Assembly (NCBI RefSeq): GCF_019634845.1
Contig: NZ_JAHCAQ010000001.1
Coordinates: forward strand, 1-64,000
Direction: 5' to 3'
DNA length: 64,000 nt
DNA from: Dokdonella sp.
Lineage (GTDB): Bacteria; Pseudomonadota; Gammaproteobacteria; Xanthomonadales; Rhodanobacteraceae
A program made the position numbers and the translations under genes. The notes under the pieces are model-generated. The model did not search any database. It had not been told where the DNA came from and saw nothing but the letters and a program-made list of their open reading frames with translations. Shown here piece after piece: positions 1 to 64,000 of this stretch. The number at the start of each line of letters is the position of its first letter. Position 1 is the stretch's first letter.

Positions 1-1461
1 TGGTTGACCGACCTCGCGCGTGGTGTCAGACGGCTGGAAGCAACGCGGCAACGTCGCGATCGCCTCGGAAAAATGCCCACGCAAGGTCGCTGGCAGCACC
101 ACACGGTCGGCGATGAGGTAGTCGATCCACGGCGCGCCCGAGCTGCCCGGATAGGCAAACCAGGCGACCTGCAGCGGTGCGGGCCGCAGCGCCAGCGTGT
201 GGGCCACGCTGCCGCCGCCGTAGCCACGCAGGTCGATCAGCACATCGAGGTCGTGCGCGCGGATCGACTGTGCGAGTGCGAGCGGACCGGCGCCGTCGCA
301 TTGGTGCAGGCGCGTCGCCGCGCGCAGGCGGGCGCGGATCGGGCCGGCATCATCGGCGCTGGTGGCGAACAGATGCAGGTCGACCGCGTGTTCGCGCAGC
401 GCCTCGATCGCGGCCACGCAGAGCAGTCCGGTCGGGTGGTCGCCAAAGCCGTTGGATACGAGGCCGACGCGCAGCGCGGTGTCGCGCGCGCGCACCGGCG
501 GTGGCGCCAGTTGCGCGCGCAGTGGCGCCATCCGCGCGGCGATGTCGCGCGCGGCATTGCGTGCGCATTGCAGTTGCTCGGCGGCACTGGCCGGTTCGGC
601 GAGAAAGCCGAACGGTGCAATGCCGCCGACCCCGGCTGCCACGCGTTCGCGCACGGCCTGCGACAGCGCATCGAGGTCGCGCCAATCGCACAGCTGCCGG
701 CGCAGGAACACGAGCTGGCCGAGTGCCGGGTGCAGCATCGGATCGAGCTGCAGCGCGTGCGCCTGCGCGTCGGCAGCCAGCGCCAGTTGCTTGCGTTGCT
801 CGGCGATGAGGCCGAGCTCGTAGGGAAAGCGCGCATCGTGCGGCGCGAGCTGGCGACCTTGCGCATAGGCATTGAGCGCGCCGTCGGCATCGCCGCGGGC
901 GGCGCGCAGTTGGCCCAGCAGCAGCAGCGCATCGGGATGCCCCGGTGCCAGCGCGCGCGCCCGCTCGAGTGCGGCTGCGGCGGCATCGACCTCGCCCAGT
1001 TCCAGGCGCAGGGCGGCGAGGTTGAGCCAGGCGCCCACATGGGCGGGCGCGAGCTGGGTGACGCGCGTGTAGGCAGCGACGGCGCCGGCGGGATCGCCGG
1101 CCGCGCGACAGGCATTGCCGAGGCCGTTGAGCGCCGCTGCCTGCGTGGGTTCGATCGCGAGCGCGCGGCGGAAGGCGGCCGCTGCGGCGCCTGCATTGCC
1201 GCTGGCCAGTTCGATGCTGCCGAGGTTGCACAGGATCGGCACGTCGCCCGGCGCGCGTGCCTGCGCGGCCAGGATCGCCGTGCGCGCGGCGTCGAGCTGG
1301 CCGCTCTGCAGCAGGGCCAGTGCCTGCAGGCGCAGCGGCTCGGCGGCCTGTGGATGGTGCTCGTGCAGCCGCGCGCTGCGCTGCGCTGCCGCGGCGAACT
1401 CGCCGCGCTCGAGCAGCCCGGCGATCGCGGCGAGCTCGACGACCGGCACGATCGCGTTCAC
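1..1461 (-). CDS. TPR-containing O-GlcNAc transferase-like (SPINDLY/GT41) protein, 3' end cut by window edge
   Basis: Translation of the minus strand from a GTG at 1461 stays open to base 1 (487 codons, no stop), so the C-terminus lies outside the window. Residues 1 to about 230 are Ala/Leu-rich tetratricopeptide repeats with the typical spacing (ALAIEPTQAAALNGLGNACR, then VTQLAPAHVGAWLNLAALRL). From about residue 330 the sequence resembles the SPINDLY/OGT catalytic half: a strand LRVGLVSNGFGDHPTG, then DVLIDLRGYGGGS, then PAPLQVAWFAYPGSSGAPWI and DYLIADRVVLP. GT41 enzymes transfer GlcNAc or other sugars to Ser/Thr of proteins; the acceptor here is unknown. No ATG is available between the upstream in-frame stop and the repeats, so GTG 1461 (or GTG 1449) is the likely start. 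The family assignment is firm; activity cannot be judged because the nucleotide-sugar-binding C-terminus is missing. Confidence 0.85.
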   Translation of the reverse strand, partial: MNAIVPVVELAAIAGLLERGEFAAAAQRSARLHEHHPQAAEPLRLQALALLQSGQLDAARTAILAAQARAPGDVPILCNLGSIELASGNAGAAAAAFRRALAIEPTQAAALNGLGNACRAAGDPAGAVAAYTRVTQLAPAHVGAWLNLAALRLELGEVDAAAAALERARALAPGHPDALLLLGQLRAARGDADGALNAYAQGRQLAPHDARFPYELGLIAEQRKQLALAADAQAHALQLDPMLHPALGQLVFLRRQLCDWRDLDALSQAVRERVAAGVGGIAPFGFLAEPASAAEQLQCARNAARDIAARMAPLRAQLAPPPVRARDTALRVGLVSNGFGDHPTGLLCVAAIEALREHAVDLHLFATSADDAGPIRARLRAATRLHQCDGAGPLALAQSIRAHDLDVLIDLRGYGGGSVAHTLALRPAPLQVAWFAYPGSSGAPWIDYLIADRVVLPATLRGHFSEAIATLPRCFQPSDTTREVGQP

Positions 1462-1768
1462 GGGTCGGCGCGGCCGCCGGCGCGCGCGGTGTGGCTGAAG
1501 TCGATTCGCATCACGAATGGGTCCCGCAACGGTGACTTGGAAGTGCAGTTATACCGATGGATGCCATGCTCGGTCCCCACGTGCCGCAAACGACTGTATT
1601 TCCATGAGCCGACTGCATGGCGCCATTGCGCGATCGATCCGCGCATCCCTAGACTCGGCAGCTTGGGGCGCGCCACCGCGGCCAGCCACCGACGACGGGC
1701 GCTGCGCAACCGGCCAGCGGTCCGTCGACAGGCTTGCTTCTTGTGCGTCCGCCATTGGTGATCCGTCC
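1462..1768. other. Divergent intergenic region between the OGT-like gene and the cytochrome gene
   Basis: This 307-base stretch separates divergently read genes. It is less GC-rich than its surroundings around 1520-1610 and holds a TATAAC hexamer on the minus strand (1553 to 1548), a plausible -10 for the OGT-like gene. I see no convincing open reading frame: an 83-codon minus-strand frame that stops at 1458 has no recognisable composition or start signal. No clear Shine-Dalgarno precedes the ATG at 1769. Confidence 0.5.
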
Positions 1769-3721
1769 ATGACCATGACCCGCCTCCTTCGCCTCGCCCC
1801 GCTGCTGCTGGCCTGCCTGGCCCAACTCGCGGCGGCGACCGACCTCGCGCCGAACGACTGGTTGCATCTGTCCGAGCGCCTGAGCGGTGGTCGCAGCGTG
1901 GATTTCACGCCGCATGGCACGCAACCGGGCCTGGTCTATCCGCTGCAGAGCTCCGATGATTGCAGTGCCTGTCATGGCGCCGACAGTACCTCGCCGACCG
2001 ATCCGACGCTCAAGTACCGCCCGCACGCGGCGTGGGCCGGCTCGATGATGGCCAACGCGATGCGCGATCCGCTGTTTCTCGCCGCGCTCGACGTCGCCAA
2101 CCACGACGTGCCGGGCGTGGGCGATTTCTGCCTGCGTTGCCATACCTCCAACGGCTGGTACGCGGGGCATGTGGTCAAGCAGGGCTTTGGCCTGCCCGCC
2201 AACGACGTGACGCTCGGGGCCGCGGCCTGCCTGCTCGAAGGCAGTTACGACGCCCCCGATGGCTACAGCGATTACAGCGGCCTGAGCTGCCACTTCTGCC
2301 ACCGCAACATGGCGCAGGGACCAGGCGGCGCGCCAATGCCCGGCAACGGTGCGGCCTGGCTCGACGACAGTGATTGCGGCGGTGCGGGCGAGCCGTGCCG
2401 GCGCGGACCGTATACCTACACCGGCGTGACACCGCCGCATCCATGGCAGTACTCGCCGCTGCACACCCAGAGCGCGATGTGCGGCCAGTGCCACGATGTC
2501 ACCTCGCCCGACACCGGCAGCGGGCCGCTCAAGACGCTCAAGCTCGCCGACGGCACCGATACCGGCGTGCCGTTCCCGATCGAGCGCACCTTCAGCGAAT
2601 GGCAGCGCAGCAGTTACGCGGGCGGTGGCCAGGCGCAGACCTGCCAGGGCTGCCACATGCCGATGAGCGAGGATCCTAACGCCAGCGCCTGTGGCAATCC
2701 GGGTTATCCGAACCGTTCGGGCACGCTGGCCGTGCACGCCTTCGCCGGTGGCAATACCTGGATTCCGGCTGTGCTCAAGGGCGAATACGACGACACCGAA
2801 GGGATCCCTGGCTCGTGGAATGGTCTCCAGCGCGGCAATTCCTTCGACCAGACCGTCGAGTGGGCGCGGCAGATGCTGCAGTCGGCGGCGACCCTGCAGG
2901 CCACGATCACGAGCCTGGTTGCGCCGGGATCGGGGAGTCCGGGCTCGATCGGGCTGCAGGTCAAGGTCACCAACCGCAGCGGCCACAAGTTTCCGAGCGG
3001 CTACAGCGAGGGTCGGCGCGCCTGGCTCAACGTGCGCGTCCACGACCGCTACGGCAACCTTCTCGTCGAGAGCGCGGCCTATGACGGCGCGACGGCAGTG
3101 CTGACCCATGATGCTCAGGCCCGCGTGTACGAGGTGCTGCAGGGCATCTGGAACTACAAGGGCGGTGGCAACTGCGACACGACCGACCTCGGCAACCAGC
3201 CCATGTTCCATTTCGCGCTGAGTGATTGCATCGCCAAAGACAACCGCATCCCGCCGTTGGGGTTCACCCCGGCCACCGCGGCCGACCCGCAGGGCTACGA
3301 GGTGCGTCCGGTCGCGGCGAGCTATCCCGAGACCACGCCGGGCTCGGGCGTGCTCGTCAACCACGACCTTGTGCCGTACAGCTTCGTCCTGCCGGCCGGC
3401 GCGATGGGTCCGTTCACGGTGCAGGCGCGGCTCTACTACCAGACCTCGAGCCGCGACTACATCGAGTTCCTGCGCCGCGAGGCCCAGGTCAACGCGTTCG
3501 AGGGCGAGAACCAGATGTGCGCGGACGGTCCCGGTCGGCCCTACGTGGTCGGTCCCAAGGACCGCACGCGCGGCGAGTACCTGTACCAGTTGTGGAACAA
3601 CGCCGGCAACGATGCGCAGCAGCCCGGCTACGGCAAGTCGCCGCCCGAGGCGATCGCCTTCGACAGTGCGATCAGTGACAACGACCGCATCTTCCGCGAC
3701 GGCTTCGACGGCGGCGCCTGA
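1769..3721 (+). CDS. Exported pentaheme c-type cytochrome with C-terminal GFDGG tail
   Basis: The product has 650 aa. The N-terminus (MTMTRLLRLAPLLLACLAQL) is a signal peptide ending in an A-A-A-T region. Five CXXCH heme-attachment motifs occur at about residues 65 (CSACH), 121 (CLRCH), 174 (CHFCH), 238 (CGQCH) and 292 (CQGCH), roughly 55 residues apart. Beyond residue 300 there is no heme motif; the C-terminal half looks beta-rich (KVTNRSGHKFPSGYSEGRRA) and may be a separate domain. It is presumably a periplasmic or surface multiheme electron carrier; multiheme cytochromes with a similar N-terminal layout belong to the c554-like superfamily, but I cannot assign a donor or acceptor. The protein ends RIFRDGFDGGA, the motif shared with other exported proteins here. 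The reading frame extends upstream to 1517, but the signal peptide places the start at ATG 1769 (or 1775). Confidence 0.88.
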   Translation: MTMTRLLRLAPLLLACLAQLAAATDLAPNDWLHLSERLSGGRSVDFTPHGTQPGLVYPLQSSDDCSACHGADSTSPTDPTLKYRPHAAWAGSMMANAMRDPLFLAALDVANHDVPGVGDFCLRCHTSNGWYAGHVVKQGFGLPANDVTLGAAACLLEGSYDAPDGYSDYSGLSCHFCHRNMAQGPGGAPMPGNGAAWLDDSDCGGAGEPCRRGPYTYTGVTPPHPWQYSPLHTQSAMCGQCHDVTSPDTGSGPLKTLKLADGTDTGVPFPIERTFSEWQRSSYAGGGQAQTCQGCHMPMSEDPNASACGNPGYPNRSGTLAVHAFAGGNTWIPAVLKGEYDDTEGIPGSWNGLQRGNSFDQTVEWARQMLQSAATLQATITSLVAPGSGSPGSIGLQVKVTNRSGHKFPSGYSEGRRAWLNVRVHDRYGNLLVESAAYDGATAVLTHDAQARVYEVLQGIWNYKGGGNCDTTDLGNQPMFHFALSDCIAKDNRIPPLGFTPATAADPQGYEVRPVAASYPETTPGSGVLVNHDLVPYSFVLPAGAMGPFTVQARLYYQTSSRDYIEFLRREAQVNAFEGENQMCADGPGRPYVVGPKDRTRGEYLYQLWNNAGNDAQQPGYGKSPPEAIAFDSAISDNDRIFRDGFDGGA

Positions 3722-3926
3722 GCGACGGCCACGCCACGGCGTGGCGATGCGCGTTGGCGCAGCGCAACTACCCACGCCGGTTGCCGCGTGCTAGTTTGCT
3801 TTGCTTGTGTGTCGCCAGCCAGCGCTGCGGGCGGCGGCCACGACGGCTTGTGCGCCGGCGCATGCCTGCCTGCGGGCAGGCAACCGGCCTGCACTCCACA
3901 ACCAGACGTTCGGGGTAGTCAATCCA
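3722..3926. other. Intergenic region with a perfect hairpin between two exported-protein genes
   Basis: The 205-base spacer holds an exact inverted repeat GCCTGCC-tgcg-GGCAGGC at 3864-3881. It could fold in the transcript, but has no T-tract. It lies about 45 bases upstream of the next start codon. I see no open reading frame with coding character. Confidence 0.5.
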
Positions 3927-5924
3927 ATGAAAATGCAACTGCTTGCCGCCGCGCTCGCGGCGATTCTCCTGCCGGCCGTTGCCGACGCCGCCAAGACAGC
4001 CCAGGCCGACGAGGCGCGCGCGTCCGTCGCGGCGCCGCAACAGTTGTGGGCCGCGTGGGGCGGCACCCTGGAAGTGCGCTGGAACCGGGACCTGGCCAAG
4101 GATCTGGGCCTGACGATCTCCAAGCCCAGCGATGCCCTGCCGGGCCTGAGCCAGCGCGGGCGCGATCGGTTCAGCGTGCGCGCCAACGGCGGCATCGAGT
4201 TCCATGTCGTCGGCGGCTACTTCCGCGGCTTCGACGGCGGCAAGCTGCAGGCGGTCGGCGGCTATACGATGCGCCTGCCCAACGGCGAGATGGTCGACTA
4301 CACCGATTTCAGCCTCGTCGCCAACGCCAAGGATCCGCTGGTGCTCGACTTCGTCGGTCGCGATGGCCAGGTGTGGTTCTACGTCGACCGCATGATGTAC
4401 GAACTGCTCGACCACGACAGCGTGCTGTCGGTCGGCACGATGGACATGCGCATCGCGCCGGCGTTCGCCCAACGCATCGGCCATCCCGAAGTGGCCGACT
4501 GGCCGATCGCCGATCTGGCCATGACCACCGATGTGCAGACCCAGGGCAGCGGCGCGATGCCGCTGGCGACCTCGCCCCACTGGCATGGCACGGCAGCGCC
4601 CAATGGCGGCACCTGGCAGGCCGACCTGTTCATGAAGACGTTCAGCATGATCTACAGCCGCTGCAGTGATTGCAGCGGCAACAACGGCAGCGGCAAGGTC
4701 GTGTTCACGCCGAGCTCGACGCTGCAGAACAACGTCAATGCCGGCAGCATCGAAACCACGATTCCGGGTCAGGGCGACCGTGGCAAGAGCACCGCGCTGT
4801 GGGCGGCGAGCGTGCCGTGGTATGCGAAGTTCAGCGGCAGCAATCCGCCCTATGGCAATGACCAGCACCCGTTCCTGATCTGGAACATGTACCGCATCAA
4901 TGCCGATGGCAGCATCGAGCAGATCGGCCGTTCCGGCGTCAAGCACGCCTGGCTCACCACCAACGGCGGCTGCATGGATTCGAGCGACCATGATTCGCAC
5001 ATCCTTGGCCGCGGCTGCACCGATACCTACAGTTCGGGCAACAACGACACCAACTCCGATCTCGGGCCGCGTTCGGAAATCGTGCCGGCAGCCGGCATCT
5101 GGGGACGCTGCGGGTCGATCTACGATCCCGGTTGCGTCGGCAGCCTGACCGCCAGTCCGAACGGCAGCTGGGATCAGCGCATGGTCGTGCGCGAGAGCCA
5201 GATCAGCGCGACGCGCAACCCCGGCGCGAGCTATCTGTTCGAGTCCTGGTACATCGCGCGCGATGACATCAACCCCTACAACTCGATGGGAACCGTGGTC
5301 GGCACGCCGACCTGGGCCGGCGCGGTCTGGGCGCCAGGCAACAGCAGCGGCTACAAGCTCGGTCCGGCGATCGACCGCTGGGTCGATCCGGTCAACCCGC
5401 CGGCCAACGCGAAGAACAGCGAACTGGTCACCAGCGAGGGTCGCGTCAAGGTTGCGGTCAAGGCCACCCATATCGGCACCAACCGCTGGCGTTACGACTA
5501 CGCCGTCATGAACATCGACTTTGCGCGCGCGGTGACCTCGGGCAGCAATCCCAACATCCGCGTCCAGAGCAACCAGGGCTTCGACGCGTTCAGCGTGCCG
5601 GTGCCGACCTCGTCGCGCACCACGGTGTCTTCGGGACGCGTGGGTGAGGTCGATATCGGCTACTTCTGGCGGGCAGCGGTGACCGATGGCGTCGCCAGCT
5701 GGACCAGCAACCCGGGTGCGATCGGTGTCGGCACCGGCAGCACGCCGCCCGGTGTCGTGCCGCGCACGCTCGACTGGGGCACCATGTACTCGTTCACGCT
5801 GATCTCGACGCGCGCGCCGGTCGAAGGTACCGCCACCTTGCACGTGGCGACGGCAGGCACACCGAGCCAGTACACCGTCACCACCTTGGTGCCGGGTGCC
5901 AACGCGCTGCAGCTGGGCAAGTGA
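3927..5924 (+). CDS. Exported protein of unknown function
   Basis: I do not recognise the family. The 665-aa product starts MKMQLLAAALAAILLPAVAD, a clear signal peptide (cleavage probably after VADA); the frame is open further upstream but only this Met gives a signal sequence. The mature protein is rich in Gly, Asn, Ser and Trp, with few Lys, typical of secreted beta-rich proteins. Cysteines come in close pairs (SRCSDCSG near residue 248, NGGCMDS near 349, RGCTD near 368, GRCGSIYDPGCVG near 394), suggesting disulfide-stabilised loops in an oxidising compartment. The stretch GYFRGFDGGKLQAVGGYTMR near residues 93-112 and the very polar middle suggest a surface or extracellular role. Same-direction neighbours are the multiheme cytochrome upstream and a convergent acylase downstream. 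Unlike its neighbours it lacks the GF[DE] tail motif (it ends ALQLGK). Confidence 0.8.
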   Translation: MKMQLLAAALAAILLPAVADAAKTAQADEARASVAAPQQLWAAWGGTLEVRWNRDLAKDLGLTISKPSDALPGLSQRGRDRFSVRANGGIEFHVVGGYFRGFDGGKLQAVGGYTMRLPNGEMVDYTDFSLVANAKDPLVLDFVGRDGQVWFYVDRMMYELLDHDSVLSVGTMDMRIAPAFAQRIGHPEVADWPIADLAMTTDVQTQGSGAMPLATSPHWHGTAAPNGGTWQADLFMKTFSMIYSRCSDCSGNNGSGKVVFTPSSTLQNNVNAGSIETTIPGQGDRGKSTALWAASVPWYAKFSGSNPPYGNDQHPFLIWNMYRINADGSIEQIGRSGVKHAWLTTNGGCMDSSDHDSHILGRGCTDTYSSGNNDTNSDLGPRSEIVPAAGIWGRCGSIYDPGCVGSLTASPNGSWDQRMVVRESQISATRNPGASYLFESWYIARDDINPYNSMGTVVGTPTWAGAVWAPGNSSGYKLGPAIDRWVDPVNPPANAKNSELVTSEGRVKVAVKATHIGTNRWRYDYAVMNIDFARAVTSGSNPNIRVQSNQGFDAFSVPVPTSSRTTVSSGRVGEVDIGYFWRAAVTDGVASWTSNPGAIGVGTGSTPPGVVPRTLDWGTMYSFTLISTRAPVEGTATLHVATAGTPSQYTVTTLVPGANALQLGK

Positions 5925-6014
5925 GCGGCTGCATCTGAGCGACCATGCGCGCGGGCCATGGATGGCCCGGCGGAGGCACCGGTCGAGCGCGTGGGCGCGG
6001 ACCTGACGCCACGC

Positions 6015-8432
6015 TCAGGGCGTCAGCTCGAGCACGTGCCGCGTCGGACCGGGCAGGAACGGAGTCGGCCTGCCATGCACCCAGTCCTCGTGGCCGGCAC
6101 CGTACCACGGCGACAGCGGATGGCCGCCCTGGCCACCCGGCATCATGAAATAGCCGTGCGCCTCGTCGCCGGGCATGACCGCGAACCGCTCCGAAGCGCC
6201 GAAGTCGGGCGCCTGCACGCGCGGCATGTTGGCATCGCCCGGCAGCGGCTCATGCGGCATGTCGAGCCAACGCGCGATGAAGGCCGGCAGCACGCGCGAG
6301 ATCGGATGGTCGATGCGCGCCGTGTTGCGCTCGCCCCAGTTGCTGGCCGCGATCCCGCCCGGTTGGCGTGCCAGTTCGGCGCCGACCTGGTCGCCCGCAG
6401 CGAGCAGGACGGCGTCCCAGTCCGCTGCCGATGACGGCAGCAGGTGTGGCGGTCGCTCGTGCAGCAAGGTCCAGGCGAGGTATTCGCCCTGTGGCAGGCG
6501 TGGCGCGGCGAAGTCGGCAAAGCGTGCGCGGGCTGGCGCATACCAGGCATCGAGCAGGCGCTCGATCACCGCGTTGCGCCAGGCGCGCACGAGGCGGTAG
6601 GCCACCGATGCCGTGTCGGCGCGGCCGTCCCAGTCGCCGAGCGCGCGGCGCATCGAGTCGCGCAGCGGCGTGGTGGGCGCCGCGGCGAGCGTGACCTGCA
6701 GCAGGTCCTTCCAGCGCTCGAGAAACAGCGCGCGGTCGTCGAGCTGGATTGCGAGCAGGTCACGCGGCGCAAAGCGTTCGCGCGCGCGCAGGTCGTCGCG
6801 GATCTGGCCGGCGCGCGCCCCGAGGTCGTAGCCGGCATCGCCGAGCACGGCGAGTTCGGGCGCGGCGACGATGCGCTGGTTGGCGGTCCAGATGCGGTCG
6901 TCGGCCGGATCGCGCAGCACCGGATAATCGTGCCCGGCAAGCCAGCCGTCCCAACCGGTGTCCGCTTGCGACCAGTCCGCCGGCAGTTGCGGGTCGTAGC
7001 CACCGCGCCGCTGCGGGATGCGGCCGGCGATCGTCCACGCGATGTGCCCGTCGCGATCGCCGACCAGCAGGTTCTGGGCCGGCATGCCACTGTCGTGCGC
7101 AATCGCCAGCGCCGCATCGAGCGAGCGCGCCGTCTCCATGCGGCCGATGCCGACATCGATGCCGCCGGGCTGCTGTGCGCTCCAGGCCAGTGCCAGCGGC
7201 GTGCCATCGACGTCCGTGGCCAGGATCGGGCCCCAGTGCGTCTCCTCCACGCGCAGGTGTTCGTCGCTCGAGCGCGCCACCTTGATCACTTCGTCGTGCA
7301 CGCGCAGCGCTTGCCAGCCGGTTGCGGTGCGGTAGCGGCCCGCATCCGCCGGATCGCGCTGCACGCGCACCCAGTCGACGGCGTCGATCTCGCTGTTGGT
7401 GAAGCCCCAGGCGATCGTGCCATTGCTGCCGACCACGATCGCGGGCGCGCCGGGCAAGGTCGCGCCGTTGGCGTCGATCATCAGCGCAGGATTGGCCGGA
7501 TCGGGGTAGCTGAGCCGCGCGCGGAACCAGATGTTGGGCACGCGCAGGCTGAGGTGCATGTCGTTGGCGACGAGCGCGCCAGCGCCGGTCAGGCTGCCCG
7601 CGACCGCAAAGCTGTTGCTGCCTGGCACCAGCTCACCGACCGGATCGTGGCCGTCCGCGACCAGCGCGGCGACCGTGGCGCCCGTCGTGGTCGGTGGCGG
7701 TGTCGCTGGCAAGGCGTGCAAATCGAACTGCGCCTCGGTCGGCACGGGTGGACGCGCCAGTGCCGCGCCGGTCAGCGGCGCGTCCCAGGGACCGCCGGTG
7801 GCGGTCAGGAACGCATAGGCCGCCGCGGGCAGGCTCGCATGCAATTGCGCCAGCGCGAGCTCGCGCCTGTTCTGCGCATCGTTGAGCGTGAAAGCCATCG
7901 CCGCGACCACCAGCAAGGTGTCCTCGCTGCGCCACGGCGAGGGCGTGGCGCGCAGCAGGAAGTACTCGAACGGGCGTGCCGACAGATCGGCCAGGCCGGC
8001 GTTGACGCCATCGCGATAGGCCTCGATGAGTGCGCGCTGCTGCACTGGCAGCGCGGCGAACGCCGCCTGCAGGCGCGCGCGCATGCGGTGCGCGCGAGCG
8101 CGACGATCGGCCGGCAGCGCCAGCGGACCGAACAGTTCGGCCAACTCACCGGCAGCGCTGCGCCGCGCCAGGTCCATGCCGAACCAGCGTTCCTGGGCGT
8201 GCACGTAGCCCAGTGCCCATGCCGCATCGGGGCGACTGCCGGCGCGGATCGTGACCGTGCCCAGTGCATCGCGCTCCACGCGCACGGCCGCGGCGACGCC
8301 GCTGCCACTGCGCAGACCGTCGGCGCGCGGCAGGCTGGCGCGCAGTGCAAGCCACGCAGCGGCGAGCGCGGCGAGCGCCACGAGCAGGAGGAAAATTGCG
8401 CTGCGGCGCAGCGTGGTCTGGATCGAAGCCAT
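6015..8432 (-). CDS. Penicillin acylase family Ntn-hydrolase, membrane-anchored or exported
   Basis: This 805-aa product of the penicillin/acyl-homoserine-lactone acylase family is made as one chain and normally cut into alpha and beta chains. An N-terminal hydrophobic helix (residues 12-33) is a signal anchor for periplasmic delivery. Family motifs: RDALGTVTIRAGS and ALGYVHAQERWFGMDLARR in the alpha chain, then the autocleavage junction PG|SNSFAVAG, with Ser272 as the presumed N-terminal nucleophile of the beta chain, followed by NDMHLSLRVPNIWF and VVGSNGTIAWGFTNSEID. Length is normal for the family. Substrates range from beta-lactam side chains to quorum-sensing lactones and other amides; the sequence does not decide. 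Start: the Met just ahead of the hydrophobic segment; the frame is open to 8660 but upstream residues are Arg-rich and unlike the family. It is convergent with the upstream exported gene and divergent from the GEVED gene. Confidence 0.88.
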   Translation of the reverse strand: MASIQTTLRRSAIFLLLVALAALAAAWLALRASLPRADGLRSGSGVAAAVRVERDALGTVTIRAGSRPDAAWALGYVHAQERWFGMDLARRSAAGELAELFGPLALPADRRARAHRMRARLQAAFAALPVQQRALIEAYRDGVNAGLADLSARPFEYFLLRATPSPWRSEDTLLVVAAMAFTLNDAQNRRELALAQLHASLPAAAYAFLTATGGPWDAPLTGAALARPPVPTEAQFDLHALPATPPPTTTGATVAALVADGHDPVGELVPGSNSFAVAGSLTGAGALVANDMHLSLRVPNIWFRARLSYPDPANPALMIDANGATLPGAPAIVVGSNGTIAWGFTNSEIDAVDWVRVQRDPADAGRYRTATGWQALRVHDEVIKVARSSDEHLRVEETHWGPILATDVDGTPLALAWSAQQPGGIDVGIGRMETARSLDAALAIAHDSGMPAQNLLVGDRDGHIAWTIAGRIPQRRGGYDPQLPADWSQADTGWDGWLAGHDYPVLRDPADDRIWTANQRIVAAPELAVLGDAGYDLGARAGQIRDDLRARERFAPRDLLAIQLDDRALFLERWKDLLQVTLAAAPTTPLRDSMRRALGDWDGRADTASVAYRLVRAWRNAVIERLLDAWYAPARARFADFAAPRLPQGEYLAWTLLHERPPHLLPSSAADWDAVLLAAGDQVGAELARQPGGIAASNWGERNTARIDHPISRVLPAFIARWLDMPHEPLPGDANMPRVQAPDFGASERFAVMPGDEAHGYFMMPGGQGGHPLSPWYGAGHEDWVHGRPTPFLPGPTRHVLELTP

Positions 8433-8782
8433 GATGGAAACCGGTTGGCGCGCGCAGTTGCAGGCATACCCGAGCCAGAGGCAGCGACGATGGCGCGGGC
8501 GCGAGGCACTGCCCGCACGTCGGCTGCGCGACGCACGGTGTTGCCGCGCAACACTCCGTGCAAGCTGAACGCGGGTTGTATGGTTGGCGTGAACCCGACT
8601 ATAGTACCCGGACGGAGTCGGGAGTCTTTGCTGCAAGCGCTGGGGCTTTGCCGCACACACCGTAACGGGTCGTTTTGATTGGCGCAGGTCGTGACGTCAG
8701 TGGATCACCGTTGAGCCAGTGACCAATCCGTACGCGCCTTCAGTCGACCATTCACTTGGCAGACGACTGGGGAGTGTTCCCG
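8433..8782. other. Divergent 350-base intergenic region with a probable promoter and long leader
   Basis: The region separates the acylase gene (minus) from the large GEVED gene (plus). It contains the self-complementary ACTATAGT at 8598-8605, which gives a TATAGT hexamer on both strands. About 170 bases of untranslated leader would precede the plus-strand start. I see no open reading frame with coding character. Confidence 0.45.
8576..8605 (+). promoter_or_regulatory. Candidate sigma-70 promoter for the large GEVED gene
   Basis: TTGTAT (8576-8581) and TATAGT (8600-8605) are separated by 18 bases. Transcription would start near 8612, leaving a leader of about 170 bases. GGGGAG about 8 bases ahead of ATG 8783 is a good ribosome-binding site. 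Confidence 0.4.
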
Positions 8783-11700
8783 ATGAAGTCATTGAGTACC
8801 GCGTTGTTCGCATTGGTAGCCGCCTCGGGCATCGCCCAGGCCGGCGTCACCAAGGACGAAATCGCGCGCAAGGCGCAGCAACAAGCCGCGCTGCTTGCCG
8901 CAAGTCCTTCCATCGACCTGCTGCGGCTGACCGATGGTCAGTTGCAGCCTTTCAGCGTCACCGCGCCGACGGCGAACTGCGACAGCGCCACGCCAGACGT
9001 GATCATCCATGACGATGGCGTGGCCGAGAATGGCTACGGCTGGAACGCGAGTGCCAACGTCGGTCGTCAGGGCGACAAGTTCACGCCGTTGGTGTATCCG
9101 GCCACCGTCGGTACGGTGTGCATGGCGTTCATCACCAACGCCGGTGTCACTTCGTTCAACTTCGACATCGCGGTCTACGCCGACGATGGCAGCGGCGGCG
9201 CTCCCGGCACCGAGCTCGGACGCATGACCTTCGTCGGCCACCCGATGAACATCACCGGGGTGCCGGCGACGCCGACCTTCGAGGCCTTCGACATCTCGAG
9301 CATGGCGCTCAACATCGGCTCGGGCAGCGTCTACATTGCCACCGAGTGGAATGCGGCGGTCGAACCGGCCGGCGTGTTCATTGCGGCCGACCAGAGCACC
9401 ACGACGCCGCTCAATGGCGGCTACCAGCGTGCCAACGCGGACCCATGGGCGCCGATCGTCTCCACGCGCGCGGACTATCGCGCATTGTTCATCCGCGCCA
9501 CGATGCCGAGTGCAGGACCGGGCGCGCCCTCGCTCAGCAAGGCGTTTGCGCCGACCCAGGTGCTGGCGGGCGTGCCGAGCACGCTGACGATCACGCTCAA
9601 CAACCACAGCCAGCCGACCGCGGCGGTGCTCAGTGCCGATCTCGTCGACACGCTGCCGGCGGGCCTCGTCGTCGCCGCCAGCCCCGATGCGGCCACGACC
9701 TGCACCGGTACGCTCACGGCCAACGCTGGTGCCGGCACGGTGACGCTGGCCAGCGGTGCGCAGATCCCGGCCAGTGGCGGCTGCACGATCACGGTGAAGG
9801 TGACGAGCGCAGCCAACGGCAGCTACCCCAACACGATTCCGGCCGGCGCGCTGCAGACCCAGCACGGCAACAACGCCAATCCGGCGAACGCCACGCTCAC
9901 GGTCGGTTACACCTTCCCGCAGCCGTATCCGCCGGTCACGTTCCCGAGCGCCGTCGAGCCGATCACGCACGTCGTGTTTGCCGGCATCGACAACACGACG
10001 TCTCCGACCGTCAACGGCACGCCGGCGCTCGAGAACTTCACCGCGATCAGCGGCAACGTCGCGCCGGGCGGCACCTTCCACATCAAGGTGGAAGGCAATA
10101 CCAACGGCAGCTTCACCACCAAGGTGAACGTGTTCTTCGACTGGAACCAGAACGGCGCGTTCGACGCAGGTGAGGAAGTCCAGCTCGGCGATCTCGTCAA
10201 TTCGACTGGTGTCGACGGCAAGACCGTCGAGGCCGACATCACGGTGCCCGTGACGGCGCTGTCGGGCAGTACGCGCATGCGCGTGATGAAGAAGTGGAAT
10301 GCCTATGCCGCGCCGAACAACAGCGCCGGTTATGGCCAGGCCGAGGATTACACGCTCAACATCGCTCCGGCCACCACCGCGCCGACCGTCGCCAAGGCGT
10401 TTGTGCCAGCACAGGTGGCGGCGGGTGATCCGAGTACACTCACGATCACGCTCAACAACCTTGACAACACCGCCGATGCGGAGTTGCTGTCGGATTTCAC
10501 CGACACCTTCCCGCCCAACGTGGTGGTGGCTGCAACACCGAATGCCGCGACGACCTGCGTCGGCGGCACGGTCACCGCAGCCGCCGGCAGCGGTTCGGTC
10601 ACCTTGGTTAGTGGCGCGAAGATCCCTGGCAGCGGAAGCTGCACCGTCACGGTGGACGTGGAATCCGCGGTCAACGGCACCTACACCAACACGATCCCGG
10701 TCGCGGCGCTGCATACCGACATGGGCGACAATCCGTTCGCGGCCAGCGCCAACCTCAAGATCGGCTTCACGTTCCCCGAGCCCTATTGCGCCTTCAACGT
10801 CACGAGCAACGTCGAGCCGATCACCCACGTCGTGTTCGATGGCATCGACAACACGACGTCTCCGACCGTCAACGGCACACCGGCGCTCGAGGACTTCACC
10901 GCGATCGTCGGCAATGTCGCCCCCGGTGACACGTTGACGATGACGCTGCAGGGCAATTCCGATGGCAGCTTCACGAACTACTTCATGGTGTACGTCGACT
11001 GGAACCACGACGGCGATTTCGCCGATGCGGGCGAAAGCTATGCTGCCGGCAGCATCACCAACTCGACCGGTACCGACAGCCAGCAGGCCGTGAGCAGCAT
11101 TGCCGTGCCGGCCGGCGCGTTGCTTGGTCCGACGCGGATGCGCATCACCAAGAAGTACAACTCGGCGACCGCATCGGCCTGCGAAAGCGTGAGCTACGGC
11201 CAGGCCGAGGACTACACCCTGCTCGTGAGTCCGCCGACCCCGAAGGTGGCCAAGGCGTTCAGCCCGAGCTCGGTCCAGGAGGGCGGTACCAGCGTGCTGA
11301 CGATCACGTTGACCAACCCGACGGCGGCCAACGCGACGCTGACGGCGCCGCTGGTGGACACCCTGCCGGGTGACCTCACGGTGACCGCGGCGTCGACCAA
11401 TTGCGGCCTCATCATCGGTGGTGGCGGTATGGTGCCGAGCGCAAACTCGATCACCCTGCCTGCCGGCGTCGTGCTGCCGGCCGGTGGCAGCTGTGCGATC
11501 ACGGCGACGGTGCAAACCGCTACGCCGGGTACGTACGTCAACACGATCGCGGCCGGGGCGCTGCAGACCGACCAGGGCAACAATGCACTGCCGGCCACGG
11601 CGACGCTTACGGTCACACCAACGCCGCCGCCGCTGGCGACGTTCACGCCGGGCTCGTTCGCATTCACGGTTGCCGTGGATGCCACCGCGAGTGACACCCT

Positions 11701-13201
11701 GACCATCGCCAATGGTGCGGGGCGCCTGCCGCTGACGTTCTCGATCGACAGCCGCGACGTCATGCGTCCGCGCGCACGTGCCAGTGCCTTGACCGCGCGC
11801 GCCACTGCACCGCGCGTGAACCTGCAGCCCGTGAGCCTGGCCGCCGGTGGTCGCTCGGGTGGCAGCAGGCACGCTGCGCCGCTCTACAACCCGCTGGCGA
11901 CCTACACCTTCCAGTGGGACGACGGAAGCTACGAGGACTCGATCGGCCTGGGCAGTTCAGCGGCCGGCACCGAATCGGGTGCGGTGTGGATCAACCGCTT
12001 CGCGGTGACCGAGGCAGTGACGATCGACAGCATCTCGATCATGTGGCCGACGCAGTCGAGCGGCAGCATGGTCGGTCTGCAGCCCAACCTCGTCGTGTAC
12101 TACGACGCCGATGCCGATGGTGACCCGTCGAACGCGGTGCGTGTGGGCAGCGACCAGCTCGTGACGATCGCGAGCGAGGACGCGTTCGAGACCTACACCA
12201 CGAACTTCGTGGTGCCCGGTGCGGGCGACGTCTACGTCGGCTTCGTCGACCAATGGGCGCTCGCAGGCGGTTACACGCCGCGTTACTACCCGGCGGCGAT
12301 CGATCAAGACTCGGCCAGCGCTGGCATGTCGTGGGTTGCCGGCGCCGGCACCCCGCCGACCGATGTCGACAACCTCGGCAACAACAGTCTCATCGGTGTG
12401 ATCGACAGCTTCGGTCTGGCTGGCAACTGGCTCATCCGCGCGACCGCGACCAGCGGTGGCGGCAGCACCTGCACGGGTGCGGTGCTGAGCTGGATGAGCG
12501 CGAGCCCGGCCAGTGGCACGGTCAATGGCGGCGCCAGCACCGCGGTGACGATCACGGTCGATCCGTCTGCCGGCAGCCTGGTCCCGGGCAGCTACAGCGC
12601 CGAGTTGTGCATCACCACCAACGACCCGACTCATGGGCTGGTTGCCATCCCGGTCAGCGTGACCGTCACTCCGGGTGACTACATCTTCTGCAGCGGCTTC
12701 GAGGATGGCGAAACAGGCGCCTGCCCGCTGCCCACGGCGGGTGGTGGCGACATCGTCACTGGCATCATCAACCAGCCGCTGGTGCAGGATGGTGACGGCA
12801 GCACGTTCGACTTCGTGACGGGCCAGTTCGGTACCTACGATGCGGGGCGAGTGGATGACATCAACATCTACGACTTCGGCTCGGGCATGTATGTGTACTG
12901 GTACGGCGACATGGCGTCGCTGGCGGTCGGTGGCGTGGTCGACGCGGGCGGCACGGAGTTTGCGGTGCTGCACTCGGGCGACACGATCGGTCCGGCCTCG
13001 ACGATCAGTGCCGCGTCGATTCCGATGGCGAACTGGATCGGTGGTACCGACGGTTACATCGGCATCGCGTTCGAGAACGAGGACACCGGCGAGCTCAACT
13101 ATGGCTACATCCACATGACCACGGGTTCGCCGGACGGCTATCCGGCGCAGTGGCTGGAGTACGCCTACGACAAGACCGGCGCGGCGATCACGATTCCCTG
13201 A
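8783..13201 (+). CDS. Large exported multidomain protein: DUF11-like and GEVED repeats, internal GFE motif
   Basis: The product has 1472 aa. A signal peptide (MKSLSTALFALVAASGIAQA) is followed by a unique region to about 245. Then alternate three DUF11-like Ig-fold modules (starting near residues 248, 532 and 818, each opening with KAF.P and a TLTITL strand) and two GEVED modules (about 390-530 and 675-815) recognised by PITHVVF.GIDNTTSPTVNG, a DWN.(N/D)G.F.(D)AGE turn and GYGQAEDYTL or SYGQAEDYTL. A further module (about 1030-1215) with YTFQWDDGSYEDS and YYDADADGDPSN is shared with the gene downstream. YIFCSGFEDGETGAC occurs near residue 1300 and is followed by a Gly/Asp/Tyr-rich domain to the C-terminus. 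Such proteins are usually surface or secreted; ligand or partner is unknown. A terminator follows. Confidence 0.88.
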   Translation: MKSLSTALFALVAASGIAQAGVTKDEIARKAQQQAALLAASPSIDLLRLTDGQLQPFSVTAPTANCDSATPDVIIHDDGVAENGYGWNASANVGRQGDKFTPLVYPATVGTVCMAFITNAGVTSFNFDIAVYADDGSGGAPGTELGRMTFVGHPMNITGVPATPTFEAFDISSMALNIGSGSVYIATEWNAAVEPAGVFIAADQSTTTPLNGGYQRANADPWAPIVSTRADYRALFIRATMPSAGPGAPSLSKAFAPTQVLAGVPSTLTITLNNHSQPTAAVLSADLVDTLPAGLVVAASPDAATTCTGTLTANAGAGTVTLASGAQIPASGGCTITVKVTSAANGSYPNTIPAGALQTQHGNNANPANATLTVGYTFPQPYPPVTFPSAVEPITHVVFAGIDNTTSPTVNGTPALENFTAISGNVAPGGTFHIKVEGNTNGSFTTKVNVFFDWNQNGAFDAGEEVQLGDLVNSTGVDGKTVEADITVPVTALSGSTRMRVMKKWNAYAAPNNSAGYGQAEDYTLNIAPATTAPTVAKAFVPAQVAAGDPSTLTITLNNLDNTADAELLSDFTDTFPPNVVVAATPNAATTCVGGTVTAAAGSGSVTLVSGAKIPGSGSCTVTVDVESAVNGTYTNTIPVAALHTDMGDNPFAASANLKIGFTFPEPYCAFNVTSNVEPITHVVFDGIDNTTSPTVNGTPALEDFTAIVGNVAPGDTLTMTLQGNSDGSFTNYFMVYVDWNHDGDFADAGESYAAGSITNSTGTDSQQAVSSIAVPAGALLGPTRMRITKKYNSATASACESVSYGQAEDYTLLVSPPTPKVAKAFSPSSVQEGGTSVLTITLTNPTAANATLTAPLVDTLPGDLTVTAASTNCGLIIGGGGMVPSANSITLPAGVVLPAGGSCAITATVQTATPGTYVNTIAAGALQTDQGNNALPATATLTVTPTPPPLATFTPGSFAFTVAVDATASDTLTIANGAGRLPLTFSIDSRDVMRPRARASALTARATAPRVNLQPVSLAAGGRSGGSRHAAPLYNPLATYTFQWDDGSYEDSIGLGSSAAGTESGAVWINRFAVTEAVTIDSISIMWPTQSSGSMVGLQPNLVVYYDADADGDPSNAVRVGSDQLVTIASEDAFETYTTNFVVPGAGDVYVGFVDQWALAGGYTPRYYPAAIDQDSASAGMSWVAGAGTPPTDVDNLGNNSLIGVIDSFGLAGNWLIRATATSGGGSTCTGAVLSWMSASPASGTVNGGASTAVTITVDPSAGSLVPGSYSAELCITTNDPTHGLVAIPVSVTVTPGDYIFCSGFEDGETGACPLPTAGGGDIVTGIINQPLVQDGDGSTFDFVTGQFGTYDAGRVDDINIYDFGSGMYVYWYGDMASLAVGGVVDAGGTEFAVLHSGDTIGPASTISAASIPMANWIGGTDGYIGIAFENEDTGELNYGYIHMTTGSPDGYPAQWLEYAYDKTGAAITIP
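9983..10020 (+). repeat. Exact 38-base direct repeat, copy 1 (within first GEVED module)
   Basis: The bases are identical to 10841-10878. Flanking sequence is also close: GCCGGCGCTCGAG then AACTTC here, against ACCGGCGCTCGAG then GACTTC in copy 2. This points to duplication of the module or later gene conversion. Confidence 0.9.
10841..10878 (+). repeat. Exact 38-base direct repeat, copy 2 (within second GEVED module)
   Basis: Identical to 9983-10020, 858 bases downstream, in the same codon phase, encoding GIDNTTSPTVNGT in both modules. Confidence 0.9.
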
Positions 13202-13226
13202 TCACGCGACATCCGGTTTCACTTCG

Positions 13227-13259
13227 ACGGCCCCGGCAAACGGGGCCGTTTTTTTTTTT
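13227..13259 (+). terminator. Rho-independent terminator
   Basis: The stem ACGGCCCCG / CGGGGCCGT (9 pairs) with loop GCAAA is followed by eleven T. It lies 25 bases past the stop of the large GEVED gene and separates it from the paralogue downstream. Confidence 0.93.
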
Positions 13260-13492
13260 CGCGCGGCGTTCTGCCAACGTGCTGGCGTCGAGCCGGAGCG
13301 TGACCGTCGTTGACGCGTTGCGCAAGACAAGTCGGTTGACGGCCGCAACCGAAAGGGCTATTCAACTGCTTGCAGCGCTGCGTGGCGACGACGCAGCGGC
13401 ACCCCGCCGAGGTCCGCACTGCGATCGCGTCGGCCATGCGCGGGAGGTGTGTCGCTTCGTCGTGCCGGTGCCACTGTGTGTCGAGGTCAGCG

Positions 13493-15472
13493 ATGTCCGA
13501 GCGTGAAATTGCCAGTCTGCAGCGTGACCGGTCGCGGCGCGGGCGGACTCCAACCGTCATCGTCGGGATCCTCATTGGCGGCGTCGTTGCTGCGCTGTGC
13601 GCGCCGCCGCTGCCGGCGCAGGCGGCAATGGTCGCGACCACGGCACCGGCGGCGCTGCGCGCCTTTCCCGATCCCTACTGTGCGCTCGCGTTTCCGCAAG
13701 GGGTGGAGCCGATCACGCGCGTGGTCGTGAGCGGCATCGACAATACCAGCCCCGCCGCGACCACCGGCAGTGCGCCGCTGGAAGACTTCCTCGCGGTCGG
13801 CGGTGGACTCGTCCAGGCCGGCCAGACTTACCAGATCGAGGTGGAGGGCAACACCGACGGCGACTGGGACGACGTCGTCAACGCCTTCATCGACTGGAAC
13901 CGCAACGGCGTGTTCGACAGCAATGAAGCCTATGCAATTGGCGACATCACGAATTCGACCGGTGTCGACGGCCAGCAGGCGGTGAACACGATCCTGGTGC
14001 CGCCCGGCGTCACGCCGGGTGCGGTGCGCCTGCGCGTGATCAAACGCTACAGCGCGGCTGCCACGGCCTGCGAGACTACCGGCTATGGCCAAGGCGAGGA
14101 CTACACGCTGACGGTTGCTGCCGGTACCACCTATACGGTCACGCCCAGCGTGGGGTTGCCGGTCGGCACGATCTCGCCGAGCGGACCGCAGACGATCGCC
14201 GCCGGTGCCGTCGCCACGTTCAGCTTGTTTCCCGCGACGGGCTATCACGTGGGCACGGTCGGTGGAACCTGCGGCGGTACACTCAACGGCAACGCCTACA
14301 CGACCGCTCCCGTCAGCGCCAACTGCACGGTGGTTGCCAACTTTGCGCTCGACGGTTCACCGGCTGATCCACTGGTCTCGCTCAGCCCGGCGACATTCAC
14401 GTTCAGCGTGCCGGCCAACCAGGTGACGAGCGCGACGCTCAGCATCGCCAACGCGCTGGGGCATGCGCCGCTGACCTACTCGCTGGCCGCGCGTGAGACC
14501 AGCGCGCCGCTCGTGCCGGTGCAGGTCCATGCCGTCGCGGCAAGCGGCATGGGGTTGCCACCGGCGTTGGCGTTGGGTGGCCACGCGGGCGGTGATCCGC
14601 GGCCTGCGGCGTGGCTGGCACCGCTGGCCGACTACACGTTCGCACTCGATGACGGCACCTATGAGGACACGGTGGGCGTGGGCACACCCGGTCCGCCAGC
14701 CACCGAGTCGGCGGCGGTGTGGCTCAATCGTTTCGCGGTACCCGAGCCCGTCACGATCGACACCATCGCGATCCTGTGGCCGGGCAACTCGAACGGAACG
14801 CTGGTCGGCCTGCAGGCCAATCTCGTCGTGTACTACGACGCTGACGCTGACGGCGACCCCAACAATGCCGTGCGCATCGGCGGTGACGAGCTGGTGACGA
14901 TCGCGGCGCTCGACAGTTTCCAAACCTATCCCGTGCACTTCGTCGTGCCGGGGCCAGGCCATGTCTACATCGGCTTCGTCGACCAGTGGGCCATCGCAGG
15001 TGGCTACACGCCGCGACTGTTCCCGGCGGCGCTCGACCAGGGCAGCAGCGCGGGCAAGTCCTGGCTGATTGGTTCGACCGTACCGCCCACCGACATCGAC
15101 CACCTTGGCAACAATGATCTGACCGGCGTCACCGATCGCTTTGGCATACCGGGCAACTGGCTGATCCGCGCCACGGCGACTGGCAATGGCGGACCGACGC
15201 CATGCAATGGGGCGCCGTTGACCTGGCTGACGGCCAATCCGACCAGTGGCACGGTTGCCGGCGGGACCAGCAGCAGCGTGACAGTCACGGTCGATCCGGC
15301 GGCGGCCGGTCTTGCGCCGGGCAGTCACGCGGCGGAGCTGTGCGTCACCACCAACGATCCGGTCCATCCGCTGCTCGCGATACCGGTCAGCGTGACGGTC
15401 GGCGCCGCCGTGGACTACATCTTCTGCAGTGGCTTCGAGCTCGGCGAAACCGGCGCCTGCCTGCCGCCCTGA
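13493..15472 (+). CDS. Exported GEVED-domain paralogue ending in GFE tail
   Basis: The 659-aa product starts, by choice, at MSEREIASLQRDRSRRGRT, because a hydrophobic segment follows (VIVGILIGGVVAALCA, about 24-39) and cleavage near LPAQA would export it; the frame is open further upstream but Cys/Arg-rich and implausible. One GEVED module (about 60-205: GVEPITRVVVSGIDNTS, FIDWNRNGVFDSNEAY, GYGQGEDYTL) is followed by an InlB-B-like repeat (TVTPSVGLPVGTISPSGPQT to ANCTVVANF, about 210-285). A C-terminal part from about 375 is collinear with the upstream GEVED protein (YYDADADGDPNNAVRIG, YIGFVDQWAIAGGYTPR, LAIPVSVTV) and ends YIFCSGFELGETGACLPP. The upstream gene carries the same motif but continues another 150 residues, so the two are paralogues differing in module number and C-terminus. 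A secreted or surface role is inferred. Confidence 0.85.
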   Translation: MSEREIASLQRDRSRRGRTPTVIVGILIGGVVAALCAPPLPAQAAMVATTAPAALRAFPDPYCALAFPQGVEPITRVVVSGIDNTSPAATTGSAPLEDFLAVGGGLVQAGQTYQIEVEGNTDGDWDDVVNAFIDWNRNGVFDSNEAYAIGDITNSTGVDGQQAVNTILVPPGVTPGAVRLRVIKRYSAAATACETTGYGQGEDYTLTVAAGTTYTVTPSVGLPVGTISPSGPQTIAAGAVATFSLFPATGYHVGTVGGTCGGTLNGNAYTTAPVSANCTVVANFALDGSPADPLVSLSPATFTFSVPANQVTSATLSIANALGHAPLTYSLAARETSAPLVPVQVHAVAASGMGLPPALALGGHAGGDPRPAAWLAPLADYTFALDDGTYEDTVGVGTPGPPATESAAVWLNRFAVPEPVTIDTIAILWPGNSNGTLVGLQANLVVYYDADADGDPNNAVRIGGDELVTIAALDSFQTYPVHFVVPGPGHVYIGFVDQWAIAGGYTPRLFPAALDQGSSAGKSWLIGSTVPPTDIDHLGNNDLTGVTDRFGIPGNWLIRATATGNGGPTPCNGAPLTWLTANPTSGTVAGGTSSSVTVTVDPAAAGLAPGSHAAELCVTTNDPVHPLLAIPVSVTVGAAVDYIFCSGFELGETGACLPP

Positions 15473-15619
15473 CCGCAATGCCGGACAGGGCCGGTCCACG
15501 CCACTGTCCGCAACCCCGACCCGGGACCTCGCGGCGCGCCGCGAGGTATCGGACGACGCGCGGCGGGCAACCGGGTCGGCTGGTCCGGTGCTGGACCAGC
15601 GCGGCGTCCGTCAGCGGCT
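15473..15619. other. Convergent intergenic region with three hairpins including a 22-base palindrome
   Basis: Between the GEVED paralogue (plus) and parC (minus) lie CGGACAG/CTGTCCG (15482-15510), the perfect palindrome ACCTCGCGGCG/CGCCGCGAGGT (15526-15547), and CTGGTCC/GGACCAG (15580-15599). None has a T-tract on either strand. They may end transcription from both sides or block read-through; a protein-binding role for the 22-base palindrome is also possible. Confidence 0.6.
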
Positions 15620-17860
15620 TCAGCCGGTGGTCTCGATGCGATCCACGCGCTGCAGGCCGCGCGGCAGCAGCGCACCGCGCGTGGCGCGGCTGCCGCCATA
15701 CTCGACGAGATCGTTCCAGCGCAGGCTGAGCTTGCGCTGACCCGCATACAGGGTCACTTCGCCACTGCCTTCGCTCACCACGGCGATGCCGGCGACGCGC
15801 TCACCATCGCCGAGCCTGGCCTTGGGTATCTCGATCAGCTTGTTGCCCTTGCCGCCCTTGTCGAGCTCGGGCAGTTCCGCCACCGAGAACATGAGCAGAT
15901 GGCCGGCGTTGGTGACGACCACGATGCGATCGCGCGCGGTGTCGGCGACGGCCGCGGGCGCCAGCACGTGCGCCTTGGCGTCGAGACTGACCACCTGCTT
16001 GCCGGCCTTCTTGTTGGCGAGGAGCGCCTCGAAGCCGGTGACGAAGCCATAGCCGAAGTCGGTGGCCAGCACGAACTTGCTGGTCGACTCACCGATCGCG
16101 AGCGCCTCGAACTGGGCGCCGGCCGGCAGTGTGAAGCGGCCCGTCAGCGGCTCGCCGTTGCCACGCGCCGATGGCAGCGTGTGCGCCGCGGCGCTGTAGC
16201 TGCGGCCGCTGGAGTCGAGAAAGGCGACGTTCTGCGTGGTGCGGCCGCGCACGCTCGCGAGGTAGGCGTCACCTTCGCGGTAGCCGAGTTCGCGCGCATC
16301 GAGTTCGTGGCCTTTGGCCGCGCGCACCCAGCCCTTGGCGGACAGGATCACGGTGATGGGTTCGCTGGCGACAAGCGCGGTCTGGTCGAGTGCCTGCGCC
16401 GCCGCACGTTCGATCAGCGGTGAGCGGCGCGCGTCGCCGTACTTCTCCGCATCCTTGCGCAGCTCGTCCTTGAGCAGGGTCTTGAGTCGCGCCTTGGAAC
16501 CCAGCACCACATTGATGCGCGCACGCTCCTCCTCGAGCTCGTCACGTTCGGCATTGATCTTCATCTCCTCCAGCCGCGCCAGTTGGCGCAGGCGCGTCTC
16601 GAGGATGTAGTCGGCCTGCTCCTCGCTGAGCGCGAAGCGCGCGATCAACGCGGCCTTGGGCTCGTCCTCGTGGCGGATGATGCGAATCACCTCGTCGAGG
16701 TTGAGATAGGCGATGCGCAGGCCCTCGAGCAGGTGCAGGCGCCGTTCGACCCTGGCCAGGCGGTGCTGCAGGCGGCGCGTCACCGTGTCGGCGCGGAAGC
16801 GCAACCACTCGCCGAGGATCTGCCTGAGGTTCTTCACCTGCGGCTTGCCGTCGAGGCCAATCATGTTGAGATTGACGCGGTAGCTCTTCTCCAGGTCGGT
16901 GGTCGCGTTGAGGTGCTGCATCATCTCATCGAGGTCGATGCGGCTCGAACGCGGGATCAGCACGATGCGGATCGGATTCTCGTGGTCGGACTCGTCGCGG
17001 ATGTCCTCGAGCATCGGCAGTTTCTTCGCGCGCATCTGCCCGGCGATCTGCTCGATGATCTTCGATGGCGACACCTGCCATGGCAGCGCCGTGACCACGG
17101 CGTTGCCGTCGTCGCGCCGCCACACCGCGCGACAGCGCACCGAGCCGGTGCCGGTGGCGTAGAGGGCGGCCAGCTCGGCCGCCGGCGTGATGATCTCGGC
17201 ACTGGTCGGAAAGTCGGGGCCGCGCACGTGCTCGCACAGTTGTGCGACGCTGGCCTCGGGCTCGTCGAGCAGGCGGATGCAGGCGCTCGCCACCTCGCGC
17301 AGGTTGTGCGGTGGGATGTCGGTGGCCATGCCGACCGCGATGCCGGTCGAGCCGTTGAGCAGCACATGCGGCACGCGCGAAGGCAGCCACGAGGGCTCCT
17401 TGAGCGTGCCGTCGAAATTGGGCGTCCATTCGACCGTGCCCTGGCCGAGTTCGTCCAGCAGCAGTTGCGCCAGCGGCGTCAGGCGCGATTCGGTGTAGCG
17501 CATCGCCGCGAACGACTTGGGATCGTCCTGCGAGCCGAAATTGCCCTGGCCGTCGATCAGCGGGTAGCGGTACGAGAACGGCTGCGCCATCAGCACCATG
17601 GCCTCGTAGCAGGCCGAGTCGCCATGCGGATGGAACTTGCCGATCACATCGCCGACGGTGCGTGCCGACTTCTTGGGCTTGGCGCCGGCTTCCAGGCCCA
17701 GTTCGCTCATCGCGTAGACGATGCGCCGTTGCACGGGCTTGAGCCCGTCGCCGATGAAGGGTAGGGCGCGATCGAGCACCACGTACATCGAATAGTCGAG
17801 GTAGGCGCGTTCGGCGTAGTCCTTGAGCGGAATCTGTTCGTGGTTGGCGTGCAGGATCAT
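15620..17860 (-). CDS. parC: DNA topoisomerase IV subunit A
   Basis: The 746-aa product matches ParC in length and sequence. With ParE it unlinks daughter chromosomes by passing one duplex through a double-strand break. The start [20 protein letters not shown] is typical. The breakage-reunion motif [14 protein letters not shown] places the catalytic tyrosine at Tyr122 (E. coli Tyr120). The quinolone-resistance region reads [15 protein letters not shown] with Ser82 and Glu86, equivalent to the sensitive-type Ser80 and Glu84 of E. coli. The C-terminal beta-pinwheel is ParC-like rather than GyrA-like: it lacks a clear GyrA box. parE is not in the window. The gene is convergent with the GEVED paralogue and divergent from the exported-protein gene at 18146. 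Confidence 0.97.
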
Positions 17861-18145
17861 GGTCGGTTCGATGCGGATGAGGCGGCGCCGCGGCGCGCGT
17901 GCAGCCCGTCATTGTGCCAGAACGCCTGCGCGTTCCCGGCCCGTGGGCGGCGCCATCACGCCGCCGGCGGGCAGGGAATCGGGCCGGCGCATGTTCGCTT
18001 GGCCGCCGTGCGGTGTTTGATGCAGCGGGGGGCTGGCACCTGCGCGGACGGTTTTCCGTATTGGATCAGGAACGGGCTGCTGCAGGGCGCACACCGGCTG
18101 GCGGTGGCATCACGGCGGACCCGACAACGAGCGGAGGGTGGAAGA

Positions 18146-18985
18146 ATGCGAACGATGACGAAATGCCTGGCGGTTTCACTGCTGCTGGCGTGCGGCGGCG
18201 CGCTGGCCGACGGTGCAGGGACGCTGTATCACAATGGCAAGGTGACGGCGCTCGAACACGCCTACGCCTGGCCTGGCCCCGATCCGTTCGACAAGACGCG
18301 ACAGATCACGACGGTGGTGTTCGCCGACCGGCCGATCGACGCCGCCGCGCTGCGCGACGAGCGCGATCGCGGCCACGCGCTGGAGACCATGCTGCGCGGC
18401 GCCACCCGTGTCGACCTCAACATCGAAGCCGACGGCAGCGTGCAGAACGTCAACCTGAGGCTGGGCGATACCTTTGGCTCCCAGAGCGGCAGCGGCTGGT
18501 ACACCCTCGATCTCAAGCGCAACGACGCGCAGCGCATCGAAGGCAGCTTCCGCAGCAACAACGAGTCCGACAAGCAGGACGGCAGCTATTACGACCTGCG
18601 CTTCGCCCTCGATCTGCCGGGCCCGGCCGATCCCGGAGTTGCCCTGCCTGCCGGCGGCGGCGACTTGGGCAAGGTTTACCTCGCCCACCTGGCGGCGTTG
18701 CGCAAGGGCGATGTGGATGCGCTGGTCGGCACGATGACGCGCGAGCGCGCCGCCGAACTGCAGGCTCACCGCAACGACGCCGACTTCAAGATGATGTTCG
18801 GCTTCATCCAGAGCCAGGCATTGCGCGCGCCGAAATACGTCGCCGGCCACGTCAAGGGCGACAGTGCCACGCTCGACTACCAGGGCAAGGATGCCGACGG
18901 CAAGGCGGTGGTGAGCACGGTGTCGATGCGGCGCGAGGACGGCGCCTGGAAGGTCGAGAGGGAATCGACGCAGGCCGGCGGCTGA
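18146..18985 (+). CDS. Exported protein of unknown function
   Basis: The family is not recognised. The 279-aa product starts MRTMTKCLAVSLLLACGGAL, a signal peptide cleaved probably after GALA; the Cys in it could also suggest a lipoprotein, but the context (LLLACGG) is ambiguous. GCGGAGGG (18132-18139), seven bases ahead of ATG 18146, is a good ribosome-binding site and fixes the start. The first half (about 25-155) is a beta-rich region with alternating charged residues (VDLNIEADGSVQNVNLRLGD, WYTLDLKRNDAQRIEG); the second half (about 170-279) contains KVYLAHLAALRKGDVDALVG and a final lipocalin/NTF2-like run (DGAWKVERES) reminiscent of SnoaL/NTF2 scaffold proteins. A periplasmic role is inferred from the leader only. 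The next gene, DUF805, starts 36 bases downstream on the same strand, so the two may be cotranscribed. Confidence 0.8.
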   Translation: MRTMTKCLAVSLLLACGGALADGAGTLYHNGKVTALEHAYAWPGPDPFDKTRQITTVVFADRPIDAAALRDERDRGHALETMLRGATRVDLNIEADGSVQNVNLRLGDTFGSQSGSGWYTLDLKRNDAQRIEGSFRSNNESDKQDGSYYDLRFALDLPGPADPGVALPAGGGDLGKVYLAHLAALRKGDVDALVGTMTRERAAELQAHRNDADFKMMFGFIQSQALRAPKYVAGHVKGDSATLDYQGKDADGKAVVSTVSMRREDGAWKVERESTQAGG

Positions 18986-19021
18986 CGCTGCCATAGTCCA
19001 AACCAACCGGAGCAAGCCAAG

Positions 19022-19402
19022 ATGAGCTGGACCCAACTGCTGTTTTCGTTTGAAGGACGCATCGGCCGCGCGCCGTATTGGTATTTCGTGCTGGCGATGT
19101 GCGTGCTGTTCGGCGTCGCGTTCGTGGCGCTCGGTGCGGCGCTGTTCGGCGCGGCCAGCCTGGATACGCAGGCGCCGCCGGCCGGAGTCGGCATGGCCAC
19201 CGGCCTGTTGCCGCTGCTGTCGCTGCTGCTGTTGTGGCCGAGCCTGGCGATCTGCGCCAAGCGCTGGCACGACGTCGACAAGTCCGCATGGTGGATCCTC
19301 ATCGCCCTCGTGCCGGTGGTCGGCGGGCTCGTGGCGCTGGTGTTCAACGGCTTCGTCGCCGGCACTGCGGGCGCCAACCGCTACGGCAATCCACCGGCCT
19401 AG
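19022..19402 (+). CDS. DUF805 inner-membrane protein
   Basis: The product has 126 aa. It matches the DUF805 (YhaH/YhaI) family of small inner-membrane proteins: the N-terminal FSFEGRIGRAPYWYFVLA (RIGRxxYW is the family hallmark), three to four hydrophobic helices, and the central KRWHDVDKSAWWILI (KRxHDxxxSGWW variant), ending in NRYGNPP. Function is unknown in all studied members; a role in envelope stress has been suggested but not established. Upstream of ATG 19022 is the weak ribosome-binding site GGAGCAAGCCAAG. It lies 36 bases after the exported-protein gene and is convergent with cfa, 86 bases apart. Confidence 0.9.
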   Translation: MSWTQLLFSFEGRIGRAPYWYFVLAMCVLFGVAFVALGAALFGAASLDTQAPPAGVGMATGLLPLLSLLLLWPSLAICAKRWHDVDKSAWWILIALVPVVGGLVALVFNGFVAGTAGANRYGNPPA

Positions 19403-19488
19403 CACCGCGCGTCCGGCGCCGCGGCCCTGGGACCCTGCGGCAGGCGTGCCCGGGCATGGCTGCGCCTGCCGTTGGTGGACGTGGCCGA

Positions 19489-20607
19489 TCAGCGCGGGGC
19501 GCGGTAGCCGCCGTGCACGCCATGCGGGCTCAGCACGAGCTGCCAGAGCTGGTCGCGGCGGGCGCGGAAGGTAGCGGCCGAGGCCGACAGGTAGAAGCGC
19601 CACATGCGGCGGAAGCGTTCATCGTAGCGCGATTCAAGCTGTGGCCAGGCGGCGTCGAAGTTGGCACGCCACGCCATCAGCGTGCGGTCGTAGTCGGCGC
19701 CGAAGTTGTGCCAGTCCTCGATCACGAACAGTCCTTCGGCGGCGTGGGTGATCTGCGCCGCCGACGGCAGCATCGAGTTGGGGAAGATGTATTTCTCGAT
19801 CCACGGGTCGGTGCGGTCGGTGGAGACGTTGGAGCCGATGCAGTGCAACAGGAACAGGCCGTCATCGGCCGTGCAACGACGCGCCACTTCGAAGTAGGTG
19901 CGGTAATTCTTGACCCCCACATGCTCGAACATGCCGATCGACAGCACGCGATCGAAACGCTCGTCGAGCTCGCGGTAATCCTCGGCGCGGATCTCGATCG
20001 GCAAGCCCGCGCAGAGCTCGCTGGCAAAGTGCGCCTGTTCCTGCGACACCGTGACACCGACGCCACTGACACCGTGGCGCTCGGCGGCGTACTTGAGCGC
20101 CTCGCCCCAGCCGCAGCCGATGTCGAGCACGCGCATGCCGGGTTCGAGACCGAGCTTGGCGCAGACCAGTGCGAGCTTGGCCTCCTGCGCGGCGTCGAGC
20201 CCGGTCGCATCCTTCCAGTAGCCGCAACTGTAGACCAGGCGCTGGCCAAGCATCGCCCGGTACAGCTCGTTGCCGAGGTCGTAGTGGCGTTCGCCGACTT
20301 GCCATGCGCGCTGGCCACGCTGCATGTTGAGCACGCGGGCCTTGAGGTGCAGCAACAGGTCGTCGAAGGTGTGCAGCGCTTCGTCCAGACGCGCGTCGAG
20401 CAGCTTGAACAGGAAGCCGTCCAGATCCTGCGCATCCCAGGCGCCTTCCATGTAGGCCTCGCCGAGGCCGAGCGAACCATGGGCCAGCACGCGCTCGTAC
20501 AGCTGCGGGTCATGCACCTGGATATCGGTCGCGGCAGGACCGTTGGCCTGCACGCCCGCCTGCGCGAGCAATCCTTCGACACGATCCCTGGCGGTCATCG
20601 CAGTCAT
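19489..20607 (-). CDS. cfa: Cyclopropane-fatty-acyl-phospholipid synthase
   Basis: The 372-aa product transfers a methylene group from S-adenosylmethionine to the cis double bond of acyl chains in membrane phospholipids, usually entering stationary phase or under acid stress. Visible features: the N-terminal domain with LGLGEAYMEGAWDAQDLDGF (about 47-66), the YDLGNELYRAMLG and VYSCGYWKDA segments of the active site, the SAM-binding loop VLDIGCGWGEA (160-170), and the conserved MFEHVGVKNYRTYFEVARR. Length is close to E. coli Cfa (382). It is the last gene of a same-strand series crcB-DUF190-cfa, 40 bases after the DUF190 stop. Two Met codons (20607, 20598) can start it; neither has a clear ribosome-binding site. 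Confidence 0.95.
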   Translation of the reverse strand: MTAMTARDRVEGLLAQAGVQANGPAATDIQVHDPQLYERVLAHGSLGLGEAYMEGAWDAQDLDGFLFKLLDARLDEALHTFDDLLLHLKARVLNMQRGQRAWQVGERHYDLGNELYRAMLGQRLVYSCGYWKDATGLDAAQEAKLALVCAKLGLEPGMRVLDIGCGWGEALKYAAERHGVSGVGVTVSQEQAHFASELCAGLPIEIRAEDYRELDERFDRVLSIGMFEHVGVKNYRTYFEVARRCTADDGLFLLHCIGSNVSTDRTDPWIEKYIFPNSMLPSAAQITHAAEGLFVIEDWHNFGADYDRTLMAWRANFDAAWPQLESRYDERFRRMWRFYLSASAATFRARRDQLWQLVLSPHGVHGGYRAPR

Positions 20608-20647
20608 GCTGGCGATATTGGCACGCTCGGCGCCATTTAAAGGGTGA

Positions 20648-20962
20648 TCATCCGGTGGTGCCGCAGTCGACGGCGTGGCGCAGGTAGAACAGCGCGATGC
20701 GTTCGGCCTCGATCAGGGCCAGCAACTGCGCGGACTGCTCGGCGTCGAGCACGAACTCGACCACGATGGTGGATTGTCCGGCCAGTTCGAAGAAATGCTG
20801 CTCGCTCAGCACGCCATGGCGGCCGAACGCTGCGATCGCGCGGAACGCCGAACCGCCGGCGATGCCGAGCGTGCGCGCCTGTTCGAGCAGCCACTCCCAG
20901 GTGGGCTGGCCGGCGTGCCGGTTGCTTTCGTGCAGGTAGAGGCGCAACGACCAGGCTTGCAT
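20648..20962 (-). CDS. DUF190 domain protein of the crcB cluster
   Basis: The product has 104 aa. It matches the DUF190 family, small cytoplasmic PII-like proteins very often encoded beside crcB: LRLYLHESNRHAGQPTWEWL (about 6-25), the GGSAFRAIAAFGRHGVLSE loop, and IVVEFVLDAEQSAQLLALIE. Related PII-like folds bind small ligands; no ligand is established for DUF190, but its linkage to fluoride exporters suggests a regulatory or accessory role in fluoride resistance. Only 12 bases separate it from the crcB stop, so it is almost certainly cotranscribed with crcB behind the fluoride riboswitch. Confidence 0.93.
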   Translation of the reverse strand: MQAWSLRLYLHESNRHAGQPTWEWLLEQARTLGIAGGSAFRAIAAFGRHGVLSEQHFFELAGQSTIVVEFVLDAEQSAQLLALIEAERIALFYLRHAVDCGTTG

Positions 20963-20974
20963 GGGGCTCTCCGT

Positions 20975-21361
20975 TCAGGCGCGCAGCAACAGGCGCATGG
21001 TGAAGACGCCGGCGAGGGTCAGCAGCAGCGAGCCGCCCACATGTGCGAGCACGATCGCCACGGTCCAGCCGTACTGCTGGCGCAGCAGCAGGGTGACGGT
21101 CTCGGCCGAGAACGTCGAGAACGTGGTCAGGCCGCCGAGGAAGCCCGTCGTCAGCGCCAGCCGCCATGCAATCGGCAGTGCCTCGTAGTGCGCGAACACG
21201 CCCAGCGCCAGTCCCATGACGAAGCCGCCGGCGAGGTTCGCCGCGAGCGTGCCCAGCGGCAGTGAGGGCAGCAGCGGGTTGAGCGCAATGCCGAGCAGCC
21301 AGCGCGCAATCGCACCCACGAAGGCACCCAGCCCCACCGCCAGTACCGAGATCAGGTTCAT
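20975..21361 (-). CDS. crcB: Fluoride ion transporter CrcB (Fluc)
   Basis: The 128-aa product is a four-helix membrane protein that forms a dual-topology dimer and exports fluoride. The family signature GFLGGLTTFSTFSAET is present near residues 70-85 and the N-terminal GAFVGAIARWLLG near 12-24; helix ends carry the usual Asn (LAANLAGGF). Start: ATG 21361 is preceded at 5 bases by AGGA, a better ribosome-binding site than for the in-frame ATG at 21373. The fluoride riboswitch aptamer lies about 90 bases upstream on the same strand. DUF190 and cfa follow. Confidence 0.96.
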   Translation of the reverse strand: MNLISVLAVGLGAFVGAIARWLLGIALNPLLPSLPLGTLAANLAGGFVMGLALGVFAHYEALPIAWRLALTTGFLGGLTTFSTFSAETVTLLLRQQYGWTVAIVLAHVGGSLLLTLAGVFTMRLLLRA

Positions 21362-21421
21362 CGCAGTCCTCATGCTGTCGAGGCGACGGGGCGCGGCGGG
21401 CGCGCGCGTTCCGGGCACGAC

Positions 21422-21458
21422 GCCTGGCCGCTTCCGTTGCCGGCAAACGTGGCCAGGC
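21422..21458 (-). promoter_or_regulatory. Putative expression-platform hairpin of the fluoride riboswitch
   Basis: Read on the minus strand, GCCTGGCC (21458 to 21451) can pair perfectly with GGCCAGGC (21429 to 21422). The first arm overlaps the 3' end of the aptamer, so the two structures are mutually exclusive. No T-tract follows, so control may be at translation or by Rho rather than by an intrinsic terminator. Confidence 0.55.
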
Positions 21459-21500
21459 ATCATCAGCCATGCGGCGGTTCGGGGAGGATGCCATCTCCCG
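21451..21500 (-). ncRNA. Fluoride riboswitch aptamer (crcB motif)
   Basis: On the minus strand the sequence begins GGGAGATGGCATCCTCCC, continues with GAACCGCCGCATGGC, and ends TGATGATGCC. This matches the crcB-motif consensus: a GGGAG/CTCCC stem enclosing ATGGCATC, the conserved AACYGCC, and the conserved CTGATG followed by a strand (GATGC) that pairs with GCATC of the first loop as the pseudoknot. Known members bind fluoride and switch on crcB and related resistance genes. Its position, about 90 bases upstream of crcB on the same strand, fits. Confidence 0.9.
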
Positions 21501-21658
21501 CCGCGCATGATGCCAGCGCGCGTGGGCGGCGCCAATCCGGCAGCGTGCTACAGTCCGCGGTCCAGTGCAGCGGAAGCAGACATGAGGCGATGCGCGCGCG
21601 ATGCGGTGCCGTTGAGCGACCTGCCCGCTGGCGTCGCGTGAGCGGCGCCGTCGCGACC

Positions 21659-22852
21659 ATGCCGCCGCCGAGGCGACGCGTGCTGGCACCGTTGCTGGGC
21701 GCGCTGGCGATGTTCGGACCGTTTGCGATCGACACGATCTTCCCGGCGTTCCCGGCGCTGGAAGCCGATCTGCACGCCAGCACGTTCCAGATGCAGCAGT
21801 CGATCAGCGCCTACATGGCGCCGTATGCGCTGATGTCGCTGCTGCATGGCCCGCTGTCCGATGCCCTGGGCAGGCGCCGCGTCATCATCACCGGCGTGAT
21901 CGTGTTCGCGCTCGCCTCGCTCGGTTGCGCGATGGCGCGTACGCTGGAAACGCTGCTGTTGTTCCGCGCGCTGCAGGGTATGTCGGCCGGCGCCGGCATC
22001 ATCGTCGGCCGCGCGGTGATCCGCGACGTGTTCGATGGCGCCGAGGCGCAGCGCCTCATGGCTTCGGTGTCGATGATCTTCGGCATCGCGCCGGCGCTCG
22101 CACCGATCGTCGGCGGCTGGGTGGTTGCGTTCGCGCGCTGGCCGATGATCTTCGTGCTGCTGGCGGCATTCGCGCTGGCGCTGTGCCTGGCCTGTCTGGC
22201 CTGGCTGCCCGAGACCCATCCGCGCGAGCGGCGCGTTGCCCTGTCGCTGCGCGAACTGGGCGCGACCTGGCGCGTCATCGTCACCGATCGCGCCTTCTTC
22301 CCGCTGGTGCTGGCCGGTTCGTTCAACTTCAATGCGCTGTGGGTCTACATCTCGTCGGCGCCGGCCTTCGTGCTTGGCATGTTGCGGCTCGATACGCAGC
22401 ACTTCGCCTGGCTGTTCGTGCCCGCAATCAGCGGCATGATGCTGGGCTCGTTCCTGTCCGGGCGCGTCGCCGGACGATTGACCGCGGCGACGACCGTGCG
22501 CGTGGGCTACACGATCATGGTGCTGGCCAGCGCGCTCAACCTGGCGGTCACCGCGCAGCTGCCGCAACCGCTTGTGCCGTGGTCGGTACTGCCGATCGGC
22601 TTGCACGCGATCGGCATCGGCATGAGTTTTCCGACCTTGACGCTACTGCTGCTCGATCGCTTCCCGCACCATCGCGGCGCGGCCTCGTCGGTGCAGGCGT
22701 TCGTTAGCCTGCTGATCAGCGCGGTGATCGCCGGCGCGCTGGCGCCGGTGCTGGCGGCCAGTCCGCTGCGACTGGCTCTCGCTGCGGCCAGCGTGACCAT
22801 GCTCGGGCTGGGCTGCTGGCGCGCCTACCTCGAGGTGGTGCGGCGCTGGTGA
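21659..22852 (+). CDS. Bcr/CflA family multidrug MFS transporter
   Basis: The 397-aa product has about 12 transmembrane helices. Family hallmarks: PFAIDTIFPAFPALEADL in helix 1, QQSISAYMAPYALMSLLHGP, the motif A loop GPLSDALGRRRVIITG, and the Bcr/CflA segment LLLFRALQGMSAGAG followed by GRAVIRDVFDGAEAQR. Such proteins export drugs such as bicyclomycin or chloramphenicol, and sometimes cysteine, in exchange for protons; the substrate here is unknown. Start: ATG 21659 (a GTG at 21638 in frame is an alternative). The frame is open much further upstream, through the divergent fluoride-riboswitch region, but that part is Arg-rich and not membrane-like. The gene is divergent from crcB and convergent with the small gene at 22865. 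Confidence 0.92.
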   Translation: MPPPRRRVLAPLLGALAMFGPFAIDTIFPAFPALEADLHASTFQMQQSISAYMAPYALMSLLHGPLSDALGRRRVIITGVIVFALASLGCAMARTLETLLLFRALQGMSAGAGIIVGRAVIRDVFDGAEAQRLMASVSMIFGIAPALAPIVGGWVVAFARWPMIFVLLAAFALALCLACLAWLPETHPRERRVALSLRELGATWRVIVTDRAFFPLVLAGSFNFNALWVYISSAPAFVLGMLRLDTQHFAWLFVPAISGMMLGSFLSGRVAGRLTAATTVRVGYTIMVLASALNLAVTAQLPQPLVPWSVLPIGLHAIGIGMSFPTLTLLLLDRFPHHRGAASSVQAFVSLLISAVIAGALAPVLAASPLRLALAAASVTMLGLGCWRAYLEVVRRW

Positions 22853-22864
22853 GGCGCGGGTCGC

Positions 22865-23110
22865 TCAGGCGGCCGGCGGTGCCTCGCCGCGGCCGAGTAC
22901 GGCGCGCAGCACGCTCAGCACTTCCTCGCGCGTGCCGATCACGGTGAGCTGGCTTTCGCGTTCGATGCCGGTGCCAAGGTTGACCGAATAGGCCATTCCC
23001 ATGTCGGTGCCGTTCTCGTCGATGTGGGCGAAGGTCTCGGTCTTGCCGATGTAGGCGATGCGATTGGCGTCGATGAAGCGGCCATCGGGCAATTTGATCC
23101 AGCGTTGCAT
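22865..23110 (-). CDS. Small protein of unknown function downstream of the min cluster
   Basis: The product has 81 aa from ATG 23110 (92 aa if ATG 23143 is used); MQRWIKLPDGRFIDANRIAY looks like a natural N-terminus of a compact domain. It is mostly alternating strands and turns with a conserved-looking core (DGRFIDANRIAYIGKTE, then SQLTVIGTREEVLSVLRAVL). No membrane segment, signal or known motif is seen. It follows the HExxH gene by 66 bases on the same strand and may be the last gene of the min cluster transcript. Confidence 0.7.
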   Translation of the reverse strand: MQRWIKLPDGRFIDANRIAYIGKTETFAHIDENGTDMGMAYSVNLGTGIERESQLTVIGTREEVLSVLRAVLGRGEAPPAA

Positions 23111-23176
23111 GGGAACGGTTCCGGACGTTGGGGACTGGGGCATTCTAGCGATGCCGGGCGTCCGCGTGTGCCCGCT

Positions 23177-23653
23177 TCATGTCACGGGCAGGTCCCGCGC
23201 CTGCAGGAATGCACGCGCATCTTCGGCATCGGCCTCGAACCAGGCGCGCGCCGAGCCGAGCCGGAACGAGTAGCCCCAGGCATCCATGTCGGCCATGAGG
23301 CGCTGGCGGCCGACGCTGGGCAGGTGGTCGGCGAGCACGATCTGCAGGTAGCAGGTGGCGTCCTCCTCGATCTGCGAGTCGGAGGCGTCGGTGTGCACGA
23401 GCGCGCGGCGCGCGGGCGGGATGACGATGAGGTGGCAGGCCTCGTGCAACAGCGAGTGCACGGGCGTGTCGGCGCGTGCGTACACGCGCGAACCGATCAC
23501 GCCGGCCTCGGCATCGCCCCAGTAGCTGCCCGGGATCGCCGCACCGGCTTCGACTTCGAGCAGCTCGAGTTCGAACTTTGCCAGCAGCGCGCGCGCCGCG
23601 GCGAAGCCGATGTCGGCCATCGCGAGCACGGCGGGCGCCGCGGCAGCCTGCAC
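23177..23653 (-). CDS. Unknown protein with a HExxH motif, downstream of minE
   Basis: The product has 158 aa from a GTG at 23653 (147 aa if ATG 23620 is used). The helix VHSLLHEACHLIVIPPARRA carries HEACH (residues 70-74), the zinc-binding/catalytic pattern of metallopeptidases, although a third ligand cannot be named with confidence; Asp or His residues follow at ALVHTDASDSQIEEDATCYL. There is no signal peptide, so it is cytoplasmic. The C-terminus GYSFRLGSARAWFEADAEDA looks like an ordinary globular end. It starts 11 bases (GTG) or 44 bases (ATG) after the minE stop and is very probably cotranscribed with minD and minE. Whether it is a peptidase or a metal-binding protein of other function is open. 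Confidence 0.8.
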   Translation of the reverse strand: MQAAAAPAVLAMADIGFAAARALLAKFELELLEVEAGAAIPGSYWGDAEAGVIGSRVYARADTPVHSLLHEACHLIVIPPARRALVHTDASDSQIEEDATCYLQIVLADHLPSVGRQRLMADMDAWGYSFRLGSARAWFEADAEDARAFLQARDLPVT

Positions 23654-23664
23654 GCGCGCGGCGC

Positions 23665-23979
23665 TCAGTCCGCGCCGCTGGACGCTTCGTCGGCGCGGCC
23701 GCGCTCGGCGCCGGCGTCCCTGTCGCGTTCGGGCAGCGTGACCGACAGTTCGAGCACCTCGTCCTCGCCTTCACGCGTGACGTGGATGTCGATCGCATCG
23801 GCGTCGACATTGACGTACTTGCGGATCACTTCGAGGATTTCGCGCCGCATGGTCGGCAGGTAGTCATGGCCACCGCGGCCGTCGGCCTTGCGTTCCTGCA
23901 TGACGATGATGCGCAGGCGTTCGGCGGCGACCGATGCGGTGTTCTTCGGGCGGGAGCGGAACAGGTCGAACAGGCCCAT
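23665..23979 (-). CDS. minE: Cell division topological specificity factor MinE
   Basis: The 104-aa product stimulates MinD ATPase and drives the pole-to-pole oscillation that keeps MinC off midcell. N-terminal MGLFDLFRSRPKNTASVAAE is the membrane-targeting helix, followed by the anti-MinCD segment RLRIIVMQERK and the dimerisation part LRxxILEVIRKYVNVD. The tail beyond residue 85 is acidic and Arg/Asp-rich, longer than E. coli MinE (88 aa). Three bases separate it from minD, so the two are translationally linked. Confidence 0.96.
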   Translation of the reverse strand: MGLFDLFRSRPKNTASVAAERLRIIVMQERKADGRGGHDYLPTMRREILEVIRKYVNVDADAIDIHVTREGEDEVLELSVTLPERDRDAGAERGRADEASSGAD

Positions 23980-23982
23980 GAT

Positions 23983-24795
23983 TCAGCCTCCGAAGATGCG
24001 AGAGAAGAAGCCTTTCTTCTGCGCTTCGGTGAAGCGCATCGGCAGCGTTTCACCGCACAGGCGGGCCACTGCGTCGGCATACGCCTGGCCGGCGTCGGAA
24101 GCGTCGTCGAGGATCACCGGCACGCCGGCATTGGAGGCGGTCAACACGCCTTCCGATTCGGGGATCACGCCGATCACGTCGATGCCGAGGATGTCCTTGA
24201 CGTCGGTGATGCCCATCATGTCGCCGTTGGCGACGCGCTCGGGGTTGTAGCGCGTCAGCAACAGGTGCTGCTCGACGCCGGTCCCGCCTTGCTCGGCGCG
24301 GCGCGTCTTGCTGGCGAGCAGGCCGAGGATGCGATCGGAGTCGCGTACGCTGGAGACTTCCGGATTGACCACCACCACGGCGCGGTCGGCGAAATACATC
24401 GCCAGTGCGGCGCCCTTCTCGATGCCGGCCGGCGAATCGCACAGCACGTAGTCGAAGCCGTCCTCGTCCAGTTCCTTGAGTACGCGCTCGACGCCTTCCT
24501 TGGTGAGTGCGTCCTTGTCGCGCGTCTGCGAGGCGGCCAGCACGAACAGGGTGTCGATGCGCTTGTCCTTGATGAGCGCCTGCTTGAGCGTGCATTCGCC
24601 CTGGATGACGTTGACGAAGTCGTACACCACGCGCCGCTCGCAGCCCATGATGAGGTCGAGGTTGCGCAGGCCGACATCGAAGTCGATGACGGCGACCTTC
24701 TTGCCGCGCCGGGCCAGTCCCACGGCCAGCGAGGCGCTGGTGGTGGTCTTGCCGACGCCGCCCTTGCCCGAGGTGACTACGATGACTTCGCTCAA
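23983..24795 (-). CDS. minD: Septum site-determining ATPase MinD
   Basis: The 270-aa product is the membrane-associated ATPase that recruits MinC and is released by MinE. The deviant Walker A SGKGGVGKTT (9-18) with Lys11 and Lys16, the switch DFDVGLRNLDLIMG (about 39-52), and DSPAGIEKGA (Walker B region) are present. The C-terminal amphipathic membrane helix is AQKKGFFSRIFGG. Length matches E. coli MinD (270). It is followed by minE three bases downstream; the 112-base gap from minC may hold its ribosome-binding site. Confidence 0.98.
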   Translation of the reverse strand: MSEVIVVTSGKGGVGKTTTSASLAVGLARRGKKVAVIDFDVGLRNLDLIMGCERRVVYDFVNVIQGECTLKQALIKDKRIDTLFVLAASQTRDKDALTKEGVERVLKELDEDGFDYVLCDSPAGIEKGAALAMYFADRAVVVVNPEVSSVRDSDRILGLLASKTRRAEQGGTGVEQHLLLTRYNPERVANGDMMGITDVKDILGIDVIGVIPESEGVLTASNAGVPVILDDASDAGQAYADAVARLCGETLPMRFTEAQKKGFFSRIFGG

Positions 24796-24907
24796 TGGAG
24801 TTCTCCGCTGACGGGGGAATGGGACGATGAAAACGGAGCCGCGGCGCGCTGCGCGGGGCCGCGCCTGGCGCCTGCGTGCCGGTGACTGCGCACTGCGCTC
24901 GCCCCGC

Positions 24908-25684
24908 TCACAGCTTCTTCAACAGCAATTTGTCGCCATCCAGCCAGGCCTGCACGGGCTGCCCGCGCAGCTCGGCCGGAATGTCCTCGAACACCCGGTA
25001 TTGTCCCGCGATCGAGACCAGTTCGGCATGGAATTCGCGGCAGAAGATGCGCGCGCTGGTGTCGCCCTGCGCGCCGGCCAACGCCCGCCCGCGCAGCGCG
25101 CCGTAGATGTGGATGGAGCCATCGGCGATGACCTCGGCGCCGTTGCCGACCAGGGCGGTCACGATCAGGTCGCGGCCACGCGCGTAGAGCTGCTGGCCCG
25201 AACGCACCGGCTTGTCATGGATCTGGCCGATGACCTCGCGCGGCGCGGCGGGTGTCGCTGGTCGTGGCGGCTGTGGCGCGGCAGGCGGTGCGGCGGGCGG
25301 GCCTGCTTCGTCATGGCCGCCGGCGCGCTCGTAGGCGGCACGGAACTTGGCGATCACCGGAATGCCGAGTTCGCGCGCGATGGCCTCGTTCTCGCTGGTG
25401 CCGTAGGACAGCCCGACCGGCAACATGCCGGCGCTGCGGATGCAGTCGAGCAGCTCGCGCACGACCGCCACTGCGGGCAGCTGCGGCAGGTGGCTCAGGT
25501 CGAGCACGACCGGCGCATGGCGGAACAGCTTTTCGGCGCCACTCACCTTGGCACGCAGTTCCGCTTCGAGCGCATCGGCATCGAGCACCCTCAGCTTGAG
25601 GTTGGCGATGCCGACCTGGCCGAACTTGATTTCGGCCACCGGTTCGAGATCGAGCGGCGCGCCGGCCGCCTGTCGTGCGCTCAC
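24908..25684 (-). CDS. minC: Septum site-determining protein MinC
   Basis: The 258-aa product inhibits FtsZ assembly at the poles with MinD. The N-terminal half (VAEIKFGQVGIANLKLRVLD, then APVVLDLSHLPQLP) is MinC_N, which contacts FtsZ; a Pro/Ala linker (about 135-155) leads to the C-terminal beta-helix with GQIHDKPVRSGQQLYARGRD and VIADGSIHIYGALRGRALAG, the MinD-binding part. Start: GTG 25684, which overlaps the GNAT stop in GTGA; the frame is open far upstream but without coding character. Coupling to a GNAT acetyltransferase upstream is unusual. Confidence 0.95.
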   Translation of the reverse strand: MSARQAAGAPLDLEPVAEIKFGQVGIANLKLRVLDADALEAELRAKVSGAEKLFRHAPVVLDLSHLPQLPAVAVVRELLDCIRSAGMLPVGLSYGTSENEAIARELGIPVIAKFRAAYERAGGHDEAGPPAAPPAAPQPPRPATPAAPREVIGQIHDKPVRSGQQLYARGRDLIVTALVGNGAEVIADGSIHIYGALRGRALAGAQGDTSARIFCREFHAELVSIAGQYRVFEDIPAELRGQPVQAWLDGDKLLLKKL

Positions 25685-26298
25685 GCGCCACCTGCCGCGC
25701 GCGTGGCGGGCGCAGCCGTGGCGGTGTGTGTGCGCTCGCGCAGCCACGGCAGGTCGGGCAGGCGCGCGGCGCCACCGCTTAGATAGGTGTCGCGCACGAA
25801 CGGGTAGCTGCACAGCGTCTTGGCCAACAGCGCGACACGTTGTCCGTTGCCGGGCATGACCTGCTGGCCCACTTCCTGGAAGCCGAAGCTGCCGTGGAAC
25901 AGGAGGGCGACGTCGTTGCGCGGCTCGAGGAACACCTCGCAGGTCAACTCGGGCGAGTGGGTCTCGGCGTAGCTGATCACGTCGGCGTAGAAGATGCGGC
26001 CCAGACCGAGGCCGCGGTACGGTTTGGCGATGACGATGCGGTCGATGTAGACGAATTGGGCGTAATGCTGCTGGAACCAGCGGAAATTGGCGCTGTCGTA
26101 GTCGGCATCCTGGTTCAGCGCGAACAGGAAGCCGGCAATGTGGCCATCGACCTCGGCCACGCGGAAATAGCAGGCTTCGTCGTGCAACTTGCGCAGCGCG
26201 GCGGCGGTGAGCGGCAGGATCGTCGGACCGGCGGCGTTGTTGAGTGCGAGTACCGAATCCAGATCGTGCGAACCGACGTCGCGTATGCGTACTGCCAT
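25681..26298 (-). CDS. GNAT family N-acetyltransferase, coupled to minC
   Basis: The product has 205 aa. GNAT enzymes transfer an acetyl group from acetyl-CoA to an amine. The fold's acetyl-CoA loop is KPYRGLGLGRIFYADVISYA (R/Q-x-x-G-x-G/A), preceded by the strand FVYIDRIVIA, with a further strand CEVFLEPRNDVALLFHGSFG after it. Start: ATG 26298 has GGAG seven bases upstream (inside an alternative start at 26310); longer frames reach 26373 without a ribosome-binding site. The stop TGA is shared with the minC GTG start, so translation of minC probably depends on this gene. Its substrate is unknown. Confidence 0.88.
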   Translation of the reverse strand: MAVRIRDVGSHDLDSVLALNNAAGPTILPLTAAALRKLHDEACYFRVAEVDGHIAGFLFALNQDADYDSANFRWFQQHYAQFVYIDRIVIAKPYRGLGLGRIFYADVISYAETHSPELTCEVFLEPRNDVALLFHGSFGFQEVGQQVMPGNGQRVALLAKTLCSYPFVRDTYLSGGAARLPDLPWLRERTHTATAAPATRAAGGA

Positions 26299-26506
26299 GA
26301 TGTGCTCCATTGCAAGGCGGCGCGCCGGTGCCGGTGACGCCGCGCCGCCGATTATCGCATGCGCGGGTGCCAAGAACAGGCCGCCGCAGCCACGCCGACC
26401 GGCAGCGCGGCATGGCTGCCGCGGTCGCGGCGCCGTGTTGCAGGCGCAGCATCGCAGTGACTTCGGACAGGGTCGCGCGAGGACCGCGCCCGCCTATGAT
26501 GGCGCC

Positions 26507-27694
26507 ATGACCTGGGCCCAGTTCAACCACATCCAGCTGCTGCGCTACGCAGGGCTGTTCCAGTACGCGAGCGTGGGCACGCCGTTCCTGCGCTACCGCA
26601 CCGTGGTCGAGGATCTGGCCGCCAAGCAGTTGCCGGGCAGCTACGTGCATCTGTGGCTCGGCTGCTACGTCGTGTTCGGCATCGTCTACTGGTACCTGAC
26701 GCGCGATCTGGGCACGCTCGGCCGCACGCCGTTGCGGCGCGGCGTGCAGATCGCGTTGCTGGTCGTGCTCAACCTCATGGCGGTGGCGATCGGCTGGTTC
26801 AGCCAGAGCGGCATTTCGGCGCTGCTGCTGGCGGTGGTGGCCGTGGTGTTGCCCTGGCTGGTGCCGCTGCGCGTGGGCATTGCCTGGATGGTGCTGCAGA
26901 ACTTCTCGCTGGTGCCGGTGTTCGCCAGCATCCGCGAGCCCGCCTTCAGTCTCAGCGACGCATTCCTGCAGTCGAGCCTGTATTCGGGCTTCATCGTGCT
27001 CGCCTTCGTCACGGCGCTGGTCACCAAGCAGCAGGTCGAGGCGCGCGAGGAGCAGCGTCGCCTCAACTCCGAGCTGCGCGCCACGCGCGCGCTGCTGGCC
27101 GAATCGAGCCGGCTGGCCGAGCGCATGCGCATCTCGCGCGAGCTGCACGACCTGATGGGGCACCACCTGACCGCGCTGAGCCTCAACCTGGAGGTGGCCA
27201 GCCACCTCGTCGACGGTCCGGCGCAGAAGCACATCCTGCAGGCGCAGTCGGTGGCCAAGCTGCTGCTCGGTGACGTGCGCGAGGTGGTCAGCCAGCTGCG
27301 TGAGGGCGACAGCATCGATCTGACCCAGGCGCTGCGTGATCTGGTCGAGGGCGTACCGGGTCTGGCCATCCACCTGCAACTGCCAGCGCGACTGGGGGTC
27401 GATGATCCGCGCCGCGCCCAGGTGCTGTTGCGCTGCGCGCAGGAAATCATCACCAACACGGTGCGCCATGCCCAGGCGCGCAACCTGTGGCTCGTGTTCG
27501 AGCATGACGCGCGCCGCGAAGTCGCGATCCGTGCGCGCGACGATGGCCGTGGCGCCAGCGCGCTGGTGCAGGGCAACGGCCTGGCCGGCATGCGCGAGCG
27601 GCTGGCGCAGTTTGGCGGCCGCGTCGACATCGACGCCGGCGCCGGGCGTGGTTTTGCGCTCGACATCATCCTGCCTCTGGAGTCCGACCCATGA
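26507..27694 (+). CDS. NarL-type two-component sensor histidine kinase
   Basis: The 395-aa product has about five to six transmembrane helices (residues 45-175) forming a membrane sensor with little periplasmic material, then a HisKA_3 dimerisation helix with RMRISRELHDLMGHHLTALS, placing the phosphoacceptor at His214, and a HATPase_c domain (NTVRHAQARN as N box, GNGLAGMRERL as G box, about 315-395). Such kinases (DesK/LiaS/NarX type) autophosphorylate and pass phosphate to a LuxR-type regulator. Start: ATG 26507, because the frame upstream is Arg-rich. The stop overlaps the next ATG by four bases, so the partner is the regulator directly downstream. The signal is unknown; a membrane-embedded sensor resembles DesK, which reads membrane fluidity. 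Confidence 0.93.
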   Translation: MTWAQFNHIQLLRYAGLFQYASVGTPFLRYRTVVEDLAAKQLPGSYVHLWLGCYVVFGIVYWYLTRDLGTLGRTPLRRGVQIALLVVLNLMAVAIGWFSQSGISALLLAVVAVVLPWLVPLRVGIAWMVLQNFSLVPVFASIREPAFSLSDAFLQSSLYSGFIVLAFVTALVTKQQVEAREEQRRLNSELRATRALLAESSRLAERMRISRELHDLMGHHLTALSLNLEVASHLVDGPAQKHILQAQSVAKLLLGDVREVVSQLREGDSIDLTQALRDLVEGVPGLAIHLQLPARLGVDDPRRAQVLLRCAQEIITNTVRHAQARNLWLVFEHDARREVAIRARDDGRGASALVQGNGLAGMRERLAQFGGRVDIDAGAGRGFALDIILPLESDP

Positions 27695-28332
27695 TCAAAG
27701 TCTGCCTCGTCGACGACCAGACCCTGGTGCGACAGGGAATCCGTTCGCTGCTGGAGCTGTCCGATTCGATCCGCGTGGTGGCCGAAGCCGCCGACGGCGC
27801 GCAGGCGGTCGAGACGATCCCGCAGGTGCGGCCCGACGTGGTACTGCTCGACATGCGCATGCCGGGCATGTCGGGGCTGGACGTGCTCAATGCCCTGGCC
27901 AGCCGCCAGCAGTTGCCGCCGACCATCATCCTCACCACGTTCGACGACGACCAGCTCGTGCTGGCCGGGCTGAAGGCCGGCGCCCGTGGCTATCTGCTCA
28001 AGGACGTGTCGCTCGACCAGCTCGTCGACGCGGTCAGGACCGTGGCCGGCGGCGGTTCGCTGGTGTCGCCGGTGGTGACCCAGCGGTTGCTGTCGGGACT
28101 GGAGCGCATGCACAACGAATTCACCAGCCTCGACCGCCCCGATCCGCTGACCGAGCGCGAGACCGAAATCCTGCGCCTCATGGCCGGCGGCTACAGCAAC
28201 AAGGAGATCGCCAACTCACTTGGGGTGGCCGAGGGCACGGTCAAGAATCACGTCTCCAACATCCTGTCCAAGCTCGGCGTGCGCGACCGTACGCGGGCCG
28301 TGCTCAAGGCGTTCGAGCTCGGCATCGTCTGA
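27691..28332 (+). CDS. LuxR/NarL family response regulator
   Basis: The 213-aa product is the cognate partner of the preceding kinase. Receiver domain (1-120): acidic pocket DD near 8-9, phosphoacceptor Asp54 in VLLDMRMPGMSG, Lys at 108 region (LLKDVSLDQL). C-terminal GerE helix-turn-helix (about 145-205): LTERETEILRLMAGGYSNKE and GVAEGTVKNHVSNILSKLGV. It binds DNA as a dimer when phosphorylated. The targets cannot be inferred; the next gene downstream (28529) is a candidate. A hairpin CCGCGGCA/TGCCGCGG follows at 28341-28367. Confidence 0.96.
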   Translation: MIKVCLVDDQTLVRQGIRSLLELSDSIRVVAEAADGAQAVETIPQVRPDVVLLDMRMPGMSGLDVLNALASRQQLPPTIILTTFDDDQLVLAGLKAGARGYLLKDVSLDQLVDAVRTVAGGGSLVSPVVTQRLLSGLERMHNEFTSLDRPDPLTERETEILRLMAGGYSNKEIANSLGVAEGTVKNHVSNILSKLGVRDRTRAVLKAFELGIV

Positions 28333-28340
28333 AGGCCCGC

Positions 28341-28367
28341 CCGCGGCAAGGGCACGGGGTGCCGCGG
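28341..28367 (+). terminator. Possible hairpin terminator without T-tract
   Basis: CCGCGGCA (28341-28348) and TGCCGCGG (28360-28367) pair over eight bases, nine bases after the regulator stop. There is no run of T, so if it acts it may need Rho. Confidence 0.4.
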
Positions 28368-28528
28368 CTGTCTGGCCGTGGCGCGCGGGGCCGGAAGTCC
28401 AGTAACATCGGCATTTCGCTCCGCCGGTGCGGGGCGCGCAGGTGCGTGGGGCAGGGTGCGCGGTGCCGGGGGATGGCCCGGTCCGCCACGATGCGGCACC
28501 GTCAATGTCAGTCCTGGAGAATCCTCGG

Positions 28529-29683
28529 ATGATGCGTATTTTCGAAATGCTGGTGGCCCTGCTGATCGTGTTCGCGCTGGCCGTGCTGGTCGGCCTCGTG
28601 CTGCCCGACCATGGTCATATCGAACGGCGCGTCGAGGTCCCCAGTCCAGCGCGTCAGGTTTACGACACGATCAATGGATTCCGGCGCTTCCCGCAGTACA
28701 CGGGCCTGCGTGCGTTCGACCCGGCCATGCAGACGACGCTCGGTGGTCCCGAAGCCGGCGTCGGCTCCAAGATCAGCTGGACCAGCAGCGTGCCCAAGGT
28801 CGGCGACGGCAGCCTGACCATCACCAAGAGCACCCAGGACAGCGACGTCACGATGACGCTCGACAATGACTGGATCGGCACCAACAAGACCTACAACCTC
28901 ACGATCACGCCCTCGCCCAAGGGCCGCACCGTGTACGTCACCGAATCCTACGATGTCGACTACGGCTGGAACCTGCTGTGGCGCTTCGGCGGCCTCTACA
29001 TCAATGGCGATCCTTCCGCGGTCGTGCAGGGCTCGCTGGCGAGCCTGGCGGCGATGATGGCCGGCTTCCCCAACACCGATTACAGCAACCAGGACATCTC
29101 GGTGGTCGAGATCACCGCCAAGCCGGTACTGCTCGTCAACACGCGCGCGCCGCGTTCGCTCGACGAGGTCGCCGACGCCACCGCGCAAGCCAAGGAAAAG
29201 ATCGAAGCCGTGCTCAAGAAGACCGGTCTGACCCAGTCCGGTCCGATGCTGACGATCACCACCGAATGGGGTGACGAGAACTACACCTTCGCGGTCGCCA
29301 TCCCGGTCGACCAGACCAGCTTCACGCTCGACGGCCACAGCTTCACGATCGATGCGCCGGCACCGAAGGCCGATGCGGACGACGACAGCGCCGACGCGGG
29401 TCAGCCGCTGGTGGCAGGCGATCGCGACAAGAAGGGGCTGCTCGTGGTCGACGACAACGTGCGCGCTGCGTTGTGGTACCAGGGCCTGGCGCTGTACACC
29501 GAGTACACCGGCAGTGCGGCGCAGTTGCCGCTGGTGCGCCTCAACCACAAGGCCTACGCCGAAACGCACGGTTACCGCTACAGCGAAGCTGGCCTCGGCC
29601 GGCCATGGGACGAGGACGTCTCCGATCCGGGCGCTGCCGACGACCAGCGGACCTTCCGCGTGTATCTGCCGATCACGCGCTGA
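28529..29683 (+). CDS. Membrane-anchored SRPBCC and GyrI-like effector-domain protein
   Basis: The product has 384 aa. One N-terminal transmembrane helix (about 7-27) is followed by an SRPBCC/polyketide-cyclase-like fold (about 28-175: RRVEVPSPARQVYDTINGFR, KISWTSSVPKVGDGSLTITK), then a second module (about 195-384) with ITAKPVLLVNTRAPRSLDEV and YRYSEAGLGRPWDEDV, resembling the GyrI-like/AraC effector-binding domain. Such two-domain proteins bind hydrophobic small molecules; what it binds is unknown. It most likely faces the periplasm or the cytoplasm from a single anchor. Start ATG 28529 has GGAG nine bases upstream. It lies in the same direction as the two-component pair and ends at a strong bidirectional terminator. 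Confidence 0.82.
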   Translation: MMRIFEMLVALLIVFALAVLVGLVLPDHGHIERRVEVPSPARQVYDTINGFRRFPQYTGLRAFDPAMQTTLGGPEAGVGSKISWTSSVPKVGDGSLTITKSTQDSDVTMTLDNDWIGTNKTYNLTITPSPKGRTVYVTESYDVDYGWNLLWRFGGLYINGDPSAVVQGSLASLAAMMAGFPNTDYSNQDISVVEITAKPVLLVNTRAPRSLDEVADATAQAKEKIEAVLKKTGLTQSGPMLTITTEWGDENYTFAVAIPVDQTSFTLDGHSFTIDAPAPKADADDDSADAGQPLVAGDRDKKGLLVVDDNVRAALWYQGLALYTEYTGSAAQLPLVRLNHKAYAETHGYRYSEAGLGRPWDEDVSDPGAADDQRTFRVYLPITR

Positions 29684-29702
29684 CTGCCTTCCTGCAGTCG
29701 CG

Positions 29703-29734
29703 AAAAATGGCGGCCATTGGCCGCCATTTTTTTT
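29703..29734. terminator. Bidirectional rho-independent terminator
   Basis: The stem ATGGCGGCC / GGCCGCCAT with loop ATT is flanked by AAAA on the left and TTTTTTTT on the right, so it works for the plus-strand gene ending at 29683 and also for greB read from the right. Confidence 0.93.
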
Positions 29735-29772
29735 CCTCAAGCGTGTCGGCGGTGCGATCGTGCAGTGGCCGC

Positions 29773-30273
29773 TCAGCCCGCGTAGCGCACCGCCAGCACC
29801 ACGAAGCTGGCCGGTCCGTCGGGCAGGCGTGCTTCGAATTCGTCATCGACGTGCCTGCCCAGCGCGCCGCGCGCGAGCGGCGAGTCGATGCTGATCCAGC
29901 CACGGCCCGCATCGGTCTCGTCGGGACCGACGATGCGGTAGACGTGCTGCGTGCCGGCCGCATCCTCGACCGTGATCCAGGCGCCAAAATACACCGCGCC
30001 GCGATCGCCTGGCGGCGCTTCGATCACGCGCAGCTGCTCGAGTCGCTTGCCGAGGTAGCGCACGCGGCGGTCGATCTCGCCGAGCTGCTTCTTGCGATAG
30101 GTGTATTCGGCATTCTCCGAGCGGTCGCCCTCGGCGGCGGCCGCGGCCAGCGCACGCACCACCTCAGGACGACGCTGCCGCCACAGCTCGTCGAGTTCGG
30201 CCTTGAGCCGCGCATGACCCTCGGCGGTGATGATCGCGGTCGAGTGCGGAGCGGGTGGTCGCCAGCGGCTCAT
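29773..30273 (-). CDS. greB: Transcription elongation factor GreB
   Basis: The 166-aa product reactivates backtracked RNA polymerase by stimulating transcript cleavage. The N-terminal coiled-coil ([20 protein letters not shown], with the acidic tip [20 protein letters not shown], about 46-65) inserts into the secondary channel; DRSENAEY carries the Asp/Glu tip residues. The C-terminal FKBP-like domain ([20 protein letters not shown], and [17 protein letters not shown]) contacts polymerase. Length matches GreB (158 in E. coli), and the sequence [20 protein letters not shown] is of GreB rather than GreA type. Upstream is the HerA-like gene. Confidence 0.96.
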
Positions 30274-30385
30274 GGTAGGTGGGCGCTCGTGGCGGTGGAC
30301 AAGGGCCGTGCGGCGTGTGGCCCGGTGCGGTCGCCGCAGCCGCCATCGGCCGCCGGCGCCTGTGACCGGCAGGCCGCCAGCGGTC

Positions 30386-31876
30386 TCAACGCTTCATCGA
30401 GCCGAAGATGCCGCGCATGATCGCGTTGGTGATGCGCGAGCCCGCGTTGCGTGCCATCGATTTTCCCATCGCCTCGAGCATGCCCTGGCGGCGGCCGGTG
30501 CCGAATAGCATGTCGTGCGCCATCTGGCCCACGCCGCTGTCCTTGGCGTCGGCTTTGGCGTCGGCCTTGGCGGCCTTGCCCGCGGTGGCGGGCGCCGCCG
30601 GCGCGGTGGCCGCGCGCTGCGCCAGCACTTCGAACGCCGACTCGCGATCGATCGCGGTGTCGTACTTGCCGCCGACCGGCGAACGCGCGCGAACCATCGC
30701 GCGTTCCTCCTCGCTGATCGTGCCGAGGCGGCAGCCGGGTGTGGCGATCATTGCGCGCTCGACCGGCGTGGGAACGCCGCCTGCCCGCAGCATCGACACC
30801 AGCGCCTCGCCGACGCCGAGCTGGGTGATTGCCTGCGCCACGTCGAGGCCCGGATTGGGTGCAAAGGTCTCGGCCGCGGCCTTGACGGCCTTCTGGTCGC
30901 GCGGCGTGAACGCGCGCAGCGCGTGCTGGATACGGTTGCCGAGCTGGCCGAGGATCACGTCGGGCACGTCGTCGGGATTCTGCGAACAGAAATACACGCC
31001 CACGCCCTTGGAACGGATCAGCCGCACCACCTGCTCGATGCGCTGGCGCAAGGCGGGCGGCGCGTCGTCGAACAACAGATGTGCCTCGTCGAAGAAGAAC
31101 ACGAGCTTGGGCCGGTCGAGGTCGCCGACTTCGGGCAGCTTTTCGAACAGCTCGGACAGCATCCACAGCAGGAAGGTCGTGTAGAGCTTGGGCTTGAGGA
31201 TGAGCTGGTCGGCAGCGAGGATGTTGACGATGCCGCGGCCGGACAGGTCCTGGCGCATGAAGTCGGCCAGGTCCAGCGCCGGCTCGCCGAAGAACGCATC
31301 GCCGCCCGCCTGCTCGAGCGACAGCAGCGCGCGCTGGATCGCGGCCACCGACGTCGGCGCAATGAGACCGTACTGCTGCGAGATGTCCTTGGCGTGCTCG
31401 CTGGCGAAGTTCAGCATCGCCCGCAGGTCCTTGAGATCGAGCAGCAGCAGGCCATTGTCGTCGGCGGCCTTGAACACGATCTCGAGCACACCGCTCTGGG
31501 TGTCGTTGAGTTCGAGCAGGCGCGCCAGCAGGGTCGGGCCCATTTCCGACACCGTGGTGCGCACCGGATGACCGGCCTTGCCGTAGATGTCCCAGAACAC
31601 CACCGGGTTGGCGGCCGGAGTCCACTCGATGCCGAGCTTTTCCACCCGCGCCTTGAGCTTGTCGCTGGCCACGCCCGCTTGTGACAGGCCGGCAAAATCA
31701 CCCTTGACGTCGGCCAGGAACACCGGCACGCCGAGCTTGCAGAAGCCCTCGGCCATCAGCATCAGTGACACCGATTTGCCGGTGCCGGTGGCGCCAGCCA
31801 CCATGCCGTGGCGATTGGCGTACTGGGCGAGCAGGACGATGTCGTGCTCGCTCTTGCCGATGAGGATGTCGTTCAC
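30386..31876 (-). CDS. HerA-like ATPase, DUF853 family (YjgR-type)
   Basis: The 496-aa product is a DUF853 protein of the HerA/FtsK helicase-related group. Walker A is GATGTGKS (28-35) in [18 protein letters not shown]; Walker B is [16 protein letters not shown] (about 270). Middle segments [20 protein letters not shown] and [18 protein letters not shown] are typical of the family, and the Lys/Ala-rich linker (about 435-455) leads to a C-terminal [20 protein letters not shown] helix. HerA acts in DNA end processing with NurA in archaea; the role of YjgR is not known. It stands alone here, between greB and the lytic transglycosylase gene. Confidence 0.9.
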
Positions 31877-31912
31877 AGGCGGGCTCCGGTGCGGGTTGGG
31901 CGTGACAAGCCG

Positions 31913-31918
31913 ATTGTA
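31913..31918 (-). promoter_or_regulatory. Candidate -10 element for the HerA-like gene
   Basis: TACAAT on the minus strand, 37 bases ahead of the start codon at 31876. No good -35 is seen. Confidence 0.3.
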
Positions 31919-32012
31919 GCGGCGATCCCGCCGGTGCCGGTCGATACTTGCCGCTTGGCGAGGGCGCCGCTACCGTGGCGGGTCGATCAGGCGGCCGCAA
32001 CGGGCCCAGGTG

Positions 32013-33533
32013 ATGCAAGTGCTGCAACGATTCGCATTGTGTGCGGCACTGGCCGCACTCGCCGGCTGCGCCGGCACGGCAGCCACGCGGCCCACGCGGG
32101 CGACGGCAGCCGACGCGGCAGGTGCGCTGTATGCGCGCCTGGACGCCGCCACCCGACGCTACGCCAACGGGCTCGATCTGCAGCGGCGTGGCGATGCCGC
32201 TGCCGGCGATGCCGAGCTCAGGGCCGCGCTGGATGACCTGCGCGATGCCGCCAGTGCCTGCGTGACGACGCGCGGTTGCGATGGGCAGCGTTTCGTCGCC
32301 GGTTTCGATGCGCTGCTGCGGGGTGGCTTGACCTCTGCCGACGCCGGCGGCGAGGGCAGCGCCGATGCCGCTGGCGACAGCCCCGGCGAGGTGACCCCGG
32401 CGGGCGAGGGTGAGCAGTTGTCACGCGCCATGCCCGAGCTGGGCCGCAGCGTCACGTTGCTGAAAGGACGCGAGCTGAGCGAGCTCATCGAGATGAATGG
32501 TCCGGTGCAGGTCGCACTCGAGGAGTGGCTGACGCAGTACCGGCCCAACCTCATGACCGCCTACGTCAACTACCAGTATCTGCGCTGGCAGATGGCACCC
32601 GAGTACGACAAGGCCGGCCTGCCCGAAGCGCTGCTGTTCGGCATGCTGGCCAAGGAATCGGGCGGCAAGGTGCATGCGGTGTCGCGCTCGGGCGCGTCGG
32701 GGCCGTTGCAGTTCATGTACGCCACCGGCCTGCGCTTCGGACTGCGCACCGTCGACGGCTTCGACCAGCGTTTCGACCCGCGGCTGTCGGCGCGCGCCAA
32801 TGCCGCCTACATCAACGAGCAGCTTGCGATATTCAACAACAACCTCGAACTGGTCATCGGTGCCTACAACGGTGGCGAGGGTGCGATGCAGCGCCGTGCC
32901 GGCCGTGGCGAGAGTGCCCTGAGTTTCTGGAATCCGCAGATCTACTACGGCGTGTCGCAGGAGACGCGCGAATACGTGCCGATGGTGCTCGCTGCGGCCT
33001 GGCTGTTCATGCACCCGGAGCGCTACAACCTCGAGTGGCCGAAGATCGCGATGCAGCCCGGCAGCATCACCTTGCAGCAGCCCGCGTCGATCGCCGAACT
33101 GACGATCTGCCTGGGTCAGGACGGCGGCGCGAGCGATGGCTGGTTCCGCGCTCTGCGCAACCTCAATCCGCAGCTGGATCCGCAACAGGCCGCACCGGCC
33201 GGCAGCAAGCTCGTAGTGCCGCAGCAGCTCGAAGCCGTGTATGCGCGCAATTGCGCCGCGGGGCGCTGGCAGCGTCTGGCCAGCGAGCTGCATGCGGCGG
33301 CGCTGCCGCCCGCGCCGCCCGGCATCGTGGCGCGCGTGGCCAGCCGCGGCGCCGCCAGCGCCAGCTCCGGATCGCGTGTGTACGTGGTGCGCAAGGGCGA
33401 CACGGTGGCCGCGATTGCACGCAAGACGAGCCATTGCAGCATGCGCGACATTGCCGACCACAACGCCTTGCGCGCGCCGCATTATCCGATCAAGCCGGGG
33501 CAGCGCCTGCAGCTGCCGGCCTGCGCGCGCTGA
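32013..33533 (+). CDS. MltD-like membrane-bound lytic murein transglycosylase (lipoprotein, SLT + LysM)
   Basis: The 506-aa product cleaves the MurNAc-GlcNAc bond of peptidoglycan to give 1,6-anhydro products. A signal peptide with a lipobox (LAALAGC, Cys near residue 20) marks it as an outer-membrane lipoprotein. The SLT domain follows (about 180-310): LLFGMLAKESGGKVHAVSRS has the catalytic Glu in KESGG, then SGASGPLQFMYATGLRFG and GAYNGGEGAMQRRAG. One C-terminal LysM (YVVRKGDTVAAIARKTSHCS to IKPGQRLQLPAC, about 455-503) binds peptidoglycan; E. coli MltD has two. Start: ATG 32013; a GTG directly in front is possible. The gene is convergent with the small gene at 33761. Confidence 0.92.
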   Translation: MQVLQRFALCAALAALAGCAGTAATRPTRATAADAAGALYARLDAATRRYANGLDLQRRGDAAAGDAELRAALDDLRDAASACVTTRGCDGQRFVAGFDALLRGGLTSADAGGEGSADAAGDSPGEVTPAGEGEQLSRAMPELGRSVTLLKGRELSELIEMNGPVQVALEEWLTQYRPNLMTAYVNYQYLRWQMAPEYDKAGLPEALLFGMLAKESGGKVHAVSRSGASGPLQFMYATGLRFGLRTVDGFDQRFDPRLSARANAAYINEQLAIFNNNLELVIGAYNGGEGAMQRRAGRGESALSFWNPQIYYGVSQETREYVPMVLAAAWLFMHPERYNLEWPKIAMQPGSITLQQPASIAELTICLGQDGGASDGWFRALRNLNPQLDPQQAAPAGSKLVVPQQLEAVYARNCAAGRWQRLASELHAAALPPAPPGIVARVASRGAASASSGSRVYVVRKGDTVAAIARKTSHCSMRDIADHNALRAPHYPIKPGQRLQLPACAR

Positions 33534-33705
33534 GCAGCCGCGCGGGAACGGACCTCGAGCGCCGGTGCCGGCGCGTCCGGCGCCGCTCGGGCAGGCAGTG
33601 CCGGCGTCGCGGCGGACGCGCCCGGAGGCATCACGGTCACGCGCGGGGACACCATTCCCGGCAGCCGACCACTGCGCGCCGTCCTCGCGTCCGGCTGCGG
33701 CGCGC

Positions 33706-33732
33706 AAAAAAAGCGCCCGCGCGAGGCGGGCG
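33706..33732 (-). terminator. Rho-independent terminator (minus strand)
   Basis: On the minus strand CGCCCGC-CTCGC-GCGGGCG is followed by C and seven T. It lies 29 bases past the stop of the 146-aa gene and is convergent with the transglycosylase gene. Confidence 0.9.
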
Positions 33733-33760
33733 TGATGAAAGGTGACGCTGGAGACGGTGC

Positions 33761-34201
33761 TTACGCGGCTTCTTCGACGCCGGCGCTCATCCATTCCTTG
33801 ATCTGGTCGGCCGGCACGCTTTCCTTGAGCGAGCGCATCGCGCGCAGTACCTGCCGGTGCAAATCCTGCTGTTCGCTGTAGGGCGAGTCCTTGGTCTCGT
33901 GATAGGCGACCGTGATCCACAGCGCGATCCCGCGCAGGCGCACCTGCAGGTTTTCCGACTGCAGGCGCTCCAGTGCGATATCGGTGCCGGCGCCCCACGG
34001 ACGATACTTGTCGTCACGCGGCGTACCGTACAGATGCGGGAATTCGCTGGTGGCGGCGGCGTTGAACTCGCGCACCGCGATGGCGGCCAGTTGGCGGCGA
34101 ATGTTGGGTGGCAGCATTTCCAGTGCCTTGTTGACTTCGCGCAGCTGGCGACGCAGCTGGATCGCGCGACTCAAGGCGATGACGCGGGTGACGATGGCCA
34201 T
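33761..34201 (-). CDS. Small protein of unknown function
   Basis: The 146-aa family is not recognised. MAIVTRVIALSRAIQLRRQL at the start and REVNKALEMLPPNIRRQLAA predict long helices; a middle HLYGTPRDDKYRPWGAGTDI is Gly/Asp-rich, and the C-terminus (DLHRQVLRAMRSLKESVPAD) is again helical. Cysteine is absent, as are signal and membrane segments, so it is likely cytoplasmic. The start ATG 34201 has a GGGGAAA-type ribosome-binding site about 10 bases upstream; longer in-frame starts to 34300 are Ser/Trp-rich and unlikely. A good terminator follows. The psd gene ends 149 bases upstream on the same strand. Confidence 0.75.
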   Translation of the reverse strand: MAIVTRVIALSRAIQLRRQLREVNKALEMLPPNIRRQLAAIAVREFNAAATSEFPHLYGTPRDDKYRPWGAGTDIALERLQSENLQVRLRGIALWITVAYHETKDSPYSEQQDLHRQVLRAMRSLKESVPADQIKEWMSAGVEEAA

Positions 34202-34349
34202 GATTGGTGTTTCCCCCTGATTCCTGCCGCGGGACAGGTGCGTCCATGCGGCGCTGCTACGATGGTTGGCAGGTGGTGATGATGCGTCACAACATGCCAA
34301 CGTGTGTCATATTCTGACCCAATGCGCGCCGATTTGGAAGGTCGCCGAG

Positions 34350-35219
34350 TCAGGAATCCACACTTGTTTTCGCGACGTCGGTCACGTTGCCGAGAGTTTG
34401 CCCCATCCGCACCGGCTGGTCGGGCACCAGGTCGCCCCAGCGGGCAGGGCCGGTCGGCAGCAGCACGATCACGGTCGAGCCCATGTTGAAGCGCCCCAGT
34501 TCGGCGCCGCGTTCGAGGCGGATGCCCTGCCCCTGCCAGTCGCGGCCGTTGGGCCGGCTGGCATACGGAGGCACTTCGACGCCGCTCCACACGGTCTCGA
34601 TGCCCGACACGAGCATCGCGCCGACCAGCACCACGACGAAGGGGCCATCGGCCCCGCGGAAGTGACAGACCAGGCGCTCGTTGCGCGCGAACAGGCGCGG
34701 CACGGCCTCGACGGCAAACGGCGCCACGCTGAACAGGCGTCCGGGTATGTGCAGGGTCTCGACCAGTTCACCGGCCAGCGGCATGTGAACGCGGTGGTAG
34801 TCGCGCGGCGACAGGTACACAGTCACGAACTGGCCCTGCGCGTAGGGCGCCGCGGCGGCTTCGTCGCCGAGCAGCTCGGCGACGCTGAATGCCTGGCCCT
34901 TGGCCTGCACGATGCGACCGGCGCTGATCGCGCCGGCCTGGCTGATGCGGCCATCGGCAGGGCAGGCGATGGCCTGCGCGGCGGTCGGCAGCGGTCGCGC
35001 GCCGGGCTTGAGTGCGCGCGTGAAGAAGGCGGCGAAGCTCGGGTAGGCGGTCGCATCCTCGACGGCCGCTTCGCCGAGATCGACCTCGTAGGCAGCCACC
35101 ACGCGCCGGATCAGCAGGTTCTTCCACGGGCGCCAGCGGCAGCGCGCCGCCCACAGCACCAGGCGCGACAGCAACCGATGCGGCAGCAGGTACTGCACCG
35201 CCACGGCGGCGCGCATCAT
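34350..35219 (-). CDS. psd: Phosphatidylserine decarboxylase proenzyme
   Basis: The 289-aa product converts phosphatidylserine to phosphatidylethanolamine, the main phospholipid of Gram-negative membranes. It self-cleaves at a GS bond to form a pyruvoyl cofactor: here GRFNMGSTVIVLLP gives Gly247|Ser248. The self-processing triad residues Asp90 (PADGRISQ) and His145 (YHRVHMP) are present, as is the membrane-targeting N-terminal helix LLPHRLLSRLVLWA. Length fits the family. Its ATG overlaps the stop of the SCO1-like gene by four bases (ATGA, 35216-35219), so the two are translationally coupled. Confidence 0.96.
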   Translation of the reverse strand: MMRAAVAVQYLLPHRLLSRLVLWAARCRWRPWKNLLIRRVVAAYEVDLGEAAVEDATAYPSFAAFFTRALKPGARPLPTAAQAIACPADGRISQAGAISAGRIVQAKGQAFSVAELLGDEAAAAPYAQGQFVTVYLSPRDYHRVHMPLAGELVETLHIPGRLFSVAPFAVEAVPRLFARNERLVCHFRGADGPFVVVLVGAMLVSGIETVWSGVEVPPYASRPNGRDWQGQGIRLERGAELGRFNMGSTVIVLLPTGPARWGDLVPDQPVRMGQTLGNVTDVAKTSVDS

Positions 35220-35866
35220 TGGCTACGCGCCAGTGTCTGCAGATCGGCGGCGATCTGGCTGGCGTCGAACGGTGGGCGCAACAGGCCCACTTCGCGCCCC
35301 GCCGGATCGATGATGAGCACCGAGGCGCTGTGGTCGACCGTGTAGCTGCCGGCCTCGCCCTGCTCGCGCGCGTACATGATCCCCAGCGCGCGCGTCAGTG
35401 CGGTGAGCTGCTCGTCGCTGCCGGTGGCGCCGACGAAGTCCTTGTCGAAGTGGCCGACGTAGCGCGCCAGTTGCTCGGGGTTGTCGCGCGCGGGGTCGAC
35501 CGAGATGAAATCGAAACGCAACCGCTCGCGCGCCGCCGCGTCGAGCTTCTTCCAGGCCTGGCCGAAACTGGCCAGAGTGGTCGGGCAGATGTCGGGGCAG
35601 TGGGTGTAGCCGAAGAACACGATCGTCCAGCGACCGCGCCAGTCCGCCTGGCTCAGCTTGCCGCCGTCGGCGCGGTCCAGTTCGAATGCCGGCACCTCGC
35701 GTGGCGCCGGAAACGCCATTCCGGCCTGCAGCGGCGGCAGCAGCGGCGCCGGCGTGGTGGTCGTGAACAGGCGGGCGCCAAACCACAACCCGGCGGCGGC
35801 CGCCAGTGCGGCGATGACGATGAGCCAGTTGGCGGAGACGCGACCGGCGGAGCGAGCGATATTCAT
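35216..35866 (-). CDS. SCO1/SenC family copper-binding protein
   Basis: The 216-aa product has one N-terminal membrane anchor (about 12-32) and a periplasmic thioredoxin-fold domain. SCO proteins deliver copper to the CuA site of heme-copper oxidases or act as thiol-disulfide partners. The copper ligands are visible: YTHCPDICPTTLASF (CxxxC) and the later His in YTVDHSASVLI. It is coupled by ATGA to psd, an unusual partner for a SCO1; the genome also has a second SCO1-like gene at 49016 inside the heme-copper cluster, so this copy probably serves another oxidase. The start ATG at 35866 lies seven bases after a TATACT hexamer on the same strand, implying a leaderless or near-leaderless transcript. 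Confidence 0.92.
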   Translation of the reverse strand: MNIARSAGRVSANWLIVIAALAAAAGLWFGARLFTTTTPAPLLPPLQAGMAFPAPREVPAFELDRADGGKLSQADWRGRWTIVFFGYTHCPDICPTTLASFGQAWKKLDAAARERLRFDFISVDPARDNPEQLARYVGHFDKDFVGATGSDEQLTALTRALGIMYAREQGEAGSYTVDHSASVLIIDPAGREVGLLRPPFDASQIAADLQTLARSQ

Positions 35867-35872
35867 CCGCCC

Positions 35873-35878
35873 AGTATA
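35873..35878 (-). promoter_or_regulatory. Candidate -10 element for the sco1-psd unit (leaderless)
   Basis: TATACT on the minus strand (35878 to 35873) ends six bases before the ATG at 35866. A start site at or next to the ATG would make the mRNA leaderless. No good -35 is visible. Confidence 0.4.
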
Positions 35879-35932
35879 GGCGAGCGCATGCGCCGGCGGC
35901 AGGCGCGCCGGCGGTGCCATGGCATCCGGCCT

Positions 35933-35938
35933 TATACT
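35933..35938 (+). promoter_or_regulatory. Candidate -10 element for prmB
   Basis: TATACT, 28 bases ahead of ATG 35967. A start near 35945 would give a leader of about 22 bases. It is back-to-back with the minus-strand TATACT at 35878. Confidence 0.4.
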
Positions 35939-35966
35939 CGGCGGCCCACCTGCAGCGGATCGCGCG

Positions 35967-36887
35967 ATGACCGAGGAACTTGCCACGATCGTGGACTTCA
36001 TCCGCTACGGCGCCAGTCGGTTCGGCGCGGCCGGTCTCACCTTCGGCCACAGTTACGACAACGCGATCGACGAGGCGACCCATCTGGTGCTGCATGCGTT
36101 GCATCTGCCGCACGACCTGTCGCCCGCCTATGGCGGCGCGCGGCTCACCGCCGGCGAAAAGCGCAGCGTGCTCGAGCTCATCGATCGCCGTGTCGACGAG
36201 CATCGGCCGGTTGCCTATCTCACCGGCGAGGCGTGGTTTGCCGGCCTCAAGTTCAAGTCCGATGCGCGCGCGCTGGTGCCGCGCTCGCCGATCGCCGAAC
36301 TCATCCAGGGCGGTTTTTCGCCATGGCTCGACGAACGTCACGTCGAGCGCGCGCTCGACCTGTGCACGGGTTCGGGCTGCATCGGCATCGCGATGGCCGC
36401 GCACAATCCCGATTGGCAGGTCGATCTGGCCGACGTCAGCGACGAGGCACTGGCGCTCGCGCGCGAAAACGTCGAGTTCCAGGACGTCGGCGATCGCGTC
36501 GAGGTGATTCGCTCGGACCTGTTCGCCGGCCTGGCCGGGCGCCGCTACGACCTCATCGTCAGCAATCCGCCCTACGTGACCGAACAGGAATTCGCCGCGC
36601 TGCCGGCCGAATACAGCCACGAGCCCAAGCTCGGTCTCACCGCGGGCGCCGACGGTCTGGATTTTGCGCTGCGCATCCTCGTGCAGGCGCCCGAGCATCT
36701 GACCGATGATGGCGTGCTCATCGTCGAGGTCGGCGAGAGCGAGCGCGCCCTCGTCGCGCTGTTGCCGCAGATACCGTTCAACTGGATCGAGTTCGCGGTC
36801 GGCCAGATGGGCGTGTTCCTGCTCGATCGCGCCGATCTGGTCACGCACGCGGCAGCGATCCGCGCGGTCGCGGCACGGCGCGGCTGA
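35967..36887 (+). CDS. prmB: 50S ribosomal protein L3 glutamine methyltransferase
   Basis: The 306-aa product N5-methylates a glutamine of ribosomal protein L3 using S-adenosylmethionine. The fold's SAM loop is [14 protein letters not shown] (131-144) and the HemK-family catalytic tetrad is NPPY (200-203). The N-terminal helical part ([30 protein letters not shown]) is like PrmB rather than PrmC. Start ATG 35967 is chosen because the N-terminus [19 protein letters not shown] is typical; upstream in-frame ATG 35919 adds 16 weak residues. aroC follows after 82 bases, an arrangement seen in other gammaproteobacteria. Confidence 0.95.
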
Positions 36888-36969
36888 GGCACGCGGCAAC
36901 CCACGCGAGTCATCGGCATCGCCACCACCGCGCGCCCGACCCGACATCCCACTTCCGATTCCCGGCGCC

Positions 36970-38058
36970 ATGTCCAGCAACTCGTTCGGCAAACTGTTCA
37001 CGGTCACCACGTTCGGCGAAAGCCACGGCCCCGCCATCGGCTGCGTGGTCGATGGCTGTCCTCCCGGCTTGGCGCTCGACGCCGGCGAGTTCAGCCATGA
37101 CCTGGCACGCCGCGCCACCGGTCGCAGCCGTTACACCTCGCAGCGCCACGAGGCCGATGCGGTCGAGATCCTGTCGGGGGTGTACGAGGGGCGCACCACC
37201 GGCACGCCGATCGCGCTGCTGATCCGCAACACCGACCCGCGCAGCAAGGACTATGGCGATATCGCGCAGACGTTTCGGCCCGGGCATGCCGATTACACCT
37301 ACTGGCAGAAGTACGGGATCCGCGACCCGCGCGGCGGCGGGCGCTCGTCGGCGCGCGAGACGACGATGCGCGTGGCGGCCGCGGTGATCGCCCGCAAGTG
37401 GTTGGCGCAGCGGCACGGCGTGCGCGTGCGCGGTTACCTGGCGCAGATTGGCGAGCTCGTGCCGGCCTCCTTCGATTGGGATGCGGTCGAGGCCAATCCA
37501 TTCTTCTGGCCGTGCGCGGCGCAGGTGCCTGAGCTCGAGCAATACGTCAATGCCCTGCGCAAGGCCGGTGATTCGGTCGGTGCCCGTGTCAACGTGGTGG
37601 CCGAAGGCGTGCCGCCGGGTTGGGGCGAGCCCATCTACGGCAAGCTCGACGGCGACCTCGCCGCCGCGTTGATGTCGATCAACGCGGTCAAGGGCGTCGA
37701 AATCGGCGACGGCTTTGCGGTGGTCGAACAACGTGGCAGCACGCATCGGGATGAAATGTGTTTGGACGGCTTTACGTCCAACCATGCAGGTGGCATCCTT
37801 GGCGGCATCAGCAGCGGGCAGCCGGTCACGGCCTCGCTCGCGCTGAAACCCACCTCCAGCATCCTCGTTCCCGGCCGCAGCGTGAACCTGGCCGGCGAGG
37901 CGGTGGAAGTGGTGACCAAGGGTCGTCACGATCCCTGCGTCGGCATCCGCGCCACGCCCATCGCCGAGGCGATGCTGGTGCTGGTGCTGATGGACCACGC
38001 GCTGCGCCATCGGGCGCAGTGCGGCGACGTGGGTGTGGTGGCGCCGCGGCTCGCTTGA
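36970..38058 (+). CDS. aroC: Chorismate synthase
   Basis: The 362-aa product makes chorismate from 5-enolpyruvylshikimate-3-phosphate, the last step of the shikimate route, with reduced FMN. Family signatures: [20 protein letters not shown] (14-33), [40 protein letters not shown], and the FMN/phosphate segment [18 protein letters not shown], plus KPTSSI. The size is normal (E. coli 361). Start at [20 protein letters not shown]. It lies 82 bases after prmB. Confidence 0.97.
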
Positions 38059-38162
38059 GGCCTGGCGTGGCAAGCGCCGAGCGCTGCAGGCGCTGCGTGC
38101 TCGCCCGGGCCGGCACCGCCGTGGCATGGCGGCATTTCTCCAACTGGCACAGATGACGATCG

Positions 38163-39191
38163 ATGAACGCGAACACGCGGTACAAGGTTGCGATGGTCGG
38201 CGCCACTGGCGCCGTCGGCGAGACGCTGCTGGCGATCCTCGCCGAGCGCCGGTTTCCGGTCGGCGAACTGGTGGCGCTGGCCAGCGAGCGCTCGGCTGGC
38301 GGCACGGTCGAGTTCGGCGGCAGATCGGTGACGGTGCGCAACCTCGCCGACCACGACTTTGATGGCGTCGATATCGCCTTCTTCTCGGCTGGCGGCGCCG
38401 TCAGCCGCGTGCACGCGCCGCGCGCGGCGGCGGCCGGTGCCGTGGTGATCGACAACACCTCGGAGTTCCGCTACGAGGACGACGTCCCGCTGGTGGTGGC
38501 CGAGGTCAACCCGCAGGCGATCGCGCAGTACACCACGCGCGGCATCATCGCCAATCCCAACTGCTCCACCATGGGCATGCTCGTGGCGCTGGCACCGATC
38601 CACCGCGAGGCCGGGATCGAGCGCATCAACGTGGCGACCTACCAGTCGGTGTCGGGTGCGGGCCGCTCGGGCGTGGAGGAGCTGGGCAGCCAGACTGCGG
38701 CGCTGCTGAGCTTCCAGGAGGTCGTGCCAGCCAAGTTCCCCAAGCAGATCGCGTTCAACGTGATCCCGCACATCGACGACTTCCAGCCCAACGGCTACAC
38801 CAAGGAAGAAATGAAGATGGTATGGGAGACGCGCAAGATCCTTGGTGACGAGTCGATCCAGGTCAATCCGACCGCGGTGCGCGTGCCGGTTTTCTATGGT
38901 CACTCCGAGGCCGTGCACATCGAGACCCGCCACAAGATCGGTGTCGAGCGCGTGCGCGAGCTGCTGGCGGCCGCCGAAGGCGTGGTGCTGATGGACGAGC
39001 GCCGTGCCGGCGGCTATCCGACCCCGGTCGGCGATGTCGCCGGCAAGGATCCGGTTTTCGTCGGACGCATCCGCGAGGACATCTCGCATCCGCGCGGACT
39101 CGACCTGTGGGTGGTGTCGGACAACATCCGCAAGGGCGCTGCGCTCAACGCGGTGCAGATCGCCGAATTGCTGATCCGCGATCACCTCTAG
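38163..39191 (+). CDS. asd: Aspartate-semialdehyde dehydrogenase
   Basis: The 342-aa product reduces aspartyl phosphate to aspartate semialdehyde with NADPH, the branch point to lysine, diaminopimelate, threonine and methionine. N-terminal dinucleotide fold VAMVGATGAVGETLL (9-23); catalytic Cys134 in NPNCSTMGML; the acid-base His region HIETRHKI follows. The length fits the subgroup found in Gram-negative bacteria with a shorter chain (about 340). The FimV gene follows after 357 bases on the same strand. Confidence 0.97.
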   Translation: MNANTRYKVAMVGATGAVGETLLAILAERRFPVGELVALASERSAGGTVEFGGRSVTVRNLADHDFDGVDIAFFSAGGAVSRVHAPRAAAAGAVVIDNTSEFRYEDDVPLVVAEVNPQAIAQYTTRGIIANPNCSTMGMLVALAPIHREAGIERINVATYQSVSGAGRSGVEELGSQTAALLSFQEVVPAKFPKQIAFNVIPHIDDFQPNGYTKEEMKMVWETRKILGDESIQVNPTAVRVPVFYGHSEAVHIETRHKIGVERVRELLAAAEGVVLMDERRAGGYPTPVGDVAGKDPVFVGRIREDISHPRGLDLWVVSDNIRKGAALNAVQIAELLIRDHL

Positions 39192-39548
39192 CCCGTCGCG
39201 GCGCCGGTCCCGACGTCGATGCCGGCGTCGCGCAGCCCGCTGCCAGCGGCCTCGAGTGCTTGCACTGCAGGCGGCTGGCGCACGCCGTCGACGTGTGGCG
39301 CAGCGCGTGACGCTGCCACCGGCAGCGCTGCGGCCGGCCGGTCGCGAGCGGCCCGGTCGTTTGCGCTTCAATCACTTGCGCGCGATTGCTGCGGGCCACA
39401 TGGCGCCGTGGCCGGGTCGCGGCGTGGTGCCCGATCGGGGCGAATTCCGTGAAATCGTATCTACTATGGATAGTTACGATTGTGTTATAAGGTCGTTTCG
39501 AGAAAGCCCGGAAACGCGGGTCCATGAGGCTGTGGGGAGCACGTTCAG
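39192..39548. other. 357-base intergenic region upstream of fimV
   Basis: The first 250 bases are GC-rich without clear features. From about 39441 to 39495 the sequence is A/T-rich for this genome and holds TACTAT (39462-39467) and TATAAG (39486-39491) hexamers, likely promoter elements for fimV. GGGGAG (39534-39539), nine bases ahead of ATG 39549, is the ribosome-binding site. No coding frame is convincing. Confidence 0.45.
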
Positions 39549-42101
39549 ATGAAACGACCGCTGCAACTGTCGCTGGCAATCGCGCTCGCGCTGACCGGAA
39601 CGAACGTAATGGCGCTCGGCCTCGGGCCCGTGCGCGTCACCTCCCGGCTCAACCAGCCGCTGCAGGCCGAAATTCCGGTCATCCAGGGCACGCCCGGTGA
39701 GGCCGAAGGCCTGCTCGTGAGCTTGGCCGACCAGGAAGACTTCGAACGTCTCGGCATCAGCCGCAGCAATCTCGGCGTCCCGCTCGAGTTTGCGGTGGGC
39801 AAGGATGCGCAGGGGCAGACCGTGATCCGCGTGACCAGCAAGGAACCGGTCCGCTCCACCTATCTGGACTTCCTCATCGAGGCGAACTGGCCCAAGGGCC
39901 GCATGCTGCGCGAATACACGGTGCTGCTCGATCCGCCGATCACGGCACCGGCTGCCGCGCCGGCAGCGGCGCCGGCTGCCGTTGCTGCAGCCAAGCCGGC
40001 ACCTGCGGCGCCGAAGGCGGCGCCTGCGCCCGCGCCGAAGGCTGCGCCCGCCGCGCCTGCGGTGGCCAAGGAGGCAGTGGCGCCGAGCCCGTCGCGCAAG
40101 GCGGTGGAGGGCGAATACGGCCCCACCCAGGCCGGTGAAACGCTGTCGACCGTTGCGCGCGCGGTGCGCGCGGGCAATGCCGACGTCAACCAGACGATGC
40201 TGGCCCTGCTCAAGAGCAACCCCGACGCGTTCTACGGCAACAACATCAACATGCTCAAGCGCGGCGTGATCCTGCGCGTGCCGAGTGCCGACGAGGTACA
40301 GGCCATTGGTTCGGCGGCCGCGGCCGCACAGCAGGTGCACGCGCAGATCGAGGATTGGCGTGGTGGACGCGCCAATGCCACGCGCGTGGCCGCAACGGCC
40401 GGTACCGCGCCGCCCGCCACGCGGCCGGCACCGCCCGCGCCGGCCAAGCCCGCGGCCACCGACAGCGCCGCGGAGCGGCTTGCGCTGGTGCCGCCCAAGG
40501 CGGGCAAGGACAGTCTGGCGATGGCCGACAAGCCCGGCGCGGGCAGCAGTGGCGGTACCGCCAACGGCGAGACCGCGCGCGACCTGGCGCGGGCCAAGGA
40601 AGCGCTTGCCGCCAGCGAACAGGCGTCCGGCGAACTCAAGTCGCGCGTCAAGGATCTCGAAGACATCCGCAGCAAGAACGAGCGGTTGATCTCGCTCAAG
40701 GATTCGGAAATCGCCGAACTGCAGGCCAAGCTCAAGGAGCTGCAGGCGGCGGCCAAGGCAACACCGGCGACGCCGGCCAAGGCCGTGGCCGAGACGAAGC
40801 CGGCGGACAGCCGGCCGGCCGAACCCAAGCCCGCCGAACCGAAGCTGGCCGATGCCAAACCGGCCGATGCCAAACCGGCCGAGGCCGCGATCGACAAGAA
40901 GGACATCTGGGGCGACGCCGCCAAGACGCCCGCCGCCACCGATGCCACGCCGACCGACAAGGCTGCAGCGCCCGCGACGGCCGATCACGCCGCGCCTGCG
41001 GCGGCGGCCGATATCGGCAAGGCCGCGCCGGCAGCCGCTGACAAGGCGGGTGGCGAGGTGACCGCAGCGACGCCAGCGCCGGCCGCCGCCGGTGCCGAGG
41101 CGACCGCCAAACCCGGCGAAGCGGCACCAGCGGCCACACCGGTCGCGAAGCCGGCCACGCCGGCAGCCAAGCCGGCAGCGCCGCCGCCGGCAGCCAAACC
41201 GGCACCCGCCCCGGCGCCCGCTTGGTACGACGCGCCCTGGGTCAAGCCCGCCGCCATCGGTGGCGCCGTGGTGCTGCTGTTGCTCGGCTTCCTCGGCATG
41301 CGCAAGCGCAAGGCGCCCGCAACAGCCAAGGCAGCGGCGGGTGCGCCCTCGATCGCCGATGCTTTCGCCGATGGGGCGACGACCGCCGCGGGCGGCCACG
41401 AGGCCGTCGAGGCCGACATCGCGCACCTGCACGATCAGATCGCCGCCGATCCGGGCAACCTCGGTGCCTATCTCGAACTGCTCAGCATCCATTACGCCGA
41501 GCGTGATGTGGAACGCTTCGAGCAGGTCGCCGAGGCGATGCATGCACACGTGCACGATCCGCACCAGTTGGAGTGGACCGAAGTGCAGGCGATGGGCGAG
41601 GAACTCGCACCGCACAACCCGTTGTGGGCAGTGTCGTCCGGCGACATGGCGGGACAGGCACAGTATGCCGAGTTCGCTGCGGACGACAGCGAGGAAGCGG
41701 ATCGTCACCACGAGGCGCATCTGGAATCACATGCTGCGCCCGAGTCCTATGTCCCGGCGGCGGGCAAGCCCGATTTCGGCTTCTTCGTGCCGCCACACGC
41801 GAACGAGTCGTTGCCGGCACAGGATCTGTCTCACGAGAGCTTCGGCTTTGATGATCTTCCGCCGCTCGAGGACGCGCACATGGCCGCCGAACCTGAACCC
41901 GTGGTCGAAGCCGCATCGCCGGCACCGGTCGATGACTTCTTCGCCGATGCCGATGCCGTCGCCACCAAGCTCGACCTGGCCAAGGCCTACATGGACATGG
42001 GCGATCCCGATGGAGCGCGCTCGATGCTCGAGGAAGTCGCCAGCGAAGGCAACGAAACCCAGAAGGCCGAGGCGCAGCGTCTCATCGCGCAGATGCGCTG
42101 A
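39549..42101 (+). CDS. fimV: FimV/HubP-type pilus assembly and polar landmark protein
   Basis: The 850-aa product is an inner-membrane protein that organises type IV pili, twitching and polar proteins. Order of parts: signal/anchor ([19 protein letters not shown]), FimV N-terminal domain [20 protein letters not shown], an Ala/Pro linker, a LysM-like peptidoglycan-binding motif [18 protein letters not shown] (about 194-211) with [12 protein letters not shown], a coiled-coil ([20 protein letters not shown], about 359-390), a long Ala/Pro/Lys-rich disordered stretch with a tandem KPADA repeat, one transmembrane helix ([20 protein letters not shown], about 564-583) and a TPR-like cytoplasmic part ([20 protein letters not shown]). 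The C-terminal FimV peptide [20 protein letters not shown] closes it. A terminator follows. Confidence 0.94.
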
Positions 42102-42150
42102 GCGCCGGCGAGGCCCGTGCATCGCACGGGCCCGCTCGCTGCACTGGAAC

Positions 42151-42182
42151 GGGAGCCGCTTCGCGCGGCTCCCTTGTTTTTT
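42151..42182 (+). terminator. Rho-independent terminator after fimV
   Basis: The stem GGGAGCCGC / GCGGCTCCC with loop TTCGC is followed by TTGTTTTTT. It lies 49 bases past the fimV stop and sets fimV apart from truA. Confidence 0.92.
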
Positions 42183-42252
42183 GCGCGGCGGTGCCCGCTC
42201 GCGCCACCCGCGAGCAGGTCCTCGATTCCTTCGGCGGTCCTACAATCCGGCC

Positions 42253-43071
42253 ATGCGCATCGCACTGGGTATCGAATACGACGGCACCGACTTCCTCGGC
42301 TGGCAACGCCTGCGGCATGGCCGCACCGTGCAGGGCGTGGTCGAGGCGGCGTTGTCGCGCGTGGCCGCGCACGCGGTCGAGGTGACGTGCGCGGGCCGCA
42401 CCGATGCCGGCGTGCATGCGCGCTGCCAGGTCGTCCACTTCGACAGTGAGGCAGTGCGCAGCGCGCGTGCCTGGACCCTCGGCGCCAACTCGAACCTGCC
42501 GGCCGATGTCGCCGTGTTGTGGGCGCAGCCGGTGGCCGATGAGTTCCATGCGCGCTTTGCGGCGCGTTCGCGCCGCTACCGCTACACGATCCTCAATCGT
42601 CCGATGCGCGCCGCGCTCGATGCGCGCGGCATGGCCTGGGAGCGCTGCGCGCTCGACACCGGCGCGATGCACGCGGCGGCGCAGGCGCTGCTTGGCGAGC
42701 ATGACTTCAGCGCGTTTCGCACGGCCCAGTGCCAGGCGCGCACGCCGATGCGCCAGGTGCAGGCGATCGATGTCGCGCGCAGCGGCGAAGTCGTCACCAT
42801 CGACATCGCCGCCAATGCCTTCCTGCATCACATGGTGCGCAACATCGTGGGCTCGCTGTTGCCGATCGGGCGCGGCGAGCGGCCCGTGGCATGGCTCGCC
42901 CAGTTGCTGCAGGGGCGTGACCGCACCGTGGCCGGGCCGACCGCGGCTGCGGCCGGACTCGTGTTCGTCGCGCCCGCCTACCCGGCCCAGTGGTGCCTGC
43001 CGCCGCAGTGCACGCTCAGTGACGCGCAGGCGGCGCTCCTGCCGCGGCGAGCGCCGGGGGCGGGCGCATGA
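42253..43071 (+). CDS. truA: tRNA pseudouridine(38-40) synthase
   Basis: The 272-aa product makes pseudouridine at positions 38, 39 and 40 of tRNA anticodon arms. The catalytic aspartate Asp51 is in [19 protein letters not shown]. Other family segments: [12 protein letters not shown] at the start, [29 protein letters not shown] and [17 protein letters not shown]. Start ATG 42253; the frame is open long before but that part is Arg/Pro-rich. The stop overlaps the trpF ATG by four bases. Confidence 0.97.
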
Positions 43072-43703
43072 GCCGCACGCGCATCAAGTTCTGCGGCCTG
43101 CGTCGCGCCGAGGACGTGCAGGCCGCGATCGCGCTCGGCGTCGATGCGGTCGGTTTCGTGCTGACGCGACGCAGCCGGCGCTGCGTCGAACCGGCGCTGG
43201 CGCGCGAGCTGCGCAGCCTGCTGCCGCCATTCGTGAGCGCGGTGGCCCTGTTCATGGACGATGACTTGGCCTGGGTCGCCGACGCCTGCGCACTCGTGCA
43301 GCCCGACTTCGTGCAGTTCCACGGCGAGGAGAGTGCGGCCTTTGCGGCGCGCTGCGCCCGGCCCTACCTCAAGGCCGTGCCGATGGCCTCGGTCAGCGAC
43401 GTGGCGGCGTACGTCGCGCAGCATCCGCAGGCGCGCGGGTTCCTGCTCGACAGCCACGCGGTGGGCGAGGCCGGCGGCAGCGGCGGCGCGTTCGACTGGG
43501 CGCGCGTGCCGCATTCGCTCGCGCGGCCACTGCTGCTCGCGGGCGGCCTGGACGCGGGCAACGTCGGCGCGGCAATCGCGCTGGCGCGTCCGTTCGCGGT
43601 CGATGTGTCCAGCGGCATCGAAAGCGCGCCCGGCATCAAGGATGCGGCGCGCATGCAGGCCTTCGTGGCGGCCGTGCGTCAGGCCGACGCCGCCCCGGCC
43701 TGA
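43068..43703 (+). CDS. trpF: N-(5'-phosphoribosyl)anthranilate isomerase
   Basis: The 211-aa product catalyses the third step of tryptophan synthesis (Amadori rearrangement of phosphoribosylanthranilate). The (beta/alpha)8 barrel shows the catalytic Cys in IKFCGLR (Cys9), an Asp near [16 protein letters not shown], the phosphate-binding loops [11 protein letters not shown] and [17 protein letters not shown]. Coupled to truA by ATGA. trpB starts 198 bases further, so trpFBA is broken by a spacer; in many relatives the genes are continuous. Confidence 0.96.
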
Positions 43704-43901
43704 AGTCGGCGGCGGCGATCCGGGTTAAGATGCGCACGATGATTCACGTCCCATGCCTGTCCGCCCCGTTCGGCCGCTCGCTGCGCCGCTGGCGCCGTGT
43801 GCCCGCCGCCGCCGTGCGATAGCGTCGCCGCGTCCGTTCGCCGGTTCGAGCCAGGCCCGCGCCATCGCGGCGCGACTGCAAGCCTTCGTGTGGAGACGTT
43901 C
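43704..43901. other. 198-base spacer between trpF and trpB
   Basis: TAAGAT (43726-43731) could serve as a -10 for trpB. A 30-codon frame (43730-43822) contains only one Trp, so I see no classical attenuator. TGGAG (43891-43895) ahead of ATG 43902 is the trpB ribosome-binding site. Confidence 0.35.
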
Positions 43902-45137
43902 ATGCCCAGCAACCCAGCCACCGCGCCTTCCGCGGTGATCGACTACAACCAGTTCCCCGACTCCAGCGGCCGCTTCGGCGCCTATGGCGGGTCCTTCGTC
44001 GCCGAAACTCTCATCGCGCCGCTGGCCGAGCTCAGCGCCGCCTACCAGCGCCTGCGCCGCGATGCCGCCTTCTGCGCCGAGTTCGAGCACGACCTGAAGC
44101 ACTACGTCGGTCGTCCCTCGCCGATCTACCACGCGCAGCGCCTGTCGCGGCAGGTCGGCGGCGCCCAGATCCTGCTCAAGCGTGAAGACCTGAACCACAC
44201 CGGCGCGCACAAGATCAACAACACGATCGGCCAGGCGATGGTCGCGCGCGCGATGGGCAAACGGCGCGTGATCGCCGAGACCGGCGCCGGTCAGCACGGC
44301 GTGGCGACCGCCACCGTGTGTGCGCGTTTCGGTCTCGATTGCGTCGTGTACATGGGGGCCACCGACATCGAGCGGCAGAAGATCAATGTCTATCGCATGA
44401 AGCTGCTCGGGGCGCAGGTGGTGCCGGTCACCGCCGGTTCCAGGACGCTCAAGGACGCGCTCAACGAGGCGATGCGCGACTGGGTCAGCAACGTCGCCGA
44501 CACGTTCTACATCATCGGTACCGTTGCCGGGCCGCATCCGTATCCGCAGATGGTGCGCGACTTCAACGCGGTGGTCGGTCGCGAGGCGCGGGCGCAGATG
44601 CTCGAACAGTTCGGGCGCCTGCCCGATGTCATTACCGCCTGCGTTGGCGGCGGCTCCAATGCGATCGGCCTGTTCCACGCCTTTCTCAACGACGCGCAGG
44701 TGCGCATCGTCGGTGCCGAAGCGGCCGGCGAGGGTCTCGCCACGGGTCGTCACGCCGCCTCGCTCGCCGCCGGGCGGCCCGGCGTGTTGCATGGCAACCG
44801 CACCTATGTGCTGTGCGACGATGGCGGCCAGATCACCGAGACGCATTCGGTGTCGGCCGGCCTCGATTACCCCGGCGTCGGCCCCGAGCACGCGTTTCTC
44901 AAGGACAGCGGGCGCGCCGAGTACGTCGGCGTCACCGATGCCGAAGCGCTGGCGGCGTTTCACCAGCTCGCGCGCAGCGAAGGCATCCTGGCGGCGCTCG
45001 AATCGAGCCATGCGGTGGCGCAGGCGATCAAGCTTGCCCAGGACCTGCCGCCCGACCGGCTCGTGCTGTGCAACCTGTCTGGGCGCGGCGACAAGGACGT
45101 GCACACGATCGCCGCGCGCGAGGGCATTGCGCTATGA
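43902..45137 (+). CDS. trpB: Tryptophan synthase beta chain
   Basis: The 411-aa product condenses indole and serine, with PLP, to tryptophan. The PLP lysine is Lys104 in [15 protein letters not shown]. Further segments: [20 protein letters not shown], the phosphate-binding [14 protein letters not shown] (about 247-260), and [14 protein letters not shown]; tail [12 protein letters not shown] is conserved. Start ATG 43902 has TGGAG six bases upstream. The stop overlaps the trpA ATG in ATGA, so the two subunits are made together. Confidence 0.98.
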
Positions 45138-45967
45138 GCCGCATCGACCACCGTTTTGCCGCGCTGCGCGCGCAGGACCGCACCGGCCTCATCACCTTCC
45201 TCACGGCCGGCGATCCACTGCCGGCCGCCACCGTCGCGATCATGCACGAGCTGGTCGCCGCCGGCGCCGACCTCATCGAGCTCGGCGTGCCGTTTTCCGA
45301 TCCGATGGCTGACGGGCCGGTGATCCAGCACGCCAGCGAACGCGCGCTGGCGCACGGCGTCGAACTGGCGACGATCCTCGGCTGGGTACGCGAGTTCCGC
45401 CAGCGCGACGCGACGACGCCGATCGTGCTCATGGGCTACCTCAACCCGGTCGAGATCCACGGCGCTGCGCGGTTCGCCGACGCAGCGGTGGCGGCCGGCG
45501 TCGATGGCATCCTGCTGGTCGACTGCCCGATCGAGGAGGCGGCCACGGCGGCGCCGCTGCGCGAGGCCGGGCTGCAGCAGATCCTGCTCGCCGCGCCGAC
45601 CACCGGCGAGGAGCGCCTGGCGCGGATCTGCGCGGAAGCGGCCGGTTTCCTATACTACGTGTCCTTTGCCGGCATCACCGGCGCCGATCGCATCGATGTG
45701 GGTGCGGTGCGCGCCCATGTGGAGCGATTGCGGCAATGGGCCAAGGTGCCGGTGGCGGTTGGCTTCGGCATCCGCGACGCGACCTCCGCGCAGGCGATCG
45801 CCGCGTTCGCCGACGCGGTCGTCATCGGCAGTGCGCTGGTCGCGCGGCTGGCCGGTGCGGCAAGCGTCGATGAAGCGCGAGCAAGGGCGCGCGAGTTCGT
45901 CGCCCCGGTTCGCGCGGCATTGGACGCAGGGACGCACGCGCGCCAGGAGCGGCATCAATCCAACTGA
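45134..45967 (+). CDS. trpA: Tryptophan synthase alpha chain
   Basis: The 277-aa product cleaves indole-3-glycerol phosphate and passes indole to TrpB. The catalytic acids are Glu49 and Asp60 in [16 protein letters not shown], the same numbering as in E. coli. Loops [10 protein letters not shown] and the phosphate site [12 protein letters not shown] are present. Start chosen at the ATG overlapping the trpB stop. accD begins 43 bases later, an arrangement common in gammaproteobacteria. Confidence 0.97.
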
Positions 45968-46010
45968 CCGATCCCGCTGCGGCGGGTGATCGCTGGCTAC
46001 GGAAATTCCC

Positions 46011-46877
<867 letters not shown>

Positions 46878-46988
46878 CGGCTTGGCCCGCCGCGCCACGT
46901 CCGCATCGATGCGCAGCCACCTGCCGATTTGACAGCGCGTCCGCCACGAGAGTAGAACCGGACGGTCCGACCGCGAGCGGGAGGGGCC

Positions 46989-47558
46989 GTGATCTTGCAG
47001 AACCTCGTGTGGACCATTGCGCTGACTGGCATGGGCCTGGTTGCGCTGGCTTTCCTCTACGTGATCGTCAACGCCGGCAACCGCATCGACCCGGCGGCGC
47101 AGACTGCCGCGCAGCGGCGTAGCGCCGGCCTGCGCAAGGGACTGTTCTGGGCGCTGGTGGCGGTGTTCATCGCCGCCAGCTACGTCAGCCTGCATCGCTT
47201 TCCGATCCCGTTGCAGCATGCGGCGCTCGACGCTGCGCAGGTGGTCGACGTGCAGGCGCGCCAATGGTCGTGGCAGCTCAGCCAACCGGGCCAGCAACCG
47301 GGCGCGATGCTGCGCCTGACCAGTGGCTCGCCGGTCGAATTCCGCGTCACCAGCGCCGATGTCAACCACGGCTTCGCGATCTACGCGCCCAACGGCCGCA
47401 TCGCGATCCAGACCCAGGCCATGCCGGGCTTCACCAACAAGATCCTGCACACTTTCACCGAGCCGGGAACCTACCGCGTGATGTGCCTGGAGTACTGCGG
47501 GCTCGGCCATGCACCGATGGTGAGTGCGTTCGAAGTCGCCGCAGCGACGGGAGGCTGA
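46989..47558 (+). CDS. CuA-containing subunit II of a heme-copper oxidase/NO reductase
   Basis: The 189-aa product starts at GTG 46989, behind GAGGGG. Two membrane helices (about 6-28 and 51-69) are followed by a cupredoxin domain carrying the full CuA set: His127 (VNHGF), Cys166, Glu168, Cys170, His174 and Met177 in MCLEYCGLGHAPM. Electrons from a cytochrome c or cupredoxin therefore enter at CuA. The protein is short and has no cytochrome c domain, unlike caa3 oxidases; it resembles the small subunit II of B-type (ba3-like) enzymes. The next gene, subunit I, starts three bases after its stop and completes the enzyme. Confidence 0.92.
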   Translation: MILQNLVWTIALTGMGLVALAFLYVIVNAGNRIDPAAQTAAQRRSAGLRKGLFWALVAVFIAASYVSLHRFPIPLQHAALDAAQVVDVQARQWSWQLSQPGQQPGAMLRLTSGSPVEFRVTSADVNHGFAIYAPNGRIAIQTQAMPGFTNKILHTFTEPGTYRVMCLEYCGLGHAPMVSAFEVAAATGG

Positions 47559-47561
47559 GAT

Positions 47562-49047
47562 GGCTGCGTTGACGCTGTATCCGCAATCCGAGCGCCTGCC
47601 GCGCGGCGAGCGCATCACCTTCAACCTGTACATGGTCAGCGCGCTGCTGCTGTTCGTGCTGATGATGACGCTCGGCCTCATCATGCGCATGGGGCAGGGG
47701 TTGTGGCTGAACGTGCCGCCCGACCTGTTCTACCGGATCCTGTCGATGCACGGTGCCGGCATGGTCGGCACGATGTCGCTGGCGACCACCGCGGTCATGT
47801 GGTTCTTCCTGCGCAAGTACGTGACGCTGCACCTGTGGGCCTTCCTCGCCAATTACCTGCTGTTCCTGACCGGTGCGCTCATCATCATCGGCGCGATCTT
47901 CATCGGCCGCTATGCCGGGCTGTGGACGTTCCTGTATCCGCTGCCGACCCATCCGATGGGCATGTGGGAAAACAGCGCAGCCGCCTGCTTCATGGTCGGC
48001 TACCTGTTCATCGGTGTCGGCTCGCTGCTGTTCTACCTCGATGCCGCCGCCGGCATCATCGCCCGCTATGGCAACTTTGGCCGCGCGATGGGCCTGCAGT
48101 GGCTGTTCGGCGGCACCATCGATCCCGACCATCCCAAGACCGTGGTGGCGGGCACGATGGTGGTGATCGCCAACTCGCTCGGCATCCTCGCCGGCGCGGT
48201 GGTGCTGGTCATGTATCTCGTCGCGATCGCCTATCCCGGGTTCACGATGAACGCGCTGTACGCGAAGAACCTCACCTACTGGTTCGGGCACATGTACATC
48301 AACGCGGCGATCTACATGGGCGTGATCGCCGTCTACGAGCTGCTGGCGCGCTATTCGGGCCGACCCTACGCGATCTCGCGGCCATTCCTGTGGTCATGGG
48401 CGGCGAGCTGCGTGTTCGTCATCATCGTGTTCCCGCATCACCTGCTGATGGATTACGCGCAGCCGCGCTGGGTGTCGGTGACAGGCCAGGTGGTGTCCTA
48501 CCTTGCGGGCTTCCCGGTATTCCTCGTCACCGTGTGGGGCGCGCTCAACAACATCCATCGTTCGGGCATGCGCTGGACCACGCCGGCGCGGCTGATGATC
48601 CTGTCGCTGTTCGGTTGGGCGGCCGGCATCGTGCCGGCGATCCTCGACGGCACGATCGGCATCAACCGCGTCATGCACAACACGCAGTGGGTGCCGGGGC
48701 ATTTCCACTTCTACCTGCTGCTCGGCGTGCTGCCGATGGTGCTTGCGCTGCTGTATCACGTCGTCGGCAGCCGGCGCGGCGCAGCGCCCGATTCGGCTGC
48801 CGATCGCATCGGCGTGCCGGTCTATCTCGTCGGCGGCATGGTATTCGCGCTGGCCTTCCTCGATGCCGGCCACATGAGCGTGGCGCGGCGCATGTCATCG
48901 CACCTGCCGGCGTGGATCATGAATGACCGCGTCGGCGCGATCGGCGCCAGTCTCGTGCTGCTGGCGATGCTCTACTTCGCCGCGCGCATCATTGCCGGCC
49001 TGTTGCGGGCGCCCAGTGTCGAGTCTGCTGCGAACGCTGCTGCTTGA
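47562..49047 (+). CDS. Heme-copper subunit I without the helix VI tyrosine (oxidase-like or CuA-type NO reductase)
   Basis: The 495-aa product has about 12-13 transmembrane helices. All six metal-ligand histidines are visible: His64 (SMHGAGM) and His383 for the low-spin heme, His381 (WVPGHFHFYLL) for the high-spin heme, and His244 (YWFGHMYINAAIYMG), His293 and His294 (FPHHLLMDY) for CuB. In oxygen-reducing A and B enzymes a tyrosine four residues after the first CuB histidine is cross-linked to it (GHPEVY); here that place is Asn248. The cbb3-type tyrosine place six residues before the HH pair is Val. Glu260 and several polar residues follow in helix VI. This pattern fits the B-family-derived CuA-type NO reductases more than a true oxidase. 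ATG 47562 is three bases after the subunit II stop. Confidence 0.85.
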
Positions 49048-49636
49048 CCTGTTCATCGTGGCGGCGGGCGGCGCCACGCTGCACGCCGCCAGCGACGGAC
49101 TGCGGGCCTTCACCACCGAATCGGCGCGGCGGCTGGCGATCCGCGAGGCGCCGCGTGCGCTGCCGGCGCTCAGGCTGCAGGCCGACGACGGCAGCTTCAT
49201 CGACCTGCGCGACTATCGCGGGCGCTGGCTGCTCGTCGACTTCATCTACACGCGCTGCCAGAGCTACTGCAGCGTGCTGGGTGGTGATTTTGCGCAACTG
49301 CAGGATCGGCTGGCGCAGCCGTTGGCGCAGGGTCGCCTGCACCTGCTCAGCATCAGCTTCGATCCGCAGCACGACGATCCCGCACGGCTCGTCGCGTATC
49401 GGCGGCGCTTTGCCGATCGCGGCCACGGCTGGAGCGCGGCAAGGCCCGTCGATGCCGCCGAGCTGGCCACGCTGACGCAGGCATTCGGCATCAAGGTCAT
49501 CGCCGATGGCCAAGGCGGCTACGTGCACAACGCCTCGATCATGCTGGTCGATCCGCAGGGGCGCCTCGTCGACGTGTTCGACGCCGGTGCAGCCGGCGTG
49601 GTGGCAGGCGCGGTGCAGCAATGGCTGCTGCGATGA
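49016..49636 (+). CDS. SCO1-like copper chaperone of the heme-copper cluster
   Basis: The 206-aa product starts, by choice, at GTG 49016 (inside the end of subunit I), because residues 5-22 form the membrane anchor that follows. Thioredoxin-fold domain with the copper-binding FIYTRCQSYCSVLGG (CxxxC) and the later His in YVHNASIMLVD. SCO proteins load copper into CuA of subunit II, so it is the likely assembly factor of this enzyme. It overlaps subunit I by 32 bases and the following gene by four. Confidence 0.9.
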   Translation: MSSLLRTLLLDLFIVAAGGATLHAASDGLRAFTTESARRLAIREAPRALPALRLQADDGSFIDLRDYRGRWLLVDFIYTRCQSYCSVLGGDFAQLQDRLAQPLAQGRLHLLSISFDPQHDDPARLVAYRRRFADRGHGWSAARPVDAAELATLTQAFGIKVIADGQGGYVHNASIMLVDPQGRLVDVFDAGAAGVVAGAVQQWLLR

Positions 49637-50241
49637 GCCAGCAGCGTCATGCGCGTGCGCGCGCGGCGATCGCGCTGTTGACCGTGGTGCTGCTGGCGAC
49701 GCCCCCGCTGCGCCGCACGCTGGAGGCATCGATGACGCTGCAGATGCTCGTGCAGCTGCCGCTGCTGGCGCTGCTCGGCGCTTGGTTGGCGGCGGCGCTG
49801 CCGGCACGCCTGGGCACGGCGCTGGCGGCGTGGGATCGCGGCGGCTGCAGCGGGTTGCTGTTGGCCTCGGTTGCCGCGCTGCCATGGATGCTGCCGCGTG
49901 CGCTCGATGCCGCCGTGGACCTGCCATGGGTGGCACTGGTCAAGTTCGCCGGCGTGCCCCTGCTGATCGGCGCACCGTTTGCGCTGTCCTGGCCGCGCAT
50001 GGGCTTTGTGCTGCGCGGGGTGTTCTGCATGGAAGCGGTGGCGACCTGCTTCCGGCTCGGCTGGTTGTACCTCGTCGCCCCGCAGTCGCTGTGCAGCAAC
50101 TATCTCATCGACGACCAGCGGCGGCTCGGCCAGTGGCTGCTGGCGATTGGCCTGGCGCTGTGCGTGGCGTTGCTCGGCAAGCTGTTGGCCGGGCGCTTCG
50201 ACACGCGGGGCAGCGGCGCAGACCCGCCAGACCGGCCCTGA
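49633..50241 (+). CDS. Multi-helix membrane protein of the heme-copper cluster
   Basis: The 202-aa product starts at ATG 49633, overlapping the SCO1-like stop in ATGA (an ATG 12 bases upstream is possible). About five hydrophobic segments (residues 12-30, 34-55, 70-90, 100-130, 155-180) with a conserved-looking LEASMTLQMLVQLPLLALLG that resembles the first helices of CtaG-type oxidase assembly proteins; the CtaG histidines are absent. It is the last gene of the cluster, so a role in assembly or as a small subunit is inferred only from its position. rapA follows, convergent, 49 bases away. Confidence 0.75.
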   Translation: MSQQRHARARAAIALLTVVLLATPPLRRTLEASMTLQMLVQLPLLALLGAWLAAALPARLGTALAAWDRGGCSGLLLASVAALPWMLPRALDAAVDLPWVALVKFAGVPLLIGAPFALSWPRMGFVLRGVFCMEAVATCFRLGWLYLVAPQSLCSNYLIDDQRRLGQWLLAIGLALCVALLGKLLAGRFDTRGSGADPPDRP

Positions 50242-50290
50242 ACGCGACCGCCGCGCGTCGCCGCAGTGCCTGCGCGCAGCGTGGACGCGA

Positions 50291-53137
50291 TCAGCGCGCG
50301 GCGAGATCGCTGCTGCAGACGAAGCGCACGGCGTCGAGCCGCGGCGCGGCCGCGGCCAGCGCCGCACGCAGTGCATCGAGTTCGGCCTCGACGGCGGTGA
50401 TCTCGTCGCTGCGCACCGCCGGGTTGACCTTGGCCAGCGCCGCCAGCCGCGCGCGCTGGGCGCCGAGCTCGCGCTCGCTCGCGGTCAACGCGGCGCCGAT
50501 TTCGCTGGCGGCCAGGCGTCGTGCCTCGGTCTCGCAGGCACCGAGCATCGGCGGCACGAGCTTGGCCAGCAGCGGCCGGTAGCGCGCGGCATCGGGTGCC
50601 TGCTCGCGCGCACGCACGAGACTGGCCGGGTCGGCCACATAATCCGCGCGTGGGGTCAGGCGCGTGTCGACCACGCTGCGGATCGGCAGCGGTGGCAGGA
50701 AGCGGCCCACTTCGAGGCTGCGGTCGGCCACGCATTCGAGCACGAACACGCACTCGAGCAGCGCGCTGCGTGGCGGCAGTGCGGCATCGACGAGGATCGC
50801 GGCATTGCCTTGCTCGCTTTCCAGCAGCAGGTCGAGCGCACCGTGCACGAGTGGATGGTCGAGCCGCAGCAGCGGCAATTCTTCGCGCGCCAGCGCGACG
50901 GCGCGGTCGAACGTGACCTGTTGCGGGCCATCCTTGAATCCGGCCAGGCCATCGGTGCTGAGGTATTCGGGATCGAGCACGACGCAGCGCGGCGCGGTCT
51001 CTTCGCTGTCGATGCCGAACTCCTCGAACAGCTCGAGGATGAAGGCATCGTTGTCGGCATCGGCATCCTGTGCGCGCAGCGCGTCGGCCAGCGCCTGATC
51101 GCGCGCCTCGCGTTCACTGGCCAGTTCGAGCAGGCGGTCGCGCCCGCGCTGCACGAGCGCCGACAGCTCACGATGGGCGGCCGCGGTTTCGCCAATGAGC
51201 GCGTCGAGCTCGGCATCGGGATCGCCGCCGCCGCGGGCGTGCTGTTCGGCCAGTTCGTGCAGCATGGCGCCGAAGCGACGCAGGATCTCGCGCCCGTCGG
51301 CCGGACTCGTCGCCAGCGCATCGAGACCCTCGACGTACCAGCGCAGCAGCGCGTGCTGGGCCGTGCCGGCAAACGCCGCGGCGTGGATCTGGATGTCGTG
51401 GCGTTGGCCGATGCGATCGAGGCGACCAATGCGTTGTTCGAGCAGGTCGGGATCGTGCGGCAGATCCCACAGCACGAGCCGATGCGCGAACTGGAAGTTG
51501 CGCCCCTCGGAGCCGATTTCCGAGCACAGCAGCACGCGCGCACCGGCGGGGTCGGCGAAGAACGCCGCGTTGCGGTCGCGCTGCATGATGCTCATGCCCT
51601 CGTGGAAGCGCGCGAGCCTGGCACCGCTGCGCGTGCGCAGCGCTTCCTCCAGCGCCAGCACCTTGGCCTGGGTGCGGCAGATCAGCAGCAGCTTGTCGCC
51701 GGCATGGCGCTCGATGAGCGCGAGCAGCCACGGCAGGCGCGGATCGGCAGCGTAGTCGAGCTCCACCGGCGCGGACTGCTCCTGCGCATCGGCGTGGAAT
51801 TCGGCGAGCAGGTGCTCGCGCTGCGCCTCGTCGAGGTTGTCGCCGTCGAGCAGATCGAGGCAGGCCACACGGCGCGGGAAGCCACCGATCTGCGCGCGGC
51901 GGTTGCGGAACATGACGCGTCCGGTGCCGTGGCGGTCGATCAGCGCGTCGATGAGCGTGCTTGCCAGTTCGCCGCGCGCAGCGTCGTAGCGCGCGAGCAG
52001 GTCAGCCAGCTCGTCGTCGTTGGCAAAGCGCGTGGCCAGGAAGGCATGATCGGCGGCGTCGAGCGGCTGCGCCGCGAGCAGGCGCTCGGCCACTGCCGAC
52101 AGCCGCGTGTAGTCATCACTCTCGGCGATGAAGGCATCGAGATCGGTGTAGCGTGCCGGGTCGAGCAGGCGCAGGCGGGCGAAATGGCCGCTGCGGCCGA
52201 GCTGCTGCGGCGTCGCCGTGAGCAGGATGAGGCCGGGCACGTGTGCGGCCAGTTGCTCGACCAGCGCGTAGGCCGGACCACGGTGCTGTGGCGACCATTC
52301 CAGGTGGTGCGCCTCGTCGACGACGACGATGTCCCAGCCTGCCGCGCCGACCTGCGCGGCGCGACCGGGGTCGTGGGCGAGCCAGCCGATGTCGGCGATC
52401 ACGCACTGCTCGTCCTCGAACGGATTGCGCGCAGGGTCGCTGATCGCGATCGCCTCGCAGCGCTCGGCGTCGAACAGCGCGAATGGCAGGTTGAAGCGGC
52501 GCAGCAGTTCCACCAGCCACTGCGCAGTGAGGCTGGCCGGCGCCAGCACCAGCACGCGCGCGGCGCGGCCGCTGGCCAGTTGGCGGGCGAGCACCATGCC
52601 GGCCTCGATGGTCTTGCCCAGGCCGACCTCGTCGGCCAGCAGCGCGCGCGGCGGTTGCCGGGCGGCGACGATGCCGGCCACGCGCAGTTGGTGGGCGATG
52701 AGATCGATGCGCGCACTGGCCAGGCCCCAGGCCGGCGAGCGCAGCGCGGCCGCGCGTCGCCGCAGCGCGGCGAGGCGGAACTCGAAGCGGTGCGGGGCAT
52801 CGACCCGCGCCGACAGCAGGCGCTCATCGGCGCGCGACATGGGCTGGGTGTCATCCAGTTCGGCTTCGACCAGCGTGCGCTCGGCGCCGTGATAGGTGAT
52901 GAGTCCGCCGGCTTCGCTGATGCGTTCGACCGCAAAGCTCTGCTTCTGCCCCGAAATCTTCTGCCCGACGCGGAACTGCGCCCGCGTGAGCGGCGCGGCA
53001 TGGGTGGCATAGCGACGCAGCACGCCGGCGGTGGCGAACAGAATCTGCACGGTGCGACCATCGAGTCGCACCACGGTGCCGAGGCCGAGTTCGGGCTCGG
53101 CATTGGAGATCCAGCGTTGACCGGGGATGTAGGCCAT
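50291..53137 (-). CDS. rapA: RNA polymerase-associated ATPase RapA (HepA)
   Basis: The 948-aa product is a Swi2/Snf2 ATPase that recycles RNA polymerase stalled on DNA. N-terminal Tudor-like modules (GQRWISNAEPELGLGTVVRL, FRVGQKISGQKQSFAVERIS) contact polymerase; the motor has Walker A DEVGLGKT (169-176), DEAH (274-277) in VVVDEAHHLEW, the LLTATPQQLG segment and, in the second lobe, IGSEGRNFQFAHRLVLWDLP and RIGRLDRIGQ. Length and domain order match E. coli RapA (968). The start MAYIPGQRWISNAEPELGLG is typical. It is convergent with the reductase cluster. Confidence 0.97.
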   Translation of the reverse strand: MAYIPGQRWISNAEPELGLGTVVRLDGRTVQILFATAGVLRRYATHAAPLTRAQFRVGQKISGQKQSFAVERISEAGGLITYHGAERTLVEAELDDTQPMSRADERLLSARVDAPHRFEFRLAALRRRAAALRSPAWGLASARIDLIAHQLRVAGIVAARQPPRALLADEVGLGKTIEAGMVLARQLASGRAARVLVLAPASLTAQWLVELLRRFNLPFALFDAERCEAIAISDPARNPFEDEQCVIADIGWLAHDPGRAAQVGAAGWDIVVVDEAHHLEWSPQHRGPAYALVEQLAAHVPGLILLTATPQQLGRSGHFARLRLLDPARYTDLDAFIAESDDYTRLSAVAERLLAAQPLDAADHAFLATRFANDDELADLLARYDAARGELASTLIDALIDRHGTGRVMFRNRRAQIGGFPRRVACLDLLDGDNLDEAQREHLLAEFHADAQEQSAPVELDYAADPRLPWLLALIERHAGDKLLLICRTQAKVLALEEALRTRSGARLARFHEGMSIMQRDRNAAFFADPAGARVLLCSEIGSEGRNFQFAHRLVLWDLPHDPDLLEQRIGRLDRIGQRHDIQIHAAAFAGTAQHALLRWYVEGLDALATSPADGREILRRFGAMLHELAEQHARGGGDPDAELDALIGETAAAHRELSALVQRGRDRLLELASEREARDQALADALRAQDADADNDAFILELFEEFGIDSEETAPRCVVLDPEYLSTDGLAGFKDGPQQVTFDRAVALAREELPLLRLDHPLVHGALDLLLESEQGNAAILVDAALPPRSALLECVFVLECVADRSLEVGRFLPPLPIRSVVDTRLTPRADYVADPASLVRAREQAPDAARYRPLLAKLVPPMLGACETEARRLAASEIGAALTASERELGAQRARLAALAKVNPAVRSDEITAVEAELDALRAALAAAAPRLDAVRFVCSSDLAAR

Positions 53138-53262
53138 GCGTGACAGGCGACGGTAGCGGGCCGCGATTATCCGCCCTCGCCACGCTTACGGGAAGAAAAT
53201 GCGTGGCGACGAGCGGCGGCAGCATTCGCGCGCGATTCAGGCCGCGGCGCCGACGTGCACGG

Positions 53263-55104
53263 TCACGGCCCCGGAATACCGACCGCGCGCACCATGTACG
53301 CCCCGCCCAGCGGCGAGTTCGGCGGCACGTTCGGCGCGCCGAACGGTGCCGCGGCAAGGTCGTCGATCACGCTGGCGATGTCGGGCGCGTAGAAGAACCA
53401 GGACCGGGTGCCGGCGTTGTCGGTGTCTGCACGCGCGGGTTTGTCCTGTCCGCCCATGAGCTTGGCGCTCACGCCGACGAACAGCGCCCCCTGCACGAAG
53501 GTCGGCGCGATGTCGACCTCGTGGAAGGTGTTGCCCGACACGGTCGGCACGGCCTGGACGCTGGCCAGCACGTGCGCATTGCGCGGGTCGCCATCGGCAT
53601 CGGTGTCCTCGAGCAGCCAGAACGTCACCGGGCCGTGCGCGAGCGAGGGGAAGGTCGGCCCGAACGCCGCCTGCAGGCGCGTGATGAGCGCACCGCTGCT
53701 GGCGACCGGGAAGTAGTTGCCCCACAGCATGTCGGGGTCGAACGTCGACGGCGGCCCTTGGTTGGTATTGCCGCTGCCATCGTCGAGCGCATACAGGTGC
53801 GGCGTCATGTCCTCGAAGCCGTCGCGCAGCAGCGTGTCGTCGACCAGCACGGGCGGACGCTGCGCGTAGGCCACGAACACGCCGCTGCCCCATTCGACCT
53901 GGTTGTTGCCTGCGGGGTGCAGTCCGGCCACGAAGGCGATGTCGCCGAAGTCGTTGAGCGCCGGCGCACCGCTGAACACCGGACTGGCGTCGTGCTGGCC
54001 GAGTTGGCCTGCGCCGAGGTCGGTGGTGACCGCATCGCCGTTGCCGACCACGCGCACGAGGCCATTGCCGTCGCCGGCGAAGATGGCCTGGCCATTGGCG
54101 TCCGCGCCACGGAACACGACCAGTCCGGCCGCGTTGATCGCGGGCGCGAATGCGTCGATCGCGCGCACCATGCCGGTGGGCTCCACGCGCGCGATCTCGC
54201 TGGCTGCATAGCCGCTGGCGCCCGGCGTGAAGCGATACACGGCGCGCACGTTGCCGGCCGCCAGCGTCACCACCGCGGCGACCGCATCGGCGTTGTTGAG
54301 GGCGAGGCCGTTGTCGAACTTGCTGAACGGCGAGGCTGCATCGGTGGCCTGGTCGGCGACCACGAGGCGGCTGTCGTTGAGGGCACGGAACAGGCGGATT
54401 TCGTTGTGGTTGTAGTCGCTGGTGCTGACCTTGACCGCGATGCGTTGGCCGTCATTGGTTGCCGGCGAGTAGAGGTAGGCGTAGGGGCTTGCGGCATCGA
54501 CGTTGCGGTCGACCGCATACAGTACGCCCGGGTTGAAGCCGGCCAGTGCGATGCCATAGCCGCTGCCGAACGAGCCGCGGAAGCCGATGCTGCGGTCGGC
54601 GCCGATGTTGGGGTTGGCCAGTGCCGTCGGGGTCAGCGGCAGCAGGCTCACTGTCGTCGACTGGCCCGTGAGCGGGTCGTAGCGCCGCATCACGTAGGGG
54701 CCACCGTCGTCGCTGGTGTAGTAGGCGAGCTTGCCGTGCAGGTTGATGCCGGGGCGATCGGAAATGATCATCGTCGCGTCGGGATCGGCGCTCGTCGATT
54801 CATGCACCGAGACGAAGCTGCCGCTGCCATGGCCGCCAAGCCAGATGCCCGCACCGGTGCGCGCGAGGTCGCCGCCGATCGGCACCACGCCCGCGGTGAA
54901 GGTCACCTGGCCCGCATCGTTGAGGTTGGCCGAGATGCTGTTGAACGAGGTGCCCGGCGGCACGTTCCAGCCGTTGTCGTTGACGATGAGGTTGCTGCGG
55001 GCCTCGAGTTCGACCTGGTCCCACGCCGGCAGCGCGGCCATGAGCGGCAGCGCATGCAGCGACAAGGCGGCGAGCGTGGCGAAGGTCCAGCGTGATACCG
55101 GCAT
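53263..55104 (-). CDS. Exported NxxGxxxF-repeat protein with internal RDGFED motif
   Basis: The product has 613 aa. It has a signal peptide (RWTFATLAALSLHALPLMAA, cleaved near LMAALPA). The first 430 residues resemble a beta-propeller-type exported protein built of NxxGxxxF repeats: NDAGQVTFTAG, NAAGLVVFRGA, NDFGDIAFVAGL. A DTLLRDGFEDMTPHLYALDD motif follows at about 428-447, then a separate domain (about 450-613: PSTFDPDMLWGNYFPVASSG, DTDADGDPRNAHVLASVQAV). Start ATG 55104 puts the leader at the N-terminus; the frame extends to 55146. The GFE motif is mid-protein, as in the large GEVED protein. Function is unknown; a secreted or surface role is inferred. It ends 125 bases from rapA on the same strand. 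Confidence 0.82.
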   Translation of the reverse strand: MPVSRWTFATLAALSLHALPLMAALPAWDQVELEARSNLIVNDNGWNVPPGTSFNSISANLNDAGQVTFTAGVVPIGGDLARTGAGIWLGGHGSGSFVSVHESTSADPDATMIISDRPGINLHGKLAYYTSDDGGPYVMRRYDPLTGQSTTVSLLPLTPTALANPNIGADRSIGFRGSFGSGYGIALAGFNPGVLYAVDRNVDAASPYAYLYSPATNDGQRIAVKVSTSDYNHNEIRLFRALNDSRLVVADQATDAASPFSKFDNGLALNNADAVAAVVTLAAGNVRAVYRFTPGASGYAASEIARVEPTGMVRAIDAFAPAINAAGLVVFRGADANGQAIFAGDGNGLVRVVGNGDAVTTDLGAGQLGQHDASPVFSGAPALNDFGDIAFVAGLHPAGNNQVEWGSGVFVAYAQRPPVLVDDTLLRDGFEDMTPHLYALDDGSGNTNQGPPSTFDPDMLWGNYFPVASSGALITRLQAAFGPTFPSLAHGPVTFWLLEDTDADGDPRNAHVLASVQAVPTVSGNTFHEVDIAPTFVQGALFVGVSAKLMGGQDKPARADTDNAGTRSWFFYAPDIASVIDDLAAAPFGAPNVPPNSPLGGAYMVRAVGIPGP

Positions 55105-55186
55105 GGCGCGCTCCAGTGCGTCATGAACAGGGGATGCCGCGAGCATAACGCCAATGCCCGTGGCGGACTCGGACGTGCTAGGCGTA

Positions 55187-55996
55187 TCAGCGCAGCGGAT
55201 TGGCGTTGCGGCGTCCCATCACCAGCGTCGCGGCGACGATGAGGCTGGTGACGACGAGCACGATGAGCGTGGCCAGCGCGTTGATCTCGGGCGTGACGCC
55301 GAACTTGACCTTGGAGTAGATCAGCATCGGCAGCGTGGTGGAGCTGGGTCCCGACACGAAGCTCGCCACCACGAGGTCGTCGAGCGACAGCGTGAAGGCG
55401 AGCAGCCAGCCCGCGGCCAGCGCGGGAAAGATCACCGGCAGCGTGACGAGGAAGAACACCTTCCACGGCCGCGCGCCGAGGTCGAGCGCGGCTTCCTCGA
55501 GGCTCTCGTCCATCTGCGCGAGGCGCGACTGCACGATCACGGTGACGTAGGCGCAGCAGAAGGTGGTGTGGGCGATCGTGATCGTCATGAGCCCGCGACC
55601 GGCAGGCCAGCCGATCCATTGCTGCAGGCCGACGAAGAGCAGCAGCGCCGACAGGCCGAGCATGACCTCGGGCATGACCAGCGGCGCGCTGGTCATCAGC
55701 GACAGGAGCGGGCGCGCGCGCAGGCGCTGGAAGCGCGTGAACGCGACCGCGGCCAGCGTCCCGATCGCGACCGCGAGGGTGGCCGCCATTGCCGCGACGA
55801 GCAGGCTGCGGCCGGTCGCCTGGAGGATCGTCTCGTTGTGGAACAGCGCGCCGTACCAGCGCGTCGAGAAGCCGCCCCACACCGTCACGAGGCGCGAGGC
55901 GTTGAACGAGTACAGGACGACCGAGAAGATCGGCAGGTACAGGAAGGCATAGCCGAACGCCATCATCGTGAACACGAAGGTCGAGCGCTGCCTCAT
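55187..55996 (-). CDS. potI: Polyamine ABC transporter permease PotI
   Basis: The 269-aa inner-membrane permease pairs with PotH and brings putrescine or spermidine through the membrane. About six helices; the EAA loop that docks the ATPase is EEAALDLGARPWKVFFLVTLP. An N-terminal MRQRSTFVFTMMAFGYAFLY precedes helix 1 (YLPIFSVVLYSFNAS). Its ATG overlaps the potH stop in ATGA, so potH and potI are translationally coupled. It is the last gene of the cluster; the RDGFED gene follows after 82 bases. Confidence 0.95.
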   Translation of the reverse strand: MRQRSTFVFTMMAFGYAFLYLPIFSVVLYSFNASRLVTVWGGFSTRWYGALFHNETILQATGRSLLVAAMAATLAVAIGTLAAVAFTRFQRLRARPLLSLMTSAPLVMPEVMLGLSALLLFVGLQQWIGWPAGRGLMTITIAHTTFCCAYVTVIVQSRLAQMDESLEEAALDLGARPWKVFFLVTLPVIFPALAAGWLLAFTLSLDDLVVASFVSGPSSTTLPMLIYSKVKFGVTPEINALATLIVLVVTSLIVAATLVMGRRNANPLR

Positions 55997-56979
55997 CGCC
56001 GCGCCTCCTGCGCGCCGCGCCGCGCCTGCAGGTGTTCGAACAGCAGTGTCGGGATCACGATGAGCAGCAGGATCGCCATCGCCACCGCCGAGGCCAGCGG
56101 CCAGTCGCGGCTCTGGAAGAACTCGGTCCACAGCACGCGGCCGATCATCAGCGAATCGGGTCCGCCGAGCAGGTCGGGGATCACGAACTCGCCGACCGCG
56201 GGGATGAACACCAGCAGGCTGCCGGCGATCACGCCCGGCAGCGCGAGCGGGAAGGTGACGCGCCAGAACGCGCGCATCGGCTTGCAGCCGAGGTCGAAGG
56301 CGGCTTCGAGCAGGCTGCGGTCGTGCTTGAGGAGCGTCGCGGTGAGCGGCAGCACCATGAACGGCAGGTAGGAATAGACGATGCCGATGTAGACCGCGGT
56401 GTTGGTGTAGAGGATGTGCAGCGGCTCGTCGATGACGCCGAGCCACAGCAGCAGGTTGTTGAGCGGCCCCTGGTCCTTGAGCAGGCCGATCCACGCGTAG
56501 ATGCGGATGAGGAAGCTGGTCCAGAACGGCACGATGACCATCGTGAGCAGCGGCAGGCGCCAGCGCGTGCTCGCGCGCGCGATGCCCAGCGCCATCGGAA
56601 AGCCGATCATGAGGCACAGCAGCGTCGAGATCGCCGCGGTCTTGAGCGAGTTGAGGTAGGCGCTCAGGTACAGGCCGTCCTGCCACAGCCGCCGGTAGTT
56701 GTCGAGGTTGAAATGCAGCTCAAGCTGCCAGCCCTGGGTGAAGGTGACGATGCTCGAGTACGGCGGCTGCGCGTTCGGGTCGATCGTGGTGAGGCTGATC
56801 CTGGCGACGATGAGGAAAGGCAGCAGGAAGAACAGGCCGAGCCACAGCATCGGGATGCCCGCGACCACGAGGCGGCCGCGCCGCTGGCGCAGCTCGCGGC
56901 CGAGCACGCCGATGCGCTGCACCAGCGCGCTGAACACGAGGTTCCAGAAGCCGAGCCAGTTGAAGCCGCTGCCGTTCAC
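55993..56979 (-). CDS. potH: Polyamine ABC transporter permease PotH
   Basis: The 328-aa product is the second inner-membrane permease of the polyamine importer. The start is GTG 56979, overlapping the potA stop in GTGA. An N-terminal part (about 1-45) precedes the first helix (PMLWLGLFFLLPFLIVARIS). The EAA motif is EAAFDLGCKPMRAFWRVTFP. The segment MVIVPFWTSFLIRIYAWIGL and IGIVYSYLPFMVLPL are typical of PotB/PotH. Length is close to E. coli PotH (317). Confidence 0.95.
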   Translation of the reverse strand: MNGSGFNWLGFWNLVFSALVQRIGVLGRELRQRRGRLVVAGIPMLWLGLFFLLPFLIVARISLTTIDPNAQPPYSSIVTFTQGWQLELHFNLDNYRRLWQDGLYLSAYLNSLKTAAISTLLCLMIGFPMALGIARASTRWRLPLLTMVIVPFWTSFLIRIYAWIGLLKDQGPLNNLLLWLGVIDEPLHILYTNTAVYIGIVYSYLPFMVLPLTATLLKHDRSLLEAAFDLGCKPMRAFWRVTFPLALPGVIAGSLLVFIPAVGEFVIPDLLGGPDSLMIGRVLWTEFFQSRDWPLASAVAMAILLLIVIPTLLFEHLQARRGAQEARR

Positions 56980-58118
56980 GCGGTGAGCACCACGCCATCG
57001 TCGGGATCCCACGACAGCCACAGCTCGTCGTCCCAACTGTAGTGCGGGCGCGAATAGCGCGCCTCGTGGGTGATCTGGATGCGTACCACCTGGCCGTGGT
57101 CGGTGGCGACGTGGTAGATCGACACGTCGCCGAGGTAGGCGATCTCGACCACCTTGCCGTGCACGGCGTTGCGGCGGTCGGTCGGGCGCGTGTCATGCAC
57201 GCTGACCTTCTCGGGCCGCACCGCCACCGTCACCGGCGTGCCGATCGGCAGCGGATCGCCGTGGTACATGAGGAAATCGCCACCCAGCGCCTCGCAGTGG
57301 AACACCAGGTCCTCGCCCTGCTGCTGCGAGACGCGCCCGTCGAACAGGTTGACGGCGCCGATGAAGCCGGCGACGAAGCGGTTGGCGGGGAACTCGTACA
57401 GCTGCGCGGGCGTGGCCACCTGCACGATGCGCCCGGCATCCATCACCGCGACGCGGCTCGACATCGTCATCGCTTCTTCCTGGTCGTGGGTGACCGTGAT
57501 GAAGGTGATGCCGATGCGCTCCTGGATGCCGACGAGTTCGAACTGGGTTTGCTCGCGCAGCTTGCGATCGAGCGCGCCGAGCGGCTCGTCGAGCAGCAGC
57601 AGTTTGGGCTGCTTGGCCAGCGCGCGCGCGAGCGCCACGCGCTGGCGCTGGCCGCCCGACAACTGGTCGGGCTTGCGCCGGCCGTAATCCTTGAGCTGCA
57701 CGAGATCGAGCATCGCGGCGACGCGGTCGGCGATCTCGCCGCGCGCCATGCGTTCCTGGTGCAGGCCGAAGGCGACGTTCTGGGCGACGTTGAGGTGCGG
57801 GAACAGGGCGTAGCTCTGGAACATCATGTTGACCGGGCGCTCGTAGGGCGGCAGGTCGGTGATGTCCTCGCCGCCGAGCACGATGCGCCCGCGATCGGGC
57901 GTTTCGAGCCCGGCGAGGATGCGCAGCAGCGTGCTCTTGCCGCAGCCCGAGCCGCCGAGCAGCGAGAAGAACTCGCCCTGGTAGACCTCGGCGCTGACGT
58001 CATCGACCGCGTAGGTCTGGCCAAAGGTCTTGGTGACGTTGCAGATGCGCAGGAACGGCTGCGCACCGGGTTGCTGCCATGGTTCGATCGGGGCCTGGCG
58101 GCGACCGGGTTGCGCCAT
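56976..58118 (-). CDS. potA: Polyamine ABC transporter ATP-binding protein
   Basis: The 380-aa product powers the importer; it could equally be called PotG, since the permeases are of PotH/PotI type. Walker A GGSGCGKST (55-63), signature LSGGQRQRVALARALA, Walker B LLLLDEPLGALD and switch His in THDQEEAMTMSSR. After the ATPase core a TOBE-like C-terminal part (LPIGTPVTVAVRPEKVSVHD) follows. Start ATG 58118 is chosen because the Arg/Pro-rich N-terminal extension of the longer frame is unlike the family. The first ATG is 43 bases past potF. Confidence 0.96.
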   Translation of the reverse strand: MAQPGRRQAPIEPWQQPGAQPFLRICNVTKTFGQTYAVDDVSAEVYQGEFFSLLGGSGCGKSTLLRILAGLETPDRGRIVLGGEDITDLPPYERPVNMMFQSYALFPHLNVAQNVAFGLHQERMARGEIADRVAAMLDLVQLKDYGRRKPDQLSGGQRQRVALARALAKQPKLLLLDEPLGALDRKLREQTQFELVGIQERIGITFITVTHDQEEAMTMSSRVAVMDAGRIVQVATPAQLYEFPANRFVAGFIGAVNLFDGRVSQQQGEDLVFHCEALGGDFLMYHGDPLPIGTPVTVAVRPEKVSVHDTRPTDRRNAVHGKVVEIAYLGDVSIYHVATDHGQVVRIQITHEARYSRPHYSWDDELWLSWDPDDGVVLTA

Positions 58119-58161
58119 CGTCGGATCTCCGGGCTCGGCTGCGTGGGCGGGGCGGCGCGCG

Positions 58162-59331
58162 TCAGCGCCCGGACTTGATGCGCGTCCAGGTGCGCACGCG
58201 CTCGCGCTGCGCCTCGTCGGGGAGCGTCGCCGGGTCAACCAGCTTGGCCATCGTCGCCGCGCTCGGGAACACCGCCGGGTCGCTCGCGATCGCGGGCTCG
58301 ACGAGCGCCTTGGCCTCGAGGTTGGGACTCGCGTAGTTCACGAAATCGGTGATCGCGGCCGACACCTTGGGTTCGAGCAGGTAGTTGATGAAGCGGTGAG
58401 CGTTGTCCTTGTGGGTCGCGTCAGCCGGAATCGCGATCACGTCGAGCTGGCGCAGGCTGCCTTCGCTGGGCACCACATAGGCGACCTCGATGCCGTTGCC
58501 CGCTTCCGCCGCGCGGTCGCGCGCCTGCACCACGTCGCCCGAGTAGCCGTGCGCGATGCACACGTCACCATTGGCGAGGTCGTTGATGTACTGGCTGTTG
58601 TTGAAGTAGCGCACGTACGGGCGGATGCCCGCGAACAGGTTGGCCGCCGCCTCGAGGTCGGCCGGGTTGGTCGAGTTGGGATCCTTGCCGAGCGCGAACA
58701 GCGCCGCGGCGAAGCCTTCCTGGTCGTCGTCGAGCATGGCGATGCCGCACGACTTGAGTTTTTCGGCGACCTTGGGGTTGAACAGTTGCGCCCACGAATC
58801 GAGCACGAAGTCGGCGCCGAGCGCGGCCTTGAGCTTGGCCGGGTTGTAGCCGATGCCGGTGGTGTGCCACATGTAGGGCACGAGGTGGGCGTTGCCGGGG
58901 TCGATCGTGGCGAGGCTCGCCAGGATCGCCGGATCGAGCTTGTCCCAGTTGCCGAGCTTGGCCTTGTCGAGCGGCGCGTACAGCCCGGCCGCGAGTTGGC
59001 GCTGCGCGAACGGGCGCGCGGTCGGGAACACCACGTCGTAGCCGGAGTTGCCGACCTTGAGCTTGGCGTCGAGCACCTCGTTCTCGCTGTAGACGTCGTA
59101 GGTGACCTTGATGCCGGTGTCGCGCTCGAAGTCGGGAATCGTCGATTCGGCGATGTAGTCGGACCAGTTGTAGACGTTGAGCCTGTTGTCGGCGGCCGGT
59201 GCGGCAGGCTGGCTCGCCGCCGACGTGTCGGCCGCGGTCGAAGCGGGCGCGGTGCCGTCGGTGGCGGTGCCGCCGCAGGCGGCGAGCACGAGCGGCAGGA
59301 GCAGGCTGGCAGGGCCAAGGCGAAGCGTCAT
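58162..59331 (-). CDS. potF: Polyamine-binding lipoprotein of the ABC transporter (PotF type)
   Basis: The 389-aa product is the periplasmic receptor. The signal sequence ends in a lipobox (LLLPLVLAAC), so unlike E. coli PotF it is tethered as a lipoprotein; a Thr/Ala/Ser linker follows. The type II binding-protein core starts NRLNVYNWSDYIAESTIPDF, a motif typical of PotD/PotF, and includes VYSENEVLDAKLKVGNSGYD, MWHTTGIGYNP and IAHGYSGDVVQARDR. Substrate preference (putrescine or spermidine) is not decided by what I can see. First gene of the potFAHI cluster. Confidence 0.95.
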   Translation of the reverse strand: MTLRLGPASLLLPLVLAACGGTATDGTAPASTAADTSAASQPAAPAADNRLNVYNWSDYIAESTIPDFERDTGIKVTYDVYSENEVLDAKLKVGNSGYDVVFPTARPFAQRQLAAGLYAPLDKAKLGNWDKLDPAILASLATIDPGNAHLVPYMWHTTGIGYNPAKLKAALGADFVLDSWAQLFNPKVAEKLKSCGIAMLDDDQEGFAAALFALGKDPNSTNPADLEAAANLFAGIRPYVRYFNNSQYINDLANGDVCIAHGYSGDVVQARDRAAEAGNGIEVAYVVPSEGSLRQLDVIAIPADATHKDNAHRFINYLLEPKVSAAITDFVNYASPNLEAKALVEPAIASDPAVFPSAATMAKLVDPATLPDEAQRERVRTWTRIKSGR

Positions 59332-59469
59332 CGGTTTTCCCCAGGATGCGTTGGCGGGAGCGTGCCGGCGGCGGCTGGCGTGCAGGCAGGGCCGTAGCAT
59401 CGGGCCAATGCGCCGCCGGAGCAATCCCCGTTCGACCATCGGCCCACCCAATCCGGCGGTGGCTGCCCC

Positions 59470-59475
59470 TACAAT
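59470..59475 (+). promoter_or_regulatory. Candidate -10 element for the TorF-like gene
   Basis: TACAAT, 37 bases ahead of the GTG start at 59513, would begin transcription near 59482. No good -35 is seen. It lies in the divergent space shared with potF. Confidence 0.35.
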
Positions 59476-59512
59476 GCGCGCAGCCGGCATCGGCTCGACT
59501 GGGGAATCATCC

Positions 59513-60253
59513 GTGAAGACCATCCATTCCTGCGCGCTGCTCGCGCTGCTCGTGGCTGCCGCTCCCGCGCTCGCGGCCGACGAGGCCGCCGCCGACGAGG
59601 CGAGCTGGACCACCGAAGGCTATGTCACGCTCGGCAGCGACTACATCTGGCGTGGCGTATCGCAGACCGACCATGGCATCGGCATCCAGGCCGAGCTCGA
59701 CCTCAACCATCGCAGCGGCTTTTACGGGCAGCTGTGGGCCGGCCGCATGGATTTCGGCGTGCCGGGCGACGGCATCCATTCCGAATTCGACTTCGTGGTG
59801 GGCTGGAAGACGGACCTCGGCGAACACGCCAGCTTCGACGTGTCGCTGCTGCGCGCGATCTATCCGGGCGCCAACGCCGGCTACAACATCAACTACAACG
59901 AGCTGGCGTTGAAGCTCGGCTTCGCCGACTACTACGAGTTCGCGATCGCCTACTCGGACGACCTCTACCGCATGGGCGCCAGCGCGATCGACTACGAGTT
60001 CAATGCCGACTGGCCGATCGGTGACACGCCGTGGGGCATCAAGGCCACCGCCGGTTGGTACGACCTCGACCGCCTTGCCGGCGACAGCTACCAGTACGGC
60101 TACCTCGGCGCCTACTACAAGCTCAGCGACCGCTTCAACGTGGAAGCCGGCTACTACAAGACCTTCGGCTTCAACGACGCGTTCGAGGAATCGATGGGCA
60201 GCATGGACCAGGCCGACAGCCGCTTCGTCGCCGCGGTGACCTGGTCGTTCTGA
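59513..60253 (+). CDS. TorF-family putative outer-membrane porin
   Basis: The 246-aa product starts with GTG 59513, eight bases after GGGG. Signal peptide VKTIHSCALLALLVAAAPAL (cleaved near ALA). Mature protein EGYVTLGSDYIWRGVSQTDH at its start, then alternating hydrophobic/polar strands (LNHRSGFYGQLWAGRMDFGV, YYEFAIAYSDDLYRMGASAI), ending in TWSF with the terminal Phe needed for outer-membrane insertion. This matches the TIGR02001 group (TorF family putative porin). Substrate unknown. It is divergent from potF, which makes polyamine or related solute uptake a guess only. Confidence 0.9.
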   Translation: MKTIHSCALLALLVAAAPALAADEAAADEASWTTEGYVTLGSDYIWRGVSQTDHGIGIQAELDLNHRSGFYGQLWAGRMDFGVPGDGIHSEFDFVVGWKTDLGEHASFDVSLLRAIYPGANAGYNINYNELALKLGFADYYEFAIAYSDDLYRMGASAIDYEFNADWPIGDTPWGIKATAGWYDLDRLAGDSYQYGYLGAYYKLSDRFNVEAGYYKTFGFNDAFEESMGSMDQADSRFVAAVTWSF

Positions 60254-60321
60254 AGCGGGCAGGGGACGCCGATGCGTCCCCGCCGATCCGGCGCCGCTGG
60301 CGTGGCGCCGGGCCGATCACG

Positions 60322-62352
60322 TCACCAGATCTTCACCTGCTGATCGCCGCTGCGCACCATCGCGTCGCCAGCCTTGCAGTCGAAGGCCTTGGCGAAGGCA
60401 GGCATGTTCGACGGCGCGCCGACCGCCCGGAACCGGGCCGGCGCGTGCGGGTCGGTGTTGAGCAGCACGAGCTGGGCCTTGTCGCGGATGTTGCCGCGCC
60501 AGACGCGGGCCCAGTTGAGGAAGAAGCGCTGGTCGCGCGTGAGCCCGTCGATCATCGGGTCGGGCTTGTTGCCGTCGGCTGCCTGCAGGGCATCGTAGGC
60601 GAACGCCAGCCCGCCGAGGTCGCCGATGTTCTCGCCCAACGTCAGCTTGCCGTTGACGTGCTGGTCAGGGTGGTCGGCCAGCGGCACGTAGGCGTCGAAT
60701 TGCGCGACGAGCTTGGCGGTGCGCTCGTTGAAGCGGTCGCGATCTTCCTTGGTCCACCAGTTCTCGTTGTTGCCGGCGCCATCGAACTGGCTGCCCTTGT
60801 CGTCGAAGCCGTGACCGGATTCGTGGCCGATCACGGCACCGATGCCGCCGTAGTTGATCGCGTCATCGCCGTCGGCGTAGAAGAACGGCGGCTGCAGGAT
60901 CGCGGCCGGGAAGTTGATCGTGTTGGTGGCTGCGCTGTAGTAGGCATTGACCGTCTGCGGCGTCATGAACCACTCGTAGCGGTCGGTCGGCTTGCCGATC
61001 TTGTCGAGCTGGTAGCGGTAGTTGAATGCCGCCGCCGCACGCAGGTTGGCGAAATAGTCGTTGGGCACGATCGCGAGGCCGTCCCACTGCCGCCACTTGT
61101 CGGGATAGCCGATCTTGGGCAGGAAGGTGGACCACTTGGCGAGCGCCTTTTCGCGCGTGGCCTGGCTCATCCAGTCGAGCTTCTCCAGCCGCGCCTTCAT
61201 CGCGTTGTTGACGTTGTCGACGAGCTGCTGCGCACGCGCCTTGGCGGCGGGCGGGAAGTAGTCCTTCACGTAGAGCTCGCCCAGCGCCATGCCCATGCTG
61301 AAGTTCACCGCGTCGAGCACGCGCTTCCAGCGTGCGCGCTGCTCGGGCTGGCCGTTGAGCGTGTGCTCGTGGAACTCGAAGCTGGCCTGCTGGAACGGCT
61401 GCGATAGGAACGGCGCGGCCTCGTCGATCGCGTGGGCGGCAAGATAGTCGCGCCACTGCGCGGCCGGCACACTGGCCAGCATGGCGTCGAACTCGGCGAA
61501 AAACTTCGGCTGCGACAGCGAGAAGCCGTCACCCGGCGCGACGCGGAGGGCCTTGAAGAACGCGGCCCAGTCCAAATGCGGCGTGACCTTGTCGGCCTCG
61601 GCAAGCGTCATGAAGTGGTACTGGTTGGCCGGATCGCGCAGCTCCACGCGCGACAGCGAGGCCTTGGCCAGCCGCGTCTCGAAGGCCAGCACGTCCTGTG
61701 CCTTGCGCGCGGCGAGCTTGGCCTTGACGCCGGTGAGCTCGAACAGCCGGGTCAGATAGGTGACGTAGGCGGCGCGGATGTCCTTGTGCTCATCCTGGCT
61801 GTAGTAGTCAGGCGTGGGCAGGCCCAGACCGCCCTGGTGCGCGAAGGCGATCTGGCGTCGCGCGTCCTTGAAGTCGGCACCGGGGCCGAAGCGGAAGCCG
61901 ATGCCGTCGCCACGCGCAAAGGCCTGTCCGAGCCAGGCCGCGATCTGACGCGCGTCATGCAGGCGGGCGATCTCGGCCAGATCGTGCTTGATCGGTGCGT
62001 AGCCGGCCTTGTCGATGGCGGTCTCGTCCATGCCCGAGCGGTACAGCCAGCCGATCTTCTGCTCGATCGAACCGGCCGTCGCCGTGTCGGCGGACTTGTC
62101 GGCGCGTTCGACGAGGGTGTGCTGGGCGGCAAGGCTCTTTTCGCGCAATTCGTCGAAGGCACCCCAGCGCGTCTTGTCGGCCGGGATCGGGTTGGCCGCG
62201 ATCCACTTGCCATTGGCATAGGCGTTGAAGTCGGTGCAGGGCGACACCGACTTGTCGAGATCGCCGATGTCGAACACCGGCGCCGCCGCGAGCTGGATGC
62301 TCACGGCCAGGGCAAGGGCGGACACCAGAAGGCGGGGCGTGGTGCGGGGCAT
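60322..62352 (-). CDS. M13 family zinc metallopeptidase (PepO/neprilysin-like)
   Basis: The 676-aa product has a signal peptide (PRTTPRLLVSALALAVSIQL). N-terminal M13_N domain starts CTDFNAYANGKWIAANPIPA; the catalytic domain carries HESGH (His510, Glu511, His514) in VIGHESGHGFDDKGSQFD and the third zinc ligand Glu574 in LTLGENIGDLGGL. The NAYYSAATNTINFPAAILQP substrate-binding stretch and C-terminal VRSGDQQVKIW are of the family. M13 enzymes cleave short peptides on the amino side of hydrophobic residues; periplasmic or secreted here. A paralogue follows upstream on the same strand. Confidence 0.95.
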   Translation of the reverse strand: MPRTTPRLLVSALALAVSIQLAAAPVFDIGDLDKSVSPCTDFNAYANGKWIAANPIPADKTRWGAFDELREKSLAAQHTLVERADKSADTATAGSIEQKIGWLYRSGMDETAIDKAGYAPIKHDLAEIARLHDARQIAAWLGQAFARGDGIGFRFGPGADFKDARRQIAFAHQGGLGLPTPDYYSQDEHKDIRAAYVTYLTRLFELTGVKAKLAARKAQDVLAFETRLAKASLSRVELRDPANQYHFMTLAEADKVTPHLDWAAFFKALRVAPGDGFSLSQPKFFAEFDAMLASVPAAQWRDYLAAHAIDEAAPFLSQPFQQASFEFHEHTLNGQPEQRARWKRVLDAVNFSMGMALGELYVKDYFPPAAKARAQQLVDNVNNAMKARLEKLDWMSQATREKALAKWSTFLPKIGYPDKWRQWDGLAIVPNDYFANLRAAAAFNYRYQLDKIGKPTDRYEWFMTPQTVNAYYSAATNTINFPAAILQPPFFYADGDDAINYGGIGAVIGHESGHGFDDKGSQFDGAGNNENWWTKEDRDRFNERTAKLVAQFDAYVPLADHPDQHVNGKLTLGENIGDLGGLAFAYDALQAADGNKPDPMIDGLTRDQRFFLNWARVWRGNIRDKAQLVLLNTDPHAPARFRAVGAPSNMPAFAKAFDCKAGDAMVRSGDQQVKIW

Positions 62353-62435
62353 GGCGGTAACCTCGTGCATCGAATGACGGAACCTTGAACCGTGAGCGCC
62401 CGCGCCGTTTCGGCGATGCGGGCGCCGCGCCGGCA

Positions 62436-64000
62436 TCACCAGATCTTCACCTGCTGCTCGCCGCTGCGCACCATCGCGTCGCCGGCCTTGCAGGCGAACG
62501 CCTGCGCGAACTGCGGCATGTTCGACGGGGCCGCGATCGCGCGGTACTGCGCCGGTGCATGCGGATCGGCATTGAGCAGCACTTGCAGATGCTCGGGGCG
62601 GATCGCGCCGCGCCACACGCGGGCCCAGTTGAGGAAGAAGCGCTGGTCGGGCGTGTAGCCGTCGATCTTGTGGTTCTCGGCCGGATGCGCCTTGAGCACC
62701 TTCTGGAACGCATCCCAGGCCACGTTGATGCCACCGAGATCGGCGATGTTCTCGCCCAGCGTGAGCTGGCCGTTGACATGCTTGCCCGGCAGCGGTTCAT
62801 AGGCGTCGAACTGCTTGACGAGCTTGTCGGTGCGCGCATCGAACTTGTTGCGATCGTCCTGCGTCCACCAGTTGACGTTGTTGCCCTGCGCGTCGAACTG
62901 GCTGCCCTCGTCGTCGAAGCCGTGGGTGGCCTCGTGGCCGATCACGGCGCCGATGCCGCCGTAGTTGAGCGCATCGTCGGCCTTGAAGTCGAAGAACGGC
63001 GGCTGCAGGATCGCGGCCGGGAAGTTGATCGTGTTGTCGCTGGGGTTGTAGTAGGCATTGACCGTCTGCGGCGTCATGCCCCATTCGAGGCGGTCGGTCG
63101 GCTGGCCGATCTTGGCGATGTCCCAGGCATTGTTGAACCGTGCGGCCGCCATGACATTGCCGTAGTAGTCATCGGGCTTGACGGTCAGGCCCGTCCAGTC
63201 GCGCCACTTGTCGGGGTAGCCGATCTTGGGCAGGAAGGTCGCCCACTTTTCCAGTGCCTTGGTCTTGGTCGCATCGCTCATCCAGTCCAGATGCTCGATG
63301 CGCGTCTTGAGCGCGGCCACCACATGGGTCACCAGTTCCTGCGCGCGCTCCTTGGCGGCCGGCGGGAAGGCCTTGGCCACGTACAGCTCGCCCAGTGCCA
63401 TGCCCATGCCGGCATTGGTGGCGCCGAGCACGCGCTTCCAGCGCGCCTCCTGTTCCTTCTGGCCGCCGAGCGTCTTCTTGTAGAACGCGAACGACTCCTC
63501 GACGAAGGGACGCGACAGGTAGGGGGCGGCGCCGTCGATGGCGTGCGCACGCAGGTAGGCCTGCCAGTGGTCGACCGGCACGTCGACCAGCATCTTGTCC
63601 AGTTCGGCGAAGAACTTGGGCTGCGACAACGAGAAACCGCCCTTGATGTCAGCCTTCTGCGCGGCGAGGAACTTGCTCCACGAGAAGTTGGGCGAGGCCG
63701 CGTCGGCCGCGGCGACGGTCACGAAGTGGTACTGGTTCTCGGGCTTGCGCCACTCGACCGGCGTCAGCGACGCGGAGGCCAGCCGTGTTTCGAAGGCCAG
63801 CACGCGATCGGCATCGCGCTTGGCATCGGCCTTGTTGCTGCCGGCCAGTTCGAGCATCTTCGCCACGTGGTCCTTGTAGGCCTGGCGGATGTCCTTGTAT
63901 TCGGGCTTGCTGTAATACTCGGCGGTCGGCAGGGCGAGGCCGCCTTGCATCGCGAACGCGATCTGGATCTTGGAGTTCTTGAAGTCGGGGCCGGCACCGA
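62436..64000 (-). CDS. Second M13 family zinc metallopeptidase, N-terminus cut by window edge
   Basis: The frame is open to the right edge, so the start lies outside; 521 residues are visible. The catalytic motif is HEATH in VIGHEATHGFDDEGSQFD, the third ligand Glu is in LTLGENIADLGGI, and NAYYNPSDNTINFPAAILQP and the C-terminus MVRSGEQQVKIW are as in the downstream gene. The two are close paralogues (for example IGYPDKWR, ARWKRVL and GELYV are shared), arranged head to tail with 83 bases between them, probably from a tandem duplication. Some substrate-loop differences (DALNYGGIG, NVNWWTQDDR) suggest divergence. Confidence 0.93.
   Translation of the reverse strand, partial: GAGPDFKNSKIQIAFAMQGGLALPTAEYYSKPEYKDIRQAYKDHVAKMLELAGSNKADAKRDADRVLAFETRLASASLTPVEWRKPENQYHFVTVAAADAASPNFSWSKFLAAQKADIKGGFSLSQPKFFAELDKMLVDVPVDHWQAYLRAHAIDGAAPYLSRPFVEESFAFYKKTLGGQKEQEARWKRVLGATNAGMGMALGELYVAKAFPPAAKERAQELVTHVVAALKTRIEHLDWMSDATKTKALEKWATFLPKIGYPDKWRDWTGLTVKPDDYYGNVMAAARFNNAWDIAKIGQPTDRLEWGMTPQTVNAYYNPSDNTINFPAAILQPPFFDFKADDALNYGGIGAVIGHEATHGFDDEGSQFDAQGNNVNWWTQDDRNKFDARTDKLVKQFDAYEPLPGKHVNGQLTLGENIADLGGINVAWDAFQKVLKAHPAENHKIDGYTPDQRFFLNWARVWRGAIRPEHLQVLLNADPHAPAQYRAIAAPSNMPQFAQAFACKAGDAMVRSGEQQVKIW

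Follow-up and report, generated by a model that had tools for sequence, protein, structure and literature searches.

A four-gene cluster of Dokdonella sp. encoding a putative CuA-type heme-copper nitric oxide reductase of the sNOR family

The 64,000-nucleotide stretch of Dokdonella sp. DNA analysed here (the window) contains a compact four-gene cluster for a heme-copper enzyme whose subunit I has asparagine instead of the cross-linked tyrosine, which raises the question of whether it reduces oxygen or nitric oxide (NO) and whether it belongs to a described family. All four reading frames lie on the + strand, at the coordinates given in the initial annotation. The first gene, norS (46989–47558), encodes a CuA subunit II of 189 amino acids (Pfam COX2, E 6.2e-08), and the second, norY (ATG 47560–49047), a heme-copper subunit I of 495 amino acids (Pfam COX1, E 6.3e-41; 141.1 bits, above the cut-off), placed further by the trees described below. 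A longer subunit I frame starting at GTG 47524 overlaps norS, and residues are numbered here from ATG 47560. The third frame, senC (48923–49636), encodes a putative SCO1-type copper chaperone (Pfam SCO1-SenC, E 1.8e-16), and because it overlaps norY its true start is probably later than the start of the frame. The fourth gene, orf1 (49621–50241), encodes a membrane protein of 206 amino acids with no match in Pfam or NCBIfam.

Subunit I carries histidines 64, 244, 293, 294, 381, and 383 (codons at 47749, 48289, 48436, 48439, 48700, and 48706, + strand), the six metal ligands. When subunit I is aligned to A-, B-, and C-type oxidases and to further NO reductases (NORs), Asn248 (48301–48303, + strand) coincides with the cross-linked tyrosine (Tyr237 in ba3, numbered from the alignment). 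Val287 (48418–48420, + strand) sits six residues ahead of the histidine pair, where the CcoN protein of the host (L002) has tyrosine, and thus occupies the alternative tyrosine place of cbb3 enzymes by alignment. The six histidines, Asn248, and the valine are exactly those named in the initial annotation.

A tblastn search of plasmids with subunit I gave nine records, including Ruegeria pomeroyi DSS-3 (45.6% over 89%), Parasedimentitalea (44.5%), Thermomicrobium (34.1%), and six haloarchaeal plasmids matching at 23–25% over about half of the query. R. pomeroyi is the former Silicibacter. Table A4, in the available part of PMC8756737, enters that genus under sNOR. Genome contigs scanned with an alignment of four rows contained at least 538 relatives, and the best 80 were kept, among them Nitrosomonas europaea ATCC 25978, N. 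eutropha, N. halophila, and Nitrococcus mobilis. All four genes are present in 78 of these best 80 loci, and the other two (L072 and L076) hold three, norS being missing because the contig ends there. The order norS–norY–sco–orf1 is found in 68 of the best 80 of 538 (split by locus by hand), and norY is listed ahead of norS in seven more of this set, which would be expected if the stop-to-stop norY frame starts upstream; an extra sco or sco–orf1 is present at L084 and L085, and orf1 precedes sco at L097. The small membrane protein pointed out in the initial annotation is encoded at every one of the best 80 of 538 loci, making orf1 as integral to the cluster as the chaperone gene. The sNOR family was first described in ammonia-oxidising bacteria; the sNOR loci fetched here span many non-nitrifiers (Rhodanobacter, Burkholderiales, Gemmatimonadota MAGs, and others).

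The closest described counterpart is the sNOR operon of N. europaea, given as norSY-senC-orf1 (NE0683-86) in the accessible text of PMC4940428, and locus L087 is taken as this operon by organism and gene order. It shares with the window cluster the four-gene order, the six histidines, the asparagine, the CuA ligands, and the clade, with identities of 41% for norS, 49% for norY, 39% for sco, and 43% for orf1; these values of 39–49% per protein go with placement in a different sub-clade. The Nitrosomonas loci also have an adjoining formate/nitrite transporter gene, whereas the window has none. Nitrosococcus oceani Noc2969-2971 is a further close known sNOR system.

The copper-binding features of the cluster are strongly conserved. 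In norS the CuA ligands H127 (47367–47369, + strand) and C166, C170, H174, and M177 are invariant across all 86 subunit II rows aligned, and E168 is kept in 85 (C166 to M177 within 47484–47519, + strand), consistent with the intact CuA site noted earlier; two hydrophobic segments form N-terminal membrane segments. The chaperone residues C112, C116, and H202 are kept in 87 of 87 rows, and the assignment of an SCO1-like chaperone to the cluster holds. In subunit I, asparagine is found at position 248 in 91 of the 95 rows of an alignment that includes the window gene four times; two of the others are gaps and two are host proteins (L001 with Tyr and L003 with Gln). A second comparison set 50 sNOR rows, hand-picked after thinning at 85% identity with two restored, against seven B-type, four eNOR-type, and five A-type rows. 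Asn248 is present in all 50 sNOR rows, whereas the equivalent residue is tyrosine in all 12 A- and B-type rows (7/7 for B) and glutamine in 4/4 eNOR rows. Residues found in 50/50 sNOR rows and 0/16 of the others include Asn248, Tyr252 (48313–48315, + strand), Gln310, Trp353, Asp363, and Tyr385.

This conservation bears on the reading of the locus as an ordinary cytochrome c oxidase in which the asparagine comes from faulty sequencing or a private mutation. CtaD is indeed the best NCBIfam match of subunit I, but scores 46.8 bits where the cut-off is 670.75, and subunit II is likewise below the cut-off of the CoxB model (86.2 bits). With asparagine in 50/50 sNOR rows this reading is vanishingly improbable, and is ruled out by the alignment, the trees, and the conservation of Asn248. 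The prediction that such a cluster would usually be annotated as an oxidase agrees with the KEGG name for sNOR, reportedly coxA according to the part of PMC11388526 available.

Two trees address the family to which subunit I belongs, both built without named bNOR, gNOR, or nNOR sequences. The first, a quick IQ-TREE run of 68 rows (50 sNOR; without the odd host protein L006; outgroup of the host cNOR-type and cbb3 rows), puts the 50 sNOR rows on one side of a branch with an SH-aLRT of 100. The second, a more careful run of 36 rows (20 sNOR; A-type outgroup; long rows removed, and without L002, L004, L006, and Thermomicrobium 1), supports the sNOR and eNOR clades at 100/100 each and the B clade at 100/95. 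The sNOR clade, which takes in NorY of N. europaea and of N. eutropha, stands clear of the other groups of rows (A-type, ba3/B-type, and Gln-type or eNOR). The window protein is not in the tyrosine-bearing B clade, to which L104, closely related to Thermus ba3, belongs. The phylogenetic check proposed in the initial annotation thus leaves subunit I outside the oxygen-reducing A and B rows in both trees. A long branch (3.23) connects sNOR to B plus eNOR and the program warns of long branches meeting, so the position of sNOR relative to the B-type enzymes is tentative. Within sNOR the window protein groups with those of Dokdonella sp. ACE_PRO70 (L018) and L014 (100/99), in a sub-clade with Nitrococcus, Rhodanobacter, and Burkholderiales; Nitrococcus is closer to the window than Nitrosomonas is.

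By its sequence the cluster is a member of the named, biochemically little-studied sNOR family and not a new branch. The initial annotation offered either a CuA-type NO reductase or membership of some branch that has received little study, and the placement in this CuA-type putative NOR family supports that proposal; the name, operon, and members of sNOR are already published and are absent from the initial annotation. Since subunit I belongs to sNOR, Asn248 without the tyrosine is normal for the family and not an oddity. Murali et al. (2024) is said to be the source of the NOR families. Asparagine at the diagnostic position is listed for sNOR in a table within the available part of PMC8756737.

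Thermus ba3 (B-type) shares the fold, the six histidines, and CuA with the window enzyme but has the cross-linked Tyr237 in helix VI in place of Asn248 and falls in a separate clade. The eNOR enzymes are, like the window enzyme, of CuA type and related to B-type oxidases, but they have glutamine in place of asparagine and form their own clade. The cNOR and qNOR enzymes have glutamate at this position and a heme c subunit or fused domain, in contrast to Asn248 and a CuA subunit II. The qCuANOR type II of Bacillus azotoformans/Geobacillus, likened by description only, has the asparagine, SenC, and a 4–5-helix protein as in the window cluster, and the same numbers of helices, 12 in subunit I and two in subunit II. 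The cluster might instead be bNOR (CuANOR type I of B. azotoformans), the other asparagine-bearing CuA-type NO reductase and one that also has a CuA subunit II, or belong to an unsampled family. However, bNOR is described as having a 13-helix subunit I and a one-helix subunit II, against 12 and two in the window, and the window protein groups with N. europaea NorY (in a tree without a bNOR sequence), so that such an assignment is very improbable. No named bNOR sequence was found among those gathered. A plasmid search with a Geobacillus subunit I gave 111 records, 30 of them listed, but this query is itself tyrosine-bearing.

A tyrosine reaching CuB from another helix could in principle replace the missing one, as the initial annotation allowed. 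There are 25 tyrosines in the 507-codon subunit I frame, and only Tyr58, Tyr252, Tyr259, and Tyr385 are invariant in a 57-row alignment (A4). Tyr58 and Tyr259 are rejected as substitutes, as the 11 B and eNOR rows all have tyrosine there too. Tyr385 would lie one turn from His381 on the proximal heme side, and Tyr252, on the same helix as His244 and eight residues away, would be too far for the usual cross-link. Among the invariant tyrosines, the alignment therefore offers no clear candidate from another helix for the CuB place. Of five K-path positions of ba3, two are unchanged in the window protein (Tyr248 as Tyr259, Thr312 as Thr324), and Tyr237, Tyr244, and Ser309 are replaced by Asn248, Val255 (48/50 sNOR rows), and Val320 (46/50). 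The channel number given for sNOR is 0 in the part of PMC8756737 available, with which a degraded K-path would agree. The structure model of subunit I has 12 helices; a hydropathy count gives 10 segments for subunit I and three for orf1, and the 12 model helices are preferred for subunit I. In a fold search with this model, oxidases of several types score alike (3qjq, TM 0.79), so the search shows the fold and not the function.

The host genome provides a context in which NO would be formed. It has six COX1 matches, with types assigned by motif except for CcoN: an aa3-type (L001), CcoN (L002; 661.8 bits against a cut-off of 583.15), a Gln-type (eNOR-type; L003), a Glu-type NorB (L004), the window sNOR, and an odd protein (L006). 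NirK is encoded, as is a protein in which cytochrome d1 is joined to c-type domains. Searches of the host genome for NosZ with two models gave only matches far below the cut-off, at CuA or cupredoxin domains, and as the assembly is 90% complete its absence is not proven. Judged by its gene content, the host is a Dokdonella-like denitrifier carrying three NOR types at once, sNOR, cNOR-type, and eNOR-type.

A match to sNOR at 1e-20 is found in 5 of 61 genomes (the host and 60 relatives), with 5/16 in the genus and 0/45 outside it; in one genome (G014) the match is split into two pieces on two contigs. The cluster lies between accD and rapA in the window and in three of ten congener regions fetched. 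Five of the ten have both accD and rapA without the cluster, and in two of the ten the contig ends before any rapA is found; in two cluster-free regions only ~265 and 122 bases separate the accD and rapA matches. Presence and absence between the same flanks indicate that the cluster has been gained or lost at this site. Two of the three congeners with the cluster here have, between orf1 and rapA, a 468-codon reading frame with a NorB-type active site (Glu), matching COX1 in Pfam and nothing in NCBIfam; it is labelled cNOR-type because of this motif and its likeness to L004. Cytochrome d1 matches above 490 bits occur in 4/5 sNOR genomes and 0/11 others of the genus (p 0.0027, uncorrected for kinship), whereas NirK does not track sNOR, being above the cut-off in 14/16 genus genomes. 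An Rrf2 gene is close by in only 10 of the best 80 of 538 loci. The Ruegeria cluster adjoins one that, among equivalog models, matches the NO sensor NsrR best, though below the cut-off. The FNR/Dnr and NsrR patterns used have no match upstream of the window cluster (46601–47100).

We conclude that the cluster likely encodes sNOR (NorSY), a cytochrome c-fed CuA-type heme-copper NO reductase of the cytoplasmic membrane, a reading favoured by the clade, the four-gene order, the asparagine, the 12 plus two helices, and the context of NirK, cytochrome d1, and NOR paralogues. The NorB-type frame beside the cluster in two congeners, the cytochrome d1 association within the genus, and the Rrf2 gene of the Ruegeria locus also speak for it; the small share of loci with a nearby Rrf2 gene, the regulator patterns without an upstream match, and the NirK distribution speak against it. 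NO reduction takes two electrons and involves no O–O bond cleavage, the step in which the tyrosine helps oxidases, and the tyrosine is therefore dispensable in a NOR. Electrons would pass from cytochrome c to CuA, the low-spin heme, and the heme/CuB site, where two NO would be turned into N2O. SenC would supply copper, and Orf1 may be a third subunit or an assembly factor. The host nitrite reductases would make NO and sNOR would remove it, probably at low oxygen and alongside the cNOR-type and eNOR-type enzymes, with N2O as the likely end product.

The literature is divided on whether sNOR is an NO or an O2 reductase. In the accessible portion of PMC11388526, sNOR counts as a phylogenomic proposal and four further NOR families as characterised, and Nitrosococcus NorSY is treated as an NO reductase in what is available of PMC3772326. 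PMC6967387, in its available text, prefers an O2-reducing role, with N. europaea sNOR transcripts 2.7- to 10.8-fold up under O2 limitation, and argues from the resemblance to B-type oxidases and from sNOR being without the NorB glutamates. The CuA subunit and SCO chaperone also imply CuB rather than FeB. Titles of work cited in the available part of PMC8079940 indicate that cNOR itself reduces O2, and O2 use without the tyrosine is thus conceivable. The enzyme could then be a high-affinity O2 reductase lacking the cross-linked tyrosine, or a bifunctional O2/NO reductase, with the NOR name being historical. Against this stand the tyrosine of all 12 A- and B-type rows set beside the asparagine of all 50 sNOR rows, and the aa3 and cbb3 oxidases already present in the host; moreover, the word tyrosine does not occur in the available text of PMC6967387, which itself cites indirect evidence of Nitrococcus NO reduction. 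We regard an O2 or dual O2/NO role as unlikely. It is quite improbable, in particular, that sNOR reduces O2 (or O2 and NO) in vivo without a His–Tyr cross-link by using the family-specific Asn248–Tyr252 pair of helix VI as a remote proton/electron relay. If true, this would be a CuA-type oxygen reductase without the cross-linked tyrosine, breaking the rule that sorts the superfamily.

Every diagnostic feature of the cluster is already published for sNOR. The additions of this case, which are not claimed as unpublished, are the host, a genome that combines three NOR types, a NorB-type gene adjoining the cluster in two congeners, and a tyrosine specific to the family, Tyr252; a literature search for sNOR with Rhodanobacter found nothing. 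The case narrows the published debate over NO or O2 as the substrate of sNOR to the role of Asn248 and Tyr252. As common pipelines call sNOR genes oxidases, the NO-reducing, N2O-forming capacity that such clusters would confer is missed.

The orf1 product of the window, the membrane protein encoded at 49621–50241 in the norS-norY-senC-orf1 cluster, has no match in searches against Pfam and NCBIfam. Its family is present in all 80 of the sNOR loci compared (the best 80 of 538 relatives), and four residues (W89, P92, C158 and Q166) are invariant in the alignment (87/87 rows). A formate/nitrite transporter gene is situated close to the sNOR cluster in 14 of these best 80 loci, some from Nitrosomonas among them, with the length of flanking sequence varying from locus to locus; a gene of this kind is also found at 6497–7315 of the fetched locus L009.

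Two norY copies, encoding the heme-copper subunit I, are interrupted. That of Parasedimentitalea marina (L010 3860–5331) occupies two frames rather than one, and that of the congener genome G014 is in two pieces on separate contigs (L016 and L017); these breaks reflect either decay or sequence or assembly error.

Among the subunits I with Gln at the cross-linked-tyrosine position (eNOR-type), one on a plasmid of Thermus thermophilus TF24 (L099 3088–4773) has Lys replacing the last His of the HFH motif, which is kept in the other aligned rows. The host's own Gln-type subunit I (L003) is encoded on contig C25 within a row of four genes (L142 6673–15083). The other three specify a cytochrome b/4Fe-4S/FlpD-like protein, the degenerate heme-copper homologue L006, in whose alignment row the His pair of CuB is absent, and a protein of cytochrome b/2Fe-2S/FAD/NAD type. 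The C25 genes around the eNOR-type subunit I and L006 possibly constitute a single electron-transfer module.
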